The notes below the pieces were generated by a model. That model had not been told where the DNA came from, made no database searches, and saw only the letters and a program-made list of their open reading frames with translations. The position numbers were made by a program, and so were the translations under genes. This document shows positions 1-64,000 of a stretch of 64,000 bases of DNA, piece after piece. The first letter of the stretch is position 1, and the number at the start of each line of letters is the position of its first letter. Where the stretch lies: NCBI GenBank assembly GCA_017883205.1, contig JADGNZ010000019.1, positions 1 through 64,000 on the forward strand, in the 5' to 3' direction. This stretch comes from Thermoanaerobaculia bacterium. Its GTDB lineage: Bacteria > Acidobacteriota > Thermoanaerobaculia > Gp7-AA8.

Positions 1-47
1 GATGCTTCCAGGGCGTCTGCCTAATCGACGCCTGAGGCGGTTCCCGA

Positions 48-95
48 CTGTCACCTATGTTCCCGGGCCGATCTGTTACCTATGTTCCCGGTCCG
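48..95. repeat. Tandem 23-bp repeats resembling an insertion-sequence end
   Basis: Two copies of a 23-bp word (48-70 and 73-95) share the core ACCTATGTTCCCGG, differ at two positions and are spaced 25 bp apart. Multiple short terminal repeats of this kind are known at ends of IS21/IS481-type elements with DDE integrases, and I recall this core from such ends. No transposase is visible, so the element would lie to the left of the window or be only a remnant. Confidence 0.35.
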
Positions 96-105
96 TACCC
101 GGCCA

Positions 106-142
106 CCTTCTCCCCCCGCAAAAGGCCCGCGGGGGGAGAAGG
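106..142. repeat. Perfect 14-bp inverted repeat (hairpin)
   Basis: The arm CCTTCTCCCCCCGC at 106-119 is exactly mirrored at 129-142 around a 9-nt loop. It has the look of a dispersed REP-like hairpin or of a terminator for something left of the window. No T-tract follows. Confidence 0.55.
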
Positions 143-319
143 CGCTCGATTGAAAAGCACTCCAAAGAGAAAGGAAGAGGTGCACCAAGGCGGTGCTCCA
201 AGCGTGTGTGAAATGCGGCGATCCGTTTGGTGGCGCCGGCGCGTCGTTTATCCATCGCCACCGGCGTATCCTGTCGCCAGCTTTCGCGCTCACTACGCGT
301 CAAGAAAAGGAGAGAGAGT

Positions 320-607
320 ATGGCTTATGGAGTAGTTCACTTCTTTCCCGGCGGGACCAAAGAGCAGTACGAGGCATCACTGGCAGCGGTACACCCAGAC
401 AGAAGCACCCTCCCGAAAGGCCAGATCTATCACGCAGCAGGCCCCTCGGCGGGCGGGTGGACGATCGTGGCGATCCACGACTCCAAGGCGAGTTGGGAAG
501 CGTTTCGTGACAACACGCTCGGTCCGAAGCTTCAGGCGGGCGTAGAAGGCGGCTTCGCGGGCCCACCTCAGGAGCAGGCCTTCGAGGTGTACAACCTTCA
601 GAAGTGA
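320..607 (+). CDS. Small Dabb / monooxygenase-like alpha/beta-barrel protein
   Basis: This 95-residue cytoplasmic protein starts at ATG 320, chosen because an AAGGAGAG Shine-Dalgarno sits at 306-313; in-frame upstream codons have no such site. The sequence (MAYGVVHFFPGGT at the start, a central GGWTIVAIHDS strand, a C-terminal AFEVYNL strand) fits the small dimeric alpha/beta-barrel fold of antibiotic-biosynthesis-monooxygenase-like and stress-response Dabb proteins. Substrate and reaction cannot be read from the sequence. It is a single gene, closed by a strong hairpin at 651-678 shared with the convergent peptidase gene. Confidence 0.7.
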   Translation: MAYGVVHFFPGGTKEQYEASLAAVHPDRSTLPKGQIYHAAGPSAGGWTIVAIHDSKASWEAFRDNTLGPKLQAGVEGGFAGPPQEQAFEVYNLQK

Positions 608-650
608 AGAGACGGGCTGCGGCAGATCTTTCGAAAGAGCCCAGACGCCA

Positions 651-678
651 AAAGGGCGGGCCCGTGAGCCCGCCCTTT
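651..678. terminator. Bidirectional intrinsic terminator
   Basis: A perfect 11-bp stem (AAAGGGCGGGC / GCCCGCCCTTT) with a 6-nt loop lies between two convergent genes. The A and T runs at its edges allow it to work on both strands. The design matches the hairpin after cspA at 41102-41127. Confidence 0.8.
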
Positions 679-697
679 GTTCATCGATGAAGTAAGA

Positions 698-2869
698 CTA
701 CTTACCTGCTCCGACCGCGCCGCCGCCGAAGTGGACCGGCACGTTCATTTCGCGCAGGAGGTTGTGAGCACCGTCGACGGCGTCCATCACCCAGAGCATG
801 TAGACGGCGTCGACGTGAATCGAGCGCGTGATGTTCTCGTCGACGACGAAGTCGGAGCCGAGCGATTCGTACGTGCCGTCGAAGAGCAGACCGCACAGCT
901 CACCTTTCGCGTTGAGTGTCGGCGAGCCGGAGTTGCCGCCGGTGGTGTCGACAGTCGATAGGAAGTCGACCGGGACGCCGCCGATCTTCGGATCGACATA
1001 GCCGGCCGTCTTGTTGGCGCGGATGGCGTCGAGCTCCGCTTTCGGCGCGTCGAACTCGCCGGAACCGGTGTTCTTCGCCAGCACGCCGCTGATCGTGGTC
1101 TTCGGCGTGTACATGACGCCGTCACGCGGCGTGTAACCCTTGACCTGACCGAAGGTGACGCGCAGTGTGCCGTTGGCGTCGGGGTAGAGGCGGCCGCCGT
1201 TCGATGCACGCAGCGCGTCCATGTACATCGGACGGATCTTCGACATCGCGCCGCTGAGCTCTTTCTGGTTGTGCTCGGTCTCGAGAGAGAGCGGCATGAT
1301 GGCCGCGACGAGGTCGATCATGGAGTCGTTGCGCGCAACGAGCTGCGCGGTCGTCTCGTCCTGCATCGCCTTGCGCTGCGCGACGTCGCCGACTTTCGTG
1401 TTCGCGTAGAGGTGATCGAGGAACGGCTCGACGCCGCCTGCTTTCGCGATTGCGGCATCGATTGGAGCGAGACGCTGATTCGCCGGCAGCTTCTGCGATT
1501 CATTGAGGAAGTAGCGCAGGCCGGCGCGGTCGCTGGCCGGCTCGATGCTTTTCTGCGCGCGGGTGACGCCTTCGGTGATGCGTGGCCAGTCGCGCTGCTG
1601 GAATCCGCCCTCGCGGTCGAGATCGGACGGCTTCGCTTTCTCCATCGAAAGGCGATACAGCGTGATCGATTGTCCCAGCATCGGTGAAGAGCGGAGGATC
1701 CAGCTCAGGACCGTGTCCCGCTGCTCGTTGGCGATCGACTGCTGATGCAGGGCGTTGATCTGGTTCATCACGTCTTTGTACTTTGCCGCCTCCGGATGCG
1801 AGGCGATGTACGCGGCGAGATCCGCTTCGCGCTTCTGACGCTGGCCGACGATGTGGAAGTTGTTGAAGCCGGTGAGCGTGCCGGTGTAGTTCTTCAGGAC
1901 GTTGTCGTTGCCTTTGATGCGGCTGGCGTTGGCGATCTCGACTTTCTTGTCGGCCTTGCCGAGGTCACGAAGGATGTTGTTCAGATCAGTGGCGTACTTG
2001 ATCGTCGTCGGATACGAGTAGCTCTGCATCTCGCCGACTTCCGCGGCGGTGCGATAGCGGAACGTGCGTCCCGGATAACCAGCCACCAGGACGAAATCGC
2101 CCGGATTCACTCCCTCGGTCGACACTTTGAGGATGTGCAACGGATGGTAGGGAACGTTGTCCTTCGAATAGTCGGCGGGCCTGCCGTCTTTGCCGACGTA
2201 GGCGCGCAGATAGGACCAGTCGCCGGTGTGGCGCGGCCACATCCAGTTGTCGGTCTCGCCGCCGAAGTCGCCGATGCCGAGGGCCGGCGCGTAGACGAGA
2301 CGAACGTCGCGGATCTCCATCTGCGTGGTGCGAAGATACTGCGAGCCTTCGAAGAACGAGGCCACACGGCAGCGCACGCCGCCCGGCTTCTCGCATTCGT
2401 CGACGAGCTGCTTGACGTTGCGGTCGATCGCTTTCTCGCGGTCGATGTTTGAGAGCGAGGGCGCCAGAGCACCGGAGACGCGTGCGGTGACGTCTTCGAT
2501 GTTCGTCGTGACGAATACGCGCGATCCGGGACCAGCCGGGAGCTCTTCCTCACGCGTCTTGGCGAGAAAGCCGTTGGTGATGAGGTCGCGCTGCGGCGTC
2601 GAATTGAACTGTAGCGCTCCGAAGCCGCAGTGGTGGTTGGTCACCACGAGGCCATCAGGCGAAACGAACGATGCGCTGCAACCGCCGAGCGAGATGACCG
2701 CGCCCATCGGGTCGCCGGTCAGATCAGCGAATCGCTTCGCATCGATCTGCAGCCCAGCCTTCTTCAGTTCCGCCGCCAGCGAAGGAATCTGCTGCGGCAT
2801 CCACATCCCTTCAACACCGAATGCCGACACCGCGGCAAAGCTGAGGATTCCGATCAAGAGTTTCTTCAC
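698..2869 (-). CDS. S46 family dipeptidyl-peptidase (DPP7/DPP11 type)
   Basis: This is a 723-residue exported serine peptidase that would release dipeptides from peptide N-termini in the periplasm. Residues 1-18 form a signal peptide. The catalytic His lies in VVTNHHCG (H79/H80), the Asp in the TDNWMWPRHTGDW region, and the Ser in GGNSGSP (S647). Length and motif order match family S46. In known members the residue after FD near the active site sets specificity: Arg in acid-specific DPP11, Gly in DPP7. Here it is FDG with Gly665, which suggests a preference for hydrophobic P1 residues. An AAGGAGAA Shine-Dalgarno supports the start. It appears to be a single gene, probably serving peptide nutrition. 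Confidence 0.93.
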   Translation of the reverse strand: MKKLLIGILSFAAVSAFGVEGMWMPQQIPSLAAELKKAGLQIDAKRFADLTGDPMGAVISLGGCSASFVSPDGLVVTNHHCGFGALQFNSTPQRDLITNGFLAKTREEELPAGPGSRVFVTTNIEDVTARVSGALAPSLSNIDREKAIDRNVKQLVDECEKPGGVRCRVASFFEGSQYLRTTQMEIRDVRLVYAPALGIGDFGGETDNWMWPRHTGDWSYLRAYVGKDGRPADYSKDNVPYHPLHILKVSTEGVNPGDFVLVAGYPGRTFRYRTAAEVGEMQSYSYPTTIKYATDLNNILRDLGKADKKVEIANASRIKGNDNVLKNYTGTLTGFNNFHIVGQRQKREADLAAYIASHPEAAKYKDVMNQINALHQQSIANEQRDTVLSWILRSSPMLGQSITLYRLSMEKAKPSDLDREGGFQQRDWPRITEGVTRAQKSIEPASDRAGLRYFLNESQKLPANQRLAPIDAAIAKAGGVEPFLDHLYANTKVGDVAQRKAMQDETTAQLVARNDSMIDLVAAIMPLSLETEHNQKELSGAMSKIRPMYMDALRASNGGRLYPDANGTLRVTFGQVKGYTPRDGVMYTPKTTISGVLAKNTGSGEFDAPKAELDAIRANKTAGYVDPKIGGVPVDFLSTVDTTGGNSGSPTLNAKGELCGLLFDGTYESLGSDFVVDENITRSIHVDAVYMLWVMDAVDGAHNLLREMNVPVHFGGGAVGAGK

Positions 2870-2982
2870 ACGTTCTCCTTAGGTTTCGTTCGAGGTGCAG
2901 CCTTCGACAGAATACGCTGGCTGCCCATTCCAAGACGACTCTCCCCTCTGCATAGCCTTCGGGTTAGCAGTCACGCGATCAG

Positions 2983-3714
2983 TCAGCGCTTCCGGCGATG
3001 TTCACCTGCTACGTAATGTGATACCAGCGCTCGTTGCTCACCGCGCTCAACCTGTGCCGGCCTGTAGCCATGCTCAGTTATCAGGGCGATGAATGCCTCC
3101 GGCGATTCGACCGCCGGCTCAAGAAGTCCTTTCGACATGAGACTGACGAACAGTGCACAGGAACGCGCTTGGCAGTTCACGGAACGCTCCGGGTTGAACT
3201 CGATATCCGTGAACCCAGCGTAGCGATTCAATCGCGACTCCAACCATTCGCGGTGAGGATAAATCGCATTGATGTAGAGCCAGTCGTAGAACGTTGTTTT
3301 TGGCTCCAGAGGGAACTGAATCCCCTCGAAGTCGAAGGCGATCAGGCGTCCCGACTCCCTCAGACGCGGATCGCGTTTCGCGTCTCTCGCTTCTGCTCCG
3401 TATAGGTCCGTGAACGGCCCACCACGCTCGAATACCTTGCTACCCTGAAACGCGCATTCCAGCGGCATCTCGCCATGTCGCCAGCGTACTTTCAGATGAA
3501 ACGCGCTCAAACGTTGCCCGACCTTCTCGGTCGACTTTGAGGAGACCTCCAGTAGCGGCGCGAGTCCTGCCGCAGCTGCCGCAGCATGGAGCGACGCGAC
3601 ATTCTTCTGCTTCTGGATAGGCGCGAAGCCCGGATGCCATGTCAGCCGGAAATGAAGCTCCTTCACGAGCTCGGGCTCATCGGGTGCGGGCACGAAAACC
3701 GGTCGTTCAGCCAT
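2983..3714 (-). CDS. DarT1-associated NADAR-type antitoxin
   Basis: This 243-residue cytoplasmic protein overlaps the upstream darT-like gene by 8 bp, a layout typical of a coupled toxin-antitoxin operon. Recognisable segments are LVKELHFRLTWHPGFA near the N-terminus, MPLECAFQGSKVFERGGP, LIAFDFEGIQFPLEP, TFYDWLYINAI and FTDIEFNPERSVNCQARS. These match, from memory, the NADAR-family proteins encoded beside DarT1, which remove ADP-ribose from guanine in DNA. I infer that it is the antidote that reverses the toxin's modification. It is not a macrodomain (DarG) antitoxin. The family name rests on pattern recognition and needs a profile search. Confidence 0.75.
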   Translation of the reverse strand: MAERPVFVPAPDEPELVKELHFRLTWHPGFAPIQKQKNVASLHAAAAAAGLAPLLEVSSKSTEKVGQRLSAFHLKVRWRHGEMPLECAFQGSKVFERGGPFTDLYGAEARDAKRDPRLRESGRLIAFDFEGIQFPLEPKTTFYDWLYINAIYPHREWLESRLNRYAGFTDIEFNPERSVNCQARSCALFVSLMSKGLLEPAVESPEAFIALITEHGYRPAQVERGEQRALVSHYVAGEHRRKR

Positions 3715-4225
3715 TAGGAAAGTTCCGAATGAGGTCCAGCGGAATGAATCGTGGTACGAGGATTTCGCTTTTCTCAGCCTGCGACAGTCTCTCTCTGATC
3801 GCCGGATCGCGCCAGTCGGTCCAGCTATACAGCACCTCGAAATCGATCATGTTCGCCGCTTCCTCGATTGGATGCGCTTGCACGCCGCTCTTATTGGAGA
3901 CATCCGGCGTGAAGAGAACCCCCTCCCACCGAAGAACTTCAGGGTGTACGTTGAGGAAGACCGAGTCAGTAATCCGTCCATCGGCGCGCGCGACATACTC
4001 CATCGGATGCGTCCATCGGAAACACAGATGCACGTACTCATCGAGTCCTCTCATGCCGTCAACATCATGGCTCCACTGGTTTCCACCCGGCGCCGGAATC
4101 TGAATTCCTCGCCGCTTCATCTCCGCGAGGGCCAACAACCCTCCATGCTCGCGGATCGAAACGAGATTCCGCCGGTCGGTGAAGTGGAAGAGAACGTTGA
4201 TGCGATCGAGTTGCTCTTTTGTCAT
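3707..4225 (-). CDS. darT: DarT-family DNA ADP-ribosyltransferase toxin (DarT1-like)
   Basis: This 172-residue protein is the toxin of the pair. DarT enzymes transfer ADP-ribose from NAD+ to bases in single-stranded DNA, which blocks replication. The N-terminal LFHFTDRRNLVSIREHGG segment is the NAD-binding signature. PAPGGNQWSHD, YVHLCFRWTHPMEY and DSVFLNVHPEVL follow in the usual order. The first two resemble DarT1 rather than DarT2. I chose ATG 4225 because homology begins just after it; a longer reading to 4255 is possible. No Shine-Dalgarno is obvious. The toxin gene precedes the antitoxin gene, and the nearest upstream gene is leuB-like on the same strand, 64 bp away. Confidence 0.8.
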   Translation of the reverse strand: MTKEQLDRINVLFHFTDRRNLVSIREHGGLLALAEMKRRGIQIPAPGGNQWSHDVDGMRGLDEYVHLCFRWTHPMEYVARADGRITDSVFLNVHPEVLRWEGVLFTPDVSNKSGVQAHPIEEAANMIDFEVLYSWTDWRDPAIRERLSQAEKSEILVPRFIPLDLIRNFPNG

Positions 4226-4289
4226 CGCATATCGACCGATCGGTCCCGCCACCATGGTACGCCGTTGCTCCTCTTGAAACCCGCAGAAC

Positions 4290-5357
4290 CTACAACTCCA
4301 CCCTCTTCAACACCGCCGCCCCCGCCGCCTTCGTGCCGAGGTTGCCGCCGAGGTCGTGGGTGGTTTCGTTGGCTTCGATCGCAGCAACTACGGCGCTTTC
4401 AATGGCGTCGGCTTCGGCGGTGTTGCCGAGGTATTCGAGCATCATGGCGGCGGTGAGGATGGCGCCGATCGGGTTGGCGACGTCCTTTCCGGCGTACTTT
4501 GGTGCGGAGCCATGGATCGGTTCGAAGAGCGAGACTTTGCCGGGGTGGATATTGCCGGAGGCGGCCATGCCGAGGCCGCCCTGGAGTGCGGCGCCGAGGT
4601 CGGTGACAATGTCCCCGAACATGTTGTTTGTCACGATCACCTCGAACATCTCCGGTGCGCGCACCATCTGCATCGTGAGGGCGTCGACGAACATGTGGAA
4701 GTGCTCGATGCCGGGATACTCGGCCGCCACTTCTTCGAACGTGCGCAGCCAGAGATCGCCGCCGAAGCGCATGACGTTGTTCTTGTCGGACATGCAGACC
4801 GACTTGCGCCCTGTCTTCTTCGCGTACTCGAAAGCGTGGCGGATGATGCGCTCGACGCCTTTGCGCGTGGAGACGTCCTCCTGGATGGCGATCTCGTCGC
4901 TCGTTCCCTTCTTGAAGTGGCCGCCCATGCCGACGTACGCGCCTTCCGTGTTCTCGCGGAAGATGACAAAGTCGACATCCTGGCGGGTCTTGCCTTTGAG
5001 CGGGCAGAGCCTCTCGTTGAGCAGCTTCACGGGGCGGTAGTTGACGTAGAGATCGAGCTGGAAGCGCATGCCGAGGAGGATGTCGGCGGCGTGCTTCATG
5101 TCGGGAACGCGCGGATCACCGAATGCGCCGAGGTAGACGGCGGCGTAGTTGTTGCGGATGTCGTCCATGCCGCCGGGCGGGATGGAGATGCCGGTGCGGA
5201 GGTACTCGTCTGCGTTCCAACCGAAGAGGACGAGCTCGAGGCCGAGGTTGCGGGCATCGTTCACGTGGTTGAGGACGCTCAAACCGGCGTCGATGACTTC
5301 GGGACCGATCCCGTCACCGGGGATCACAGCGATCTTCTTCGAGGTTTTCATCGTCAT
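4290..5357 (-). CDS. leuB: 3-isopropylmalate dehydrogenase-type beta-decarboxylating dehydrogenase
   Basis: This 355-residue cytoplasmic enzyme belongs to the isocitrate/isopropylmalate/tartrate dehydrogenase family. It shows the N-terminal IAVIPGDGIGPEV, the substrate loop LDLYVNYRPVKLL, VIFRENTEGAYVG, the metal-binding MFGDIVTDLGAAL and the nucleotide loop HGSAPKYAGKDVANP. The likely reaction is NAD-dependent oxidation and decarboxylation of 3-isopropylmalate in leucine synthesis. No other leucine genes are adjacent, so a related substrate such as tartrate cannot be excluded. Two starts 6 bp apart (5357 and 5351) are possible. A perfect TATAAT on the minus strand lies 11 nt before the first, implying a very short leader. 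Confidence 0.8.
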   Translation of the reverse strand: MTMKTSKKIAVIPGDGIGPEVIDAGLSVLNHVNDARNLGLELVLFGWNADEYLRTGISIPPGGMDDIRNNYAAVYLGAFGDPRVPDMKHAADILLGMRFQLDLYVNYRPVKLLNERLCPLKGKTRQDVDFVIFRENTEGAYVGMGGHFKKGTSDEIAIQEDVSTRKGVERIIRHAFEYAKKTGRKSVCMSDKNNVMRFGGDLWLRTFEEVAAEYPGIEHFHMFVDALTMQMVRAPEMFEVIVTNNMFGDIVTDLGAALQGGLGMAASGNIHPGKVSLFEPIHGSAPKYAGKDVANPIGAILTAAMMLEYLGNTAEADAIESAVVAAIEANETTHDLGGNLGTKAAGAAVLKRVEL

Positions 5358-5368
5358 AGCGGCGGCGG

Positions 5369-5374
5369 ATTATA
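5369..5374 (-). promoter_or_regulatory. -10 hexamer for the leuB-like gene
   Basis: TATAAT on the minus strand lies 11 nt upstream of the start at 5357. It is back to back with the plus-strand hexamer at 5398-5403, so the two -35 regions must overlap. Confidence 0.5.
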
Positions 5375-5397
5375 GACGGATGCTTCGCCGCGTCCGC

Positions 5398-5403
5398 TAT
5401 ACT
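5398..5403 (+). promoter_or_regulatory. -10 hexamer, leaderless start of beta-helix gene 1
   Basis: TATACT lies 7 nt before ATG 5411 and no Shine-Dalgarno is present, so transcription should begin at or next to the start codon. Confidence 0.5.
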
Positions 5404-5410
5404 TATTCGC

Positions 5411-7420
5411 ATGAAGAGATCCCTCCTCCTCGTCATCATCGTTCTTTCTTCTCGCTCGCTCTTCGCTGCCGCAGATCTCAACATCAAGAACACGCTCTCG
5501 GTCACTACCGTCAAGGCTGGATCGATTCTGCCCGTCTTTTACGAACTTCGGAACACTGGACCGGACAAAGCGGTGAACAACATCGTGACGTTCACGGTCA
5601 GCGGCGCAACCGCGGACAAAGACTGCACCGCCGGCTGTCCCGTCATCGACATTTTCGCAGGTGGGACGACGTCATTCCAGGAACAGCTGACCGTGCCTTC
5701 CGTCGCAGGCACGATCACGATGACCGCCTCGTTCTCCGGCGCCGTATCCGATCCGAATCTCGCCGACAATACGCAGACGACGACGGTGACGGTGTCGACC
5801 GACCCCGATGTCTATATCTCGGCCAATCTTCCCCGCCAGTTGGAACTGGGGCAGCCGTTCGAGCTCTCGATTCACCTCGGCAACACCGCGAACAGTCCCG
5901 CGCACGACGTCGCCGCTGCGATCGACTTCCGGCCCGACGCGATCGTCGATACGCTTCCGGACGGTTGTGTGAGTCCGATACCGGGCAAGATCTTCTGCCA
6001 CGTCGACACGCTCGCAGCGGGCGCGCCGATTGAGCCGTTCTGGGTTGCCAAACTCGAGGCGCCCGCCACCTTTGGCAACGGCTTGCTCGCCGTTTCCGCG
6101 CTGGTATCGGAAAGCGAGCAGGACTTCGATCAGGGATCGAACTGCTCCATTGCCACGGTGCAGCTCGCCGATACCTTCTACGTCACGGACTCCGGCAACG
6201 AAGGCAGCGGCTCGCTGCGTCAGGCGATTCTCGATGCAAACGCCGCGTGCACCGGCGGCACGCCGTGCACGATCGCGTTCCGGCTCACCGAGCCGCGTCA
6301 TGCCGGACCGTGGGACACGATCGCGATCACGTCGCCTCTGCCGGCGGTCACCGCGTTGAAACTCAAGATCGATGGCGGCACGCAGACCAGTTTTATCGGC
6401 GATACCAACGTCGATGGCCCCGAGGTCGAGATCAGTGGCGGCGGTACAGTCGATGGCGACGGGCTGCTCATCTCCGGCTGCGACGTGCAGGTCATGAATC
6501 TTGTCGTCAATGGATTCAGGCGCAACGGCGTTTCGGTCTCGCGGCTTTCCTGCGGCCTCTTCGCCACCACGGAACTGCATGATCTCTTCATCGGCACGGA
6601 TCCCACCGGATCGCAGGCGCGGCCCAACGGACAGCGCGGCATCGGCATCTCGCTCGGCGGCGGAACGAGCTTCTTCAACGACGTCCAGCTCGTGGACATT
6701 CACGACTGCGTCATCTCGGGCAATACGCTCAGCGGCATTTTCGACCTCGCGGGACGGGTCAACATCTGGGGCAACCGGATTGGAGTGAAGGCGCACAGCG
6801 ACGATCCGCTGCCGAACGGCGCCAGCGGCATCTTCATTGGGCCGGATGGATACGGATCTGCCATCGGTCCCGATATTCTGCGTCCCAACCTCGCCGGGAA
6901 CGTCATCGCATTCAACGGCGAGATGGGCGTCGCCGTCGCCCCCAACATCTTCAATGTGTCCATCCTCAGCAACAAGATCTGGGGTAACCGGCTCCTCGGA
7001 ATCGACGTCGGTCTCGACGGACCGACGCCCGCGACGAGGACACTCTCTGGCACTACTCTCCTCGTCCCGACGCTGACGCTGGCGCACTACGACCCGGTCT
7101 CGAAGAAGACGATCATCGAAGGCGACGCCTCAGCGGGCGGAGCATTGAGTCTCTACGCCAACGATGCGATCGATCCTTCCGGTTACGGACAGGGACAGCG
7201 TCCGGTCGGCGGCAGCCCGCTGATTCCCTTCTCCACCATCACTCACTATCACGTCGAGGTTGATGGCGATCTGACGGGACAATTCATTACCGCCACGTGC
7301 ACGAGAGTGGACTATGAGGGCTTCGCCAAGCCCGCAGGGAAGGGCACGGTTACAGAAGGAATCGACCAGGGCTTCCTCACGCAGACCTCGGAATTCAGCC
7401 GTGCGATCGAAGTGCGATAA
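5411..7420 (+). CDS. Secreted beta-helix protein, tandem paralogue 1
   Basis: This 669-residue exported protein has a signal peptide (residues 1-20, ending around SLFAA). Two CARDB/DUF11-like beta-sandwich segments follow (about 20-255), the second after VSTDPDVYISA. A GSGSLRQAILDAN motif of the CSLREXG type marks the start of a parallel beta-helix region (about 255-560), which contains the copy-conserved VKAHSDDPLPNGASGIFIG. The C-terminus ends in QTSEFSRAIEVR, shared by all three paralogues, and no membrane anchor or sorting tag was seen. The function is unknown; surface adhesion or polysaccharide binding is a guess. The next paralogue starts immediately after its stop codon. Confidence 0.85.
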   Translation: MKRSLLLVIIVLSSRSLFAAADLNIKNTLSVTTVKAGSILPVFYELRNTGPDKAVNNIVTFTVSGATADKDCTAGCPVIDIFAGGTTSFQEQLTVPSVAGTITMTASFSGAVSDPNLADNTQTTTVTVSTDPDVYISANLPRQLELGQPFELSIHLGNTANSPAHDVAAAIDFRPDAIVDTLPDGCVSPIPGKIFCHVDTLAAGAPIEPFWVAKLEAPATFGNGLLAVSALVSESEQDFDQGSNCSIATVQLADTFYVTDSGNEGSGSLRQAILDANAACTGGTPCTIAFRLTEPRHAGPWDTIAITSPLPAVTALKLKIDGGTQTSFIGDTNVDGPEVEISGGGTVDGDGLLISGCDVQVMNLVVNGFRRNGVSVSRLSCGLFATTELHDLFIGTDPTGSQARPNGQRGIGISLGGGTSFFNDVQLVDIHDCVISGNTLSGIFDLAGRVNIWGNRIGVKAHSDDPLPNGASGIFIGPDGYGSAIGPDILRPNLAGNVIAFNGEMGVAVAPNIFNVSILSNKIWGNRLLGIDVGLDGPTPATRTLSGTTLLVPTLTLAHYDPVSKKTIIEGDASAGGALSLYANDAIDPSGYGQGQRPVGGSPLIPFSTITHYHVEVDGDLTGQFITATCTRVDYEGFAKPAGKGTVTEGIDQGFLTQTSEFSRAIEVR

Positions 7421-9430
7421 ATGAAGACTCTGGCTTTCTTCGCAGCACTCGCCCTCAGCAACACGTCCCTCTTCGCGTCCGCCGATCTCGTCACGACGAT
7501 CAATGTGCCGAGCACGCTCATCCGCGCCGGGTTCACCTCGCAGATTCTTTTCTCCGTTCACAACAGCGGACCGGACACCGCGCCCGCGACGACGGTCGCC
7601 GTCTCCTCCAGCGTTGCGTACACCTGCGGCTGCACCCTCGGCGACATTCCGTCCGGACAGGAACGCAGCGGCACGATCTCATTCGTTGCGCCCGCAGCAA
7701 ACACGACGATCCCTTTCTCGCTCACGGCCACGAGCAGCGTGCCCAATCCCGTTCCCGCCCACAACGTCGCTTCGGTCACGTTCACCGTGTCGACCGACCC
7801 GGATGTCATTCTCACGTTCACCGCTCCGCTCAAGCAGGATCTCGCGCTTCCATTCACGCTTCCCGTGTTTCTCGGCAACAACTCCAATACGGCCGCCCAC
7901 GATGTCGAGGCCACGATCGACTTCCGAACAGACGTGGGCGTGCTGTCGCTGCCGGGCGGTTGCAGCAGCATGGCCGCGGGGCGTGTCGTCTGCCGTCTCG
8001 ACACGCTGCCTCCGATGACGTCAGCGGTGGCACCGACGCCCGCGTTCGCTCTCCAGCTCGTCGGGCCGCGCGACTATGGCTTTGGGTCGATCACCTTCAC
8101 CGGAGTCGTCACCGAGCGTGAACACGACTTCGATCCGATCTCGAACACCTTCTCCCAGGAGACGGCGCTCTACCGTACGTTTTACGTCTTGACGACTACG
8201 GATGACGGTGGCGGCTCCTTGAGAGCAGCCATTTTTCAAGCGAATGGACAGTGTCTGCCGAGCGAGCTATGCGCGATTGCCTTCCAGATCAACCAGGCTT
8301 CCTCCAATCCATGGAAGACGATCAATATCAACACGCCGCTGCCGCCGCTGACGGCCTCGAATCTCAAGATCGACGGCGCAACACAAGCCGGCTTTTTCGG
8401 ACACCAGAATGCTGAGGGTCCGGACATCGAGATCAGTGGCCGGGGAACGGTCGACGGCGATGGTCTTGTGGTCACGAACTGCAGTGCCGAGGTCGCGAAT
8501 CTCACCATCAACGGCTTCCGCCGTAACGGTCTGTCCGTCATCGACTCGCCAACGACTCCCAATTGCCCGCAGTTCCCGCCGACCGAACTGCACAATCTCT
8601 TTCTCGGAACCGATCCGACAGGTGCCGCGGCACGGCCGGACGGGCGAGGCATCGGGACGTCCAGACAAAACGGAACGAATGTCTTTAACGCCCGGAGCAC
8701 GACGTACATTCGAGACTGCGTCCTCTCGGGCAACACCATGAGCGGCATCTTCGCGCTCTCGGGGCGTGTCGACATCTGGGGCAATCGCATCGGCGTGAAA
8801 GCGCACAGTGACGATCCTCTGCCGAACGGCGCGAGCGGCATCTTCATCGGCCCGGGCGGCTACGGGTCCGAGATCGGACCCGATGAGCGGACGTCGTTCC
8901 GCACGCCGAACGTCATCGCCTTCAATCGCGAGATGGGCGTGGCCATTGCCGCAGGCGTAGGCGACGTCTCCGTGCGCGGCAACAGCATCTGGAGCAACGG
9001 CACGCTCGGAATCGACATCGGTCTCGATGGTCCGACGCTTTCGACCCAATCGCAGTTCGACGTCCCGATCAACGTACCGGTGCTTACGCTGGCGCACTAC
9101 GATCCGGTCTCGAAGAAAACGGTGATCGAGGGAGATCAGGTAGGGCAGACGATTGGCGGAGGGCGCTCCTTCGTGGTCGATCTCTATGCGAATGACACCA
9201 CCGATCCCTCCGGATTCGGCGAAGGACAGCGGCCGATCGCCCGAACGCAGTTCACTGATTACGTCACGCTGACCCATTTCCGCGTCGAAGTCGACGGTGA
9301 CCTTACCGGCCAGTTCATCACGGCGACGGTGACTCGTACCGAGTTTGCAGGCTTCGCCAAACCTGAAGGGGTGGATCAGCTCTACCTCACGCAAACGTCT
9401 GAATTCGGCCGGGCCATCGAAGTACGGTGA
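7421..9430 (+). CDS. Secreted beta-helix protein, tandem paralogue 2
   Basis: This protein is 669 residues, the same length as paralogue 1. Its ATG directly follows that gene's TAA with no spacer, so the two are surely co-transcribed and probably translationally coupled. It has a signal peptide (residues 1-21), the same two beta-sandwich segments, the LTTTDDGGGSLRAAIFQAN entry to the beta-helix and the conserved VKAHSDDPLPNGASG loop. It ends in QTSEFGRAIEVR. The N-terminal halves of the copies have diverged more than the helix core, which suggests relaxed or diversifying selection on the part presented at the N-terminus. No catalytic residues are recognised. Confidence 0.85.
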   Translation: MKTLAFFAALALSNTSLFASADLVTTINVPSTLIRAGFTSQILFSVHNSGPDTAPATTVAVSSSVAYTCGCTLGDIPSGQERSGTISFVAPAANTTIPFSLTATSSVPNPVPAHNVASVTFTVSTDPDVILTFTAPLKQDLALPFTLPVFLGNNSNTAAHDVEATIDFRTDVGVLSLPGGCSSMAAGRVVCRLDTLPPMTSAVAPTPAFALQLVGPRDYGFGSITFTGVVTEREHDFDPISNTFSQETALYRTFYVLTTTDDGGGSLRAAIFQANGQCLPSELCAIAFQINQASSNPWKTININTPLPPLTASNLKIDGATQAGFFGHQNAEGPDIEISGRGTVDGDGLVVTNCSAEVANLTINGFRRNGLSVIDSPTTPNCPQFPPTELHNLFLGTDPTGAAARPDGRGIGTSRQNGTNVFNARSTTYIRDCVLSGNTMSGIFALSGRVDIWGNRIGVKAHSDDPLPNGASGIFIGPGGYGSEIGPDERTSFRTPNVIAFNREMGVAIAAGVGDVSVRGNSIWSNGTLGIDIGLDGPTLSTQSQFDVPINVPVLTLAHYDPVSKKTVIEGDQVGQTIGGGRSFVVDLYANDTTDPSGFGEGQRPIARTQFTDYVTLTHFRVEVDGDLTGQFITATVTRTEFAGFAKPEGVDQLYLTQTSEFGRAIEVR

Positions 9431-9483
9431 TCTCCCCAAATAGGAAACCAGAGTGAAATCCCTCGGGCATCACAACTTCGCTC

Positions 9484-9504
9484 CTCACAGAGACGCAGAG
9501 ATCC
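9484..9504. repeat. Half-unit of the CACAGAGA repeat family
   Basis: A single arm (TCACAGAGACGCAGAG type) without its inverted partner lies between beta-helix paralogues 2 and 3. It matches one arm of the hairpins at 17341, 35919 and 50402. Confidence 0.5.
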
Positions 9505-9549
9505 AGGTCGCTTGCAGCAACGTCACACCCGCCGAGGATGGTCCGCGCG

Positions 9550-9555
9550 TAGAAT
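9550..9555 (+). promoter_or_regulatory. -10 hexamer, leaderless start of beta-helix gene 3
   Basis: TAGAAT lies 7 nt before ATG 9563. It sets the start at 9563 and gives this paralogue its own promoter. Confidence 0.5.
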
Positions 9556-9562
9556 CAGCTCG

Positions 9563-11554
9563 ATGAGAGCTCTCGCCGCCGCAACAGCGTTCTTTCTTGC
9601 AACGCCGGCCCTGTTCGGATTTGCGGATCTCAGGGTGACATGGATCGCATCCACAGGCACTCCTGTGCGCGCAGGCGAGTTGCACACCGTCATGTTCGCC
9701 ATCCGCAATGCTGGGCCAGATACCGCGCAGAATGTCGTCCTGACGATGAACGCGACGGGGGGTATTTCGACGGGTCTATGTGCGACCGGCTGCTCCACCC
9801 CGAACATTCTTCCCGGCGAGAACCGGCCATTCAGTGTCGAGCTCCTGTTCCCCACGACCCCTGGCGACGTGATTCTGACCGCGACTGCGCGGACCTCGGA
9901 TCCCAGCGAGGGGACCAAGAGTGCCACGATGATTGTGGCGGTGTCGCCCGATCCCGACCTCGTGCTGGGGCTGTCCGCCCCGATCGATGCCCACCGCGCA
10001 CTTCCCTTTCCGCTCTCGATCAAGCTCATCAACGAATCAGCAATCGTCGCCCACGATGTCGATGTTACGGTCGACTTCCGGCCCGATGTCGGTGTGGGGC
10101 CGCTACCGTCAGGCTGCAGCAATCCGGCTGCCGGACGGATCGTCTGTCACGCCGATTCGGTGGCAAAGACGACGTCCCTCCAGGAATTGTTCGTCGTCAC
10201 CCTCGTCGGACCGCCGGACTACGGGTCGGGGGACATCTCGTTCACCGGCTCGGCAGTCGAGCGCGAGCACGACTACGACGCCAGTTCGAACACGGCGCGC
10301 GGTTCCACGGCGCTCTACGTCACGTTCTATGTGACCACGACCGCCGACTCGGGTGCTGGATCTCTGCGGCAAGCGATCCTTGATGCCAACGCAGGCTCGG
10401 CCTTAGGCGGTCCCGTCGAGATCGCCTTCAAGATCGCGGAGGCGTCGCCGACTCCATGGAAGACCATCCGGGTCACCTCACCACTCCCGACGCTCGACGG
10501 CTTCTTTATTCGCGTGGATGGTGGGATGCAGACTGCGTTCTTCGGAAAGAGCAATCCCGACGGGCCAGACATCGAGATCAGCGGCGGGGGTCAGGTCGAC
10601 GGCGACGGCATCACGATCACGAACTGCGTGAGCGAGATCGCCAACCTGGCCATCAACAGCTTCCGTCACAACGGCCTATCCATCATCGATTCGACGCATC
10701 CGCTCAACTGCACACCCTACGTTGTAACCGAGGTTCATGACCTCTTCCTCGGCACTGATCCAACCGGATCCGAGGCGCGGCCGAACGGTCAGCGCGGCAT
10801 CGGTGTGGCCATGCCGAACGGAACGAACTTCAATACGGCGACGCAGGCGGTGAACATCCACGACAATGTCGTCTCCGGCAACACCATGAGCGGGATTTTT
10901 GCACTGTCGGGCCGGGTCATCCTGGGAGGCAATCGGATCGGCGTGAAAGCGCACAGCGACGACCCGTTGCCGAACGGCGCCAGCGGTATCTTCATCGGCC
11001 CGGGCGGCTATGGATCGGCCATCGGGAATGACTCCCAGACTGCCACTCCCAACCGTCCCGGGAACGTGATCGCGTTCAATCGCGAAACGGGTGTTGCCAT
11101 CGCCACCGGCGTCAACGACGTCTCCGTCCGCGGCAACCGAATCTGGAGCAACGGTCTGCTCGGAATCGACGTAGGCCTCGACGGTCCGTCGAATGCAGGA
11201 CCGGTCGGCGCGCCAACGCTGACGCTCGCTCACTACGATCCGCTGTCAAACAAGACAATCATCGAAGGGGACACGCCCGACTCGTCACACAACCTCGTCG
11301 ACCTGTATGCCAGCGATGTGACCGACCCATCGGGGTTCGGCGAAGGACAGCGGCCGATCGGCACGACGCTGGCGACCCAATTCACCTCATCCGCTCACTT
11401 CCGGTTCGAGGCCGACGGCAACCTGACCGGCCAGTTCATCACCGCCACATGCACCCGCGTAAACCCTGCCTTCCTCTTCGCCAAGCCGGAAGGGATCAAC
11501 CTGAACTCTCTGACACAAACATCCGAGTTCAGTCGCGCGATCGAAGTGCGCTAG
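9563..11554 (+). CDS. Secreted beta-helix protein, tandem paralogue 3
   Basis: This is a 663-residue exported protein. I place the start at ATG 9563, not at 9512, because a signal peptide (MRALAAATAFFLATPALFG) begins there and a TAGAAT hexamer lies 7 nt before it. Domain order matches paralogues 1 and 2: two beta-sandwich segments, the GAGSLRQAILDAN entry motif, a beta-helix with VKAHSDDPLPNGASG, and the QTSEFSRAIEVR end. It is separated from copy 2 by 132 bp holding a half repeat. The last 26 bp overlap the convergent deacetylase gene. Confidence 0.85.
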   Translation: MRALAAATAFFLATPALFGFADLRVTWIASTGTPVRAGELHTVMFAIRNAGPDTAQNVVLTMNATGGISTGLCATGCSTPNILPGENRPFSVELLFPTTPGDVILTATARTSDPSEGTKSATMIVAVSPDPDLVLGLSAPIDAHRALPFPLSIKLINESAIVAHDVDVTVDFRPDVGVGPLPSGCSNPAAGRIVCHADSVAKTTSLQELFVVTLVGPPDYGSGDISFTGSAVEREHDYDASSNTARGSTALYVTFYVTTTADSGAGSLRQAILDANAGSALGGPVEIAFKIAEASPTPWKTIRVTSPLPTLDGFFIRVDGGMQTAFFGKSNPDGPDIEISGGGQVDGDGITITNCVSEIANLAINSFRHNGLSIIDSTHPLNCTPYVVTEVHDLFLGTDPTGSEARPNGQRGIGVAMPNGTNFNTATQAVNIHDNVVSGNTMSGIFALSGRVILGGNRIGVKAHSDDPLPNGASGIFIGPGGYGSAIGNDSQTATPNRPGNVIAFNRETGVAIATGVNDVSVRGNRIWSNGLLGIDVGLDGPSNAGPVGAPTLTLAHYDPLSNKTIIEGDTPDSSHNLVDLYASDVTDPSGFGEGQRPIGTTLATQFTSSAHFRFEADGNLTGQFITATCTRVNPAFLFAKPEGINLNSLTQTSEFSRAIEVR

Positions 11555-12314
11555 GCGCGATAAGCGTGATCCCGAGGCCGGCGATGGCCTGGCGCAAACG
11601 GGGATCGCAGAGCGCATCGGTCTCCCCATCCCACGCATAGCGCCAATGCGGATAGGCATCGACTCCGATGCCGGGATGCGTGACCAGCTCCGTGGTGCGA
11701 TCCGCGTGTTGCAGGAGAGCGACGATTCGTGCGGTGGTGAGATGCCCCGCCTCCATCACTCCGATCGTAATGTCGTTGCTGCGCGGAGCCGCCGCCCTCT
11801 GGCCGAGCCGGTTCACCGCCGCGATCGATATCCGCCGCATCACCCCTCCCCGCCCGCCCCGATCGCGTACGTGCCGCACGTAGCCAATCCCGTACTCGTT
11901 CGCCAGCCGGACGACGATGGCGAAGATCGACGGCAGCATGTGCAGGTGTTGATGGCCGTTGAGATGGGTCACGCGCAAGCCGCTGGCGATCACGCGCTCG
12001 ATCTGCGCCCGCAGCTCGCGCTCGATCGCGGCGAAGTCCTTTCTGCCGAGGACGAAGGTGAAGTAGGACGTCGGGAAACGCATCCCCGTCAGTGAGCGCT
12101 CTTCGACCAGCGCCAAATGAACGCCAACCTCCAGCGAAGGCACGTCCCTCAACTGCGCCACAGCGTCGTCGAATGCGGCGCCGTTCGCGACCACGCTGCA
12201 TGCTGTGACGATGCCTTCGCGGTGTGCGCGAATCGCTCCCGCCGTCATCCCGGGGTGGAGTCCCACATCATCGGCGGTGACGATGAGACGGATCGGTGCG
12301 CCTGTAAGAGTCAC
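11529..12314 (-). CDS. YdjC/ChbG/HpnK family deacetylase
   Basis: This 261-residue metal-dependent carbohydrate deacetylase has VTADDVGLHPG (D15, D16) and HLNGHQHLH (117-125), which supply the metal ligands of this family, together with H66 in VGVHLAL. Known members deacetylate chito-oligosaccharides, act in hopanoid synthesis (HpnK), or act on polyprenyl-phosphate-linked amino sugars (NaxD). The GT2 gene 18 bp upstream on the same strand favours a lipid-linked sugar. The start codon is GTG at 12314 and is not strongly supported. The 3' end overlaps beta-helix gene 3 by 26 bp, tail to tail. Confidence 0.85.
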   Translation of the reverse strand: MTLTGAPIRLIVTADDVGLHPGMTAGAIRAHREGIVTACSVVANGAAFDDAVAQLRDVPSLEVGVHLALVEERSLTGMRFPTSYFTFVLGRKDFAAIERELRAQIERVIASGLRVTHLNGHQHLHMLPSIFAIVVRLANEYGIGYVRHVRDRGGRGGVMRRISIAAVNRLGQRAAAPRSNDITIGVMEAGHLTTARIVALLQHADRTTELVTHPGIGVDAYPHWRYAWDGETDALCDPRLRQAIAGLGITLIAPSALRSRD

Positions 12315-12332
12315 GCTGAGTCACGCGGTTAG

Positions 12333-13130
12333 CTACGTCTCGAGCGGCTGACGGTCCGCGACATGGACGTCACCCGCTGCGCTGCGCTTCTCGCGCACGA
12401 CCCGCTCCACTTCTTCCGCCGGCACGACCTCCCGCATCTCCGGATAGAGCTTCCAGAGCTCGGCGAAGATCTTGAGGATCACACCCGGCGAGGAAAGGTG
12501 CGATTCGCCGCGCATGCGCGGGAAGTAATCGAGTCCGATCTGTTGGATCGAGAAGCCGCGGTTCTTCGCTTTGACGATGAGCTCCGCGTCGATCAGCGAG
12601 CCCTCCGATTTCAGCTCAACGGCATCGAGCACCTCACGCTTCATCAGTTTGAACGAGAAGTTGATGTCGCGGTGCGGCCAGCCGAAAAGAACGCCGATCA
12701 GCCCGTTGTAGAGGTACGAGTAGAGCGTCCGCCTTGGCCCCTCCAGCGTCCGGTCGAGACGATAACCGGCGATGAGGTCCGCTCCGGTCACGGCCATCGC
12801 GCGCATGGCACGTCCCAGCGCGTCTGGATCGAAGGGGAGGTCTGCGTCCATGTAGAGCACGAGATCTTTCTTCGCCGCGGCAAAGCCGGTCTTGAGCGAT
12901 CCGCCCAGCTTGCGGTTGTGCTCGTGGCGGATCATGCGGATGCACGGATTCTCGGCAGCGCGGCATGCCACCAGGAACGGCGACTGATCCGTCGAAGCGT
13001 CGTCCACGATGATGATCTCGTAGTCGTCCGTGTACTTGGTGCAGGCCTCGACAGCGGCAGTCATTGCATGCTCAATGTTCAACTCTTCGTTGAACATCGG
13101 AATGACGAGCGAGACGGACGGAGTGCGCAT
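12333..13130 (-). CDS. GT2 family glycosyltransferase (DPM1/ArnC-like)
   Basis: This is a 265-residue cytoplasmic or membrane-associated glycosyltransferase. SLVIPMFNEELNI opens the Rossmann-like GT-A fold, IIVDDAS (42-44) binds the nucleotide, and LYMDADLPFDP (D95, D97) is the metal-binding DxD. FSFKLMKREVL and YFPRMRGESHLSS are typical of polyprenyl-phosphate sugar transferases of the DPM1 type. No C-terminal membrane segments are seen. I start it at ATG 13130, where homology begins. The frame stays open far upstream only because the 21-bp array (13199-13576) keeps it open. It likely forms an operon with the deacetylase 18 bp downstream. Confidence 0.85.
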   Translation of the reverse strand: MRTPSVSLVIPMFNEELNIEHAMTAAVEACTKYTDDYEIIIVDDASTDQSPFLVACRAAENPCIRMIRHEHNRKLGGSLKTGFAAAKKDLVLYMDADLPFDPDALGRAMRAMAVTGADLIAGYRLDRTLEGPRRTLYSYLYNGLIGVLFGWPHRDINFSFKLMKREVLDAVELKSEGSLIDAELIVKAKNRGFSIQQIGLDYFPRMRGESHLSSPGVILKIFAELWKLYPEMREVVPAEEVERVVREKRSAAGDVHVADRQPLET

Positions 13131-13198
13131 GACGGAAATTGGACAGCCAATGATACCGAACAACGACGTCTGCGTCTTCATTGCCGTTCGGTGAATGG

Positions 13199-13576
13199 CT
13201 CGACTGGTCAGCCGAACGAGCCGGCTGGTGGCGCGGATGCGTTGAGTGGTGGCGCTCACCCGTTGACTGTTGACGCGGACCCGTTGACTGTTGACGCGGA
13301 CCAGTTGACTGGTGGCGCTCACCAGTTGACTGGTGGCGCTGATCCGTTGATTGGTGACGCCCACCAGTTGACTGGTGACGCTGACCAGTTGACTGGTGGC
13401 GCTGACCAGTGGAGTGATGACGCTCACCACTCGCAGGTTGACGCCCACCAGTCGCAGGTTGACGCTCACCACTCGCAGGTTGACGCCCACCAGTCGCAGG
13501 CTCACGTCCACCAGTTGACTGCTGGCGCGAAGCACTCGAAGGATGGCTCCGATCAGTTAACCGATGACGGTCGCGC
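13199..13576. repeat. 21-bp tandem array, about 14 clear units
   Basis: Units of exactly 21 bp run without spacers. Fourteen clear copies lie at 13241-13534, for example GTTGACTGGTGGCGCTCACCA at 13304-13324, and decayed copies lie on both sides. Within the array, sub-blocks share variants (GTTGACTG in the left units, TCGCAGG in 13430-13513), which indicates local duplication. Because 21 is a multiple of three, several frames stay open on both strands and give false seven-residue repeat proteins. It sits upstream of the GT2 gene. Confidence 0.85.
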
Positions 13577-13930
13577 TTTCGTGCGTCCTGGTTACCGCAT
13601 CAGCCAACGGCAGAATCAGTGCGCCATTCGCCTCTTCGCACAGGAACGTCACCCGCACGACTCCCGCAGCCCCGCCTTCGATCTCGCGAATGCCGGGAAC
13701 CGCGCGCATGGATAAGGTCTGAAGTCGGAAGTAACCGAGTACCCTCCGACGTCATCGCCCCGTCATCGCTTGCACGCACTTCGCTGAGCACCCGATGAGA
13801 TCCGTCTCGCGCGCATGCGCGTCAGGCAATCTTCCGCATGCTTCAGACCTGATCCCGGCCCCACGCAATGGCTGGGGGTAGGGAAAACCCCGCATTCGGC
13901 CCTCCTTGTGTACAGCAGAAGGAGAGCGCG
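13577..13930. other. Intergenic stretch without recognised gene
   Basis: No convincing coding frame is present between the array and the glycosidase-like gene. The last 20 bp hold that gene's Shine-Dalgarno (AAGGAGAG, 13919-13926). A promoter for it is probably here, but no clear hexamers were picked out. Confidence 0.5.
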
Positions 13931-14923
13931 ATGAGATTCGGTGTCTGTTGGCAACCCCGCGTGTGGCACGGATGGGTACCTCCGATCCCCACGCCTGCAT
14001 CATGGCAGGCGGTGCAATCGGCCGGTATCACCGATCTGCGCTTGACCTACGATCCGGCGCTCACCGCGGGGCTGTTTGAGGCCGATCTGCGCAACGCATC
14101 TGCGGCCGGCTTCCGCATCAACGTGAACATGGGCCCGGTATGGGAGTCCGGCGGCGCGATGCTGATTCCGGATCCGGCAGTCATCGAAGCGCAGGCGTTC
14201 GATCTCGCCACCAAGTATGGCAACATGATCGCGCTTTACAGTTTCGACAACGAGCCCGGCGCGATCGCACAAAAGTACGAGAGCGCGAATCCGGGATCGG
14301 ACTTCATGCAGGTTGCTTACATGCCTGCATGTGCGGCGTTTGTGCGCGGCATCCGCCGAGTGGTCCCGAATGCAGTCATCGGTGGGTGCGACGCTGACAG
14401 TGTCGACATTCAGAATCGGTACATCGCGCAGGCGAACGCGCTCCTGCCGCTCGTCGTCTGCGACCGGCGGCGCGTTCATCCTTATGGCGACGTCGGCGGC
14501 GGGCGGTATGCCACGATGGCAGGCGATAACGAGAACGAAGGCTTCGCACAGGCAGTCGACCCTCGGCCGCTCGACGTCGGCGAGATCGATCATCAGCAGC
14601 TCCCGGGAGCAACCCCCATCGCTCGACCGAGCGACCTTCAGGCACTGCTCGACTTCACGCGGATGATCCACGCGAAGTATCCAACAGTCGGACAGATCGA
14701 CTACGGAACGGCTGAGTACTTCTTCACGCGTGTTCCGTCGCCGCCCGGGATCGTTCCGGCAACGACCTGGAGCACCTGGACGTTCGGGCCGGCGCCGGTG
14801 GTGTCGGACGCTGGACGGCAGTTCACGCAGTTGTTCCAGGCGATCAACGCGGGACAGCAACAGGCAGACGCGACCGCCGTCTCTCTGCCGGTCGTCGGCG
14901 GCGCCCGGATCGACGTTCAGTGA
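13931..14923 (+). CDS. Clan-A glycosidase-like TIM-barrel protein
   Basis: This 330-residue protein starts at ATG 13931, which follows a good Shine-Dalgarno; the frame is open further upstream without support. The pattern of short strands (FGVCWQPR, ITDLRLTY, RINVNMGP, IALYSFDNEPG) resembles a TIM barrel of glycoside hydrolase clan A. N107-E108 in FDNEPG would be the acid/base pair, and a later Glu in IDYGTAEYFFT is a candidate nucleophile. No signal peptide is seen, which is unusual for a secreted glycosidase. The substrate is unknown and the assignment is structural guesswork. Its last 7 bp overlap the convergent GT39 gene. Confidence 0.55.
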   Translation: MRFGVCWQPRVWHGWVPPIPTPASWQAVQSAGITDLRLTYDPALTAGLFEADLRNASAAGFRINVNMGPVWESGGAMLIPDPAVIEAQAFDLATKYGNMIALYSFDNEPGAIAQKYESANPGSDFMQVAYMPACAAFVRGIRRVVPNAVIGGCDADSVDIQNRYIAQANALLPLVVCDRRRVHPYGDVGGGRYATMAGDNENEGFAQAVDPRPLDVGEIDHQQLPGATPIARPSDLQALLDFTRMIHAKYPTVGQIDYGTAEYFFTRVPSPPGIVPATTWSTWTFGPAPVVSDAGRQFTQLFQAINAGQQQADATAVSLPVVGGARIDVQ

Positions 14924-16725
14924 GATTGGGCGCCCGTCTCCACATGCAGCAGTTGCACGGCCAGCGTGCGGGGATCCTGGTTGTGCATGAGAGTGCTGGG
15001 CTGGAACGACCGCGATGAGCGCAATCGCACGTCGATCCGCGGATCGGATGGCAGCGCCAGATTCACAACCACCGGATCCCTTCCGACGTGAAGGACGGCC
15101 GAATCATGGCCGTTGATTGAGATCGTCACGTCGTCGGTTGTGTAGGGCAGATCTCCCGGGATCCGCAGCGAGAGCGACGCCACGGCGCCGTGCGACTGCG
15201 GCAAACGAATGCTCGCATCGGGGCCGAGCCAGCGCCATTCGGTCCCCTCCAGCGTCCGCTCGATCGGATACGCACCGCTCAACGGGAGATAGCGCTCGGC
15301 CGGGAGCTCATTCTCGATTGTGACTTCCTGGTACAGACCGCGCGTGAGCTTCCGGTATGCGTCACTCTCCGGCCACGCGAACACGTGCGAGCTGGCACCG
15401 TGCCCACCACCATTCGCGAAAAGCACCAGCCCTGTTCCCGGCCGGTCATACGCCTCGGCGATCGCTTTGTCGACCGGAAGCAGCCGGAAGCGCGACATCA
15501 GATACTCCGCGTGCGGCTTCAGCGCGATGTCGTAACCGATCACGCTGTTCGGAGCGAGATTCGCCGTCGCCCACGCAGCGGCAGCGGCCGGCGGCGACGC
15601 CAGCTTCGTTCGCGTGCCGGCGAGCGGCCAGACAAACACGAGCGTCGCGGCCGCAAGAATCGCGGTGACTGCCCACGGAGCCGCGGCAAAGCCCGCACTG
15701 CGGCGGATCACGCCGAATCCGAGCGCCGCGAGAAGCGCGATGAACGGCATGAACGCCAGGCTGTAGCGCGATCCGTCCGCCGGATCCATCCAGCCGAGCT
15801 CGAAGATCACTTGCACGATGACGAAAGCGATGAACGGCAAGAGCGTTGAGCGCAGCGTGTCGCGGCGAAGAAGCCTGGCGAAGGCGGCGATGCCGAGGAT
15901 GACGCAGGCGAAGAGAGGGAGCGTCACGTACTTCCAGCCCCACGGATGAAAGATGAAGCGGACCACGAGCATCGCCGTCGACATCCCGCCGCGCGACACC
16001 GAGGCGTCGTGCGCGGCGACGTATTGCATCTGCTTCGTCTCGTAGAGCCACAACGCATTGAAACCGCCGGCAGCATCGGCGAGCGGCAGGAACCACATCA
16101 GCGACAAAAGTATGAAAGCAACGCTGCATGCGATGCGCTGCCGCAACGTCCGCATCTGCAACAACGCGATGAGCAGCATCGGCGCGATCGGGATGAGAAG
16201 TTGCGGACGCGTACCGATCGCGGCCGAAGTCCAGATGCCGATAGCGATGGCATTGCGCTCGTGCCTCTCACCGTGAGGACTACTGATCGCAAACAGCGCA
16301 AGCGCCACGAACATCATTGCCGGGCCGTCGGAGAGCGCGAGCGATCCGTGAACCAGCATCGACGCGGAGAAGTAGTAGAGCAGCGCGCCGCAGACAGCCA
16401 GGTCGGGATCGTCGATCCAGTTCCGAAAGGCTCGCGCCAGCGCGATGAATCCGATCGGCGCGGCGATGACGCCGAAGATCACGAGCGCGCGCCACGGATC
16501 GTGAATGAAGACGTTGAAGACCTTGCCGAGGATGACAAATAACGGGTAGCCGGGCGGATGCGGGTGGTACCGCGACGGATCGAAGTTCCTCACCGCCTCG
16601 GCGAACAGAAACTCGTCGTTTTCCCACGGCGTGCGCGGCATGGTGAGGATGCGCGACACCAGCACGATCACCGCGCCGAGCGCTTCGCGCCACCAGCCCC
16701 GTACAATCGCTCGTGTGGGATTCAT
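14917..16725 (-). CDS. GT39 (PMT/ArnT-like) membrane glycosyltransferase
   Basis: This 602-residue polytopic membrane protein has roughly ten hydrophobic segments up to about residue 370, then a hydrophilic periplasmic domain. The first loop carries WENDEFLFAEAV (N36, D37, E38), the acidic catalytic motif of family 39, followed by HPHPPGYPLFV, a signature of the family. Such enzymes move a sugar from a polyprenyl phosphate to lipid A, protein or another acceptor on the periplasmic side. With the GT2 and the YdjC deacetylase 1.8 kb away it could complete a lipid-linked amino-sugar pathway. Its start codon overlaps the divergent methyltransferase start. Confidence 0.85.
   Translation of the reverse strand: MNPTRAIVRGWWREALGAVIVLVSRILTMPRTPWENDEFLFAEAVRNFDPSRYHPHPPGYPLFVILGKVFNVFIHDPWRALVIFGVIAAPIGFIALARAFRNWIDDPDLAVCGALLYYFSASMLVHGSLALSDGPAMMFVALALFAISSPHGERHERNAIAIGIWTSAAIGTRPQLLIPIAPMLLIALLQMRTLRQRIACSVAFILLSLMWFLPLADAAGGFNALWLYETKQMQYVAAHDASVSRGGMSTAMLVVRFIFHPWGWKYVTLPLFACVILGIAAFARLLRRDTLRSTLLPFIAFVIVQVIFELGWMDPADGSRYSLAFMPFIALLAALGFGVIRRSAGFAAAPWAVTAILAAATLVFVWPLAGTRTKLASPPAAAAAWATANLAPNSVIGYDIALKPHAEYLMSRFRLLPVDKAIAEAYDRPGTGLVLFANGGGHGASSHVFAWPESDAYRKLTRGLYQEVTIENELPAERYLPLSGAYPIERTLEGTEWRWLGPDASIRLPQSHGAVASLSLRIPGDLPYTTDDVTISINGHDSAVLHVGRDPVVVNLALPSDPRIDVRLRSSRSFQPSTLMHNQDPRTLAVQLLHVETGAQSH
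16702..16707 (+). promoter_or_regulatory. -10 hexamer of the methyltransferase gene, inside the opposing CDS
   Basis: TACAAT lies 7 nt before GTG 16715 and inside the coding sequence of the divergent GT39 gene. It decides the start at 16715. Confidence 0.5.
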
Positions 16726-17341
16726 CCGCGCGTTAATCGTACTGCACCGCGTTTACGGCCGGCGTCCGCTGCGCGACCGCGTCCACACGCTCGTCCGCTT
16801 CCTCACCTGCCCGATGCTGCGCGTGCTCGACGCGGTGCCGCACTCTGCGTCACTGCTCGACATCGGCGCGGGCCACGGCGTCTTCGCAACGCTTGTTCGT
16901 GCGCGTGACGCGCGACGCGTCGTAGGCGTCGAGCCCGACGTGAGGAAAGTGCGGCCGATCGCCGGCGTGGAGTCAGTCATCGGCTTCGATGACGTCGTCA
17001 CCGGCACGTTCGACGCGATCTCGATCATCGATGTCCTATACAAGATTCCGATCGCCGATTGGGATGCGCTGCTCATTCGCTGCCGCGAACGTCTCGCTGT
17101 CGGCGGTATCCTCATCATCAAAGAACAAGACCCGACCGCGCGGATCAAGAACGCATGGAACGCGCTGCAGGAGCGGATCGCAACTGCGCTTCATCTCACG
17201 CTTGGCGAGTCCTTCACGTACGAGGCTCCTTCCGCCTTCCTCTCGCGCCTCACCCGCCTCGGCTTCCTGGAGGCTCGCAGCAAGCGTATCGATTTCGGTT
17301 ATCCGCATCCGCACGTGTTGTATGTGGCGAAAAGGCTCTAA
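16715..17341 (+). CDS. SAM-dependent class I methyltransferase
   Basis: This 208-residue cytoplasmic methyltransferase has SAM-binding motif I SLLDIGAGHGVF (46-57), an acidic residue at the next strand end in VVGVEPD, and a motif IV region ISIIDVLYKIP. The start is GTG 16715, chosen because a TACAAT hexamer lies 7 nt upstream; an ATG at 16631 would bury it deep in the opposing gene. The protein then begins MGFIRALIVLHRVYGRRP. The 5' end overlaps the divergent GT39 gene by 11 bp. The substrate is unknown; nearby glycosyltransferases hint at a glycolipid or polysaccharide. Confidence 0.8.
   Translation: MGFIRALIVLHRVYGRRPLRDRVHTLVRFLTCPMLRVLDAVPHSASLLDIGAGHGVFATLVRARDARRVVGVEPDVRKVRPIAGVESVIGFDDVVTGTFDAISIIDVLYKIPIADWDALLIRCRERLAVGGILIIKEQDPTARIKNAWNALQERIATALHLTLGESFTYEAPSAFLSRLTRLGFLEARSKRIDFGYPHPHVLYVAKRL
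16736..16741 (-). promoter_or_regulatory. -10 hexamer of the GT39 gene, inside the opposing CDS
   Basis: TACGAT on the minus strand lies 10 nt before ATG 16725 and inside the methyltransferase coding sequence. Confidence 0.4.
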
Positions 17342-17398
17342 CCACAGAGACACAAAGAGCACAAAGAAAACCCTTTGTGTCCTTTGTGTCTTTGTGGT
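17341..17398. repeat. CACAGAGA-family iterated hairpin
   Basis: A 26-bp stem with three mismatches (17341-17366 against 17373-17398) encloses a 6-nt loop. Each arm is itself an iterated word of the CACAAAGA type. It starts on the last base of the methyltransferase stop codon and lies between convergent genes, so a terminator role is plausible. Confidence 0.75.
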
Positions 17399-17415
17399 GA
17401 TGCTTCTAAGAAACC

Positions 17416-18177
17416 TCACTTCCGAAAACGAGCCTCGAAATCCTTCCTTCGGCTGCGACTCAGCTTTAGTCGCTGGCCGCCGGCGAGCACCAACGCGCAG
17501 TCGCCGCGGAACAGCGGATGGATCTCGCGCACGCGATCGATGTTGACGATCGTCGAGCGGTGCACGCGGAAGAAGAGCGCGGCATCGAGTTGCGTTTCGA
17601 TCTCGTCCATCGTCTGGCGCAGGAGATGCGCCGCTGTGCCGCAGTGGATCGTCACGTAGTAGTCGGACGCCTCGATCCAGTCGATGTCGGCGGCATCGAC
17701 GACGATGGTCTTGTCGCGCACGGGAATGAGGAAGCGCGACCGCGACGCCTCGCTGCGCTCTTTCAACAGTTCGGCAATGCGCGTATCGACCTCGCCGCGG
17801 AGGATGCCGCGAGCCCGTTCCTTCGCATGCGCGAGTGCGCTGGCGAAACGGCTGTCGTCGAAGGGCTTGAGCAGATAGTCGAGGGCGTGTACTTCGAACG
17901 CTTTCAGCGCGTAGCGGTCGTAGGCCGTGACGAAGATGACTGCCGGGACCGTTGCCGCGCCGACCTGTTCGAGCAGCGCGAATCCGTCGACCTCCGGCAT
18001 CTGGATGTCGAGAAACATCAGGTCCGGCCGCGTGCGGGCAATGAGCGCCGCCCCCTCCGCGCCCGTTCCCTCGCCCAGCACACGCACCTCGGCATCACCT
18101 TCGAGCAGCGCCCGGATCGAGCCGCGCGCCAGCGGCTCGTCATCGATGATGATGACGCGCAACGGCTCACTGCTCAT
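17416..18177 (-). CDS. LytTR-type response regulator
   Basis: This 253-residue DNA-binding response regulator has an N-terminal receiver domain with the acidic pair in IIIDDEP (11-15) and phospho-acceptor D57 in LMFLDIQMPE. The C-terminal LytTR domain (about 145-253) shows DIDWIEASDYYVTIH, FFRVHRSTIVNIDRVREI and LVLAGGQRLKLSRSRR. It overlaps the histidine kinase gene by 4 bp, so the two form one operon and a cognate pair. LytTR regulators often control surface, export or fratricide genes. The divergent NHL protein gene beyond the kinase is a possible target. Confidence 0.93.
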   Translation of the reverse strand: MSSEPLRVIIIDDEPLARGSIRALLEGDAEVRVLGEGTGAEGAALIARTRPDLMFLDIQMPEVDGFALLEQVGAATVPAVIFVTAYDRYALKAFEVHALDYLLKPFDDSRFASALAHAKERARGILRGEVDTRIAELLKERSEASRSRFLIPVRDKTIVVDAADIDWIEASDYYVTIHCGTAAHLLRQTMDEIETQLDAALFFRVHRSTIVNIDRVREIHPLFRGDCALVLAGGQRLKLSRSRRKDFEARFRK

Positions 18178-19235
18178 GCCGTCTCCTGCCAGGGAACAGA
18201 CACGGCAGCGAGCACGCCGCCATTCACGCTGGTGAGATCGAACCGTCCCTCGCTTCCGTGGATGTGGCGCAGGCGCGCCAGCGTGTTGCGCAGACCGATC
18301 CCGCCGTTGCTGTGCGTCCCGAGGATGCCGCTGTTGAATACCTCGATCGTGAGCCGGTCACCACTGCGCGCGGCACGCACCGCGATCACGCCCGGCGACG
18401 CGCTGACCTCGATTCCGTGCTTCACCGCGTTCTCCGCCAGCGGTTGCAGCAACAGCGTCGGCACCAATCCCCGCTCCGCCTCGGCAGACGCATCGATCGT
18501 GAACGACATGCGATCGGGAAAGCGCGCGCGCTGGATCTCGAGATAGCGCCGGAGGACGGAGATCTCTTCGCCGAGTGCGACCTGGGGATTGCCGGAGTGA
18601 TCGAGCGTGTAGCGCAGCAACTCGCTCAGGCCCGCCATCATCGTGACCGCCTCGTCGTTGCGGCGGCTGCGCACCAGAGCGCTAATCGCATTCAGCGTGT
18701 TGAACAGAAAGTGCGGCTGCAGTTGCAGCTCGAGCGCCCGCAACCGAGCATCGGATAACGAAGCCTCGAGCTGCGCTGACTGGAGGGCTCGCTCGCGGTA
18801 GCGCTCGTAGTATTCGAGCGCAACCGCGCAGCCCAGCACGAGACAGTAGAGCACCCATACTAGGGGTAGCCGGTAGAAAATAATCTCGCTGATGCGCAGT
18901 TGCGAGACCTCGGCAGTCATCCGATCGTACGGCCGCATCAGAATCATCAATGTGGCCGAGTAGAGACTATGAACGACGCCGAGCACGCACGCCGCCAGCG
19001 CATGCATAAGGATCGACATTCGTCTCACGGGCACGACGGGGAATCGTTTGGCCATCCAGAAGATGAACACGGTCGCGCCAAGCCACGTCTGCCAGACGAT
19101 GACGTAGTATCCAATCAGTCGCAGCGCCGAATGGCCGTGCGTGATCATGCTGATCCAGACCTGAAATCCGGAGACGAATCCGAACACGGTCCAGAACAAC
19201 GTAGCGAATTGCCACGCCACCCGGCGAGAGCTCAT
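18174..19235 (-). CDS. LytS/YehU-type sensor histidine kinase
   Basis: This 353-residue membrane kinase has about five hydrophobic segments (from roughly 10 to 142) forming the sensor, then a short coiled coil. The His_kinase domain has LQPHFLFNTLN with phospho-acceptor H175. The C-terminal ATPase has PLAENAVKHGIE as the N box and a glycine-rich GIGLRNTLARL. No periplasmic sensory domain is seen, so the signal is probably sensed in the membrane. It is transcribed first and overlaps the regulator by 4 bp. A CAGACT hexamer 7 nt before the start hints at a leaderless transcript. Confidence 0.9.
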   Translation of the reverse strand: MSSRRVAWQFATLFWTVFGFVSGFQVWISMITHGHSALRLIGYYVIVWQTWLGATVFIFWMAKRFPVVPVRRMSILMHALAACVLGVVHSLYSATLMILMRPYDRMTAEVSQLRISEIIFYRLPLVWVLYCLVLGCAVALEYYERYRERALQSAQLEASLSDARLRALELQLQPHFLFNTLNAISALVRSRRNDEAVTMMAGLSELLRYTLDHSGNPQVALGEEISVLRRYLEIQRARFPDRMSFTIDASAEAERGLVPTLLLQPLAENAVKHGIEVSASPGVIAVRAARSGDRLTIEVFNSGILGTHSNGGIGLRNTLARLRHIHGSEGRFDLTSVNGGVLAAVSVPWQETA

Positions 19236-19386
19236 GCCCGTCAGTCTGCCCGACCCGCCGCCAAAACGCGAAGGAATGCAGCGAACGGTGTCGCAGAGGC
19301 TGCGAACTGGCGGAAACCGCTTCGATAACGCACCATCCCTCTTCCAACTTTACGCACGACGCGAGTATCGTGATGCCCTCACGCAG

Positions 19387-22300
19387 ATGAGCGACGTAAG
19401 AAGACACCGCACGTTCGTCTTCGCGCTTTGCGCGTTGATTGCGCCCACCCTCTCCGCGCAGTCGATCCTCACGTACGCGGGCGGCGGCACGCGCGACGGC
19501 TTGCAGGCGAAGGCGATCGTGCTGACTGCGCCTTATGGGCTGGCCGCCGACACGAAGGGCAATCTCTACATCGCGGAGGAGAGCGGGAGCAGCGTGCAGA
19601 GGGTGAATCTTGCGACCGGCGTGATCGAGCGGTTCGCGGGCAACGGTGGCGGCAGCTACAGCGGCGACAACGGGCCGGCGCGCGAGGCATCGCTCAAACG
19701 GCCGCACGGACTCACGTTCGACGATGGCGGCAACCTCTTCATCGCCGATCAGGACAACGGACGCGTGCGGCGCGTTGATGCAAAGACAGGGGTGATCACC
19801 ACCTTCGCCGGCGGCACGACCGATCCGAACATCGTGGACGCGGGCGACGGCGGGCTGGCAACGAACGCCCTCCTCGCCCAGCCGATCGGCGTCTTCTGGC
19901 GCGACGGTGAGCTGTACATCGCCGAAGACAACTACGACGCCAACGTCGTTCGCAAAGTCGATCGCAACGGAATCATCACCACCGTTGCTGGCAAGCGCGG
20001 GCTGCAATCATTTTCCGGGGATGACGGCCCGGCTACTTCTGCGGGCCTCGCCAATCCTCTGGCGTCCGTCGTCGACGCGGACGGGAACCTCTTCGTCGCC
20101 GATTTCACCAACGGAAAGTTACGGCGCGTCGATCACGTCACGCACAAGATCGCCACCGTCGCCGGCGGAGGCACCGATCCCGACAACCTCGGCGATCGTC
20201 CGGGCACCGAGGCGAACTTCTGTCCCGCTGCTCTAGCGATCGACGCGGCCGGTTTGATCTACGTCGCCGATGCCTGCCACCGGCGCGTGCTTCGCTTCAC
20301 GCCCGCCAACGGCCGGATCGCGCTCTTCATGGGAAACGGCGAATACGGCGGCGGCGATGGCAACGTCGCAACCGACGCCGGCGTCGAGCTGCCTTACGCG
20401 CTCACGCTCGACGCAACCGGAAACCTCTTCGTCGAAGATGGTTCGAACGGAAGCATCCGCCGCGTCGACGCCACCACACGCATCGTCTCCACCGTGGCGG
20501 GAGGAGGCACCTTTGTCGGCGACGGACGCGTGGCGAATGCCGCGCTCCTCGCCGGCCCGCGCGGGGTGGCCTTCGACAAACAAGGAAGTCTGCTCATCGC
20601 TGACACCGAGCACAATCTGATCCGTCGCGTCGATGCAGCGACCGGCGTGATCTCAACCTTCGCGGGTACCGTCAACACCTGTTGCAGCGGTCCTGATGCT
20701 CCCGGAACGCTGGCTACGGAAACGACGATCGGCTTCCCGGCCGATCTGGCCGTGGCCTCGGACGGCGGCATCTTCTTATCAGACTCCCTCGGCACGATCT
20801 ACGTCATCAACACCAAAGGCGAGATTGCGCGCTACGCGGGCGGCAACGACACGAGCGGCACCAACGACAGCGATGACCGCCCCGCCCTCACCGCCAGCAT
20901 CGCACCGGTCGGAATCGCTCTCGACGCCGCGAACAACCTCTATCTCGCCGAGCGGGAAAGAAACCGCGTGCGCAAGGTCGACGCGGTCACGAAGATCATC
21001 ACGACGATTGCCGGAACCGGAACGGACGGTTTCAGTCCGGACGGTACGCCGGCCAAGCAGGCCAAGATCAGCGGCCCGACCGACGTCGCCGTCGACCGGC
21101 AGGGCAACGTGTTCATTTCGGACAGCGGCAATGGCGTGATCCGCCGCATCGACGCCGCGTCGGGAAACATCTCCACGTGGGCCGGCGGCGGAAGCCCAGC
21201 TACCGGCAACGGCGACGGCGGCACCGCCACCAACGCCGCGATGACGCCGAAGTTCATGGCCATCGATCCGAAGAACGACGACCTCTACGTCGCCGATGAG
21301 AACGGATTGCGGCTGCGCAAGATCGATGCGAAGACGCAGGTCATCACGACCGTCGCCGGCAGCGGCGTCGACTACACCGACCGCGAGTTTTCCGGTGACA
21401 ACGGAGCGGCGGTTAAAGCGAAGTTGAATTTCGTCTTCACCGAGTCGGGCGTTGCCATCGACGCCGCGGGCGATCTCTTCATCTCCGACACGGTCAACGA
21501 CCGCGTGCGTGTCGTCAATGCCTGCTCCACCGTCACCGCGCCGCAGTTGACGCAGCCCGCGGATGGAGCGAATGTTTCGACCGCGCCGAAACTGGCGTGG
21601 GCCGCGGTCGAACACGCGTTCCGCTACGACGTCCTCCTAGACACGGTCAATCCTCCAGTCCGCGTGTTCGCTGCCGACACCAGCGATCAATCGTTCACGC
21701 CGGCGAACCTGCAACCGTCCACGCGCTACTACTGGAGCGTGAAAGCGAAAGGCGATCCGTTCTGCCTGCCGGCCTCCACCGCCGCCTCGCGCGTCGCAAC
21801 GTTCTCGACCGACGCGACGTGCGCGGCCGCGGCGTTCGATTCGATCGCGCCGCAGAACGGTACGAACGTCAGCAGTTCGCCGGTGCAGCTCTCCTGGCAA
21901 TCCGCCGGCGATGGCGCAACCTATGACGTCTACCTCGGCACCCTCGCCAATCCGCCGCTCGCCGCCTCCGCTATCACGACGACGACGTACAGCGCGACGA
22001 TCGTCTCCGGCCAGTACTCGTGGTTCATCGTCGCGCACGCCGGCTGCGATCCGTCGAAGACCTCAACGAGCTCGACGCGCTCGTTCGTCTCGTCGCTCTC
22101 CCCCGGCTGCTCTCCCGGCCAGTTGCAGGTGATCGCCTCCCGCCCATCCGACGGCGCCACCGACATCTCATCCACATTCGACTTGGGATGGGTCCCGCTC
22201 GGCGTGGCCAGCAGCTACGACCTCTACTTCGGAGCGTCGTCGCAACCGCCGCTGCTCATCGGCGGACTCGATCGCACCAGCCAGACCGTCACGTCACTCG

Positions 22301-25047
22301 CTCCAGGCACGAAGTACTTCTGGCGCGTCGTCGCGAAAGGCCCGTGCGATCCGAACGGCGTGTCATCGAGCATCGTCAGCTTCACGACGCGAAGCTGCGC
22401 GGCGGCGGGAGCGACGTCGATCGTCTTCGCGCCGACGACCGTACCGGAAGGTGCGACGTACGCGATCGTCTGGTCGGTGGCGCCAGGACTGGATAGTGAT
22501 GGCGGCTATCTCGTCGAGCGGTCGATGAGCTCGTCGTTCAGTCCGCTGCTCGACAGCCAGGTCACCTCGTCGACCGCCGCATCATTCTTCGCCGGTGGCG
22601 CGGGCAACATCTTCCACCGCGTCCGCGCGCTGCCCGGATGCGATCCGTCGAAGAGCGGACCGCCTTCCGCCGTCATCGTCGTGAACGTGACGCCCGCTCG
22701 GCCGAATGTAGTCTTCACGCTGTTGCCGACGGCACTCGTCACCGGGATCGGCGATCACCTCGAGGACAAGCGCGGCACCTTCGCACTGGAAAACCTCGGC
22801 ACCTCCTCGATTCAAGTGATCGTGGGCCGGCAGGAGCTGAACGGCTCCGCGCCCTTCTTCACGATCGTCGATCCGTCCGCCACCGACTCCGCATTCGTCA
22901 CACTCGAACCACGCAAACCGCATCTGTTCGAGATCCGCTACGCCGGCCCGTCGAACACGATCGCGGCCAGCTACCAGGGCGTGATCTTCGTCGCCGCGAC
23001 CGGCGAAGGGCTGGCGGTGACTCCGTATGCATTCGTCAATCTCAAAGTCGGCGGCGGCGCAGCGGCAACGCCTCAGTTCCTCATCGGCGGCACGCCAACG
23101 GACTATGTCGCCTTCCAGCCGCTCACAGGCGATGACGCCAATCGCTCTCCGTTGAGCATCTCGATCAAGAACAACGGCACGACGACGATGGAGCTGGCCG
23201 CGGAAATCGGACCTGAAGTCTGGCTCGTGCCCGATGCAACCTGGAACGCGACGGGGCTGGCGCCGGGAGCGACGCGAACGGTGAATCTGTCGACGCGGCG
23301 CAGCAGGGCACCGAACGGTTCGCCGCTTCCGCGATACACCTACTTCGGCGTCCGCACGAAGGATGGCCAGACCGCGCGGCTTCTCGTGCAGGACAGCGAA
23401 GAGCTGCCGCTCACTACCGGACGCACGATCCGCCTCGACCTGGCCACGCGGTCGTTCATCGTGCCGGACGCCATCAGCCGCACCAACTCGCAGTCCCTTC
23501 CGCTGGTCACGCAACTCCGGCTCAGTAACATCGGAAGCGGCTCGGTGCAGGCCGAGCTGATCTTCACTCCGGAAAATGCAGACGGCTTCGACACCACTGC
23601 GGTCAAGCGCGTCATCGTGATCGTGCCTGCGAACGATGTGGTGACGCTCACTGATCCGCTCGTGCAGATTTTCCATCTGACGCGTCCCTCGCGCGGATCG
23701 ATCGAAGTGCGCCTGCCTCCCGAACGCGTCGGCCTCCTGCGCGCGAGCGCATCCGTGATCACGCTCGGCGGCGGCGGCGGGTTCGTCACGCCGGTTGTGA
23801 CGCGCGGCGAAGGCGCCCGCATCGCTGCGCCTCATGGCCTCAGCGGCATCACATCGAATGCGTCCGTCACCACGTCGTTGAGTCTCGGTGAGACGAGCGG
23901 CATCGATCATGCCGCCGTTCAACTGACGCTGTACGACGCGAACGGTAACTCCGCCGGAACCTTGAGCGTCAATGTCCCCGCGTATGGCGTCAAGCACTTC
24001 GACAACATCGTCGCAGCGATGAACGGACCGGCTATCGATCCCGGCCAGTTGCAGATCGCGGTCACGGCCGGAGGCGGATCGGTCATCGGAGTGGCCAGCG
24101 TCGGAAGCGCGGACGGCGGCGCGACGTTCGTCAGCACGCCGCTGACCAGCAGCGCGGCTAAGGCCATCCTCGCCTTCTCGCGAGCGAACGACACCACGTC
24201 CTCCGTCAACGTCAAGACTGTCGTTCCCGTACTGGCGACTGCATCCGGCTCGAGCGGTTCACCGGCCACGTTCAAGACCGCGGTCGCATTCGCCGCACCG
24301 GTCGGCGTGCCGGGAACGTTCTTCGCCACCTTCCTCGACTCCGCCGGAGGCAACACTTCTCCCAGGCAAACGATCACGGTCCCCGCCTCGGCCACGAAGA
24401 TCTACGGCGATGTGATCAAAGACCTCTTTGGACGTCCGCCATCTGCCGGCAGCGTGTTCGTCGAGTTGCCGCCGGGCGGCAAGGTCTACGCGACGCTGCA
24501 ACCCGCGTCCGGCAGTTCCACCGCCACTCCTCCGCGCGAACTGCAGTTGCCGACGACGCTGGCCGAGGCGCTGACGAGCGCCGCGTCGTCAGGGACAAGG
24601 CCGCTGTTCTTCGACGGCCTCGAACAATCGCTCGATCCTCTGCACGGCTCGCGATGGATGCTGATCCTCAACGAAGTCGGCGGTTTCACGGGCCTGATGA
24701 ACATCCGCCTGTACGAGCCCGGCAATCGCACGAGCGCCATCGCGGAGCAGACATTGACGATCGCCCCCTTCCAGCAACTCCAGCTCGACACCGTCTTCAG
24801 CGCTCTGGGGCTCGACTCCGACGACCGCCGCAAAGACCGCACGAACGTCGAAGTCGTCGTTACCGCCATCGCCGGCAGCGCCCGCGTCGCCGCAATGGCC
24901 GTCTCGATCGACAACGGCACCGGCGACACGAAGACCTACGCATTGACGCCGATCGTCGGCTCCGGCCCGCCAAGCGTGAACCGAACCGCCGCGATCGTCC
25001 CGCCCACACCCGCATCGCCCGAGCGACGACGCAGCGTGCGGCATTGA
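19387..25047 (+). CDS. Giant secreted NHL-repeat protein with FN3-like domains
   Basis: This protein is about 1,886 residues. ATG 19387 is chosen because a signal peptide (FVFALCALIAPTLSAQS) follows; the frame is open to 19234 but that part is not signal-like. Residues 25 to about 705 form NHL-type beta-propeller repeats, recognised by recurring GNLFIAD, RVRRVD and ISTFAGG blocks, probably two propellers. From about 710 come several FN3/Ig-like domains, each opening near a Cys and containing WxxxxxxxYDVxxG-like strands. The C-terminal 700 residues are further beta-rich and unassigned. It has no anchor. The role is unknown; extracellular binding or scaffolding is likely. Confidence 0.85.
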   Translation: MSDVRRHRTFVFALCALIAPTLSAQSILTYAGGGTRDGLQAKAIVLTAPYGLAADTKGNLYIAEESGSSVQRVNLATGVIERFAGNGGGSYSGDNGPAREASLKRPHGLTFDDGGNLFIADQDNGRVRRVDAKTGVITTFAGGTTDPNIVDAGDGGLATNALLAQPIGVFWRDGELYIAEDNYDANVVRKVDRNGIITTVAGKRGLQSFSGDDGPATSAGLANPLASVVDADGNLFVADFTNGKLRRVDHVTHKIATVAGGGTDPDNLGDRPGTEANFCPAALAIDAAGLIYVADACHRRVLRFTPANGRIALFMGNGEYGGGDGNVATDAGVELPYALTLDATGNLFVEDGSNGSIRRVDATTRIVSTVAGGGTFVGDGRVANAALLAGPRGVAFDKQGSLLIADTEHNLIRRVDAATGVISTFAGTVNTCCSGPDAPGTLATETTIGFPADLAVASDGGIFLSDSLGTIYVINTKGEIARYAGGNDTSGTNDSDDRPALTASIAPVGIALDAANNLYLAERERNRVRKVDAVTKIITTIAGTGTDGFSPDGTPAKQAKISGPTDVAVDRQGNVFISDSGNGVIRRIDAASGNISTWAGGGSPATGNGDGGTATNAAMTPKFMAIDPKNDDLYVADENGLRLRKIDAKTQVITTVAGSGVDYTDREFSGDNGAAVKAKLNFVFTESGVAIDAAGDLFISDTVNDRVRVVNACSTVTAPQLTQPADGANVSTAPKLAWAAVEHAFRYDVLLDTVNPPVRVFAADTSDQSFTPANLQPSTRYYWSVKAKGDPFCLPASTAASRVATFSTDATCAAAAFDSIAPQNGTNVSSSPVQLSWQSAGDGATYDVYLGTLANPPLAASAITTTTYSATIVSGQYSWFIVAHAGCDPSKTSTSSTRSFVSSLSPGCSPGQLQVIASRPSDGATDISSTFDLGWVPLGVASSYDLYFGASSQPPLLIGGLDRTSQTVTSLAPGTKYFWRVVAKGPCDPNGVSSSIVSFTTRSCAAAGATSIVFAPTTVPEGATYAIVWSVAPGLDSDGGYLVERSMSSSFSPLLDSQVTSSTAASFFAGGAGNIFHRVRALPGCDPSKSGPPSAVIVVNVTPARPNVVFTLLPTALVTGIGDHLEDKRGTFALENLGTSSIQVIVGRQELNGSAPFFTIVDPSATDSAFVTLEPRKPHLFEIRYAGPSNTIAASYQGVIFVAATGEGLAVTPYAFVNLKVGGGAAATPQFLIGGTPTDYVAFQPLTGDDANRSPLSISIKNNGTTTMELAAEIGPEVWLVPDATWNATGLAPGATRTVNLSTRRSRAPNGSPLPRYTYFGVRTKDGQTARLLVQDSEELPLTTGRTIRLDLATRSFIVPDAISRTNSQSLPLVTQLRLSNIGSGSVQAELIFTPENADGFDTTAVKRVIVIVPANDVVTLTDPLVQIFHLTRPSRGSIEVRLPPERVGLLRASASVITLGGGGGFVTPVVTRGEGARIAAPHGLSGITSNASVTTSLSLGETSGIDHAAVQLTLYDANGNSAGTLSVNVPAYGVKHFDNIVAAMNGPAIDPGQLQIAVTAGGGSVIGVASVGSADGGATFVSTPLTSSAAKAILAFSRANDTTSSVNVKTVVPVLATASGSSGSPATFKTAVAFAAPVGVPGTFFATFLDSAGGNTSPRQTITVPASATKIYGDVIKDLFGRPPSAGSVFVELPPGGKVYATLQPASGSSTATPPRELQLPTTLAEALTSAASSGTRPLFFDGLEQSLDPLHGSRWMLILNEVGGFTGLMNIRLYEPGNRTSAIAEQTLTIAPFQQLQLDTVFSALGLDSDDRRKDRTNVEVVVTAIAGSARVAAMAVSIDNGTGDTKTYALTPIVGSGPPSVNRTAAIVPPTPASPERRRSVRH

Positions 25048-25132
25048 GGAAACGCCGCCAGCCCCAGCGCGATGGAACGCTGCCGTCTCGGCGGCTGGCC
25101 CGGCGGCGTCCTCGCCGCCGAGTCTTGCCGGA

Positions 25133-25138
25133 TATCAT
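25133..25138 (+). promoter_or_regulatory. -10 hexamer, leaderless start of the PIF1-like helicase
   Basis: TATCAT lies 8 nt before GTG 25147, and no Shine-Dalgarno is visible. Confidence 0.45.
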
Positions 25139-25146
25139 CCAACCCA

Positions 25147-26796
25147 GTGACCTTCGATGAGCTGATCGACTGGGCGGAAGGAGCGATGGCGCGGCTTCCC
25201 GACGAACGCGGCCTGCGCCAGGGGGTGAAGCACGTACGTCGAATGTACAAAGTCCTCGCCGAGTCGTGCATCGAATGGGCGTATTGGAAGGATTGGCACG
25301 CGCTGTCGAAGAAGATAGCCAAGTTGCTTCACGAGCCGGTTCCGCCGACGCCGAAGCGTTCTCCCGGACACCGGCCTCGCTCGCTGCCGCCCGACCGCGC
25401 CGCGCGCAAGGACCGAACGAATCGCCCGCCGCGCAAATCGCCGTGGATGGATGCCGGCAAACCAGAGCGGCGCCTCGCGAAGAAGAGCAAACGCGAGACG
25501 ATCGAAGTGAATCGCGAGTTGCAGATCGCGTTCGATGCAGTGAAGAGCGGGCGGCAGATTCTCTTCGTCACCGGAGGCGCGGGAACGGGGAAGTCGACCT
25601 TCATCCGCGAGTTGCGGGCGCGATTTCCAGAGAAGCAGTCGGTCGTTCTCGCACCGACCGGCGTGGCCGCGCTCAACGCGGGCGGCCAGACGATTCATTC
25701 GTTCTGCAAACTCCCTCCGCGGCTGGTGACGCCACAGGACATACGCAAGCAGAAGGAGACCGCTCTCTTCGAGAAGCTCGACATGGTCGTGATCGACGAG
25801 ATCTCGATGGTGCGCGCCGACGTGCTCGATGGCGTCGACGCCTTCCTGCGCATCAACCGCGGAAAGAACCTTCCTTTCGGCGGGGTGCAGATGGTTCTCG
25901 TGGGCGATCTCTTCCAGCTTCCGCCTGTGGTCACACAACGCGACGCGCCTGAGATTGAGCAGCGCTATGCGTCGCCGCACTTCTTCTCTGCCAACAGCCT
26001 GAAAGGATTGAAGTTCTTTCCGGTCGAACTGCAGATCGTCTACAGACAGCGCGACACCACCTTCGCAACGCTTCTTTCGCGCATCCGCGACGGGGTCGGT
26101 GCCGCCGAGGCGGTGGCGCAACTGAACAGCCATTGCGCGGGCCGCGAGCTGAAAGGACAGCACCTCATCCTCGTCCCGACGCGGGAAGCGGCTGCCGCGG
26201 AAAACGACGCGCGACTAGCTGCGTTGCCGGGAGAGCCGCGCGTTTACGATGCTGTTTGCGAAGGCTCGTTCGAGGCAGCGAGTCCGGACAAGCTGCCGGC
26301 ACCGAAGCAACTGGCACTCAAACGGGAAGCGCAGGTGATGTTTGTTCGCAATGATCCCGAAAAGCGCTGGGTGAACGGAACGATCGGCATCGTGAAAAAG
26401 CTCAGTGACGCATCGATCATCGTGCGCGTCGATGACGGCACGGAGCACGAGGTCGAGATCATCGAATGGGAAGACGTTCACTACGCGCTTGATGAGAAGA
26501 CCAACACGGTCGTCGAGGAGGTCGCCGGCGTTTACAAGCAGTTCCCGTTGATGCCGGCGTGGGCGGTGACGATCCACAAAGCGCAGGGTCTGACGCTCGA
26601 ACGGGTCATGGTCGACCTGGCACGAGGTGCGTTCGCCGACGGTCAGGTCTACGTGGCCTTGAGCCGCTGCCAGAGCATGGAAGGCCTTTCGCTCAAGCGA
26701 TCGGTAAGGGTGTCCGAGGTGCGATGCAGCGAGGCGGCGCGCGGGTTCTACGAGAAGATCCGGATGCGGGCTGCGGGGAATCTGCGCAGTGAATGA
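25147..26796 (+). CDS. PIF1/RecD2-like DNA helicase
   Basis: This is a 549-residue superfamily-1 helicase. After a basic N-terminal extension (1-115) comes Walker A GGAGTGKS (143-150), motif Ia LAPTGVAALNAGGQTIHSF, Walker B VVIDEISM (D217, E218), motif III VLVGDLFQLPPV and a C-terminal motif VI region TIHKAQGLTLERV with YVALSR. These are the PIF1 signatures. It would unwind DNA or G-quadruplex structures 5' to 3'. The start is GTG 25147, supported by a TATCAT hexamer 8 nt upstream; an ATG at 25072 lies in a GC-rich hairpin region and is less likely. A long hairpin starts right after its stop. Confidence 0.85.
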   Translation: MTFDELIDWAEGAMARLPDERGLRQGVKHVRRMYKVLAESCIEWAYWKDWHALSKKIAKLLHEPVPPTPKRSPGHRPRSLPPDRAARKDRTNRPPRKSPWMDAGKPERRLAKKSKRETIEVNRELQIAFDAVKSGRQILFVTGGAGTGKSTFIRELRARFPEKQSVVLAPTGVAALNAGGQTIHSFCKLPPRLVTPQDIRKQKETALFEKLDMVVIDEISMVRADVLDGVDAFLRINRGKNLPFGGVQMVLVGDLFQLPPVVTQRDAPEIEQRYASPHFFSANSLKGLKFFPVELQIVYRQRDTTFATLLSRIRDGVGAAEAVAQLNSHCAGRELKGQHLILVPTREAAAAENDARLAALPGEPRVYDAVCEGSFEAASPDKLPAPKQLALKREAQVMFVRNDPEKRWVNGTIGIVKKLSDASIIVRVDDGTEHEVEIIEWEDVHYALDEKTNTVVEEVAGVYKQFPLMPAWAVTIHKAQGLTLERVMVDLARGAFADGQVYVALSRCQSMEGLSLKRSVRVSEVRCSEAARGFYEKIRMRAAGNLRSE

Positions 26797-26880
26797 AGAG
26801 AGAACCGGTCACGCGGAGACGCGGAGGACGCGGAGTACATCCTCCCCGCGTCTCCGCGTCTCCGCGTGACCGTTCTCTCT
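26797..26880. repeat. CGCGGAGA-family iterated hairpin
   Basis: An inverted repeat with arms of about 35 bp begins directly after the helicase stop codon. The arms consist of AGAGAGAACCGGTCA followed by the iterated word CGCGGAGA. It also ends just before the promoter of the next gene. Confidence 0.8.
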
Positions 26881-26892
26881 TCCGACAGGCGC

Positions 26893-26898
26893 TAAACT
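26893..26898 (+). promoter_or_regulatory. -10 hexamer, leaderless start of the M28 peptidase
   Basis: TAAACT lies 6 nt before ATG 26905, with no Shine-Dalgarno. Confidence 0.45.
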
Positions 26899-26904
26899 GC
26901 CCTC

Positions 26905-28932
26905 ATGCGCATCACGATCACGATCACCATCATCGCCCTCGCAATCTCCGCACCCTTACTCGCCGGCGCGATCCCGCTGATCCCTGATTCGCAGGTGACA
27001 GCCCTCGCCGGCGAGATCTCCGGCGAATCCGCGAAACGAAACCTCGAGGGCTTCTCACGCCTGCATCGCATGCGCGGCTCGCGCGACTTTCGCAAAGCAG
27101 CGGAGCAGGTCATCGCCGAGCTGACAAAGTATGGATACGCTGATGCGCACATCGAGCAATTCGCAGCCGACGGGAAGGTCTTCTACGGCACGCAGCGCTC
27201 CCGTCCGGCGTGGGAGGCGGACTTTGCAGAACTGTGGGAACTGGACAACAGCGGGAGTCCGGCGACACGGATGGCAAGCTGGGACGCAGCCCCGATCACG
27301 CTCGCCGAAGACAGCGTCAGTGCGGACGTGACGGCAGTTCTCATCGATGTCGGCAGCGGATCGAGCGAGAGCGATTACGCCGGCAAAGACGTCAAGGGAA
27401 AGATCGTCCTGGCCGCATCGCAGGCCGACTCCGTACAGCGGATCGCGGTCGCGAAGTTCGGCGCCGCCGGCATCGTCAGCTACGCCGCCAATCAACGCAC
27501 GGCGTGGTGGAAGCAGGACGAGACGCTCGTCCGCTGGGGCCACCTCGACACGTTCTCTGCAACGCCCACCTTCGCATTCATGATCTCCCTCGGCGACGCG
27601 CGCACGCTCCAGGCGCGGCTGGCGAAGGGCGAGCGCATCCGTCTGCACGCCGTTGTGAAGGCCGGACAACATCCCGGCTCCTACGACATCGCCACGGCCA
27701 CGATTCCCGGATCCGATCCGCAACTGCGCGGCGAGGAGATCGTCTACAGTTGCCATCTCGATCATCCTCGACCCGGCGCGAACGACAACGCCAGCGGTTG
27801 CGCCACGATCCTGGAAGTGGCGCGCACCCTTCATAAATTGATCGCTGAGAAGCGCATCCCGCCGCCGCGTCGCACGATCCGGTTCGTCTGGCCGCCCGAA
27901 GTTGAAGGAACGATGGCGCTGCTCAACGCGAAGCCCGAGCTTGCCGCGCGCATCAAGGCCGCCATCCACCTCGATATGGTCGGCGGTGGTCCGGAGACGA
28001 AGACGATCTTTCACGTCACGCGCGGCCCGGCCAGTCTGCCGTCATTCGCCTACGACCTCGCCGCGGCGATCGGAGCATTCGCCGACAACCAATCGTCGCA
28101 ATACGCGATGACCGGCATCGCGCAATGGCCGCTCGTCGCACCGGAGGGCGGACGCGACGCCCTTCGCGCCGCCTTCGTCCCCCTCACCCTCGGCAGCGAT
28201 CACGAGGTCTACAGCTCCAGCTCGTGGAGCATCCCCGCCATCTATCTCAACGACTGGCCCGACCGCTTCATCCACACGAATGCCGACACGGCATCGAAGA
28301 TCGATCCGACAAAACTGAAGCGCGCCGGCTTCATCGCCGCCGCAAGCGGCCTCGCCCTCGCGAACGCGACCGCCGACGACGCTCCCGCAATCTTGAGCAT
28401 GATCGAGGAAGCGGCGTTGCACCGAGCTGCCGACGCCCGCGCGCAGGCTCGCGATCTGCCGGTAGTCGAGGGAGCGAATCGGCTCCGATTCCAACTCGGG
28501 TATGAGGCGCAGATGTTCGACTCGATGGGACGCTTCTTCGCGCCTCCACCCGCCGCACGATCCGAAGCGGCGGAGTTTCTCAAGACCCTTCGCACTCTCC
28601 TCCCCACCCCGCCCGCCCCAACGTCATCCGGTCCGATCTACCGCCGCAATCCGAACATCCGCGGCAACCTCGACGCCTTCGGCTACGACTACCTCGAAGC
28701 CCACCTCGGCCACGACCGCGTCGCCAAGCTCGCCCTCCTCAACTTCGAAAGCCCCCGCGCTGAAGGCGGCGAGTACGCCTACGAAGCGCTGAATCTGGTC
28801 AATGGCTCACGAACGACGAGCGAGATCCGCGACGCGCTTTCCGCAATCTACGGCCCGATCCCGCAAGACGCCGTCGATCAGTTCCTCGCCGGGGCGGCGG
28901 AGGGTGGGTTGCTGGAGAGAGTCGATAGGTAG
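26905..28932 (+). CDS. Secreted M28-family zinc aminopeptidase
   Basis: This 675-residue exported protein has a signal peptide in residues 1-22. A PA-like insert (about 140-205) precedes the catalytic domain. The zinc ligands are recognisable in YSCHLDHPRPGANDNASG (H284/H287 region, D294), the catalytic Glu in WPPEVEGT (E332/E334), a metal Asp in AIHLDMVGG (D358) and the final His in GSDHEVYSS. Family M28 enzymes remove N-terminal residues from peptides. With the S46 peptidase and the matrixin-like protease it points to a protein-degrading lifestyle. The C-terminal 200 residues are extra, and the last 70 or so resemble a winged-helix-like segment of unknown role. Confidence 0.85.
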   Translation: MRITITITIIALAISAPLLAGAIPLIPDSQVTALAGEISGESAKRNLEGFSRLHRMRGSRDFRKAAEQVIAELTKYGYADAHIEQFAADGKVFYGTQRSRPAWEADFAELWELDNSGSPATRMASWDAAPITLAEDSVSADVTAVLIDVGSGSSESDYAGKDVKGKIVLAASQADSVQRIAVAKFGAAGIVSYAANQRTAWWKQDETLVRWGHLDTFSATPTFAFMISLGDARTLQARLAKGERIRLHAVVKAGQHPGSYDIATATIPGSDPQLRGEEIVYSCHLDHPRPGANDNASGCATILEVARTLHKLIAEKRIPPPRRTIRFVWPPEVEGTMALLNAKPELAARIKAAIHLDMVGGGPETKTIFHVTRGPASLPSFAYDLAAAIGAFADNQSSQYAMTGIAQWPLVAPEGGRDALRAAFVPLTLGSDHEVYSSSSWSIPAIYLNDWPDRFIHTNADTASKIDPTKLKRAGFIAAASGLALANATADDAPAILSMIEEAALHRAADARAQARDLPVVEGANRLRFQLGYEAQMFDSMGRFFAPPPAARSEAAEFLKTLRTLLPTPPAPTSSGPIYRRNPNIRGNLDAFGYDYLEAHLGHDRVAKLALLNFESPRAEGGEYAYEALNLVNGSRTTSEIRDALSAIYGPIPQDAVDQFLAGAAEGGLLERVDR

Positions 28933-29015
28933 TACGACCGTGAGCACTCAACAACCGACGCAGCTATTAGCTTTCGACACTTTCGCGCATTTCCAAGTTG
29001 GAGTAGTTTGGAGAT

Positions 29016-29492
29016 GTGCTTCGGTCCGCATACGTCGAAACCAGCGTTGTCAGCTACCTGACGGCTCGCCCGAATCAGCGTGATCTGATCGTCGCGGCTC
29101 ATCAGGAACTGACACGCGAATGGTGGGAGAATCGGCGGAAAGACTTCGTCCTCTTCGCGTCAGCCGTCGTTATCGAGGAAGCGCTTCGTGGCGACGAATT
29201 GTTCTCGCGAGCCCGGATGGCCGTGATCGAACAAATGAGCCTGGCGGACGTAACTCCCTCGGCTCGAGAGTTGGCGGCGCGGCTTCTGCGAGAGGCCGGC
29301 CTACCCGCGAAGGCGAACGCGGACGCCCTTCACATCGCGATCTGCGCCGTCAATGGTATCGACTATCTGCTTACGTGGAACTGTACGCATCTTGCGAATG
29401 CTTTCATGATCCCTCGCGTGAACAACATCTGTCGTGCTGGCGGTTTTGAACCACCGTACATCTGCACGCCAGAAGAGCTGATGGTAAGATAA
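29016..29492 (+). CDS. PIN-domain (VapC-like) toxin
   Basis: This 158-residue PIN-domain ribonuclease candidate has SAYVETSVVSYL at its start. The acidic residue is Glu, as is usual in this subgroup. DFVLFASAVVIEEALRGD, NADALHIAICAVNGIDYLLTWNCTHLAN and an Asn/Pro-rich end follow. The start codon is GTG 29016, just after TTTGGAGAT. TAGTTT at 29004-29009 could instead act as a -10. The partner is not upstream, as in most vapBC loci, but a 59-residue gene 5 bp downstream. Confidence 0.8.
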   Translation: MLRSAYVETSVVSYLTARPNQRDLIVAAHQELTREWWENRRKDFVLFASAVVIEEALRGDELFSRARMAVIEQMSLADVTPSARELAARLLREAGLPAKANADALHIAICAVNGIDYLLTWNCTHLANAFMIPRVNNICRAGGFEPPYICTPEELMVR

Positions 29493-29497
29493 GTTCC

Positions 29498-29677
29498 ATG
29501 TGGGAAGATCCCATCGTTATGGAAACACGCGCAGCTCGCGAGAAACTCGTCGCTGAGTTCGATGGAGATCTTGACGCACTCTGGGAACACCTTCAGACCG
29601 TCCAGGAGCAATATCGAGATCGGGTCGTTACGGGACAGCCGAAGCCGCCTGTTCTGGTCGGCCATCGGGCTTCGTAG
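29498..29677 (+). CDS. Small antitoxin-like partner of the PIN toxin
   Basis: A 59-residue open frame from ATG 29498 to TAG 29675-29677 starts 5 bp after the PIN gene. It reads MWEDPIVMETRAAREK at the N-terminus, then LVAEFDGDLDALWEHLQ and a Pro-rich tail. The MWxDPIVxExxxxRE opening is one I recognise from many short proteins encoded just downstream of PIN toxins of this subgroup, so I infer that it is the antitoxin. It has no recognisable DNA-binding motif. It was found by reading the sequence after the toxin stop. Confidence 0.75.
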   Translation: MWEDPIVMETRAAREKLVAEFDGDLDALWEHLQTVQEQYRDRVVTGQPKPPVLVGHRAS

Positions 29678-29696
29678 GCATCGCCCCAGCCACTGA

Positions 29697-30572
29697 TCAC
29701 GGCCGCGTAACCTTCACCCCGTACTTCGCGCCGAGGTAGTCCTCGATCTTCTTGCGCTCGTCGTCCGTCAGCGTCCGTTTGTAGATGAGCATTTCGGCGA
29801 GGTCGCCTTTCCATGACTCGGTGTAGGCGTGGCCGGTGCCGCCGATGAAGAGGTGGTTGGGCATGTGGTCGTATTCGGCGGCGATGTTCGACTTCGCGGC
29901 GGCGCCGTTGACCCAGGTGTTGAGCTTCTTGTTGGCGTAGTTCTCGATGGTCAGGTTCGTGGTGTTCGCGGCGAAGGTGAAGATGCCGGTCACTCCTCCG
30001 CTGCCAGAGAAAACGGTGTAGTTGCTGCCGTCCGAGGCGCGGTCGTCGATGCCGGCGGCGCGGTCGTAGCCGCCGTCGTCGGCGCCGTAGAGTTTGCGCA
30101 GCGGGTTCTTATCCGCGGTCGCGCTCGACCAGACGGAGATCACCGTCAGCTCCGGAGCTGCCTCGGCATCGATGCTCATCGGCACTTCGAGCATGTTGTG
30201 GTCGCCATCGAAACGAAGTGCGGGCTTGCCGTTGATGGCATTGGCGACGATCGCTGGTTGCTCGGCCGGATCCTTCGCTTCGGCTTTCAGTGGTGATCCC
30301 TCGACCGCCCACGACGCCACCTTCCCTTCCGTGGCGGTCACGCCGTAGTCACCGCGCAGCCAGAGCTGAAGGCCGGTCGTCGGCACGGGAACGCCTTCCA
30401 GTTTCACGTCCGCAAAGGTGCCGGTCGCCGGTGTTGCGGTCGTGGTAGCCGCGGCCGTCGCAACGCTCGGCGCTGTCGCTGGAGCCGGCGCGGCAGGAAT
30501 GGGCGTTTCTTTCTTCTGACAACCAAACGCAACAACGGCGACGAGGAGAAGACTGGCAATCGTGCGGTTCAT
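29697..30572 (-). CDS. LamG-like (concanavalin-fold) lipoprotein
   Basis: This 291-residue lipoprotein has a lipobox VAFGC with Cys18 as lipidation site, then an Ala/Thr/Pro-rich linker (20-52). The rest is a LamG/concanavalin A-like beta-sandwich: GLQLWLRGDYGV opens it, ALRFDGDHNMLEVP is the usual core strand, and the end is AEMLIYKRTLTDDERKKIEDYLGAKYG. The LTDDER...YL helix is characteristic of this family in secreted proteins. It probably binds carbohydrate or matrix at the cell surface. TACGAT 8 nt before the ATG suggests a leaderless transcript. Confidence 0.85.
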   Translation of the reverse strand: MNRTIASLLLVAVVAFGCQKKETPIPAAPAPATAPSVATAAATTTATPATGTFADVKLEGVPVPTTGLQLWLRGDYGVTATEGKVASWAVEGSPLKAEAKDPAEQPAIVANAINGKPALRFDGDHNMLEVPMSIDAEAAPELTVISVWSSATADKNPLRKLYGADDGGYDRAAGIDDRASDGSNYTVFSGSGGVTGIFTFAANTTNLTIENYANKKLNTWVNGAAAKSNIAAEYDHMPNHLFIGGTGHAYTESWKGDLAEMLIYKRTLTDDERKKIEDYLGAKYGVKVTRP

Positions 30573-30580
30573 GAGCGGAT

Positions 30581-30586
30581 ATCGTA
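30581..30586 (-). promoter_or_regulatory. -10 hexamer, leaderless start of the LamG lipoprotein
   Basis: TACGAT on the minus strand lies 8 nt before ATG 30572. Confidence 0.45.
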
Positions 30587-30624
30587 GCTGATCAGCCGGG
30601 CCCGGGTGACCGGCACCCTCGCCG

Positions 30625-32499
30625 TTACATCACGCCGTTGCGCAGTTCCGCAAAATGTGCCGCCTTGATCGTGGTGGTCTGCTGCACGATCGCCGGGTCG
30701 GTATACGACAACGCCGGTAGCCCGAGGGTCGCCCGCGCGGGGTCGAGCGCGTTGCGAAGGTCGGTGAGATGAACCTTCTTCACACCGGTCGATTGTGCAG
30801 TGATGGCCGGATCGGTGTAGGCGAAGGGGTTACCGGCGCCGCCATTGGCAAGCTTCCGCACCGCGTCGATGGCCGTGCGTAGTTCGGTGATGTGAACCGC
30901 TTTGATCCCAGTCGATTGCACGACGAGCGCCGGATCGGTAAAGAGGACGGTCGTGGCCAGATCCTTGTTGCTGAATGGCGACTCGACGCCCGAGATCGTG
31001 GCCGTGACTTTGTAGAGATAGGCGGTGTTGGGAGCGGCGCTGGCGTCGGTAAAGAGGTTCGTCACCGGCGTGCCGACGTTCGAGTAATTCGTATTGTCCG
31101 ACGTGCGATAGACGGTGTACGACATCGCGCCGGTGACCGCGCCCCACGTGAGGTTCACGCCGGACGGCCCGGCAGTGGCGACGAGACTGGCGGGAGCGGC
31201 CGGCGCCGGGTAGAGCGCCTCCACGGCGCGCCGGTCCCACGCGGTCAGCACGCCATTGTCGCCGTCGAGGAGTATGTGGTTCATGAGTGCCGCGGTCGTG
31301 CAGTCGTAATTGGGCTGGTCCGTGCAAAGCTGCGAGAGCGTTCGCGATTGGTCGGAGTGGCGGAAGGAAAGGGTATGGCCGATCTCGTGAGTGATCGCCG
31401 TTAGAAAGTTGCCCAGGGTCAAAGTGTTGGCGCCACCGGGCAGACAGGCGCCCGTGCCCTGATTCATGCTGGCGTCTCCTTCCGTGATCTGAAAGAAGAC
31501 CTCGCCGTTGACGATGTTGGTTGGATCGCTGATGGCGTGATGAATGCCCGCCTCTCCGAGAACACCTCCAGTGGTGCAACTGAAGGCGGCCACTCCGAAT
31601 GCAGTCATGTCTTTTTCGAAGACGACGTTGTTCACGCCGTCGGTCCCTTCGCGGATTCCGTTGGGATTGGCGTTGAAGGACGAGAGGACGTAATTGACGT
31701 TGGAGCTGACCTCGTTGTTCCACGATGCGAACGCGCTATTGATCAGATCCGTGCCGCCGTTCGTCACGTTGATCCCCGAGTTTCCGCGGTTCCAGTTGAC
31801 GACGGACGGAAACGTCTTCCAGCGCGAGCCCATGCTGTTCTCATTGACGCCGGATGACGCCAGCGTGTACTGCGTCACCCTGAATGCACTCAACGCCCTT
31901 GGCCGGAGCTGAGACGCCGAGGGCGGATGGCTCTCGCCTGCCAAAGGATAGGATTTGATCGTGTAGTCCTTCGCGGCTGGACGCCGGTTGACCGTGTCGC
32001 GGATGAAGCCGAGAAAGCGGTCCATGTCGCGGTGCGGCTCCTCGTAGGCGGAGCCGTCGGGATTCCAGCCCGAGATCTCCGAGGCGGAGTGAACGATGAT
32101 TCGGTGGCCGAGGTCGTCGGTCGCGAAGCTGAAGAGCCCCAATCCAAGATCGGCGGTGGCGTAGTCGCCATCCGGCGTCTTCTTCAGGAAGAGGAGGACG
32201 CGCTCGCCATCGACGAAGCTCGGCGCGCCGGCGACGATCTCGGTCTCGATGCGATGGTCTTCCCTCTCGATCACGCCGCCCGGACTGCGAACGCGAAAAC
32301 CGTCGGCAAGATCGCCTTTGAGAACTTCCTCGACGGCGAACACGGTGACGGTCTCGATCCCACGCTCCGGCAGGCTCTCGACATGCGCATGCAACGCCCG
32401 CGCGATGACGATGACGTCGGCCCTCCCGATCATTACCTCGTCCGGCGGGACGACGTACGTTGCGGCATGAAGAGCCGCGCAACCGAAGAGATGAGACAC
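30625..32499 (-). CDS. Secreted matrixin-like zinc metalloprotease with FN3 and VHxxELR repeats
   Basis: This is a 624-residue exported protease. The zinc site is HEIGHTLSFRH (about residue 371), i.e. HExxHxxxxxH with Ser where matrixins usually have Gly. An FN3 domain follows (about 435-520). The C-terminus has three imperfect copies of a roughly 40-residue unit (from about 520) with TDPA, then K-x-VH-x-x-ELR; the last is cut short at NGVM. I recognise this unit from many acidobacterial secreted proteins. The annotated start is GTG 32499, but the signal peptide may begin a few codons further upstream; the mature chain likely starts near ATYVVPPDE. Confidence 0.8.
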   Translation of the reverse strand: MSHLFGCAALHAATYVVPPDEVMIGRADVIVIARALHAHVESLPERGIETVTVFAVEEVLKGDLADGFRVRSPGGVIEREDHRIETEIVAGAPSFVDGERVLLFLKKTPDGDYATADLGLGLFSFATDDLGHRIIVHSASEISGWNPDGSAYEEPHRDMDRFLGFIRDTVNRRPAAKDYTIKSYPLAGESHPPSASQLRPRALSAFRVTQYTLASSGVNENSMGSRWKTFPSVVNWNRGNSGINVTNGGTDLINSAFASWNNEVSSNVNYVLSSFNANPNGIREGTDGVNNVVFEKDMTAFGVAAFSCTTGGVLGEAGIHHAISDPTNIVNGEVFFQITEGDASMNQGTGACLPGGANTLTLGNFLTAITHEIGHTLSFRHSDQSRTLSQLCTDQPNYDCTTAALMNHILLDGDNGVLTAWDRRAVEALYPAPAAPASLVATAGPSGVNLTWGAVTGAMSYTVYRTSDNTNYSNVGTPVTNLFTDASAAPNTAYLYKVTATISGVESPFSNKDLATTVLFTDPALVVQSTGIKAVHITELRTAIDAVRKLANGGAGNPFAYTDPAITAQSTGVKKVHLTDLRNALDPARATLGLPALSYTDPAIVQQTTTIKAAHFAELRNGVM

Positions 32500-32595
32500 G
32501 ACGCGAAGAACCTGAAGAGCCGGGACACTTGAGTGCTTCAGGATGAGTCTGCCTTCGGCCTGCGGTGATGATGCCCGTCACAAATGGACAAATAA

Positions 32596-32632
32596 TCGAG
32601 TGGGGGGTTGGGTGTCGGGGGTCGGGGGTGGG
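32596..32632. repeat. Half-unit of the GTCGGGA repeat family
   Basis: An arm built of GGTGTCGGGGGTCGGGGG-like words lies between two minus-strand genes without an inverted partner. It is the same word as in the hairpins at 40842, 41471 and 54156. Confidence 0.5.
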
Positions 32633-32687
32633 AGAAGCTTCGTGCACCTACTTGCTACACCTCGCCCTCTGTCATTGGAGCCGGCTC

Positions 32688-33236
32688 TCAGTCCCACTCG
32701 CACACATACTCGCAGACGTCAGCGCCTTTGGCCCGGCACTTCGTCTCCGTGACGCGGACATTGGTTCCGCCGCACATCTCGATCGCCTTGCGATGCCAGC
32801 CGATCACGGTCAGGCAGTCGTGCTTTGAATAGGTCTCACTCTCGAACGTGGTTAGCTGCGCCTTCGTCTCGCCGAGCTTCTCGTAGGTGCGGCGGCCGGT
32901 GTCGTAGTACATCTGGTAGATCTGGGAAGCGCGGCGGAGCAGACCGTGCGGGTCACGATCGACGATGAAGGCGCGGTGCGTGGAGCCGAGGTTATGAGCG
33001 GCGGACTTCTCGCCGATGAGGAGAAAGATCTGTTCCCCGATCCCCATCTCCGCGGCGATGGCCTCGTCGAGACTCGCGTTGAGCGTGAACGGGTACCACA
33101 TGGCTGCCAGGACGTGGGCGCATACATCCCGGTCGCTCTCCGATAGACGAGCCAGAACTTTCTCCACGGCCGGTTCGCCGCCGCGGTCGCGGACAAACTC
33201 GAGACGCGATTTGATGACTCCACCTTTGACTCTCAT
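32688..33236 (-). CDS. DUF2378 / heme-NO-binding-like (V4R-type) protein
   Basis: This 182-residue cytoplasmic protein opens MRVKGGVIKSRLEFV. It continues with a WYPFTLNASLDEAI core and ends in KCRAKGADVCEYVCEW, a Cys-rich strand pair typical of the V4R/HNOB-related fold. Length and ends match the myxobacterial DUF2378 family. No function is established; ligand binding is likely, as in related HNOB and V4R domains. Start 33236 is supported by a TATCCT hexamer 6 nt upstream; the frame is open to 33608, but that part has no protein-like features. Confidence 0.65.
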   Translation of the reverse strand: MRVKGGVIKSRLEFVRDRGGEPAVEKVLARLSESDRDVCAHVLAAMWYPFTLNASLDEAIAAEMGIGEQIFLLIGEKSAAHNLGSTHRAFIVDRDPHGLLRRASQIYQMYYDTGRRTYEKLGETKAQLTTFESETYSKHDCLTVIGWHRKAIEMCGGTNVRVTETKCRAKGADVCEYVCEWD

Positions 33237-33242
33237 GTCGTG

Positions 33243-33248
33243 AGGATA
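33243..33248 (-). promoter_or_regulatory. -10 hexamer, leaderless start of the DUF2378-like gene
   Basis: TATCCT on the minus strand lies 6 nt before ATG 33236. Confidence 0.4.
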
Positions 33249-33257
33249 CTCTGACTC

Positions 33258-33303
33258 GCGCGAGGCGCGGGGTGGCAGAAAAGCGTATCTCCGCGCCTCC
33301 GCG
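33258..33303. repeat. Degenerate CGCGGAGA-family hairpin
   Basis: GCGCGAGGCGCGG (33258-33270) pairs with CCGCGCCTCCGCG (33291-33303). It is a shorter and more decayed member of the family, placed between two divergent genes. Confidence 0.5.
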
Positions 33304-34601
33304 TGATACGTTTTTCCCCTCTGAAACGCTCGATCAATCTGTTTCGCGCGACGGCGATGGTGGCCGGCATCATCATCGGCGCGTCGATCTTCGTTCAGCC
33401 GTCGGAGATCACGCGGCATGTGCCCGCGGCCGGCGGCATGCTCCTGGTCTGGTTGCTGAGCGGCGTCCTGACCTTCTTCGGTGCGCTCGTCTGCGCGGAG
33501 CTCGCCTCGGCGTTTCCGCACACGGGCGGCGTCTACGTCTTCCTGAAAGAGACCTACGGGCCCGCCGCAGGGTTCTTGTGGGGGTGGGCGATGTTCTGGT
33601 GCATGCACTCAGGAATCGTCGCTGCAATCGCCGTCGTGCTGGCGCGGTACGTTGGCTTCTTCGTGCCGCTCGGCGACGGCGGCGTGCGCATCGTGGCGAT
33701 TGGCGCGATCCTCATCTTGTCCGCCATCAATGTGATCGGCGTCCGGCAGGGAAGCGCAGTTCAGACGTTCTTCACTGTCGCCAAAGTCATGGCCATCATC
33801 ATCCTCCTGGTAATGGTCGTTGCGTTTGCGCCGCACAAAGCTGCCGGGCATCTCACGCAGACAACACCACCAACGACGCTTCGCGACTTCGTTCTGGCCA
33901 TGGTGGCCGGGCTGTTCGCGTACGGCGGATGGCACATGGTCACCTACGCCGCCGAAGAGACGCGCGAGCCGCAGAAGACCATTCCGCGCGCGCTGGTCAT
34001 CGGTATCGCCATCGTCACGCTCTGCTACCTCGGGCTCAACGCCGCCTACGTCTCCGCCATGCCGCTCGACCAGGTCATCCACTCCCAGCGCATCGCGGCT
34101 GACGTGGCCACCGCCGTGGCCGGACCGCGCGGCGCCGCCGCCGTATCGATCGTCGTCATCATCTCCGCCCTCGGCGCGCTCGGCGGCGTGATCCTCGCCG
34201 GCCCGCGCGTCTACTTCGCCATGGCTCGCGACGGGCTGCTCTTCCGCTGGATCGGCGTCGTCCATCCGCGTTTCCAGACGCCGCACATCGCCATCATCCT
34301 GCAGGCCGTGTGGGCTTCCGCGCTCGTGGCGACGGGAAGCTACCGCAGCCTCTTCACGCGCGTCGTGTACACCGAGTGGATCTTCTTCGCCCTGATGGCG
34401 GCGGGACTGTTCATCCTTCGGAGACGGCCTGCGTACGCGCCCACATACAGGACATGGGGCTATCCACTCGTGCCGATCGTCTTCATCCTCGCATCGGCGG
34501 CCATCGTCGGCGTTCAGATCGCCGCCGAGCCGATGGAGAGCGTGACCGGACTTTTGCTTGTCATGGCCGGACTGCCTGTGTATTACTTCTGGTCCAAATG
34601 A
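33303..34601 (+). CDS. APC-family amino acid permease
   Basis: This 432-residue inner-membrane transporter has about twelve hydrophobic segments. The N-terminal segment AMVAGIIIGASIFVQP carries the unwound GxG-type substrate-binding motif of the APC superfamily, followed by CAELASAFPHTGGVYVFLKE, the usual second helix pattern of LAT-like exchangers. The start is uncertain: GTG 33303 is used here, close after a degenerate hairpin. Its TGA overlaps the ATG of the downstream amidohydrolase by 4 bp, so transport and hydrolysis of the same compound may be linked. The substrate is unknown. Confidence 0.85.
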   Translation: MIRFSPLKRSINLFRATAMVAGIIIGASIFVQPSEITRHVPAAGGMLLVWLLSGVLTFFGALVCAELASAFPHTGGVYVFLKETYGPAAGFLWGWAMFWCMHSGIVAAIAVVLARYVGFFVPLGDGGVRIVAIGAILILSAINVIGVRQGSAVQTFFTVAKVMAIIILLVMVVAFAPHKAAGHLTQTTPPTTLRDFVLAMVAGLFAYGGWHMVTYAAEETREPQKTIPRALVIGIAIVTLCYLGLNAAYVSAMPLDQVIHSQRIAADVATAVAGPRGAAAVSIVVIISALGALGGVILAGPRVYFAMARDGLLFRWIGVVHPRFQTPHIAIILQAVWASALVATGSYRSLFTRVVYTEWIFFALMAAGLFILRRRPAYAPTYRTWGYPLVPIVFILASAAIVGVQIAAEPMESVTGLLLVMAGLPVYYFWSK

Positions 34602-35572
34602 TCATCGACTTTCACAATCACTTCTATCCGGCCGCCTACCTCGACGCGCTTCGCTCCGGCTCGAGCCGCGTGCAGGTCACCATCGACGACGACGGCAACC
34701 CGCGGCTGCACTACCCGGGCGACTACAACATCGCCGTGCTCGGCCATCGCGACATCGCCTATCGCGCCGGTGTCATCGACGAGCTCGGCGTCACGCAGCT
34801 TCTGAGTCTCACTACGCCCGGAACGCATGTCGAAGAGCCGGCAATGGCCGTCACGCTGGCGCGGCTGGTCAACGACGGCTTCGCGAAGATCGTCAGCGAT
34901 TACAAAGGGAAGTTCATGGCTATGGCCACGCTTCCGCTGTGCGATCCGCAGGCCTCGGCGAAAGAGCTCGAGCGCGCCTGCAAGCAGCTCGGATTCGCCG
35001 GGAGCATGGTGTTCAGCAACATCAACGGCGTCGCGCTGAGCGATCCGCGCTTCCTCCCCGTCTGGGAAATGGCCAACGATCTGGCGGCGGTGATTCACAT
35101 CCATCCGACATCGCCGGTCGGCGTCGAAGCGATGAAGGACTACTGGCTGATGCCGTTGGTTGGCTTCCCGCTCGACACGACGCTGGCCGCTGCCAGCCTC
35201 GTCTTCAGCGGAACCGTCAGCCGTTTCCCGCGCATCCGCTGGGCTCTCGGCCACCTCGGCGGCGCCATTCCCTACCTCGCCGAGCGCCTCGACCGCGGAT
35301 TCGAGGCCTTCGCCGAGTGCCGCGCCAACATCGATCGTCCGCCCAGCGCCTACCTCAAGGAGTTTTACTACGACTCCGTGAACTTCGACGTGCACGCGTT
35401 GCAACTGGCCATCGACTTCGCCGGCGCCGATCACATCCTGGCTGGCAGCGACTACCCGCACCAGATCGGCAGCCTGCCGAAGATGCTCAGCAGCATCAAC
35501 GCGCTGGCAATCTCCGACGCCGACCGCGCCGGAATCCTCGGCGGCAACGCGGCGAAGCTGCTGGGGCTCTGA
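34598..35572 (+). CDS. Amidohydrolase 2 (ACMSD-like) metal-dependent hydrolase or decarboxylase
   Basis: This 324-residue TIM-barrel enzyme starts at ATG 34598, overlapping the permease stop as ATGA. DFHNHFYP gives the metal-binding HxH (H6, H8), HIHPTSPVG the barrel His, and GSDYPHQIG the catalytic Asp near the C-terminus. These match the aminocarboxymuconate-semialdehyde decarboxylase-like branch, whose members decarboxylate aromatic or related acids. Coupling to an amino acid-type permease suggests uptake and breakdown of an amino acid derivative, but the substrate cannot be deduced. Confidence 0.85.
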   Translation: MIIDFHNHFYPAAYLDALRSGSSRVQVTIDDDGNPRLHYPGDYNIAVLGHRDIAYRAGVIDELGVTQLLSLTTPGTHVEEPAMAVTLARLVNDGFAKIVSDYKGKFMAMATLPLCDPQASAKELERACKQLGFAGSMVFSNINGVALSDPRFLPVWEMANDLAAVIHIHPTSPVGVEAMKDYWLMPLVGFPLDTTLAAASLVFSGTVSRFPRIRWALGHLGGAIPYLAERLDRGFEAFAECRANIDRPPSAYLKEFYYDSVNFDVHALQLAIDFAGADHILAGSDYPHQIGSLPKMLSSINALAISDADRAGILGGNAAKLLGL

Positions 35573-35739
35573 CGATGCAAGGACTTGCCTGATCTCCGGC
35601 CACCGGGTCACGGCACGGTCAACCCGTATCCTCTTGCTGTCGAGCCCGTCGCCGAAGGCAACCGACGGAAAGAGCAACAGAAACATCGAGACACGAAATC
35701 GCATGCGAGCACTCCCCTCGGGCGAATCATGCCTCACTC

Positions 35740-35908
35740 ATCACTGGTATCAACGAGGAGCTTCAATCTCGGGACCGTGCCGTTGTAATCGTATTTTTGG
35801 ATTCCAATTGAGGCTGCCGAAAAGATCGACGATCTTGCCCTGCTGGCACCGGGCGATGAACTCCTCCAGCGCGCACTTGACGGCTGCTGTCTTCGTGCGT
35901 TCACCGGG
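35740..35908 (-). pseudogene. vapBC toxin-antitoxin remnant
   Basis: Read on the minus strand from 35908, a piece of a VapB antitoxin is clear: GERTKTAAVKCALEEFI, then IVDLFG and WNPK. A one-base insertion in an A run shifts the frame so that YDYN continues in the next frame. That frame runs into LLVDTS, the usual N-terminus of VapC toxins, and stops two codons later. The VapB N-terminus and nearly all of VapC are gone. The antitoxin homology breaks off next to the hairpin at 35919. Confidence 0.6.
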
Positions 35909-35918
35909 AAAAACATCG

Positions 35919-35986
35919 CACCACAGAGACACTGAGGACACAGAGAAGTTGAAACCCAACTCTGTGATCTCTGTGTCTCTGTGGTG
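35919..35986. repeat. CACAGAGA-family iterated hairpin
   Basis: Arms begin CACCACAGAGACAC and are mirrored by GTGTCTCTGTGGTG. It lies between the vapBC remnant and the 3' end of the convergent HD-GYP gene. Its outer edge is about 10 bp from where VapB homology ends. Confidence 0.75.
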
Positions 35987-36000
35987 ACAAGGGGTTTGGA

Positions 36001-37911
36001 TTACGTCCGCAAAACGCCCGCTCGTTCGAAGATTTTGGCGTCGATGAAGAGGCGGACCAGGGAGGCGTCCAGCAGGCCGTCGCCGACTTCCATCTTCAGG
36101 ATGTCCAGGGCGCGGTCGGTGGAGATGGCGCGTTTGTAGGGGCGGTCGTTCGCGGTCAGGGCGTCGTAGATGTCGGAGACGGTCATCATGCGCGACTGGA
36201 TCGGGATCTCCAGCGCCGTCAGCTTGCGCGGATAGCCGCGGCCGTTGAGCTTCTCGTGATGGGCGAAGGCGATGTCGGCGACGGCAGACAGGTCCTTCGT
36301 CCAGGGAATCTTGCGCAGGAAGTTGTAGGTGTGCGTGACGTGACTCTCGATCTCGGTCCGCTCCGCCGGATCGAGATTGCCTTTGCGGATGGAGAGGATG
36401 CGCACCTCGTCGTCGTTGAGCAGGCGCCGCTTGTCACCGAACTCCAGCTCGGCGAGCTGCTGCAGGTATTGAAACTCCCCTTCCGGCAAGACAGTCGGCT
36501 CGTTCGACTTCGTGACGAAAGCGAAGTCCTTCTGCATCCTGTCGAGCTGCTGGCGCAGCTCCTCATCCGCTTGTTTACCGAACTCCTTGTACGCCTCGGC
36601 ACCGTGGCGCAGCAAATATTCGAGCTTCCGCTTATTCGACTCGTTCTCCGCCGTCTTCATGGCGAACTCGAAACGGTTGCGGAGCGTCTCGAGCTGCAAC
36701 GGATAGAGCTTCTTCTCCTTGACCAGCACCTGCTCGCGAACGCCGACTTTGCCGAAGTCGTGGAGCAGCGAGGCATAGCGGATCTCGCGCACCTGCTCGG
36801 AGGTGAAATGCGTGTCGCGATACTGCGCATCGTCGCGGTCGACGATGCGTGCCAGCTCAACGGTCAGATCGGCGACGCGGAATGAATGTCCCGAGGTTGT
36901 CGGATCGCGCTGTTCGATAGCCGTTACCGCTGCGGTGACGAAGCCTTCGAAGAGCCTCTCGATCGATTTGTAGAGCAGGTTGTTCTCGACGGCGACGGCC
37001 GCCTGCGCTGCCAGTGACCGCATCAGCTCCACGGTCTCCGCATCGAACGGGACGACTTCGTCCGGCACCGTGGCCGCGGTGAGCTTCCGTGGCGGGCCGG
37101 GCTTGCGGCGATTGATGAGTTGCAGCACGCCGACCAGCTCACCGACGTGCGTGACCATCGGAAAGACGAGGATGGAGCGGGTCAGGTAGCCGTTCTTCTC
37201 ATCGAACGAACGGTTGATCGAATACTCGGCGTCCGGCGGCAGCGAGTAGGCGTCGTCGATGACCAGCGTGTCGCCGGTGAGAGCTACCCATCCAGCCAGA
37301 CTGCGGCGCGTGATCGGGAGCACCATCTCCTCGAAGCCCTCGACCTTGATCGAATCGTTCTGCGCCAGCTTCCAGCGCAGCATCTTCTCGTCATCGACCT
37401 CGTCGAGCAGATAGAGCGAACCGGCATCGGCGCGCGAGAGCTCGCGCGCTTTGGTGAGGATGGTCGTCAGCAGCACGGAGTGGTCGCGCTCGGTAGAGAG
37501 AGCGACGCCGACTTCGCTGAGCTCGCGCAACTCGCGCGTGCGCTCGCCGAGCTGCCTCTCGATCTGCTGATTGCGCCGCTTCTGATGAAGCCCCTGATAC
37601 GCCCGCTTGACTCCGCGCAACAGCGACGCCTGCGAGGGATCGGGAGGGAGGTCGATGTAGATACCTTCTTCGCCGAGCCATTTCGGTTCTTCGTCGAGAC
37701 CGATCCCGACGATGGCTGTGCGCGCGTCGAGCGACGAGGGCCGTCCGTTGTTCATGGCCAGATCGACGAGGATGACGCGCAGCGCGCCCGGATCGGAGGC
37801 GAGATCGTCCAGCGTGAGAACAGATTGCGCAGCGATCGACGCCTCCGACAAAGCGTCGCGGTACTTTCCGATCGGAAAGCTCTCGGAGTGGATCAGCGTC
37901 AGCGTCTGCAT
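36001..37911 (-). CDS. GAF/HD-GYP cyclic-di-GMP phosphodiesterase
   Basis: This 636-residue cytoplasmic signalling protein has an N-terminal segment (1-105) like a degenerate receiver domain without clear phospho-acceptor context. A coiled coil (about 108-140) and a GAF domain (about 140-310) follow. The C-terminal HD-GYP domain has SLLHDFGKVGV with the HD pair (about residue 384) and FAHHEKLNGRGYP (about 551), so all catalytic and GYP residues are present. An insertion of about 110 residues, rich in charged helices, separates the two motifs and is longer than in most HD-GYP proteins. The role is hydrolysis of cyclic di-GMP. ATG 37911 is chosen over TTG 37935. Confidence 0.88.
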   Translation of the reverse strand: MQTLTLIHSESFPIGKYRDALSEASIAAQSVLTLDDLASDPGALRVILVDLAMNNGRPSSLDARTAIVGIGLDEEPKWLGEEGIYIDLPPDPSQASLLRGVKRAYQGLHQKRRNQQIERQLGERTRELRELSEVGVALSTERDHSVLLTTILTKARELSRADAGSLYLLDEVDDEKMLRWKLAQNDSIKVEGFEEMVLPITRRSLAGWVALTGDTLVIDDAYSLPPDAEYSINRSFDEKNGYLTRSILVFPMVTHVGELVGVLQLINRRKPGPPRKLTAATVPDEVVPFDAETVELMRSLAAQAAVAVENNLLYKSIERLFEGFVTAAVTAIEQRDPTTSGHSFRVADLTVELARIVDRDDAQYRDTHFTSEQVREIRYASLLHDFGKVGVREQVLVKEKKLYPLQLETLRNRFEFAMKTAENESNKRKLEYLLRHGAEAYKEFGKQADEELRQQLDRMQKDFAFVTKSNEPTVLPEGEFQYLQQLAELEFGDKRRLLNDDEVRILSIRKGNLDPAERTEIESHVTHTYNFLRKIPWTKDLSAVADIAFAHHEKLNGRGYPRKLTALEIPIQSRMMTVSDIYDALTANDRPYKRAISTDRALDILKMEVGDGLLDASLVRLFIDAKIFERAGVLRT

Positions 37912-38081
37912 CGAAGTGGCGTGCGTTGGCTGCAACGGGGTTTCGCTCGATCTTCCATGCGGGTCAGGAACCGCTTACAATCCGCGCGCCGTCGAATTAT
38001 GGCACCGATCCGGCGAGAATGTTGGTTCGCCGGGCGACGTTCACGCCTGCTACGGCAACCCGGCTTTTCTCAGGAGGATTC

Positions 38082-39338
38082 TTGGCAGCCTACACGACCG
38101 ACACGATCACACCGAAACACCACGATGCGCTCGTGGGGTGGCAGAAGAAGCATTTCCCGGAGCTCCAGTTTCTGCAGGACAACTGGTCGAAGTACTACAA
38201 CCAGACGCCGTTCCAGCTCTTCGCCAAAGTGGGCAAGCTGGCTTCCGAGAACATCAACTACGGACGCATGACCGGCCAGCCTCGCTTCGAACAGGCCGGC
38301 GACATGGTCGGCAACATGTTCTACACGGCGCGCGACATCATCCGCGCGCAGGCATCGACCGAGCTCGGATCGATCCAGCAGCACCGCCTGACTCTCGAAG
38401 AAGCGCCGAGCGACCAGATGAAGATGGCCGTGCTCCGCATCATGGCCGAGGAGCTGCGGCACGGATATCAGATGTTCTGGGTCTTCGATCACGACAAGAG
38501 CTGGAAGAAGCCGGGCCACCCCGATGTGGCGCAGGACACCATCGATGAGCTGCTGGCGATGGAGCTCGGCAACCACGTCCTCGATGCCTTCAACATCCCG
38601 TTCACGAACTTTCTCGACAACGTGGTCTTCGCCACGGTGATCGATCTCGTCGGCAAGTACCAGCTCGAGATGCAGAAGGTCTTTTCGTACGCACCGATGG
38701 CCCGGTCGATGGGACCGATGCTTTCCGAGGAGGGATTCCACATCGGAAGCGGCCGCGGATTCCTGCGCGACCTTGCGGTGGCCGCGCACAACGACACCGG
38801 CCGCTTCTCGATCGAAGAGATCCAACGCGTGCTGAACATGTGGGTCCCGCGTGGCGTGGAGATGTTCGGCAACGAGCGTGGCGGCGACACCGCAATCGCT
38901 TTCGGATTCAAAGACCGCAACAACGTGACCGCACAAAGCGAGTACTACAACGAAGTGCGCGAGGTACTCGAGCTGGTGAACATCGCCGTCGTGCAGGCGA
39001 AGGTGAAGGACACCCCGGCCCCCGAGGCGCGGACGATCGTGCGCGAAGTACAGGACACGCGCGAGACGGTCAGCGGGGTCCGGCCGTCCGATCTGCTCTA
39101 CGCGCCCGATATGAAGTTCTTCCGCTCGCGCGGCATGGAAGAAATCGCCTTCATGCCCTACGACATCAACGGGGACATGATCACGGAGAACAGCAAACCG
39201 GTAGGCGGCGAGAAGTACGCGGCGTATCTGAGCACCGTTCTCCCCGACTACTACGTCGCCGGCAAGGAGTTCGCGAAGTACCGCGAAGCCCTCCTCGGAC
39301 GCGACGCTCCGGTACCGGGTTCCAGTTACGGCTGGTAG
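38082..39338 (+). CDS. PaaA/BoxB-like diiron oxygenase-family protein
   Basis: This 418-residue protein has a TTG start at 38082, preceded by AGGAGG at 38072-38077. The longer open frame upstream lacks support. Two EExxH motifs, AEELRHGYQ (E123/E124, H127) and SEEGFH (E216/E217, H220), with E94 in STELGSIQQ, fit the carboxylate-bridged diiron fold of phenylacetyl-CoA epoxidase PaaA and benzoyl-CoA epoxidase BoxB. After about residue 260 comes a C-terminal part with DVNF-like DINGDMITENSKPVGGEKY. No paaBCDE, boxA, boxC or CoA-ligase gene lies nearby, so the electron donor and substrate are unknown. Confidence 0.78.
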   Translation: MAAYTTDTITPKHHDALVGWQKKHFPELQFLQDNWSKYYNQTPFQLFAKVGKLASENINYGRMTGQPRFEQAGDMVGNMFYTARDIIRAQASTELGSIQQHRLTLEEAPSDQMKMAVLRIMAEELRHGYQMFWVFDHDKSWKKPGHPDVAQDTIDELLAMELGNHVLDAFNIPFTNFLDNVVFATVIDLVGKYQLEMQKVFSYAPMARSMGPMLSEEGFHIGSGRGFLRDLAVAAHNDTGRFSIEEIQRVLNMWVPRGVEMFGNERGGDTAIAFGFKDRNNVTAQSEYYNEVREVLELVNIAVVQAKVKDTPAPEARTIVREVQDTRETVSGVRPSDLLYAPDMKFFRSRGMEEIAFMPYDINGDMITENSKPVGGEKYAAYLSTVLPDYYVAGKEFAKYREALLGRDAPVPGSSYGW

Positions 39339-39345
39339 GTTCTCA

Positions 39346-39424
39346 AAACCGTTTCACGCGGAGACGCGGAGGTCGCGGAGAAAACAACTCCGCATCTCCG
39401 CGGCTCCGCGTGAAAACGGTTTTC
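39346..39424. repeat. CGCGGAGA-family iterated hairpin
   Basis: Arms of about 35 bp begin AAAACCGTTTCACGCGGAGA and are mirrored at 39389-39424. It starts 7 bp after the diiron gene's stop codon. A perfect A4 and T4 flank suits terminator function in both directions. Confidence 0.8.
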
Positions 39425-39491
39425 CTGACGGCTTGTCTCTGATCTCTGCTCTTTTCAAACTTCTGACTTGCGATTAGTCATCGCTGCCGAC

Positions 39492-39497
39492 TACCCT
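39492..39497 (+). promoter_or_regulatory. -10-like hexamer of the cytochrome-like lipoprotein
   Basis: TACCCT lies 9 nt before ATG 39507, and no Shine-Dalgarno is present. Confidence 0.3.
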
Positions 39498-39506
39498 TCC
39501 CCGCGC

Positions 39507-39932
39507 ATGTTCCGCAAATTGACCCCGCTCATCCTCCTGGCTGGCCTGGCCTGCGGCAGATTGAAGGAACCGACCGCTCCGGGCGCGGGCGCTGGTGATC
39601 CGATCGATCCAACCGCAACGTTCACCCGCGTGCAGAACGAGATCTTCACCCCCACCTGCGGCCAGCTCGGTTGCCACGACACCCTCGGGCGTCAGGAAGG
39701 GATGATCCTCTCACCGGGCCGCGCCTACGCGATGACCGTCGGCGTGGCCAGCGTCGAGACGCCGCAACTGGTTCGCGTCATGCCGAGCGATCCGACCAAC
39801 TCGTATCTCTACCGAAAGATCACAGGCGCAGGGATCACGGGTGACCGCATGCCGCAGGGCGGACCGTATCTCTCCGATGCGCAGACAAAGCTCGTACGCG
39901 ATTGGATCCGCCGAGGTGCTCCGAATGATTAA
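39507..39932 (+). CDS. Cytochrome c-like lipoprotein with CxxxxCH motif
   Basis: This 141-residue lipoprotein has lipobox LLAGLACG (Cys16) right after the signal peptide. The folded part has FTPTCGQLGCHDTLG, a CxxxxCH motif in place of the CxxCH of standard c-type heme sites, then RVMPSDPTNSYLYRKI and DRMPQGG, where Met could be the distal heme ligand. Proteins of this kind are common in Planctomycetes and Acidobacteria, and heme attachment to CxxxxCH is not certain. It starts at ATG 39507. The next gene overlaps its last 8 bp, so the pair is an operon. Confidence 0.75.
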   Translation: MFRKLTPLILLAGLACGRLKEPTAPGAGAGDPIDPTATFTRVQNEIFTPTCGQLGCHDTLGRQEGMILSPGRAYAMTVGVASVETPQLVRVMPSDPTNSYLYRKITGAGITGDRMPQGGPYLSDAQTKLVRDWIRRGAPND

Positions 39933-40821
39933 GTTGCGTGGTTGCTCCGTTGCCCGGTTGCTTCGCTGGCCGGCAGTCGCCTTCTTCTGCCTTCTGCTCT
40001 CTGCCTTCAGCCTTCAGGCCGAGGATCGCTACACGCCGATCCCTACCGTTCCTCTTGGCGATGCGCTCCTTTCCCTTCCCACTTCGCATATCCCAACCGA
40101 GGGGACGTGGGAGGTGAAGTTCACGCATCGGTTCAATCAGTCGATCGATCAGGGGAGTTTCAGCGACCGCGTGCACTCGCTTTGGGGACTCGACAGCAAC
40201 GCCGATGTCGGCATCGGCTTCTCGTACGTCATCAGCCGCGATCTTCAGGCGACATTCATGCGCAGCAACGCCAGCGACGATATCGAGTCATCGCTGAAGT
40301 ACGTCGTCGTGCAGCAGGCGCCAGCCATTCCGTTCTCGCTGGCTCTGCGCGGCGGGATGGATTGGCGCACCGAGCGCGACGTGGTCGACCGCACGTCGTT
40401 CTTCGGGCAGGCGATCGTCTCGCGGCAGATCGGGACGCGTGCGGAGATTTTCGCGATCCCGACGTACGTGACGAATGCAGGGCGGGCGGTCAGCGGAACG
40501 AAGTCCGTGGCGCTCTTCAAGCACGCGTTCAACGTGCCGGTCGGGGCCGCGTTGATGGTGCGGCCGGGACTGAGTGTCGTTGCAGAGCTGATTCCGAAGA
40601 ATCGCAATCTGCCGTCAAAGATGAACGGCGGCGATTTCGGTTGGGCACTCGGACTGAAGCGCGCGATCGGCGGTCACTACTTCGAGATCCTGCTGACGAA
40701 CTCGAATGCGACGCATGCCGATCAGTATGTGACGTCGACCTACCAGGGCTCGCCGCTGAACAAGAGCGACATCCACCTGGGATTCAACATCGAGCGGCGG
40801 TTCGGGCGGGTTCGGCATTGA
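39925..40821 (+). CDS. DUF5777-type outer-membrane beta-barrel protein
   Basis: This 298-residue exported protein has a signal peptide (about 1-34). It continues TWEVKFTHRFNQSID, an amphipathic strand pattern, WGLDSNADVGIGFSYVIS, and ends with a strand-like HLGFNIERRFGRVRH. The alternating hydrophobic pattern fits a beta-barrel of the DUF5777 family. These proteins are often encoded beside cytochrome-like lipoproteins, as here. The ATG overlaps the upstream gene by 8 bp. The first codons are written in GTTGC-iterated DNA (39933-39966), so the N-terminus of this gene may have been built from repeat sequence. Confidence 0.75.
   Translation: MIKLRGCSVARLLRWPAVAFFCLLLSAFSLQAEDRYTPIPTVPLGDALLSLPTSHIPTEGTWEVKFTHRFNQSIDQGSFSDRVHSLWGLDSNADVGIGFSYVISRDLQATFMRSNASDDIESSLKYVVVQQAPAIPFSLALRGGMDWRTERDVVDRTSFFGQAIVSRQIGTRAEIFAIPTYVTNAGRAVSGTKSVALFKHAFNVPVGAALMVRPGLSVVAELIPKNRNLPSKMNGGDFGWALGLKRAIGGHYFEILLTNSNATHADQYVTSTYQGSPLNKSDIHLGFNIERRFGRVRH
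39933..39966. repeat. GTTGC-iterated repeat inside the DUF5777 gene start
   Basis: GTTGC recurs four times at intervals of 8-9 bp within the signal-peptide coding region. The same word builds the nusA-infB spacer at 57521-57620. Confidence 0.5.
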
Positions 40822-40841
40822 TGAAGCGGAGAGTGTCGGAG

Positions 40842-40915
40842 GACGTCGGGAGTCGGGTGTCGGAGAGCACCGCGCCCAGTATCTCCGACACCCGAACCCC
40901 GACAACCGACTCCCG
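40842..40915. repeat. GTCGGGA-family iterated hairpin
   Basis: Iterated GTCGGGAGTCGGGTGTCGGAGA words pair with TCTCCGACACCCGA-type words (40882 onward). It lies between the convergent DUF5777 gene and the 55-residue gene. Confidence 0.7.
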
Positions 40916-40916
40916 C

Positions 40917-41084
40917 CTATAGGATCTCTTTCCCTTCCACGACGAGGTCAGCCATATCGATGTCGGCGTTCGGATCCGACGGATCGTTCTTCCGCTGCTC
41001 CCGTTTCTCTGCTTTTTGCTGCTGGCGCTCGCGCTTGGCCTGCTCGCGCTGACGCTTGACGACGGATACCTGTGGTCTTCCCAT
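40917..41084 (-). CDS. Small highly charged protein next to cspA
   Basis: This 55-residue frame runs from ATG 41084 to TAG 40917-40919. A GGAGG Shine-Dalgarno (minus strand, 41088-41092) supports it. The protein starts MGRPQVSVVKRQREQ, continues with about 25 residues rich in Lys, Arg, Gln and Glu that would form one charged helix, and ends DMADLVVEGKEIL. I have seen similar short VVKRQREQAxxER proteins in Acidobacteria but know no function; nucleic-acid binding is a guess from charge. It lies 65 bp downstream of cspA, beyond a strong terminator. Confidence 0.75.
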   Translation of the reverse strand: MGRPQVSVVKRQREQAKRERQQQKAEKREQRKNDPSDPNADIDMADLVVEGKEIL

Positions 41085-41101
41085 AAACCTCCACACAACG
41101 A

Positions 41102-41127
41102 AAAGGGCAGGATCGCTCCTGCCCTTT
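41102..41127 (-). terminator. Intrinsic terminator of cspA
   Basis: A perfect 11-bp stem (AAAGGGCAGGA / TCCTGCCCTTT) with a TCGC tetraloop lies 23 bp after the cspA stop codon. An AAAA run at 41101-41104 gives the U-tract on the minus strand. Confidence 0.85.
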
Positions 41128-41149
41128 CGTCGATCGAAAGATCGGCTAC

Positions 41150-41353
41150 TTAGACTGCGACGACGTTTGCCGCCTGCAGGCCTTTCGGCCCTTTGACGAC
41201 GTCGAACTCAACCGCTGCACCTTCGGGAAGCGACCGGAATCCGGCGCCCTGAATCGCGGAGAAGTGGACGAATACGTCGTCTCCATTCTCGCTGGTGATG
41301 AACCCGAAACCTTTGGCGTCGTTAAACCACTTCACATTGCCTTGCGTTCTCAT
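41150..41353 (-). CDS. cspA: Cold-shock protein, CspA family
   Basis: This 67-residue single-domain nucleic-acid chaperone has RNP1 KGFGFI (14-19) and RNP2 VFVHF (27-31), the RNA-binding aromatic face. The family melts RNA secondary structure, often under stress or growth control. AAGGAGA before the ATG is a clear Shine-Dalgarno. The 276-bp gap to the divergent zinc-ribbon gene is long enough for the extended 5' leader typical of cold-regulated csp genes, but I cannot identify a cold box. Confidence 0.97.
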
Positions 41354-41470
41354 CTTGAATCTCCTTTCTGTGCTGCCATCGGAGATTCAAAAACGGTGTT
41401 CTTCGTCTCGATAAGGCAAATCACGGATGCACAGGCGAACCGGCTGGGGTGGCAGGCTATTCCGAGGGGA

Positions 41471-41557
41471 GTCGTGGGTCGGGAGTCGGGGGTCGGAGAT
41501 CAACAAAGAAGAGTCGCGGCCTCTATCCGACACCCGACACCCGACTCCCGACGCCCG
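41471..41557. repeat. GTCGGGA-family iterated hairpin
   Basis: GTCGTGGGTCGGGAGTCGGG-type words at 41471-41499 pair with CCGACACCCGACTCCCGA-type words at 41526-41557. It lies between the divergent cspA and zinc-ribbon genes, the only clear member in a likely 5' region. Confidence 0.75.
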
Positions 41558-41629
41558 TTCACGGAGAATTCTGAAACAAAGCGACAGACCGGCATTGTGG
41601 CGGCACGTTTGCAGTTATTGAGGACAACC

Positions 41630-42643
41630 ATGCGCTGCCCGGAATGCAACCGACCGTACGAAGCTGGCGCAGCCTCCTGTTCCAATTGCGGACTGCTTCT
41701 GCTGAATCTCGCTCCTCATCGCCGCGGAGAGGACATGGCCACGAAGAAGCGCCGCGCTGCCGATCAGCTCGCTCCCTGCAAGTTCTGCGGCAGCGAGATC
41801 CCGCAGAGTTCAATTCGCTGCCGGCAATGCTCCGAGATCGTGAATGACGAGTTCTACCGGGAGCGCGCGCAGCGCACTAGATCCCGCATCAACTATGCGA
41901 GCTGGGTCGCCTACATCTTCGGACTGGGCGCCCTCCTGGTCTTCCGGCCGGTCGGCCTGGTTTCGATCGCAGCCGGACTCCTCCTCTCCATTCTTTACTA
42001 CGCGATCCCTGTCGAACCTCCGGCGTCGAAGAACAATCCGCGCCCTCGCCTCTCGCTCTGGCAGCGCATCAAGCAACAGGTAAAGCTCGAGCGGGTGTCG
42101 ATTCCGATTCCGAGATTCCCGAAACGGAAGATCGTCTTCATCGGTACGCCGCTGATTGCCGCCATCGTCGGCTACTCGGCAAACGTCATCCTGCTCCAGC
42201 AACCGATGAACGCCGTCCTTCGCGAGAACGCGGCATTCAACGGGATGGAAGTGTCAGCGCACTACCAGTACTACATGGTCCCTGACGTGGTGGTTTACGA
42301 TCTGCGCACGATCGGCGTGCGGCAGACACCGATCGATGTGCACACAGCCTTCCTCGAGTTCGCGAAGAAGGTCCGCGACAAACGCTACCAGCGCGTCGAT
42401 CTCTCCTACCGCGGCACGACGAAGTTCTCGATCGACGGCGCGTCGTTCCACAAGCTCGGCGACGAGTACGCGAACCGCAATTTCGACTACGTGTTGTACA
42501 AGTTCCCGCGCCTCTTCCATCGCGTCGGCGCGCCTGCGCCGGCCCCCTCCTCATCCATGTCCGACCGCGACGCGCTGCTGCAGTTTCATCGCCAGTGGTA
42601 CGGGGATGATCATCTGACGCGGACTGTGGCTGAGGGGATGTAG
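41630..42643 (+). CDS. Double zinc-ribbon membrane protein
   Basis: This 337-residue protein has two Cys4 ribbons (C3, C6, C17, C20 and C50, C53, C64, C67), then a hydrophobic hairpin (about 95-130) with VFRPVGLVSIAAGLLL. A basic linker, a second membrane segment (about 165-190) and a C-terminal domain of about 140 residues outside the membrane follow, with YQYYMVPDVVVYDLR and YRGTTKFSIDGASFHKLGDEY. The C-terminal part is probably periplasmic. The function is unknown. ATG 41630 starts the first ribbon; a longer frame is open but crosses a repeat. The Shine-Dalgarno is weak. Confidence 0.7.
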   Translation: MRCPECNRPYEAGAASCSNCGLLLLNLAPHRRGEDMATKKRRAADQLAPCKFCGSEIPQSSIRCRQCSEIVNDEFYRERAQRTRSRINYASWVAYIFGLGALLVFRPVGLVSIAAGLLLSILYYAIPVEPPASKNNPRPRLSLWQRIKQQVKLERVSIPIPRFPKRKIVFIGTPLIAAIVGYSANVILLQQPMNAVLRENAAFNGMEVSAHYQYYMVPDVVVYDLRTIGVRQTPIDVHTAFLEFAKKVRDKRYQRVDLSYRGTTKFSIDGASFHKLGDEYANRNFDYVLYKFPRLFHRVGAPAPAPSSSMSDRDALLQFHRQWYGDDHLTRTVAEGM

Positions 42644-42644
42644 T

Positions 42645-42683
42645 CACGCGGAGGCGCGGAGATGCGGAGAAAACCTCCGCGCT
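42645..42683. repeat. Partial CGCGGAGA-family element
   Basis: CACGCGGAGGCGCGGAGA and a short mirrored part (CCTCCGCGC) begin at the zinc-ribbon stop codon. The second arm is mostly missing and the 21-bp array follows. Confidence 0.5.
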
Positions 42684-42707
42684 TCGTTGATCTCTTTCTC
42701 TACGTAG

Positions 42708-42895
42708 GGTGAAACCTTCTCTAGCTGGAGTGAAACTTTCTCTCCGTGGAGCAAAACTTTCTCTAGGTCGGAGAAAACTTTCTCTAGGTCGGAGAGAACT
42801 TTCTCTAGGTCGGAGAGAACTTTCTTTAGGTTGGAGAGAACTTTCTCCTCTCGGTGGAGTGAAACGTTCTCGCCGAGGAGCAGAATGTCTCGCGC
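42708..42895. repeat. Second 21-bp tandem array, seven to nine units
   Basis: Seven units of exactly 21 bp run in phase from 42708 to 42854 (core GAACTTTCTCTAGGTCGGAGA), and one or two shifted copies reach about 42895. There are no spacers. The sequence is unrelated to the 21-bp array at 13199-13576, but the period is identical. Both strands stay open across it and give false seven-residue repeats. Confidence 0.85.
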
Positions 42896-42963
42896 TCCGG
42901 CTGAGATCTTTCAGAATCCGGTCGAAATCATCGAGACGCCGGCTGCAATCACACCGACGGCGG

Positions 42964-43572
42964 CTAAAGCAGACCCTCCGCCTCCAGCTCAATCGTCAGC
43001 GTCCGCGCATCGTTGAACTGAAACGCTCGCATCCCGAGGTCGCGCGCTGCCAGCACGTTCTCCAACAAGTCATCGATGAAGATCGTTTGATCCGCGGTGG
43101 CGCCGACCGTCTCAAGTGCGCGGCGGTAGAAATCGGGATCGGGCTTCGCGGCCTTGATCCTGTGCGAGAAGACGAAGATGTCGTTCTTCTCGAAGATTGT
43201 GGCGAATTGACGTGGGATCAGCTCGGCGTGGATCTCGTTTGAGTTCGACAGGAAGGCCACGTTGTAGCGCTGCCTCACGCGCTCCAGCAGCTCCTCGATC
43301 CCCGGCATGGTTCCGTCGAAGAAGTCCGACCAGGCGCGATGAAAGTCGCGGATCGAGCCGTTGTAGCCGGCGTGATCGCACAGAAACTCGTAGAGCTCGT
43401 AGAAGGAGACCGCACCGCGCTCCATGTCGCGATACGCGCCCGGCTCCTCCAGCAACTCGACCAGCTCGTCGCGGCTCTTCGTTGACTCCGCGCAGATCGC
43501 TCCCAGCACGCGCTCGTAGGCGAGCTTGATGATCGTGTTGCCGAGGTCGAAGAGGAACCAGGTGGTGGACAT
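42964..43572 (-). CDS. HAD-superfamily hydrolase (YihX-like)
   Basis: This 202-residue cytoplasmic phosphatase has FLFDLGNTII as motif I; Asp9 is the nucleophile and the +2 Asp is replaced, as in YihX-like enzymes with DLGN. AFLSNSNEIH is motif II, KAAKPDPDFYRRA is motif III, and IFIDDLLENV is motif IV. A helical cap (about 15-85) lies after motif I. The substrate is probably a sugar or other small phosphate. Start ATG 43572 was chosen because the fold begins there; the frame is open to 43617 inside a repeat. Confidence 0.85.
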   Translation of the reverse strand: MSTTWFLFDLGNTIIKLAYERVLGAICAESTKSRDELVELLEEPGAYRDMERGAVSFYELYEFLCDHAGYNGSIRDFHRAWSDFFDGTMPGIEELLERVRQRYNVAFLSNSNEIHAELIPRQFATIFEKNDIFVFSHRIKAAKPDPDFYRRALETVGATADQTIFIDDLLENVLAARDLGMRAFQFNDARTLTIELEAEGLL

Positions 43573-43580
43573 GGGTTTCG

Positions 43581-43641
43581 GAGTCGCGAGGTTACGAGGT
43601 CGCGGATCACCGCGCAACCCCGCGACCGCGAGACGGCGCGA
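43581..43641. repeat. GCGAGGT-family iterated hairpin
   Basis: GTCGCGAGGTTACGAGGTCGCGG pairs imperfectly with CCCCGCGACCGCGAGACGGCGCGAC. It fills the gap between mccB and the HAD gene and touches the mccB stop codon. Confidence 0.6.
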
Positions 43642-45249
43642 CTACATTCGAAACACCCCAAACCTTGGATCCTCGATCTTTGCGTTGTACGCGACCGACA
43701 GGCCGAGGGCGAGGTAGTTGCGTGTCTCGGCAGGGTCGATCACGCCGTCGTCCCAGAGGCGGGCGGTCGAGTAGTACGGCGAGCCTTCGGTATCGTACTT
43801 TTTGAGAACCGGATCGGCCATGGCCCGCTCGTCGTCGGCGGTGAAATCCTTCCCCTCGCGCGCGAGCTGATCGCGCTTCACGGTCGTCAGGACGCCGGCC
43901 GCCTGCTCGCCGCCCATCACGCTGATCCGCGCGTTGGGCCACATCCAGAGAAAGCGCGGCGAGTAGGCGCGGCCGCACATGCCGTAGTTCCCGGCGCCGA
44001 ACGAGCCGCCGATGATGACTGTGAATTTCGGCACGGTCGAGTTGGCGACCGCGTGAACCATCTTCGCGCCGTCTTTGGCGATGCCGCCGCGCTCGTACTC
44101 TTTGCCGACCATGAAGCCGGTGATGTTCTGGAGAAAGATCAGCGGGATGCGGCGCTGGTTGCACAATTCGATGAAGTGCACGGCCTTGAGCGCGCTCTCC
44201 GAAAAGAGCACGCCGTTGTTGGCGAGGAAGCCCACCTGGTAACCGAAGATGCGCGCGAAGCCGGTCACGATCGTCGGTGCGTAGCGCTCTTTGAACTCCT
44301 GAAATTTCGAGCCGTCGACGATGCGCGCAATGACCTCCCGCACGTCGTACGGCTTGCGGGTCTCGCTCGGAATCACACCGTAGATTTCCTTCGGATCGAA
44401 CTTCGGATCTTCGGGCTCAATGCGCGTCGGAGGTTCTTTCTTATCCAGCGGCAGGTTCTCGACGATGTTCCTCACGATCGCAACGGCGTCGTAATCATCC
44501 TCGGCGAAGTGATCCGCCACCCCGCTAATCCTCGTGTGCACATCCGCCCCGCCCAACTCCTCGGCGGTGACTTCTTCGCCGGTCGCGGCTTTCACGAGCG
44601 GAGGTCCGCCGAGGAAGATCGTGCCGGTGCCCTTGACGATGACAGCTTCGTCGGACATCGCCGGAACGTAGGCGCCGCCGGCGGTGCACGAGCCCATCAC
44701 GGCCGCGATCTGCGGAATCTCGCGGGCCGACATGATGGCCTGGTTGTAGAAGATGCGCCCGAAGTGATCGCGGTCCGGAAACACCTCGGCCTGCAGAGGC
44801 AGAAACGCGCCGCCGGAGTCGACGAGATAGACGCACGGAAGATTGTTCTGCAGCGCCACTTCCTGCGCGCGAAGATGCTTCTTCACGGTCAGCGGAAAGT
44901 AGGTGCCGCCTTTGACCGTGGCGTCGTTGGCGATGATGAGGCACTCGCGCTGTTGGATGCGGCCGATGCCGGTGATGATGCCGGCGGCCGGCGCGCCGTC
45001 GTCGTACATGCCGTTGGCCGCCAGCGGCGAGAGCTCGAGGAAGGGGGTGTCGGGATCGAGAAGTGCCGCGATCCGTTCGCGCGGCGGCACTTTCCCCTGC
45101 TCCTTGTGGCGCGCAACGTACTTCGGCCCGCCCCCCTGCCGTGCCGCCGCCAGGCGCTGATTCAACTCATCGACGAGTGACTGCAGCGCACTGGCGTTGC
45201 GGCGAAAATCATCCGAATCCTTTTCGACGTGTGTCTCGAGTGGTTCCAT
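43642..45249 (-). CDS. mccB: Acyl-CoA carboxylase carboxyltransferase (methylcrotonyl-CoA carboxylase beta-like)
   Basis: This is a 535-residue carboxyltransferase that moves carboxyl from biotin to an acyl-Co[54 protein letters not shown] and [19 protein letters not shown] form the N-terminal lobe. [22 protein letters not shown] and [37 protein letters not shown] form the C-terminal lobe; the last pattern is typical of methylcrotonyl-CoA carboxylase. It likely acts in leucine breakdown. The biotin-carrying alpha subunit is not in the window. I prefer ATG 45249 over 45270, since homologues begin near MEPLETHV. Confidence 0.9.
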
Positions 45250-45297
45250 GCTTGCGGTCGCAGCGTACATGCGGGTGGCGCTGGCCGCAAGAACCGC

Positions 45298-45780
45298 CTA
45301 GCGGCCGACCCAGAACTCGGCGCGGCAGCCGTTCTTGACCCAGATTCCGCGGTCGTCATAACCCCACGTACGATTGAGCACGCAATTGGTCCGGCTCAAC
45401 TGACGGGAAAGGCGAACGCCGCCTTCCGTGTCGACCGTGCATCGGTGCCTTGAGTCGTAGTCAGACTCGCAGGTGATCAAGCGGCCGCGACGATCGCGAT
45501 CGCGATGGTCATCCCGGTCTTCGTCGCGCTCGCGACGGACAACGAAGTCGGCGCGGCAGCCGTCGCTGACCCACACGCGGTGGCGTCCCTCGCGACCCCA
45601 GGTGCTGCCCTCGACGCAGCCGGAAATGCTGAGCTGACGCTGGATCTCGACGCGGCCGAGCGTTTCAAAGGAGCACTCGTGGCGCCGGTTGTCTTTGGAC
45701 TCGCAGCGAAACGTCTCCGCGAAGACCGCCGTGGTGAACAACGAGACGATGATGACAAACCCGAACAATTTCGCTTTCAT
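45298..45780 (-). CDS. Secreted DUF3011 protein
   Basis: This 160-residue exported protein has a signal peptide (1-21). It contains two similar Cys-containing units (about 23-82 and 101-160), each opening with CES, followed by an HxCxV/F strand, RQLS and a WG...WV..GCRA(D/E)F end. The units are joined by an Asp/Arg-rich linker (about 83-100). The four Cys per pair probably form disulfides. This is the DUF3011 family, of unknown function and common in periplasmic proteins. A GGGGGAGA Shine-Dalgarno supports the start. Confidence 0.85.
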   Translation of the reverse strand: MKAKLFGFVIIVSLFTTAVFAETFRCESKDNRRHECSFETLGRVEIQRQLSISGCVEGSTWGREGRHRVWVSDGCRADFVVRRERDEDRDDHRDRDRRGRLITCESDYDSRHRCTVDTEGGVRLSRQLSRTNCVLNRTWGYDDRGIWVKNGCRAEFWVGR

Positions 45781-45810
45781 GAAATCTCCCCCCGAAGATT
45801 GATTTGATGA

Positions 45811-46209
45811 CTACACATTCACGGCGCGTCGAATGGCGTCGACCGCCGTGGCAGTTGGTGTACCTGGAAGAAAAATCTCGCGGATGCCGATCGCTTTCAT
45901 CTTCGGAATGTCCTTCTCCGGAATGATGCCGCCGGCGAAGACGACGATCGCTTCGGCGCTCTCTTCGTGCAGCAGGCGCATGATCTCGGGAAACAGTACG
46001 TTGTGCGCGCCGGACAGAATCGACAGGCCGATGGCATCGACGTCCTCCTGAACCGCCGCCGCCACGATCTGCTCCGGCGTCTGCCGCAGTCCGGTGTAGA
46101 TCACTTCCATGCCGGCATCGCGCAGCGCGCGGGCGATGATTTTCGCTCCGCGGTCGTGCCCATCGAGGCCAGGCTTGGCAATCAGTACTCGTATCTTTCG
46201 CTCGCTCAT
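45811..46209 (-). CDS. Cobalamin-binding mutase subunit (methylmalonyl-CoA mutase type)
   Basis: This 132-residue cobalamin-binding domain protein has the DxHxxG motif in [10 protein letters not shown] (D16, H18, G21; H18 ligates cobalt), then SILSGAHN and [11 protein letters not shown]. Stand-alone B12-binding subunits pair with a separate mutase alpha subunit in methylmalonyl-, ethylmalonyl- or isobutyryl-CoA mutases. No alpha subunit is seen here. ATG 46209 is supported by TAGACT 7 nt upstream (leaderless), so the longer frame to 46254 is rejected. It lies near mccB, which fits acyl-CoA and branched-chain amino acid metabolism. Confidence 0.88.
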
Positions 46210-46216
46210 TAGCCGA

Positions 46217-46222
46217 AGTCTA
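46217..46222 (-). promoter_or_regulatory. -10 hexamer, leaderless start of the B12-binding subunit
   Basis: TAGACT on the minus strand lies 7 nt before ATG 46209 and overlaps the stop codon of the upstream GNAT gene. Confidence 0.5.
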
Positions 46223-46822
46223 TCCTGAGGCGCTCGGCGACGAATTGTCAGCACGGAACTTCGAGAGGATCACGATGTCGTGGTAGCTCCCTTCGCGAAA
46301 GAAGTCGCGGCGGAGGAGGCCCTCCTGCACGAAGCCGAGCGCTTCCAGAACGTGTTTGGCGCGGTCGTTGTAGTCAAAGACGTTGATGCGCAACTTGCCG
46401 AGGTTCATCTCATCAAAGGCGAAACGGACGAGAGTCTGGATGGCGTCGCCGCCAAAGCCGCGGTTCCACGCCGTCGGCTCGCCGATGAACAGTCCGAACC
46501 AGGCAGTCTGCGAGACCCAGTCGATGTCGTGAATCGAAGCATTGCCGATGTGCGAACGGTCGTCGCGCCGCTCGATGGCGAAATGACGCTCGACATTGCT
46601 CGCGTGCATGGCCCGGTCGAGCCACTCGATCTCGTTCTGGAATGCGATCGGATAGCGCGTCTTCAACGTTCGCACGATGTTGGGATCGTTGATCCAGCGG
46701 TAACAGCGCTCGGCGTCGTCGCGCTCGAACGCGCGAAGGATCACGTGCTCGCCGGCGATCATGAAGCGCCGCCGCGTCGGCTCCTTTCCCTGGTCCGCGA
46801 AATCGCGTTCGGTTCGAGGCAT
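46220..46822 (-). CDS. GNAT acetyltransferase (RimJ/RimL type)
   Basis: This 200-residue N-acetyltransferase has [20 protein letters not shown] at the start of the fold, then [11 protein letters not shown], a catalytic beta-strand, [18 protein letters not shown] as the acetyl-CoA-binding loop, and [22 protein letters not shown]. This pattern matches RimJ/RimL ribosomal-protein and small-molecule acetyltransferases. A TATAAT lies 8 nt before ATG 46822, so the transcript is probably leaderless. Its end is 10 bp from the start of the B12 subunit gene. Confidence 0.88.
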
Positions 46823-46830
46823 GTGGTCGG

Positions 46831-46836
46831 ATTATA
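46831..46836 (-). promoter_or_regulatory. -10 hexamer, leaderless start of the GNAT gene
   Basis: A perfect TATAAT on the minus strand lies 8 nt before ATG 46822. Confidence 0.55.
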
Positions 46837-46851
46837 TGAGAGCGGTTTGGT

Positions 46852-46905
46852 CCGCAGATGACGCAGATGAACGCAGATCCGACTCCCGACCCCCGAAACG
46901 CAACA
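46852..46905. repeat. Two half-units of iterated repeats
   Basis: GCAGATGACGCAGATGAACGCAGAT (46855 region) and a GACTCCCGACCCCCGA half of the GTCGGGA family adjoin between GNAT and truB. Neither has its inverted partner. Confidence 0.45.
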
Positions 46906-46908
46906 CCC

Positions 46909-47838
46909 TCATCCTGCTAACACAACCTTCGGCCTCACTTCGACCGGGCCGCCTTCGCGAAGGATGTTGACCACTTCGCCGATGACGACGAGCTGGTCTT
47001 CCGGATTGCCGAGGGCCAGGAGATCGCCTGCGCGCACCGCCTCGGGCGGCGTCATAATGATCGGTTGCCCTCGCATCAATTTCCCCTGTTGCGACCAGTC
47101 GATGCGCAAGCGTGGCAACGGTAGCTCGACGTCCGAGAGCGACTGAAAATGCGGCGGCGTCATCAACTGCTCCGGCGGCGCGTTTTCCAGCGCTTCGTAC
47201 GACAGCGCATCTTCGATCCGGAAGTTGCCGATGGCCGTGCGCCGGAGCTCCTTGAGATGGGCTGGTACGCCGGCAGCCTCGCCCAGCTCGTGCGCGAGCG
47301 ACCGAACGTACGTGCCTGCCGACGATCGGACGCGGAATCGCGCCGTAGATCCGGTCACGTTGATGATCTCGAACTCGTAGACGGTGACCGACTTCGGCGT
47401 TAGCGCGGCCACTTCGCCCTTGCGCGCCAGCTCGTAGGCGCGAACGCCGTTAACTTTCTTCGCGGAGAATTGCGGCGGCATCTGCTCGATCGCGCCGAGG
47501 AAGGGGGCGATGAGCGGGGTGAAATCGATGTGCTCGACGTTGACTTCCTTTGGCTCGCCGGCGGGCGTGCCGGCGGCATCGTACGAGTCGGTCGCCCATC
47601 CGAACTGGATGATGCCCTCGTACACCTTCTCCATCCCCATCAGATAGGCCTGCAACCGCGTGGCCTTTCCTACGCAGAGAACGAGCAAACCGGTTGCGAG
47701 CGGATCGAGCGTGCCGGTGTGCCCGACTTTCTTGATGTGCGAGCGCCGCCGGAACTTCTCGACGACGTCGTGCGATGTGATTCCTGTTTTCTTGTCGACC
47801 AGAAGCAAGCCGTCGACGCGCGCGCGGGGTGGTTGCAT
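46909..47838 (-). CDS. truB: tRNA pseudouridine(55) synthase TruB
   Basis: This is a 309-residue enzyme that makes pseudouridine-55 in the T-loop of tRNAs. GLLLVDKKTGITSHDVV opens it, and KVGHTGTLDPLATGLLVL holds the catalytic Asp. YEGIIQFGWATDSYDAAG, RSSAGTYVRSLAHELG and a C-terminal PUA-like end complete it. In many genomes truB follows rbfA; here it stands alone, 3.2 kb from rbfA. A TATCCT 10 nt before the ATG may be its promoter. Confidence 0.95.
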   Translation of the reverse strand: MQPPRARVDGLLLVDKKTGITSHDVVEKFRRRSHIKKVGHTGTLDPLATGLLVLCVGKATRLQAYLMGMEKVYEGIIQFGWATDSYDAAGTPAGEPKEVNVEHIDFTPLIAPFLGAIEQMPPQFSAKKVNGVRAYELARKGEVAALTPKSVTVYEFEIINVTGSTARFRVRSSAGTYVRSLAHELGEAAGVPAHLKELRRTAIGNFRIEDALSYEALENAPPEQLMTPPHFQSLSDVELPLPRLRIDWSQQGKLMRGQPIIMTPPEAVRAGDLLALGNPEDQLVVIGEVVNILREGGPVEVRPKVVLAG

Positions 47839-47912
47839 GAGGGGGCGAAGGATAGTCCATCCGCCGAATCTTCGTCAGCGAATCAGGCATTCCAGCGAGC
47901 GCGGCGGCAGCG

Positions 47913-47918
47913 TACGAT
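47913..47918 (+). promoter_or_regulatory. -10-like hexamer of the Lgt-like gene
   Basis: TACGAT lies 10 nt before ATG 47929. Confidence 0.35.
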
Positions 47919-47928
47919 GACGCCCGCC

Positions 47929-48711
47929 ATGCACTGGACTGGCAACTTCGCCGTTCACTTCGCGTTCGAGACCGCCGGCTACATCGCCGCCATCATTATC
48001 TATGCGGTGCAACGCCGCCGCCGCGGCGACAGCGTGCCCGATGAGACCCGCGCCTCGGTGCTCGCCGGAGCGGCGGCCGGAGCGATGATCGGCACGCGGC
48101 TGCTCTACGTTCTCTGCGATCCCGCCAACAACATTCACAACATCCTCGGCGGCAAGACGATCGTCGGCGGGCTGCTCGGCGGATTGATTGGCGTCGAGCT
48201 CGTCAAGCGATTCCTCGGCGTTCGCCGCTCCACCGGAAACCTTTTCGTCGAGCCGCTGATCGCAGCGATGTGCATCGGACGCATTGGCTGCTTTCTGACC
48301 GGCCCGGCCGATCAGACCGCCGGCAATCCGACGTCGCTGCCGTGGGGTATCGCCATCGCCGACGGCATCCCGCGCCATCCGGTCGCGTTGTACGAGATCG
48401 CGTTTCTCCTCGCGCTTGTTCCTCTGCTGCGCGTCATCAGGAGAAACGAGAGCAAGGGCATCGGGCCTTTGTCGCACGAAGGCGATACCTTCCGCATCTT
48501 CCTCGCGTCGTATCTTTTCTTCCGCCTCGGCGTCGATTTTCTCAAGCCCGATCCGCGCCCCATCCTCCTCGGCATGACCGCAATTCAATGGGCATGCGTC
48601 GCCGGATTGCTCTATTATTTGAGCGTACTCTGCAATGACAACCGCGACCCGGCCCTACCTTTTCTACGACGCGGTCGTCTCCATCTGCACGACGTGCTTC
48701 CGCAAGATTGA
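47929..48711 (+). CDS. Divergent Lgt-family membrane protein
   Basis: This 260-residue polytopic membrane protein is related to prolipoprotein diacylglyceryl transferase. The framework is present: GTRLLYVLCD, GRIGCF, IPRHPVALYE and ASYLFFRLGVDFLKPD. The key Lgt residues are changed, however. The HGGLIG loop with essential His103 (E. coli) reads IVGGLLGG, GRLGNFINGE reads GRIGCFLTGP, and the FR..VEF Glu is Asp. It is therefore probably not the housekeeping Lgt. It overlaps the radical SAM gene by 77 bp, so both are made together. A lipid-related role is likely. ATG 47917 is an alternative start. Confidence 0.75.
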   Translation: MHWTGNFAVHFAFETAGYIAAIIIYAVQRRRRGDSVPDETRASVLAGAAAGAMIGTRLLYVLCDPANNIHNILGGKTIVGGLLGGLIGVELVKRFLGVRRSTGNLFVEPLIAAMCIGRIGCFLTGPADQTAGNPTSLPWGIAIADGIPRHPVALYEIAFLLALVPLLRVIRRNESKGIGPLSHEGDTFRIFLASYLFFRLGVDFLKPDPRPILLGMTAIQWACVAGLLYYLSVLCNDNRDPALPFLRRGRLHLHDVLPQD

Positions 48712-50041
48712 CGGCAAGATCGTCTTCGAGGAAGGGCGCGTCTGCATGCTCAAACACTGCCCGACGCACGGATCGGAGCGCGTGTTGATGTCCGACGACG
48801 TCGACTACTACCGGCAATGCCGCGAGATCTACCTCAAGCCACCGGAGATGCCACTGCGGCGCAACACACCGATCCGTTGGTCGTGCCCGTACGACTGCGG
48901 TCTCTGCCCCGATCACGAACAGCACAGTTGCATCTCGCTGATCGAAGTCACCGACGCCTGCAACCTTCGTTGTCCGATCTGCTACGCGGAGAGCGGCCCG
49001 GAGCGGCAGCATCACCGCTCGCTCGATCACATCGAAGCGATGCTCGATTCCGTGGTCGCGAACGAGGGTGAGCCGGATGTCGTGCAGATTTCCGGCGGCG
49101 AGCCGACGATCCATCCCGACTTCTTCGCGATCCTCGACGCCGCCAAACGGCGTCCGATCAAGCACCTCATGGTCAACACGAACGGCGTGCGCATCGCCCG
49201 CGACGCGGCATTCGTGGAGCGCCTGGCAACGAACAAACCGCTCTTCGAGATCTATCTGCAGTTCGACTCATTGCGTCCGAGGCCGCTGGAGATTCTGCGT
49301 GGCGCCGATCTGCGCGAGATCCGTATGAAGGCGCTCGAGCGGCTGAACGCGCTCGATATCTCGACCACGCTTGTCGTCACGTTGCAGCGCGGCGTCAACG
49401 ACAGCGAGATCGGCGAGATCATCGACTTCGCCCTGACGCAGCCATGCGTGCGCGGCGTGACGCTCCAGCCGGTGCAGGTCGCCGGACGGCTCGATGGCTA
49501 CAACGACGGCGAGAACCGCCTCACGCTGTCCGAGGTGCGAAGAAAGGTCCTCGAGCAATCGACGCTCTTCGCGCCGGAAGATCTCATCCCTGTTCCCTGC
49601 CATCCCGATTCGCTCTGCATGGGCTACGCATTCAAAGGCGGCGGCGAGGTCGTGCCGCTGACGGGGCTGCTCGGACGCGATGCGCTGATCGACGGCAGCC
49701 GCAACACGATCGTCTTCGAGCGCGATCCCGCCGCGCGCGGCGCGTTCCTCAAGCTCTTCTCCACTGCACTCGGCTCCGAGTCACAGCCGCAGAAGTTGAA
49801 GGATCTCCTCTGTTGTCTGCCCCGCGTTCAGGGCGACATCAGCTACGGCAATCTCTTCCGCCTGCTGATCGTGGAGTTCATCGACGCGCAATCGTTCGAT
49901 CTCCGCTCGATCAAGAAGACGTGCATCCACATCGTGCATCCCGACGGACGGCTGATCCCGTTCGATACCTACAATCTCTTTTACCGCGACGACCTCGAGA
50001 CGACGCGTCTCGGGCCGCTGCGAGAATGGGCGGTGCGATGA
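48635..50041 (+). CDS. Tes-like radical SAM protein with auxiliary Cys clusters
   Basis: This is a 468-residue radical SAM enzyme. The SAM cluster is CNLRCPIC (C109, C113, C116). N-terminal C18, C21, C37 and C42 resemble a rubredoxin-like iron site. CPYDCGLCPDHEQHSC (C84, C88, C91, C99) would hold a further Fe-S cluster. VVQISGGEPTIHP is the SAM-binding GGEP motif. More Cys lie in the C-terminal half (VPCHPDSLC and LLCC). This set matches the archaeal tetraether synthase Tes (MJ0619 family), which joins lipid tails. Bacterial relatives are suspected in membrane-spanning lipid synthesis. The neighbours are an Lgt-like and a small membrane protein. Confidence 0.82.
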   Translation: MTTATRPYLFYDAVVSICTTCFRKIDGKIVFEEGRVCMLKHCPTHGSERVLMSDDVDYYRQCREIYLKPPEMPLRRNTPIRWSCPYDCGLCPDHEQHSCISLIEVTDACNLRCPICYAESGPERQHHRSLDHIEAMLDSVVANEGEPDVVQISGGEPTIHPDFFAILDAAKRRPIKHLMVNTNGVRIARDAAFVERLATNKPLFEIYLQFDSLRPRPLEILRGADLREIRMKALERLNALDISTTLVVTLQRGVNDSEIGEIIDFALTQPCVRGVTLQPVQVAGRLDGYNDGENRLTLSEVRRKVLEQSTLFAPEDLIPVPCHPDSLCMGYAFKGGGEVVPLTGLLGRDALIDGSRNTIVFERDPAARGAFLKLFSTALGSESQPQKLKDLLCCLPRVQGDISYGNLFRLLIVEFIDAQSFDLRSIKKTCIHIVHPDGRLIPFDTYNLFYRDDLETTRLGPLREWAVR

Positions 50042-50385
50042 TGAGCGAAGTACCGACGAGCGAAGTTCCCTCTCCCGCGGCGGCTGCCCTGGCAACGCCG
50101 GCCCCGCCGAAATTCAACGTCCTCGCCATGTTCGGAGGATTGGTGCTTTCCGTGGTGCTCGGCGCTATCGGGAACGTCGTGGCCGGTCTGATCGGCAGCG
50201 ATTCTGGCGCCAAGATTCTCGGCTTCCTGATCGGCATCGTTCCCGGCGTGATCTTTGTGGGACTGGCCGCCCTCCTGCGCCGCAAGACCACCGCCTTCGC
50301 CACCGGACTGCTCATCGGCGGCTGCCTCGTCGGCCTGATCGGTGGGATCTGCGGAGCGTCGATGGTGGGGTTCAGTGTCCATTGA
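50041..50385 (+). CDS. Small membrane protein after the radical SAM gene
   Basis: This 114-residue protein has a Pro/Ala-rich N-terminus of about 25 residues and then three hydrophobic segments (about 28-50, 58-78 and 86-110), rich in Gly. There are two adjacent ATG codons, at 50038 and 50041, one overlapping the radical SAM stop; I use 50041. No family was recognised. Overlap with the radical SAM gene makes a shared operon certain and a shared membrane task plausible. Confidence 0.75.
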   Translation: MSEVPTSEVPSPAAAALATPAPPKFNVLAMFGGLVLSVVLGAIGNVVAGLIGSDSGAKILGFLIGIVPGVIFVGLAALLRRKTTAFATGLLIGGCLVGLIGGICGASMVGFSVH

Positions 50386-50401
50386 TCGGGGGAGATACCC
50401 A

Positions 50402-50469
50402 TCACCACAGAGACACAGAGATCACTGAGATCGTCATTGCAACTCTATGATCTCTGCGTCTCTGTGGTT
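50402..50469. repeat. CACAGAGA-family iterated hairpin
   Basis: TCACCACAGAGACACAGAGATCACTGAGAT pairs with TGATCTCTGCGTCTCTGTGGT (ending 50469). It lies between the small membrane protein and orn, 17 bp after the stop codon. Confidence 0.75.
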
Positions 50470-50499
50470 CAGCATTCGCGTACTAAGCCAGGAGACTAC

Positions 50500-51060
50500 A
50501 TGCCGCAATCACCGAAACGCAGCAAGAAACATCTCGTCTGGATGGACTGCGAGATGACTGGGCTCGATCCGGCCAAAGATGTTCTGCTCGAGATCGCAAC
50601 GATCATCACGAACTACGATCTGGAGATCATCGCTCGCGGGCCGGTGCTGGCGATTCGGCGTTCTGAGGCGGTGCTGGCGGCGATGGATGCCTGGAACCGG
50701 CGGACGCACAAGAAGAGTGGGTTGATCGAACGAGTGCTCACCGAAGGCGTCAGCACGGCCGAAGCGGAGCGGCAGACACTGGCGTTCGTAAAGAAGTACT
50801 GCTACGTCCGGACGGCGCCGTTGTGCGGGAACTCGATCGGGCAGGACAAGCGGTTCATCGCGAAGTACATGCCGCAGCTCGATGCGTTTCTGCACTACCG
50901 CACGGTCGACGTCAGCACGATCAAGGTGCTGGTGAACGAGTGGTACGGCGAGAAGTACAAGTGCCCGAAGAAGCAGGAAGAGCATCGGGCGCTCGCGGAC
51001 ATCGAGGAGTCGATCGCCGAGCTGGCGCACTACCGGAAGCAGGTGTTCGTCAGGTCGTAA
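50500..51060 (+). CDS. orn: Oligoribonuclease
   Basis: This 186-residue DEDDh exonuclease degrades the last di- to pentanucleotides of RNA and also pGpG from cyclic di-GMP turnover, which fits the HD-GYP enzyme in this window. LVWMDCEMTGLDP gives D16 and E18, CGNSIGQDKRF the second Asp, and EEHRALADIEESI the His and last Asp. GGAG at 50491-50494 is the Shine-Dalgarno for ATG 50500. The frame is open further upstream, through the hairpin, without support. It is convergent with rbfA, 6 bp apart. Confidence 0.95.
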   Translation: MPQSPKRSKKHLVWMDCEMTGLDPAKDVLLEIATIITNYDLEIIARGPVLAIRRSEAVLAAMDAWNRRTHKKSGLIERVLTEGVSTAEAERQTLAFVKKYCYVRTAPLCGNSIGQDKRFIAKYMPQLDAFLHYRTVDVSTIKVLVNEWYGEKYKCPKKQEEHRALADIEESIAELAHYRKQVFVRS

Positions 51061-51066
51061 GCGCTC

Positions 51067-51435
51067 TCACGATTCTTCGTCGTCGCTCTTCGGCTCCTTG
51101 TTGATGTCGGTGAGCAGATCTTCGATCCGGCCGGCGCGCATGGCCGTCTCGTCGAACTTGAAATCGAGCTCTGGGGTCGAGCGGAGACGGATCCGTTTTC
51201 CGAGCTGCGAGCGGATGAAGCCGCGCCGCTGATGGAGCTCTGCCACCATGTCCTTCGTTTCCTTTTCGTTCAGACCGCTGAGGAAGACGCGGGCGAAGTG
51301 AAGATCAGGGCTGACTTCGACGCCGGTGATGGAGATGAGTCCGAGCGGAAGATCAGTCAGCTCGAATCGGAAGACTTCGACGAGCGCGTCTCGTACGGAC
51401 TCGCCAACGCGGGAGGTTCTGCGGGTTTTGCGCAT
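51067..51435 (-). CDS. rbfA: Ribosome-binding factor A
   Basis: This is a 122-residue 30S maturation factor. It starts MRKTRRTSRVGESVRDAL at ATG 51435, and the KH-like fold shows ISITGVEVSPDLHFARVFLSG and RRGFIRSQLGKRIRLRSTPELDFKFDET. A charged tail ends it. The longer frame to 51531 runs into the FecR gene and is rejected. TATCCT on the minus strand (51445-51450) lies 9 nt upstream. It stands apart from infB, with a sigma-factor unit in between. Confidence 0.93.
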   Translation of the reverse strand: MRKTRRTSRVGESVRDALVEVFRFELTDLPLGLISITGVEVSPDLHFARVFLSGLNEKETKDMVAELHQRRGFIRSQLGKRIRLRSTPELDFKFDETAMRAGRIEDLLTDINKEPKSDDEES

Positions 51436-51455
51436 CAGGCGGCGAGGATAACAAC

Positions 51456-52430
51456 TCAGAGCCCGTCGAGCATGCCTTTCTTCTTCCTGATCTCGCCGAG
51501 GCCGCTTGCGGCGATGACCGGGCGCCACCACGGCTCGGTGGTCGAGGGCTGCCAGTTGCGGACTGCCTCGCGGCGAACTGGCGGTGGAGCGGGAACGAGC
51601 TCGTTGAGTCGGTCGAAGAGACGAGTGGCTTCATCGGGAGTGGCGAGTCGGAAAAGGTTCAGAAGCGTGAATGCGTCGCGCTTGCGGGCGAGCGAGAGGA
51701 TCGTCGTCAGATCGTGTGCGTGCTTGAACTCGCGCGCGGCAACGCGAAAGCGCGGATCGGCATCGTCGAACACCGGGACGCTGATCTGACCTTCGGCGCT
51801 GATCGACGCCGACGCGCCCTGCGGAACGAGCGATTGCCACAGGCCGTCGCTCAGATCGACCCAGCCCGAGGTCACGCGCAACTCGCCGCTGCCTCCCGAG
51901 GCGATCGCGAGAACGTATTCGCATCCGAGGTCGATGGCGCGGGCCTGCGGGGTGTCGACGACGAACACTCCGGGCGGCGACGTCGTCCTCGCGTGGATCA
52001 CGCCGACGTCGAGCGCGAGGCGCTGGCGGCCCTTGCGGCTCTCGATCAGGCGAACGGTCGATGTGCCATCGACGTCGATGATGCCGACGCTGCGCGATTC
52101 CAGGCGAACGCGCGACCTGGAGTCGGTACGCAGAACATCACCGACGCGCAGCGGACGATCGGGCAGCGATGTCGCGCCGGCGATGGCCGTGGCCCTCCAC
52201 TCGCCGGGCCGCGGCCGAAGGAGCAATGCCCAACCGATGACCACCGCGATGATTGCAGCGGCGGCAACCGCGAGCGGCCACCGGCGTCGACGTCGGATCA
52301 CGGAGACGCGGCGAAAGTCGGGCATCGGCGCTGTGCTTCGATAGCGGGAGAGCAATGCCTCGAGCTGGCGGATGTCGGCATCCCCGCTTCCGTGCTCACC
52401 GCTGGCGTCCCACAGGTATTCGTCGTTCAT
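51456..52430 (-). CDS. FecR-domain membrane protein (anti-sigma type)
   Basis: This is a 324-residue single-pass inner-membrane protein: cytoplasmic 1-50, membrane segment 51-71, and a periplasmic FecR-like domain with LRVGDVLRTDSRSRVRLES and FVVDTPQARAIDLGCEYVLAI. It overlaps the ECF sigma gene by 4 bp, so it is very likely its regulator. The N-terminal 50 residues lack a recognisable zinc-containing anti-sigma domain, so the mode of inhibition is open. Confidence 0.85.
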   Translation of the reverse strand: MNDEYLWDASGEHGSGDADIRQLEALLSRYRSTAPMPDFRRVSVIRRRRRWPLAVAAAAIIAVVIGWALLLRPRPGEWRATAIAGATSLPDRPLRVGDVLRTDSRSRVRLESRSVGIIDVDGTSTVRLIESRKGRQRLALDVGVIHARTTSPPGVFVVDTPQARAIDLGCEYVLAIASGGSGELRVTSGWVDLSDGLWQSLVPQGASASISAEGQISVPVFDDADPRFRVAAREFKHAHDLTTILSLARKRDAFTLLNLFRLATPDEATRLFDRLNELVPAPPPVRREAVRNWQPSTTEPWWRPVIAASGLGEIRKKKGMLDGL

Positions 52431-52945
52431 GGGGCACTCCCGCCGAGCGCTTCGCGGAGGAGTTGCATTCCGCGATGCAGATTCACGCGCACGGATCCCG
52501 GCGTCAATCCTGTGCGTGCGGCGATCTCGGGGCCCGACATTCCTTCGACGAGCCTGAGCATCAGCGTCTCGCGATACGCCTCCGGTAGCGCGCGGATCAC
52601 ATCGAGTGCATGCGACGCTTCGGCGTCATCGCCCTGCGTTGGCCGCGTGGCGTATTGCTCATCGACCGCAATCGTCTCGGACCACTTGCGGCGGTGATCC
52701 TCCGCTGCGTTGCGCGCCATTCGCGCGATCCAGCCCGCGAACGCAGCGGGGTCGCGAAGCGAATCGAGTTTCGTGAGCGCCGCGATAAACACGTTCTGCG
52801 TCACGTCGTCAGCGTCGGCGGCAGGCAGCCGCCCGAGGAGAATCGAATGCACGACAGGCGCATATTTCACGTAGAGATCCTCGAAGGACGCAACGTCACC
52901 TGCCTGTGCGGCGAGAACGAGCTCGGTGTCGGTGCGGGCAGACAT
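52427..52945 (-). CDS. ECF-type RNA polymerase sigma factor
   Basis: This is a 172-residue sigma-70 family factor. Region 2 (about 10-85) shows FEDLYVKYAPVVHSILLGRL and DVTQNVFIAALTKL, and AFAGWIARMARNAAEDHRR follows. Region 4 (about 110-165) has LPEAYRETLMLRLVEGMSGPEIAARTGLTPGSVRVNLHRG, a typical helix-turn-helix (quoted here as family pattern). It is co-transcribed with the FecR gene. Palindromes at 52977-52993 lie just upstream. TACAGT lies 5 nt before the ATG, so the transcript would be leaderless. Confidence 0.9.
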   Translation of the reverse strand: MSARTDTELVLAAQAGDVASFEDLYVKYAPVVHSILLGRLPAADADDVTQNVFIAALTKLDSLRDPAAFAGWIARMARNAAEDHRRKWSETIAVDEQYATRPTQGDDAEASHALDVIRALPEAYRETLMLRLVEGMSGPEIAARTGLTPGSVRVNLHRGMQLLREALGGSAP

Positions 52946-52976
52946 CAGCGACTGTAGGACGCGCGCAGCGCCCGAA

Positions 52977-52993
52977 GTGTTAACACGTTAACG
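52977..52993. promoter_or_regulatory. Overlapping palindromes between sigma and dioxygenase genes
   Basis: GTGTTAACAC (52977-52986) and CGTTAACG (52986-52993) are perfect palindromes sharing one base and both centred on GTTAAC. They lie 31 bp upstream of the sigma gene and 44 bp upstream of the divergent lipoprotein gene, a good place for an operator. The regulator is unknown. Confidence 0.4.
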
Positions 52994-53036
52994 CTCGTCA
53001 TCGTCGCGGCGTCCTTTCGCCAAAGGAGAGCTCATC

Positions 53037-53588
53037 ATGACGCGAATCATCATCCCACTGCACCTTCTGGCGATTCTTTGCGCATCGTTGCTCATCGGCT
53101 GCACCCGAGCGGAGGCAAGTCCGTCGAACGTTCGAATCGCCGGTCCGCAGGAGCCGGGAGAACGGCTCATCGTTACCGGCCACGTGCTCGGCCGCGATGG
53201 CAAACCGCGCGGCGGCGTGGTCATCGAAGTACACCATACCGATGCGCACGGAATCTATCTGGCCGAGGGCGCACATGGACCGAATCCGGCAGTGGCGGCG
53301 CGGCTCTGGGGCCGGCTGATCACCGCGCCGGACGGCAGCTATCGCATCGACACGATCAAGCCCGGCGGATATCCGGGCGGAGGAGCGCCGGCGCACATGC
53401 ACATTCACCTTCGCGAAGGAAAGAGCGATGCATGGGCGCTACTCGAGTTCGCAGGCGATCCGAATCTGACGCCGGCCATGATCGCGAAGGACAGCGTCGG
53501 CGGAACCTTCGCCACGATCCGGCCGCTCGAGCGCGACGCGGCTGGCGTACTGCACTGCACGCGCGACTTTCGGGTAGGTGCGAAATGA
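53037..53588 (+). CDS. Intradiol dioxygenase-like lipoprotein
   Basis: This 183-residue lipoprotein has lipobox LLIGC (Cys22). The folded part shows LIVTGHVLGRDGKPRGGVVIEVHHTDAHGIY and then GSYRIDTIKPGGYPGGGAPAHMHIHL, which supply the Tyr and HxH iron ligands of the intradiol ring-cleavage dioxygenase fold; an exported version of this fold is common in bacteria. The substrate is unknown, and catechol cleavage outside the cytoplasm is unproven. AAAGGAGAG is the Shine-Dalgarno. It overlaps the YceI gene by 4 bp (ATGA). Confidence 0.8.
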   Translation: MTRIIIPLHLLAILCASLLIGCTRAEASPSNVRIAGPQEPGERLIVTGHVLGRDGKPRGGVVIEVHHTDAHGIYLAEGAHGPNPAVAARLWGRLITAPDGSYRIDTIKPGGYPGGGAPAHMHIHLREGKSDAWALLEFAGDPNLTPAMIAKDSVGGTFATIRPLERDAAGVLHCTRDFRVGAK

Positions 53589-54145
53589 GACGCGCCGCAC
53601 TGCTCTTCCTCTTCGCGCTGCCGCTTTGCGCGGAGCCGACGCGCTACTACGTCAAGCCGGTCTACACGAGCCTGCGCTTCTCGATCGTGAAGTGGGGCGT
53701 GCTCAAAGAAGAAGGCATCTTCCGCGATTTCAACGGCACGCTCGTCTACGATCCGGCGCATCCCGAAGCGTCACGAATCGACGTCGTGGCGAAGGCGGCC
53801 AGTCTCGACACGAAGAATGACGCACGCGATCAGACCGTGACCGGCGAAGACTTTCTCGACGCCGCGCGCTATCCGACGCTGGAGTTTCACAGCACGGCTG
53901 TTGATCACAACTTCGTCGCGGGCAATCTGACGATCCACGGCACGACCCGGCGCGTACGCTTTCCAGTCACGTCCCTCGGCACTCACGAGATCCCGAGCGT
54001 CGGCAGGATGGCAGGATTCGAGACGACCTTCACGATCAATCGTCGCGACTACGGAGTGCTCGGCTCACGATGGGGAGCAGTGCCGGGTGTGCTGAGCGAC
54101 GCGGTGGAGTTGCACATCACGATTGGCGGGATCACTCGCCCGTAG
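53585..54145 (+). CDS. YceI-family periplasmic lipocalin-like protein
   Basis: This 186-residue exported protein has a signal peptide (1-16). The body shows the YceI pattern: VKPVYTSLRFSIVKWGVLKEEGIFRDFNGTLVYDP, TVTGEDFLDAARYPTLEFHS and GNLTIHGTTRRVRFPV. The fold is a lipocalin-like beta-barrel that binds isoprenoid or amphiphilic ligands. It is co-transcribed with the dioxygenase-like lipoprotein, so the two may handle the same quinone or aromatic compound. A hairpin follows before the convergent DUF503 gene. Confidence 0.92.
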   Translation: MRRAALLFLFALPLCAEPTRYYVKPVYTSLRFSIVKWGVLKEEGIFRDFNGTLVYDPAHPEASRIDVVAKAASLDTKNDARDQTVTGEDFLDAARYPTLEFHSTAVDHNFVAGNLTIHGTTRRVRFPVTSLGTHEIPSVGRMAGFETTFTINRRDYGVLGSRWGAVPGVLSDAVELHITIGGITRP

Positions 54146-54155
54146 GCCCAGGATG

Positions 54156-54208
54156 TCGGGAGTCGGGGGTCGGAGCAAGAACCGTGGCTCCGACTCCCGA
54201 CTCCCGAT
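54156..54208. repeat. GTCGGGA-family iterated hairpin
   Basis: TCGGGAGTCGGGGGTCGGAGC pairs with GCTCCGACTCCCGACTCCCGA with a single mismatch. It sits between the convergent YceI and DUF503 genes and is the cleanest member of its family. Confidence 0.8.
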
Positions 54209-54224
54209 CAGCGACACCCGTGAA

Positions 54225-54530
54225 TCACAATCCCGCTTCTTCGTCGAAATCGAGAAGCTCGCTCGTCCAACCGCCAAGCGTCGCGTCGGTGTTTGATTCG
54301 ATGAACGTCTGGATCTTTTCCAGAAGCCCCTCGGCTACCGTTCGCTCTCCCGTGACAAACGAGATGGCCATGCGAGCGCGCTGGTGTACGTCCTGAAGCG
54401 CAACCTCGGCAGCGGAGATCTCGAACCGGTCGCGCAGTTTCGCGCGAAGGCTGCGCACGACCATCCGCTTGTCCTTCAGCGACTGTGCGAACTCGATATG
54501 CAGCTCAAAGAGTGCGACGGCGACGATCAT
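54225..54530 (-). CDS. DUF503 (YlxP-like) protein
   Basis: This 101-residue cytoplasmic protein reads MIVAVALFELHIEF, LKDKRMVVRSLRAKLRDRF, then AEVALQDVHQRARMAISFV. This matches DUF503 (YlxP), usually encoded just after infB and linked to ribosome assembly or RbfA. It lies 39 bp downstream of infB on the same strand and so belongs to the rimP-nusA-infB operon. In many genomes rbfA follows next; here it does not. Confidence 0.9.
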   Translation of the reverse strand: MIVAVALFELHIEFAQSLKDKRMVVRSLRAKLRDRFEISAAEVALQDVHQRARMAISFVTGERTVAEGLLEKIQTFIESNTDATLGGWTSELLDFDEEAGL

Positions 54531-54569
54531 GAGCGTGGGGAGCGGCAGCGCGAGCCGCCGCTCTCCAGA

Positions 54570-57515
<2,946 letters not shown>

Positions 57516-57520
57516 TGAAT

Positions 57521-57620
57521 CTCCTGATTCCTGACTACTGGTTACTGAGTTGCCGGTGGTTGCGCTGGTTCAGCCGCCGACTCGCTCAGCAACTGAGCAA
57601 CCCTGCAACCTAACAACTTT
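57521..57620. repeat. GTTGC-iterated spacer between nusA and infB
   Basis: The 108-bp gap has GTTGCCGGTGGTTGC-like words on one side and GCAACTGAGCAACC-like inverted words on the other, an imperfect hairpin. It is the operon-internal counterpart of the other iterated hairpins. Confidence 0.55.
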
Positions 57621-57623
57621 TCG

Positions 57624-59171
57624 CTACTCCACAGGCGCCTCTTCCTGCGGTGTTTCGGCATCTTCCGGTTCTTCGGTCTGCTGTTCGCCGTCGTCTTCCG
57701 ATGCCTGGTACTCTTCTTCCTCTTCGTCGCCGGCAGGCTCAGTCTCATCGATCTGCTCGTGCTTGCGGGCGATCTCGATCATCTGCTGGGCCATTTCCTC
57801 GTCGACGCCTTCGATGGCGATGAGATCTTCGACCGAGGCGTTGATCACGGAGTCGAGATCGTCGTACCCGGCCGCTTCGAGCGTGTTCGCCCAATCTTCC
57901 GGCATCTCTTCGATGTCGTGAACATTCGTCTCCGCGCGCGACTCGGCCATCGCTTCCTGCAGCATGGCGCTGAGTGCGTCAGCGACCTCGCCTTTGACTT
58001 CCTCTTCCGACTTGATGTCGATCTTCGCGCCGATCAGCTCCGCGGCGAGACGAACGTTCAGCCCGCGCTTGCCGATGGCGAGCGAAAGCTGATCGTTGTC
58101 GACGATGACGTCGAGGTGCGGGCGGTGAGCCTGCTCGTCGCTCGTCACCGAAACGCGCGTGATCTTGGCTGGTGCCAGCGAGTTCTGCGCGTAGATGACG
58201 ATGTCTTCGTTCCAGGGAATGATGTCGATCTTCTCGCCGCGCAGCTCGCGGATGATCGATTGCACGCGCGAGCCTTTCATGCCCACGCAAGCGCCGACCG
58301 GATCGACGTCGCGCTCGCGGGACGTGACCGCGATCTTGGCGCGCTCGCCCGGCTCGCGGACAGCACCTTTGATGACGACCGTGCCGTCATAGATCTCCGG
58401 CACTTCCATCTCGAAGAGCTTGATGAGCAGGCGCGGATCGGTGCGGGAGAGAACCACCTGCGGGCCTTTCGGCTGCGTGTGCACTTCGGCGATGACTGCC
58501 TTGATGCGGTCGCCCTGCGAGTAGCGCTCCGCGCGCGACTGCTGCGAGCGCGGGATGATGCCCTCGGTTTTGCCGTTGAGATCGATGATCATGTCGCCGC
58601 GCTCGAAGCGCTTGACGTAACCGTTCTCGAGCTCGCCCGCCTTGCCGATGAATTCGTTGTAGACCTTCTCGCGCTCCGCTTCGCGCACCTTCTGATAGAG
58701 CACCTGCTTGGCCGACTGCGCGGCGATGCGGCCGAAGTCTTCAGCGGCCTTCGTCAGCGGAATGTGGACTTCGTCGCCCTGCTCCACCTCGGCGTCGATC
58801 TTCTGCGCTTCGTAGGTACGGATCTGCGTGTTCGAGTCTTTGACGACGTCGACAACTTCCTTGGTGATGTAGCTGAGGCGGATGCGGCCGCCGACGCCGA
58901 TCTCGGGATCGATCTTCCGGGCTTGTTCCAACGTCCACTGCGCCTGCGGATCTTCGATCTCATTCTCATCGATGACCACGTCTTTGATGACGTACATCGT
59001 CATGCCGCCGCTCACGCGGTCGATGACGGTTTCCATCGGCTCGCGGGTTTTGTAATATTTCCTGGCAGCGGTAGCGAGGGCATCCTCGAGGGCCTTGAAC
59101 ACACGCTCGACGTCGATCGACTTCTCGTACGCCAGCGCCTTGATGTTTTTACTGAGGTTCTCGTCGAACAT
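57624..59171 (-). CDS. nusA: Transcription termination/antitermination factor NusA
   Basis: This is a 515-residue RNA polymerase-binding factor. It comprises an N-terminal domain (1-130), an S1 domain (about 135-200) with GKAGELENGYVKRFERGDMIID, and KH domains (about 205-345) with DPVGACVGMKGSRVQSIIREL and VDNDQLSLAIGKRGLNVRLA. Helix-hairpin-helix-like segments (about 360-460) and an acidic tail (about 470-515) follow. The acidic C-terminal extension resembles the autoinhibitory end of proteobacterial NusA. It is second in the operon; the terminator-like leader before rimP may put NusA under its own control. Confidence 0.96.
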   Translation of the reverse strand: MFDENLSKNIKALAYEKSIDVERVFKALEDALATAARKYYKTREPMETVIDRVSGGMTMYVIKDVVIDENEIEDPQAQWTLEQARKIDPEIGVGGRIRLSYITKEVVDVVKDSNTQIRTYEAQKIDAEVEQGDEVHIPLTKAAEDFGRIAAQSAKQVLYQKVREAEREKVYNEFIGKAGELENGYVKRFERGDMIIDLNGKTEGIIPRSQQSRAERYSQGDRIKAVIAEVHTQPKGPQVVLSRTDPRLLIKLFEMEVPEIYDGTVVIKGAVREPGERAKIAVTSRERDVDPVGACVGMKGSRVQSIIRELRGEKIDIIPWNEDIVIYAQNSLAPAKITRVSVTSDEQAHRPHLDVIVDNDQLSLAIGKRGLNVRLAAELIGAKIDIKSEEEVKGEVADALSAMLQEAMAESRAETNVHDIEEMPEDWANTLEAAGYDDLDSVINASVEDLIAIEGVDEEMAQQMIEIARKHEQIDETEPAGDEEEEEYQASEDDGEQQTEEPEDAETPQEEAPVE

Positions 59172-59183
59172 TCTGCTCCCCGC

Positions 59184-59259
59184 GGTAGCGCGGTTTCGGG
59201 GTCTCGTGGTCTCGCGGCTTCAACACCCCGCGACCGCGAAACCTCGCTACTTCGCTACC
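59184..59259. repeat. GCGAGGT-family iterated hairpin between rimP and nusA
   Basis: GGTAGCGCGGTTTCGGGGT (59184-59202) pairs with ACCCCGCGACCGCGAAACC and two further CGCTAC words (59224-59259). It fills the gap between two operon genes and reaches the rimP stop codon. Confidence 0.65.
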
Positions 59260-59726
59260 TAGATCTCCACTTCCAACCGCGTTTCTTTGATGTCTGCGAG
59301 CGGAACGACGTAGTCAGGATCCTTTTTCATCACCGGATCCGTGACGACGATCGTCTCGCCGTTGAATTCTTTCAGTCTTCCGACGATTACATGAAGCCCT
59401 CGCACCGCCTTCGACGTCCTGACGCGGACAAGGCGGCCAATGAACTTCTGGTAATCCGACAGCTTGTAAAACTTCCGGTCGAGACCGGGAGACGAGACCT
59501 GGAGCTCGTACGCTGCGGGGACGACATCATCGACGTCGAGAAACGCGCTGACCTGGTGCGAGACGAGCTCGCAATCCTCGACCGTGACGCCTCCCTCTTT
59601 GTCGATGTCGATCCGCAGCAGGAATCCGTGACCCTGCTTCCGGTACTCAATGTGAACGAGCTCCAGACCTTCCGACGAAACGATGGTCTCGATCTCCTGT
59701 GCAGCCCGTTCGGGTAAACCGCTCAT
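59259..59726 (-). CDS. rimP: Ribosome maturation factor RimP
   Basis: This is a 155-residue 30S assembly factor. ATG 59726 has an AGGAGA Shine-Dalgarno right before it; an ATG at 59741 falls in the T-tract of the leader terminator and is rejected. The sequence shows LELVHIEYRKQGHGFLLRIDIDKEGGVTVEDCELVSHQVSAFLDV in its N-terminal domain (listed as pieces) and ELQVSSPGLDRKFYKLSDYQKFIG in the middle, followed by an SH3-like end. It is the first gene of rimP-nusA-infB-DUF503. Confidence 0.95.
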   Translation of the reverse strand: MSGLPERAAQEIETIVSSEGLELVHIEYRKQGHGFLLRIDIDKEGGVTVEDCELVSHQVSAFLDVDDVVPAAYELQVSSPGLDRKFYKLSDYQKFIGRLVRVRTSKAVRGLHVIVGRLKEFNGETIVVTDPVMKKDPDYVVPLADIKETRLEVEI

Positions 59727-59737
59727 ATCTCCTGACA

Positions 59738-59765
59738 ACAAAAAAAGCGGCCGATCGGCCGCTTT
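59738..59765 (-). terminator. Leader terminator (attenuator) before rimP
   Basis: A perfect 22-bp palindrome at 59744-59765 is followed on the minus strand by a run of seven T (59740-59746). It ends only 13 bp before the rimP start and directly before the Shine-Dalgarno. A TATCAT promoter-like hexamer lies upstream near 59797-59802. A transcript would have to read through this terminator to reach rimP. Confidence 0.65.
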
Positions 59766-59865
59766 CGATAGGTTGAAGCTCGAAAGCTGACGAATGATAC
59801 CACCTTGCAGCGAGCCGTCACAACATCGTGAACATGCTCACGATTCCGGCTTCGCGTAACGGAAA

Positions 59866-59891
59866 ACGGCCGCGCCCGAAAGCGCGGCCGT
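59866..59891 (-). terminator. Intrinsic terminator of the secreted protein gene
   Basis: A perfect 10-bp stem (ACGGCCGCGC / GCGCGGCCGT) with a 6-nt loop lies 26 bp after the stop codon at 59918. A short T run follows on the minus strand. Confidence 0.75.
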
Positions 59892-59917
59892 CGATTCAAA
59901 CCGAGTCTAAATTGCTC

Positions 59918-60961
59918 TTAGAACTGATGCTTCACTGCACGATGGATGGTCGTTCCCGCCTTGCAGGCGGCGACGTCCGGGCTGTAGATGCAGGTGATGG
60001 CGTTGTTCGTCAGCGGAAGCGAGTACTGCGCCTCGAGCGTCGTGGCGTCCGTCGTCTGGTTGTCAAGCTGCGAACCGTACGCGAAGAATGCTGGACACCC
60101 GGTCGGGCAACCGTTGGTATCGGCGTCATTGGCTCCGCCGACGACTTTCTGGGTGCCACCCTGCTCGACCGTGATGAACAGGTTGGTCGAGGCCGTGGAC
60201 TGAGGGACGGCCGCGCCGAACAGGTTCCCGGCTCCCACTGTGCTCTGCAAGAAACCGAGCGGCGGAAGCGTGAAGCTGGCCGTGGCAATGACCGTGCTGG
60301 GAGCAGAACCGCTGTAGAGTTTGGCCGTGAGCGTCGTGGTCGAAAACTGCGAAGCGTTCACGAAGCCGACGTTCGTCTTGAACCCCGGGGTATTGCGGAT
60401 GCCGGTGATGAAGACCTTGTCCAAGCCGGCGCCGGATGCGCTCTCCGAGACGAAGTTGTACCAGGGGATGCCGCTGAAGAGCTGTCCGTTGGTCGGCGCC
60501 GTAGCTTGGTTCCCTCCGGTCGCGAACGAATAAATCCGGCTCTCGACGCTGATGTTGCGGTAGTTGGCGTTCAGGCCGGTCGTCGCATTCGGCGTGCAGT
60601 CGGCATCCTTCAGACAGCCGTTGAAGATCACCTGTCCCAAGGCGCTGGTCAAATGCAGCGTCGTCGACATGAAGTCGAGCAGTTCGCGCCTCTCGCGCGG
60701 AGCGAGCGTGAGCACCTTCGGAAACGGTGTCTGCACGGCCGTGCCTGCTGAGCTTCCGGTAGCGTAGATCACCGAGACGTCGACGGAGTCATCACTGAGA
60801 TTCGAGATGTAAACATCGGAGACGAACGTGGCAGTGCTGCCTACGATGTGGCCGGCTGCCGGGATGTAGACCTGGTCGGCAGCGCGGAAGTTGCTGGCCA
60901 TCGCCGCACTGGCGAACAACGCGATCGCTGCAGCCACGCCCAACTGTTTCACTTTCAACAT
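59918..60961 (-). CDS. Secreted protein of unknown function
   Basis: This 347-residue exported protein has a signal peptide (1-22) and then DQVYIPAAGHIVGSTATFVSDVYISNLSDDSVDVSVIY, a beta-sandwich-like start that I associate with acidobacterial secreted proteins. About 340 residues of beta-rich sequence contain several Cys pairs (NGCLKDADC, NGCPTGC, CIYSPDVAAC). No catalytic motif is seen. GGGGAGAA before the ATG is a strong Shine-Dalgarno, and the gene has its own terminator, so it is probably well expressed. Confidence 0.8.
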   Translation of the reverse strand: MLKVKQLGVAAAIALFASAAMASNFRAADQVYIPAAGHIVGSTATFVSDVYISNLSDDSVDVSVIYATGSSAGTAVQTPFPKVLTLAPRERRELLDFMSTTLHLTSALGQVIFNGCLKDADCTPNATTGLNANYRNISVESRIYSFATGGNQATAPTNGQLFSGIPWYNFVSESASGAGLDKVFITGIRNTPGFKTNVGFVNASQFSTTTLTAKLYSGSAPSTVIATASFTLPPLGFLQSTVGAGNLFGAAVPQSTASTNLFITVEQGGTQKVVGGANDADTNGCPTGCPAFFAYGSQLDNQTTDATTLEAQYSLPLTNNAITCIYSPDVAACKAGTTIHRAVKHQF

Positions 60962-61155
60962 ATTCTCCCCTTTTGCTACGAGTATTTGGAATCAGACTGC
61001 CTCGATCGAAAAGTGCGTACGCATTCTAATCGACTTTGCGAGCCAAAAAAGACACGACGAAACTTGATACGAACCAAAGAAGCAGAACGTCACAATTTGT
61101 ACGCTCAGGGCTTTCGCCAAAGAACTATGCGATTCTAGCATGACATGAGGGACCG

Positions 61156-62088
61156 TTGAACGTTACGTTCGTGAATCAGGAGGATGGGGAACGGCTCGAC
61201 CGGGCTCTAGCGGCGCATCTTCCCGAGCATAGCCGGAGTTTCCTGGCCGGGCTCATCGAGAATGGCCATGTAACGCTCGACGGGAAGGCGGCCAGCAAGC
61301 CTTCCGTGCGAGTTGCGGCCGGGGTGACTGCCGTAATCGATATCCCTCCTCTCTTGCCGGCGACCGCGGAATCTCAGGAATTGGCTCTCACTGTGATCTT
61401 CGAAGATGAGGATCTGATCGTCATTGACAAGCCGGCCGGACTTGTCGTCCACCCATCCGCGGGACATGCGGACGGGACGTTGGTGAACGCGTTGCTTTTC
61501 CACGTGCGCGACCTCAGCGGCATCGGCGGCCAGCTTCGGCCGGGCATCGTGCACCGCCTCGACAAAGATACCAGCGGCGTGATGGTCATCGCCAAAAATG
61601 ACGCCGCGCATCGCAAGCTGAGCGCAGCATGGGGAACGGAACGAGTGCGGAAGGAGTACATCGCCATCGTTTACGGAACGCCACGCGAGTCGAAGGGCAT
61701 GATCGATGCGCCGATCGCCCGCGACCCGCACAATCGAAAACGGATGGCCATCGTCGTCGGCGGCCGCCGCGCGGTCACGGAGTTCGGCGTGATCGAATCG
61801 CTGCGCCACTCCTCGGTCGTGCGCTGCGTTCTTCACACCGGCCGCACGCATCAGATCCGCGTTCACCTCAAGTCGATCGGCCATCCCATCATCGGCGACC
61901 CCGTCTACTCGGGACCGCAATGGCGAGGTATCCCCGACAAGAGGCTCCAAAAAGCGATTGCGTCGTTCCAAAGGCAAGCGTTGCATGCGGCAGTTTTGGT
62001 GATTCCTCATCCTAGGACGGACAAGGAGATGACATTCTCAACCGGTTTGCCACCGGATATGGTGGGTTTGATCGAGGCCCTGCGTTAA
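61156..62088 (+). CDS. RluA-family pseudouridine synthase (RluD-like)
   Basis: This is a 310-residue RNA pseudouridine synthase. An S4-like N-terminal domain (about 10-75) has ERLDRALAAHLPEHSRSFLAGLIENGHVTLDGK. The catalytic domain has DEDLIVIDKPAGLVVHPS, PGIVHRLDKDTSGVMVIAKN with the catalytic Asp (about residue 138), and HTGRTHQIRVHLKSIGHPIIGD near the end. RluD-type enzymes modify helix 69 of 23S rRNA. The start is TTG 61156 with GAGGG at 61147-61151 as Shine-Dalgarno. It is a single gene. Confidence 0.9.
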   Translation: MNVTFVNQEDGERLDRALAAHLPEHSRSFLAGLIENGHVTLDGKAASKPSVRVAAGVTAVIDIPPLLPATAESQELALTVIFEDEDLIVIDKPAGLVVHPSAGHADGTLVNALLFHVRDLSGIGGQLRPGIVHRLDKDTSGVMVIAKNDAAHRKLSAAWGTERVRKEYIAIVYGTPRESKGMIDAPIARDPHNRKRMAIVVGGRRAVTEFGVIESLRHSSVVRCVLHTGRTHQIRVHLKSIGHPIIGDPVYSGPQWRGIPDKRLQKAIASFQRQALHAAVLVIPHPRTDKEMTFSTGLPPDMVGLIEALR

Positions 62089-62140
62089 CTGGGTTGCTGG
62101 GACTCACCCACCGGATCCGGCGATGGCTTCATGGTCTGTC

Positions 62141-62202
62141 GCCCGCTGAAGCGGGCCCGAACAACTTGGCGCCGGCTCCGATGACCCCCGGCTGAAGCCG
62201 GG
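62141..62202. repeat. Two short GC-rich hairpins with TGAA loops
   Basis: GCCCGC-TGAA-GCGGGC (62141-62156) and CCCGGC-TGAA-GCCGGG (62187-62202) are perfect stem-loops after the RluA-like gene. The CCGGCTGAAGCCGG type is a dispersed repeat in several phyla. Confidence 0.6.
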
Positions 62203-62261
62203 CGGCTACGGACCTAATGTGACATCCAGCCATTCCCCTCGGCTAGAATCCGTCCGTCGCC

Positions 62262-62705
62262 TTGGAGCTCCAGTTGACGTCAATCGATTGCGAAGAGACG
62301 GAGAACGCACCCCTCATCGAGGCGCGCGAGGCGGAGCCACTTCAGTCTGGTGAGCTGTATTCGCCGGCCGATGGCATGCTCGGCCAAGCGATCACTGAGG
62401 CCCTCGCGGCTCCTACTGCCGAACGTCTCCATCTCCTTTCGCAACTCGTGCTCGGAATCGAAGAATTCATGGCGCAACATCCGGAGGAGCGGCCTTGGAC
62501 CTGCACGCGCTACTCAGGTACCGACGGTTCCTCGATCTTTCGCGGTGGCCTCGGGCTCTCGATCGTCATTGACCCCGAGGGCCGGCTCTGGCGCGCTCGC
62601 AACCACGAAGACTTTGAAACAACCTACGTTTTCGTCGACAACGGGTGCGAGATCGATACGCTGACTCCTCTCTACGCGCAGATGCGCGAATACCGTCCGC
62701 GCTGA
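62262..62705 (+). CDS. Hypothetical protein
   Basis: This 147-residue cytoplasmic protein has no recognised family. The start would be TTG 62262; a TAGAAT hexamer lies 12 nt upstream. The first 60 residues are acidic and probably helical. The second half has strands with TCTRYSGTDGSSIFRGGLGLSIVIDPEGRLWRAR (given as a pattern) and YVFVDNGCEIDTL. It lacks a signal peptide or membrane segment. The coding frame looks real from its length and codon pattern, but function and start are uncertain. Confidence 0.55.
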   Translation: MELQLTSIDCEETENAPLIEAREAEPLQSGELYSPADGMLGQAITEALAAPTAERLHLLSQLVLGIEEFMAQHPEERPWTCTRYSGTDGSSIFRGGLGLSIVIDPEGRLWRARNHEDFETTYVFVDNGCEIDTLTPLYAQMREYRPR

Positions 62706-62745
62706 GGATCAGGGCTTTTCGTTTCCAGTCCCACACCAGTCGAGC

Positions 62746-62751
62746 TATCTT
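62746..62751 (+). promoter_or_regulatory. -10 hexamer, leaderless start of the antiporter gene
   Basis: TATCTT lies 7 nt before ATG 62759, with no Shine-Dalgarno. Confidence 0.45.
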
Positions 62752-62758
62752 TGAACGA

Positions 62759-64000
62759 ATGACATCAGTCCGATCACGAGGGCGCGCGCTGGCTGGCGCG
62801 TTGGCGTATCCGCTCATGATCGCGGGGACGATCGGGATCTTCCTTCTGGTTCGATCGACCGGATCCACGCTTGTCGCTCCCGCTCCTGCTGTTGTTGCGG
62901 CCGCCGGTGCTCCGTCTGCCAACGCCGACGTTCTGCTGCATGTGCTGCTTGCACTCGCGGTGGTGATCGTCGCGGCCCGCGCTTGTGGTGCGCTCTGCAA
63001 ACGCATTCATCAGCCGCCGGTGATCGGCGAGGTGATCGCCGGGATCCTTCTGGGGCCCTCGCTGCTCGGGCACATCTCGCCACAGGCATTCGCCTATCTC
63101 CTGCCAGCGACGGTGGCGCCGTTCCTTTCGGTCATCGCGCAGATCGGGGTGATTCTCTTCATGTTTCTGGTCGGGCTCGAGCTCGACACCGCGCAGCTCA
63201 AGCACCGCACGCACGCGACGGTGGCCATCTCGCATGCCAGCATCGTCGCGCCCTTCGTCCTCGGCACGCTTTTGGCGCTCTGGCTCTATCCAAAGCTTTC
63301 CACGCGCGACGTTCCCTTCACCGTCTTCGCGTTGTTCCTCGGCGTCTCTCTCTCCGTGACGGCGTTTCCGGTGCTCGCACGGATCCTCACCGACCGCGGG
63401 ATCCAGAAGACGCGGATGGGAACCGTCTCCCTCACCTGCGCCGCCGTCGATGACGTCACGGCGTGGTGCCTGCTGGCGTTCCTGATCGCCGTGGCCAAGG
63501 CCAACGTCTCTGCTGCCGCCGTCACGGTCGCTCTCACCGGAGTCTATGTCGCCTTCATGATTCTGGTCGCGCGGCCGCTCATCATCCGAGCGGTGCGTGC
63601 GCAGGAGTTGCGCGAGTCGGTCTCGCAGAGCGCCATCGCCGTGGTCGTAGTCGGCCTGCTGCTGTCGACGCTGGCCACCGAGGCTGCGGGCATTCACGCG
63701 ATTTTCGGGGCGTTCCTGCTCGGCGCGATCATCCCGCACGACTCGGCTCTCGCGCGCGATCTCACCAGGAAGATCGAGGACCTCGTGGTGGTCCTGTTCC
63801 TGCCGGCGTTTTTCGCGTTCACCGGGATGCGTACGCAGATCGGCCTCGTGCACGGCGCGTCGCAATGGCTGCTGTGCGGCGTCATCATCGCAGCCGCGTC
63901 GGTCGGCAAGTTCGGCGGCACGTTCGTGGCGGCGCGGATCACCGGGTTCGGCAGCCGCGACGCGGCCGCCCTGGGCGTCCTCATGAACACCCGCGGGCTG
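62759..64000 (+). CDS. CPA2-family cation/proton antiporter (3' end outside window)
   Basis: This partial gene is open from ATG 62759 to the last base of the window (414 codons). It encodes a polytopic membrane protein. After an N-terminal segment it shows PPVIGEVIAGILLGPSLLG, GVILFMFLVGLELDT, LSVTAFPVLARIL and CAAVDDVTAW, the core of Na+/H+ or K+/H+ exchangers of the KefB/NhaS type with the transport Asp pair in the VDD region. It ends in NTRGL, a conserved family motif, so roughly the end of the membrane domain is reached. Whether a TrkA-N or other cytoplasmic domain follows cannot be seen. Confidence 0.88.
   Translation, partial: MTSVRSRGRALAGALAYPLMIAGTIGIFLLVRSTGSTLVAPAPAVVAAAGAPSANADVLLHVLLALAVVIVAARACGALCKRIHQPPVIGEVIAGILLGPSLLGHISPQAFAYLLPATVAPFLSVIAQIGVILFMFLVGLELDTAQLKHRTHATVAISHASIVAPFVLGTLLALWLYPKLSTRDVPFTVFALFLGVSLSVTAFPVLARILTDRGIQKTRMGTVSLTCAAVDDVTAWCLLAFLIAVAKANVSAAAVTVALTGVYVAFMILVARPLIIRAVRAQELRESVSQSAIAVVVVGLLLSTLATEAAGIHAIFGAFLLGAIIPHDSALARDLTRKIEDLVVVLFLPAFFAFTGMRTQIGLVHGASQWLLCGVIIAAASVGKFGGTFVAARITGFGSRDAAALGVLMNTRGL

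Follow-up and report, generated by a model that had tools for sequence, protein, structure and literature searches.

A methyltransferase gene and a glycosyltransferase gene that diverge from each other in the DNA analysed here most likely form a compact pair served by two -10-only, leaderless or near-leaderless promoters, which face each other within about 40 bp (probability about 0.75). The window, as we call the whole 64,000-nucleotide stretch that was analysed, comes from contig 26 of the 6.37-Mb genome G000, and the relatives named below are Thermoanaerobaculia or Acidobacteria metagenome-assembled genomes. We use MT for the plus-strand methyltransferase gene, GT for the minus-strand glycosyltransferase gene, and d for the number of nucleotides from a box to the start codon. 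The starts, boxes, spacing, codon constraint, uniqueness and alternative layout described below all rest on sequence comparison. The features of the locus are as follows.

16715..17341, plus strand: MT, a class I SAM methyltransferase of 208 aa with a GTG start (Pfam Methyltransf_23, 45.2 bits)
14917..16725, minus strand: GT, a PMT_2-type GT-C membrane glycosyltransferase of 602 aa with an ATG start (Pfam)
16715-16717, plus strand: MT start codon, GTG
16725-16723, minus strand: GT start codon, ATG
16715..16725, both strands: head-to-head coding overlap of 11 bp
16702..16707, plus strand: TACAAT, putative -10 box of the MT promoter, within GT codons (a TANNNT box is found at 15 of 17 MT loci)
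16736..16741, minus strand: TACGAT, putative -10 box of the GT promoter, within the MT codons ATC GTA (a box is found at 11 of 14 GT loci)
16713..16715, plus strand: predicted MT transcription start, leaderless or with a 2-nt leader, placed 6-8 nt past the -10 box
16725..16729, minus strand: predicted GT transcription start with a 0-4 nt leader, placed from the -10 position

The 11-bp head-to-head overlap between GTG 16715 and ATG 16725, first described in a sequence-only reading of this DNA, is exact in its coordinates, as are the positions it gave for TACAAT within the GT gene and TACGAT within the MT gene. The two boxes face each other with 28 bp between them, and lie 7 nt (MT) and 10 nt (GT) from the start codons they would serve. 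The label GT39, which that reading gave to the glycosyltransferase, is too specific: the Pfam match is to PMT_2 only (PF13231, 28.9 bits against a cut-off of 26.1, with a TMEM260-like match under its cut-off), and the GT protein matches no GT39-specific Pfam family and no PDB sequence at E<=1. A PDB sequence search with the MT protein returned a weak, generic methyltransferase match only.

Three further observations concern the edges of these genes. The 3′ end of GT (14917-14923) overlaps a convergent plus-strand ORF (13868-14923) by 7 bp, so GT overlaps ORFs at both of its ends. Directly after the MT stop, and ahead of a convergent response-regulator gene, lies a near-perfect palindrome (17341-17400) with a predicted RNA fold of -39.1 kcal/mol, whose 16-base core has three copies in a 1.24-Mb sample of the genome, two of them adjacent at C73 40.7 kb. 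The MT start itself reads GTGTG (16713-16717), with an out-of-frame GTG two bases upstream that is conserved in G001 and G002. In E. coli, initiation at GUGUG reportedly leads to translation of overlapping frames, going by the title of a paper on the subject (PMC9841429).

Both start codons are well supported by their conservation across species. The GT ATG at 16725 is the sole ATG, GTG or TTG in the open frame upstream of a conserved WWRE segment, and starting instead at residue 19, the next in-frame option, would cost the protein WWRE and some of its first hydrophobic stretch. The MT GTG at 16715 is aligned with the MT starts of relatives; the alignment begins at that codon, and relatives outside the overlap group share no sequence upstream of it. 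The sequence-only reading had named an MT start further downstream as the finding that would make the overlap an annotation artefact, and this is contradicted, since the next downstream start would lose the conserved N-terminus RALIVLHR...RFL.

The junction was studied in 17 MT loci (E about 2e-33 or better) out of 39 genomes with an MT match, the rest being set aside as remote methyltransferases. For GT, 62 genomes had a match, and the set was the 14 of them where a copy of the gene adjoins MT. Conservation of the overlap in relatives, which the earlier reading had proposed to check, is borne out by an overlap of 11-14 bp in five species of three genera. It measures 11 bp in all three members of the genus (G000, G001, G002) and 14 bp in G008 and G012, where MT is one codon longer; G009 has a GTG version with a 20-bp overlap. 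At eight other loci the starts are separated by 20-91 bp, for example by 45 bp in G010 and 91 bp in G006. Across the overlap species the ATG or GTG starts fall at equivalent sites.

It is very unlikely that the overlap is an annotation artefact in which one of the genes begins elsewhere. Divergent overlaps are indeed rare (PMC2174442), those longer than 60 bp in annotated genomes were reported to be start mispredictions in every case (PMC2478687), and a crude coding-score caller put the starts of this pair at 16671 and 16649 instead. However, no other start codon retains the conserved N-termini, and the starts of the relatives lie at equivalent places, each with its own box upstream.

The -10 boxes recur with the genes. 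The TANNNT box of the 15 MT loci lies within 40 nt upstream of the start, is mostly TATAAT or TACAAT, and stands at d 6-12 with no second, non-overlapping TANNNT in the same 40 nt. These distances were measured from the in-frame start nearest the box, and for G016, G005 and G030 a start codon 6 nt upstream of the script's choice was used. The plus box is missing in G009, and the contig of G017 ends at that place. On the other strand, TANNNT is found at d 6-11 before one start codon in 11 of the 14 GT loci, and is absent or unusable in G010 (owing to a repeat insertion), G006 and G016. In the five genomes whose GT ATG lies inside MT, the box is always 10 nt from the ATG, spelled TACGAT in three of them and TACTCT and TAGGAT in the others.

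Neither start has a listed Shine-Dalgarno pentamer within the preceding 14-15 nt. A sigma70 scan that requires a -35 element found 0 sites in 16400-17050 (expected 0.1), and hence a recognisable -35 for neither promoter; such a scan is blind to -10-only promoters. TANNNT-led leaderless genes carry the box about 6-9 nt before the start, a range that includes MT (d=7) and has GT (d=10) at its edge, and the 10-nt spacing points to a GT mRNA with about 0-4 nt of leader, not to a strictly leaderless one. The comparative evidence supports embedded -10 boxes and leaderless or near-leaderless expression of both genes. An earlier claim that the overlap is possible only if both transcripts are leaderless is thereby upheld as far as (near-)leaderless expression goes, but its "only" was overstated, as the anatomy also allows an upstream start within the partner gene.

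Such boxes are a general feature of this genome. In the 1.24-Mb sample of G000, which holds 929 genes as called by our own ORF caller, TANNNT before starts peaks at d=6-9 (56, 39, 42 and 39 hits). There are 23 hits at d=10 and 21 at d=14, and most other distances outside 6-12 give 7-18. Interior start codons in the sample have no TANNNT peak, and Shine-Dalgarno pentamers peak separately, at d=4-8. We estimate the TANNNT excess at about 130 boxes, or 14% of the sample genes (about one in seven), in line with the average of 13.3% reported for TANNNT-led leaderless genes in Acidobacteria (PMC3160421).

Against this background the layout at the MT-GT junction is singular. Searching the 6.37 Mb of G000 for this exact layout gives a single hit, as it does for G001 and for G002, and in each case the hit is the MT-GT junction; a reversed-pattern control had 0 matches in all seven genomes searched, so the layout is more than chance. 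A variant with three more bases is found at this junction in G008 and G010, and G002 has one copy of it at a different place. The sample contains 151 divergent pairs, of which 15 have boxes on both sides and just one, this locus, is overlapping, a count that is approximate because the crude gene caller misplaces starts. Three other predicted overlaps (C26 91182, C1 44480 and C1 63381) have a TANNNT box on neither side. At least three further divergent pairs have boxes that overlap each other: C1 203218/203242, C2 88094/88121 and C2 177352/177376 (L095:3218-3242, L105:8094-8121 and L109:17352-17376), with gaps of 23, 26 and 23 bp. We regard these three as candidate bidirectional leaderless promoters.

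The minus box has left a mark on the codons of MT. The MT codon that gives the TA of this box is NTA in nine of nine species of the window's clade and in none of six in the sister group (Fisher p=2e-4, with relatedness lowering the effective number of observations). Of the 345 other Val/Leu codons in the same nine genes, NTA accounts for only 9, and in G000 as a whole GTA makes up 8% of valine codons, and CTA and TTA 2% and 0.7% of leucine codons. We considered coding overlap as the cause of this bias and rejected it, since the codon is situated before the GT start and takes no part in encoding GT. Inheritance by itself accounts poorly for it too, because overall synonymous codon identity among these genes is about half. 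Counting against selection on the box, the NTA codon is also present in three genomes that cannot use the overlapping GT start (G006, G010 and G017), where it may serve a longer-leader transcript or reflect shared descent. Among members of the genus, synonymous codons are identical in 34/37 cases in the first alignment columns, against 225/408 elsewhere (p=6e-6). Taken over the five overlap genomes, the constraint is weak (63/95 against 612/1195, p=0.005), and clade B has lower conservation in these columns than in the others (43/100 against 790/1416), so that synonymous constraint appears strong only in the genus-level contrast. Judged by sequence, the face-to-face arrangement appears to be selectively maintained in the window's clade.

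These codons bear on the idea that only the plus promoter is real, that GT is driven by an unrecognised promoter deeper in the MT gene, and that TACGAT is incidental. The spacing of 10 nt on the minus side speaks for this, as do a minus box that is less consensus-like than the TACAAT of the plus side and the three of 14 GT loci in which that box is not usable. We nevertheless consider it unlikely, since the contrast of nine out of nine against none out of six falls exactly at the TA of the box and outside the GT coding region, the distance from box to ATG is fixed at 10 nt in the five overlap genomes despite their differing hexamers, and the GT ATG lacks a Shine-Dalgarno sequence. Some of the same observations also count against the pair of face-to-face promoters that we prefer, namely the minus spacing at a distance with 23 hits as opposed to 39-56 at d=6-9, the loss of the minus box in three of 14 GT loci together with the missing plus box of G009, and the want of a -35 on either side.

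Relatives carry the same gene pair in other layouts. In G014, G005 and G003 (ATTCTATAAT), and likewise in G013 and G004 (ACTATAAT), MT and GT diverge from two overlapping -10 boxes placed back to back, with starts 28-30 bp apart at these five loci. The MT tree separates the five back-to-back species (83/97) from nine species of the window's clade (80/91), and the support of only 80/91 for the latter counts against our main reading. In G010 (L005), a palindromic repeat is inserted between the MT and GT starts and closes the old overlapping GT frame, with both old boxes and the old ATG still present despite the insertion; because this element parts the two starts, the embedding is not indispensable. 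The insertion is built of a 7-bp tandem unit, TCCTGAG, and its 16-base word has 353 matches in G010, 362 in G017 and none in G000 and G002. The palindrome of G010 and G017 looks like a genus-specific repeat expansion.

Gene neighbourhoods vary as well. On contig C221 of G003 (L037), two GT copies flank MT, one divergent and cut by the contig end, the other convergent, which suggests a local duplication. In G093 and G030 (L009 and L010), from another family of the class, MT has a TATAAT or TACAAT box 7 nt before an ATG, and the region divergent from it reads, by its translated motif, as a family-2-type glycosyltransferase.

The transcription start sites, leaderless translation, steric exclusion and low promoter strength that make up the proposed mechanism are inferred. 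A sigma70-type polymerase would recognise either -10 box without a -35, and the two promoters would fire toward each other over about 40 bp. The MT and GT mRNAs would each start at, or a few nucleotides before, their own start codon; neither gene would then need upstream room for a Shine-Dalgarno leader, and so the coding sequences could overlap by 11 bp. For each -10 box, the partner gene would supply the letters by using rare synonymous codons, and the 5′ ends of the two mRNAs would be complementary over about 11-17 nt. The sister clade would drive the same pair from one shared core with two overlapping, back-to-back -10 boxes. The footprint of an initiating polymerase spans about -55 to +20. 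Given this footprint and the spacing of the boxes, two initiating polymerases would probably clash, with binding in only one direction at a time, and as the two could not initiate together the promoters would in practice share one binding site. At basal strength each gene would most likely yield its own low-level mRNA independently of the other, and the promoters would compete only upon activation of one side.

The sequence-only reading had gone further, proposing that the polymerases exclude each other and that the locus is a built-in switch. Mutual exclusion would follow from the geometry, given the polymerase footprint above. The switch, in which overlapping promoters serve mutually exclusive expression of MT or GT, found no support: the locus has no sign of feedback, bistability or anticorrelation, and at bidirectional promoters in the literature there is little competition at basal activity. 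The geometry would bar simultaneous initiation, competition is described as the principal way in which overlapping promoters interfere with each other (PMC6593788) and is reported to arise when one direction is activated (PMC12825309), and tightly packed promoters are kept in both clades despite the changed geometry. In contrast, all five of the E. coli bidirectional promoters tested in one study had little basal competition (PMC12825309), the divergent leaderless pair prpD/Rv1129c of M. tuberculosis is induced together (PMC3898074), the starts lie as far apart as 45 bp (G010) and 91 bp (G006) in relatives, and no regulator site or feedback is known at the locus. We find a switch distinctly improbable.

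The functional reading favoured within our main explanation, with which it is not mutually exclusive, is compaction only, and we hold it to be reasonably probable. Leaderless genes need about 13 bp upstream, and the two starts would have slid over each other by drift and deletion with no regulatory effect, the constraint being the upkeep of each promoter. This covers all of the data without extra assumptions: TANNNT-led genes are common in this genome, and other two-box divergent pairs, with their overlapping boxes and gaps of 23, 26 and 23 bp, are nearly as tight. What tells against it is that, among the 151 divergent pairs sampled, just one combines boxes on both sides with an overlap, so sliding into overlap is not frequent. 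A more ambitious but doubtful proposal is that a single-occupancy promoter site was kept through a geometric inversion, back to back in one clade and face to face in the other. If it were true, polymerase exclusivity, and hence anticorrelated MT and GT expression, would be a conserved trait enabled by leaderless translation.

Divergent overlaps are strongly under-represented in prokaryotes, which the authors of a survey attribute to the upstream regulatory elements that such genes require (PMC2174442). Two face-to-face, -10-only promoters would offer an escape from that limit, as all that a leaderless gene requires upstream is a -10 box just a few bases away, and this box can be spelled in synonymous codons of the neighbour. 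A prediction follows: phyla with a larger fraction of leaderless genes should also have more true divergent overlaps. M. tuberculosis, which is rich in leaderless genes (PMC3898074), is reported to have a raised level of divergent overlaps in one phase class (PMC2174442). With one gene pair in three promoter layouts (back to back, face to face and repeat-separated), the locus and its relatives form a natural series for the study of polymerase competition.

Several known systems resemble this arrangement in part. In an excludon, a long antisense 5′ leader runs over a divergent gene; we rejected this class for the present pair, whose transcripts are predicted to overlap at their 5′ ends by only about 11-17 nt, with no long antisense leader. 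TANNNT-led leaderless genes, reported in Actinobacteria, Deinococcus-Thermus and Acidobacteria (PMC3160421; PMC3898074; PMC12340547), have the same -10-like box about 12 bp before the start codon, no -35 and no Shine-Dalgarno sequence, but these accounts, as far as they were available to us, describe no pair in which each box lies within the coding part of a divergent partner gene that overlaps its own. The bidirectional promoters with a shared -10 element described by Warman, Grainger and colleagues (PMC12825309, PMC10268837) likewise produce two opposite transcripts from one polymerase-sized site. Their overlapping-box form is matched, at the level of sequence, by the sister-clade loci and by at least three other pairs in G000. 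At the window locus the boxes are 28 bp apart, neither shared nor overlapping; they face each other, and the transcripts overlap at their 5′ ends rather than leave a shared core. Divergent starts at the Warman-type promoters are given as 7-25 bp apart on opposite strands; the predicted starts in the window would be crossed over.

Face-to-face promoters with transcriptional interference (PMC6593788) resemble this locus, where two opposing promoters are predicted within one footprint and competition would be expected, but here both transcripts are predicted mRNAs with their start codons inside the overlap. The divergent overlapping pairs of genome surveys (PMC2174442, PMC2478687) are also head to head, the rarest overlap class; the overlap in the window differs in that it is short, is kept across genera and has a specific promoter anatomy to explain it. 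Among open-licence PMC papers listed by searches and judged by title and abstract, we recognised none on leaderless promoters that are each embedded in the other's gene where divergent starts overlap. In M. tuberculosis, divergent promoters in close juxtaposition are said to be common (PMC3898074), and given those data such pairs probably sit, not singled out, in published start-site tables.

Follow-up and report, generated by a model that had tools for sequence, protein, structure and literature searches.

Three overlapping genes were found on the forward strand of the window, which is the whole stretch of 64,000 nucleotides of DNA that was analysed (Table 1). They encode an Lgt-like membrane protein, a radical SAM enzyme and a small hydrophobic membrane protein, and they lie where an earlier note on this DNA had placed them, with overlaps of 77 bp and then 4 bp. 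The Lgt-like gene has an alternative start at 47929; the start at 47917 may be the true one. The longer overlap likely reflects translational coupling of the Lgt-like and radical SAM genes, and at the shorter one the ATG of the small-protein gene overlaps the stop codon of the radical SAM gene.

Table 1. Features of the three-gene locus, with positions in the window.
Feature	Position	Strand	Basis
Lgt-like 7-TM membrane protein, 264 aa	47917..48711	+	Pfam LGT, fold match to 5AZB
Radical SAM enzyme, 468 aa, own subfamily of the Tes/TrsS superfamily	48635..50041	+	Pfam, NCBIfam, model, tree
Small hydrophobic multi-TM protein, 115 aa, candidate acceptor substrate	50038..50385	+	Motif in relatives
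Overlap (77 bp) between the frames of the Lgt-like and radical SAM genes	48635..48711	+	

The first protein is a paralogue of Lgt. It matched the Pfam family LGT (1.3e-23; 84.1 bits, cut-off 24.9) and scored far below the cut-offs of the NCBIfam Lgt models (39.9 of 334 for NF000778, 25.5 of 118.9 for TIGR00544). The AlphaFold model, built on 38 relatives (pLDDT 88), aligned with E. coli Lgt (5AZB) at a Z-score of 12.0 over 216 residues, the next, unrelated match reaching 7.3. We are aware that 5AZB was not among the best 50 Foldseek matches of this model, the Z-score of 12 coming from a second aligner, and that a PDB search returned 5AZB with a profile and no match with the single sequence. 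The 7-TM fold, the GRIG motif with R143, and R239, Y235, E202 and G154 are common to the modelled protein and E. coli Lgt. Differences are the very short head domain of the protein in the window and the presence of a separate canonical Lgt in the genome.

For E. coli Lgt it was reported that all R143 and R239 mutants are inactive, that H103 is essential and that R246K is inactive (PMC4728403). Among the 38 relatives of the Lgt-like protein R143, R239, Y235, G142 and G154 were invariant, and E202 was kept in 37. The arginines corresponding to R143 and R239 of E. coli are R122 and R203 in the protein of the window. The earlier note had correctly read the HGGLIG loop as IVGGLLGG, with Val in place of H103; Val occupies this position in 32 of the 38 relatives and His in none. 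Further exchanges relative to E. coli Lgt are Y26 to H, Y30 to E, M100 to K and R246 to K. That other catalytic residues are changed as well applied to R246, E151 and E243 (D or E in the relatives), not to the invariant positions listed above or to E202. With both catalytic arginines present in 38/38 relatives, the description of the protein as lacking the catalytic loop was overstated. The genome of the window encodes one other LGT protein (190 bits; L007, 1501-2256), the presumed housekeeping Lgt, which carries Tyr at position 103 and Cys in place of Asn146. Such changes alone are therefore no sign of a dead enzyme. A better-scoring Lgt was also found in 8/8 tested genomes, seven with the unit and one, Shewanella (L128), without the Lgt-like gene, which leaves the paralogue free for another acceptor. 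The dead-enzyme reading was rejected as unproven, R143 and R239 being invariant and the organism's own Lgt being equally devoid of His103. As the catalytic arginines are kept, a purely non-catalytic role in presenting a lipid is not required. From its residues, the Lgt-like protein is probably an active enzyme whose acceptor or chemistry has changed.

The radical SAM protein contains the Pfam domains Radical_SAM and Zn_ribbon_HMPTM, the latter named after the old annotation of MJ0619. It scored 261.2 bits on the NCBIfam model for the tetraether synthase Tes (NF045702, cut-off 450), with the alignment ending at residue 322, and 316.2 bits on that for TrsS (NF045646, cut-off 490), and thus belongs to neither curated family. 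TrsS was the best-scoring family, with a full-length alignment (15-450), from which the enzyme nevertheless differs in its score, in the absence of the C-terminal Cys of TrsS-like relatives and in having no selenocysteine. Other acidobacterial proteins reached 552-607 bits on the Tes model. The AlphaFold model of the enzyme, built on 42 relatives (pLDDT 86), matched GDGT-MAS (7TOM) with a TM-score of 0.80 over 503 columns, far above the 0.38 of the next match; SkfB and SuiB were the structural matches following Tes. In a FastTree phylogeny of 98 sequences, midpoint-rooted and with an uncertain root, MJ0619 grouped with acidobacterial Tes, three of which exceeded the Tes cut-off, and the subfamily of the window lay on the other side. 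This tree had been set beforehand as a check on Tes membership, and the enzyme branched outside the Tes family. Of the relation to Tes claimed earlier, the superfamily fold was retained and the family membership was not.

The residues of the metal sites gave a similarly divided picture. As in Tes, where the rubredoxin site is C9X2C12X20C33X2H36 (PMC9433317), the enzyme has C18/C21/C42/H45. The N-terminal cluster is formed by C84/C88/C91 with H94, the fourth ligand in Tes being a His, and the SAM cluster C109/C113/C116 is kept. The three Cys clusters had thus been assigned correctly, except for C37, which is Y/F/W/I in relatives and not a ligand, and C99, which is no Tes feature, MJ0619 having Ile there. 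The SAM-contact residues Gln278 and Arg285 are likewise common to Tes and the enzyme. In contrast, the C-terminal Cys shared by Tes and TrsS-like relatives are replaced in the whole subfamily of the window: position 429 is S/T, 444 is D/E and the Cys of the HPxC motif is another residue. Judged by their conservation, these Cys would be the ligands of the C-terminal [Fe4S4] cluster. The chemistry of Tes depends on this cluster, where the first carbon radical is kept in the form of a C-S bond (PMC9433317). Furthermore, Tes Tyr459 corresponds to Ile433, and Tes Met439 to Val413, a position with Met in many relatives. C322, C393-C394 and C430 are found in the subfamily instead, and Cys393-Cys394 was present in 78/78 enzymes whose linked Lgt-like gene scored high, among the matches listed. 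In summary, the enzyme has the Tes fold but is not Tes, given its score, its branch outside the MJ0619/acidobacterial Tes clade and the loss of the C-terminal cluster cysteines; its partner genes differ from those of Tes, too. The reading as bona fide Tes was rejected on residues, score and tree.

Four loci of a gamma/betaproteobacterial type carry a radical SAM enzyme without the Lgt-like partner and without Cys393-Cys394 (L122 7470-9139, L128 7478-9198, L129 1802-2587, L146 1947-3637). Downstream of the radical SAM gene these loci encode a SAM methyltransferase and, with one exception, also a protein which we take to be DUF547-like. A separate acidobacterial group of the Tes superfamily with 630-720 aa (L085, L090, L097 and relatives) has C84/C88/C91 replaced; its member L085 reached 336 bits on the Tes model, under the cut-off.

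The distribution of the pair was determined for 347 Acidobacteriota genomes and across phyla. Both genes were found in 18 of the 347, a count which takes in the more distant pair of G193, one gene alone in 2 and neither in 327, so that the two occur together more often than by chance. The radical SAM subfamily, counted at 55% or more, was present in 18 genomes, and the Lgt-like profile found 19. Concerning the two single genes, the Lgt-like gene of G015 stops at a contig end, and the radical SAM gene of G233 (L024/L052) has its N-terminus in another frame, which looks like decay after the loss of the Lgt-like partner. In the acidobacterial family f20 the enzyme occurred in 10/90 genomes. The cross-phylum set comprised at least 80 named loci from 84,980 genomes and placed the pair in at least seven phyla, including Bacillota, Bacteroidota, Pseudomonadota, Planctomycetota, Acidobacteriota and Melainabacteria, with the unit found in Paenibacillus, Flavobacterium, Mucilaginibacter, Chitinophaga, Roseateles and other genera. 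The suggestion of an acidobacterial function in membrane-spanning lipids was not borne out by this distribution. The pair was also seen in a MAG titled Candidatus Thalassarchaeaceae archaeon (L140), by horizontal transfer or contamination.

In 84/96 loci among the matches listed, the acidobacterial ones included, the Lgt-like gene was co-directional with the radical SAM gene and nearly always upstream of it, in agreement with the earlier proposal of a conserved unit coupling the two; 6 of the 12 remaining loci lay at contig edges. Overlap of both genes was frequent among the matches listed. The gene arrangement of the window was found again only in part, as order varied, gaps extended up to several kb, and small genes were inserted or stood before or after the pair. 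Adjacency is therefore relaxed in some lineages, but the pair still stays together. A fusion of the Lgt-like and small proteins was looked for and none was found, the long N-termini looking like over-extended ORFs. In L056 and L057, TrsS-like radical SAM genes at a greater distance (34-39% identity) have an Lgt-like neighbour, too, so that the association may predate the subfamily. The radical SAM protein of L056 lacks the cysteines of the N-terminal cluster.

No Pfam family covers the small proteins, and their sequences have hardly anything in common between phyla. The small protein of the window has a lipobox-like Cys near its C-terminus (..LIGGICGASMVGFSVH), and relatives in other phyla show a K/R, a hydrophobic stretch, [GAS][TAS]C and a short tail, often with a final His. 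Position -2 is mostly G/A/S and position -1 mostly T/A/S, as in a lipobox. The form of the motif differs by group, with LLNAAC in Bacillota, IGF[GS]TC in Bacteroidota, LGLC or NAAC in Acidobacteria, G[IL]CG in Betaproteobacteria and GGIC in the window; in the distant pair of L056 the ORF between both genes ends in ..VLAGTCFAIVMAYQ. Defining the motif as K/R, then at least 14 charge-free hydrophobic residues and directly thereafter Cys, it was found in 60/70 small multi-TM ORFs lying no more than 700 bp from the pair versus 9/51 control ORFs located elsewhere or on the other strand, among the matches listed (p 2e-14; as the loci are phylogenetically related, p-values are inflated and serve as guides only). 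Four of the 9 motif-bearing controls were further array members in L115. Using simple hydropathy and ORF rules, on which all these counts rest, small Cys proteins were detected near 65/84 loci with the Lgt-like gene and near 0/6 internal loci without it, among the matches listed. The 19 misses include L039, L044 and L100, where a comparable ORF is visible by eye, and Chloracidobacterium is among the loci with no small Cys protein nearby. A C-terminal His was present in 21/79 tails versus a background of 2.7%, among the matches listed. Small proteins may occur in tandem, with three copies in L172 and several in L115, a Holophagae MAG with an array of divergent small multi-TM proteins downstream of the pair, several of them with a VGGC/VGSC-type Cys.

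The density of K/R was 0.135 before and 0.054 after the helix with the Cys. By this pattern, the Cys should face the periplasmic side, where Lgt works. As in a lipobox, the Cys follows small residues and closes, on the outer side, a hydrophobic helix that is preceded by K/R. In contrast to a lipobox, the Cys of the small proteins is internal in most phyla, often as [GAS][TAS]C, and in the type of Bacteroidota, Bacillota and the window it sits within the final TM helix instead of following an N-terminal signal peptide.

The conserved module is defined by gene coupling, by the folds, by kept and lost residues and by the Cys motif. As its function we tentatively propose, as a possibility and no firmer, a dedicated lipidation unit, each chemical step of which we infer. 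The cytosolic radical SAM enzyme would abstract hydrogen from the hydrophobic tail of a phospholipid, presumably without the Tes-like tail-to-tail coupling through a C-terminal cluster. On the periplasmic side the Lgt-like protein would load the lipobox-like Cys, at its thiol, with a diacylglyceryl group that perhaps carries the tail modified by the radical enzyme, the small proteins in their one to several divergent copies being the putative acceptors. Consistent with this are the coupling and co-occurrence of the pair, both folds, the invariant R143, R239, Y235 and G154, the separate Lgt, the recurring Cys with its predicted outward orientation, the small Cys proteins seen near most Lgt-bearing loci and near none of the six internal loci without Lgt, and the tracking of Lgt linkage by Cys393-Cys394, the latter two among the matches listed. 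Against it stand Val and Lys at the positions of the essential H103 and of R246 of E. coli, the location of the Cys within the last TM helix, the loci with no small Cys protein nearby, such as Chloracidobacterium, and the fact that this Cys could serve another need. We know of no canonical Lgt that accepts a Cys lacking a preceding N-terminal signal peptide. We hold as doubtful the more specific statement of a new lipoprotein-type system in many phyla, where small multi-pass membrane proteins would be S-diacylglycerylated at an internal Cys by an Lgt paralogue, using a lipid with a tail modified by a radical SAM enzyme of the Tes superfamily.

Several other explanations were weighed against this proposal. 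Rather unlikely appears a unit of the kind suggested in the earlier note, which makes a free lipid, i.e., a membrane-spanning or otherwise tail-modified phospholipid. In it the Lgt-like protein would do no more than bind phosphatidylglycerol and present it to the radical enzyme, and the small protein would act as a scaffold. The Tes-like fold with its known lipid pocket (PMC9433317), the PG-binding residues kept in the Lgt-like protein and the frequent gene overlap among the matches listed would agree with it, but the exchanged C-terminal cluster Cys (S/T429, D444), the Ile for Tyr459 and the branch outside the Tes clade do not, and the Cys recurring in otherwise dissimilar small proteins would be left unexplained. 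The taxa, moreover, do not follow known membrane-spanning lipids, with no more than 10/90 genomes positive in one acidobacterial family. To our knowledge, no membrane-spanning lipids are known from Paenibacillus, Flavobacterium, Mucilaginibacter and Roseateles. Some other tail modification by the radical SAM enzyme would be compatible with the distribution. A still narrower assignment, as acidobacterial synthase of iso-diabolic acid or brGDGTs and thus as bona fide Tes, is highly improbable. It could draw on the superfamily relationship and on the trio in Chloracidobacterium-like genomes; Acidobacteria Tes homologues were proposed for brGDGTs (PMC8941075). However, iso-diabolic acid was described as a main constituent in the majority of Acidobacteria studied (PMC10087280), whereas the enzyme is spread patchily over Acidobacteriota (18/347 and 10/90 genomes), which disfavours an iso-diabolic acid synthase. 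Moreover, the enzyme scores 261 bits on the Tes model versus 552-607 bits for other acidobacterial proteins, and a search for a second Tes candidate in the genome of the window's organism found none.

The small protein could also be the substrate of the radical SAM enzyme itself, in a RiPP-like modification, for example a thioether or other crosslink at the Cys or the C-terminal tail, with a lipid being added or positioned by the Lgt-like protein. The conserved Cys and the C-terminal His of the small and divergent neighbours, of which each locus has one to several, auxiliary clusters like those of radical SAM enzymes that act on peptides, and SkfB and SuiB as the structural matches following Tes are in line with this idea. 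We judge it unlikely, as the positive-inside pattern would put Cys and tail outside, away from the cytosolic enzyme, the enzyme is closest to lipid-acting Tes and not to SPASM maturases, and the small neighbours are without a leader-core layout. Even less probable is a structural or electron-transfer role of the small protein, not as a substrate but as membrane anchor or redox partner in a complex of the Lgt-like and radical SAM proteins, with a small molecule as product. The short overlapping genes and the small multi-TM protein would suit such a subunit, which, however, need not be multi-copy, as it is in L172, where three copies lie in tandem, and in L115 with still more, or so divergent in sequence. 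The gamma/betaproteobacterial variant, with its soluble methyltransferase and DUF547-like protein instead of Lgt, fits here as well and indicates that the product of the radical enzyme may not be a lipid.

In the literature search no paper was found that joins radical SAM with a diacylglyceryl transferase or an Lgt homolog. The pair is not described by its component families, and the unit as a whole appears to be undescribed, its parts being variants of known families. A two-enzyme unit of at least seven phyla, without a function in the families and papers searched, occurs in easily grown genera such as Paenibacillus, Flavobacterium, Mucilaginibacter and Chitinophaga, and concrete candidate acceptors and residues can be named for it. 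The unit would combine lipid-directed radical chemistry and a paralogue of Lgt, itself an essential enzyme of lipoproteins, and hints at a novel kind of lipid or lipoprotein modification. Finally, where bacterial membrane-spanning lipids are deduced from "Tes homologues" counted with loose cut-offs, some of these homologues may be enzymes that lack the C-terminal cluster of Tes.
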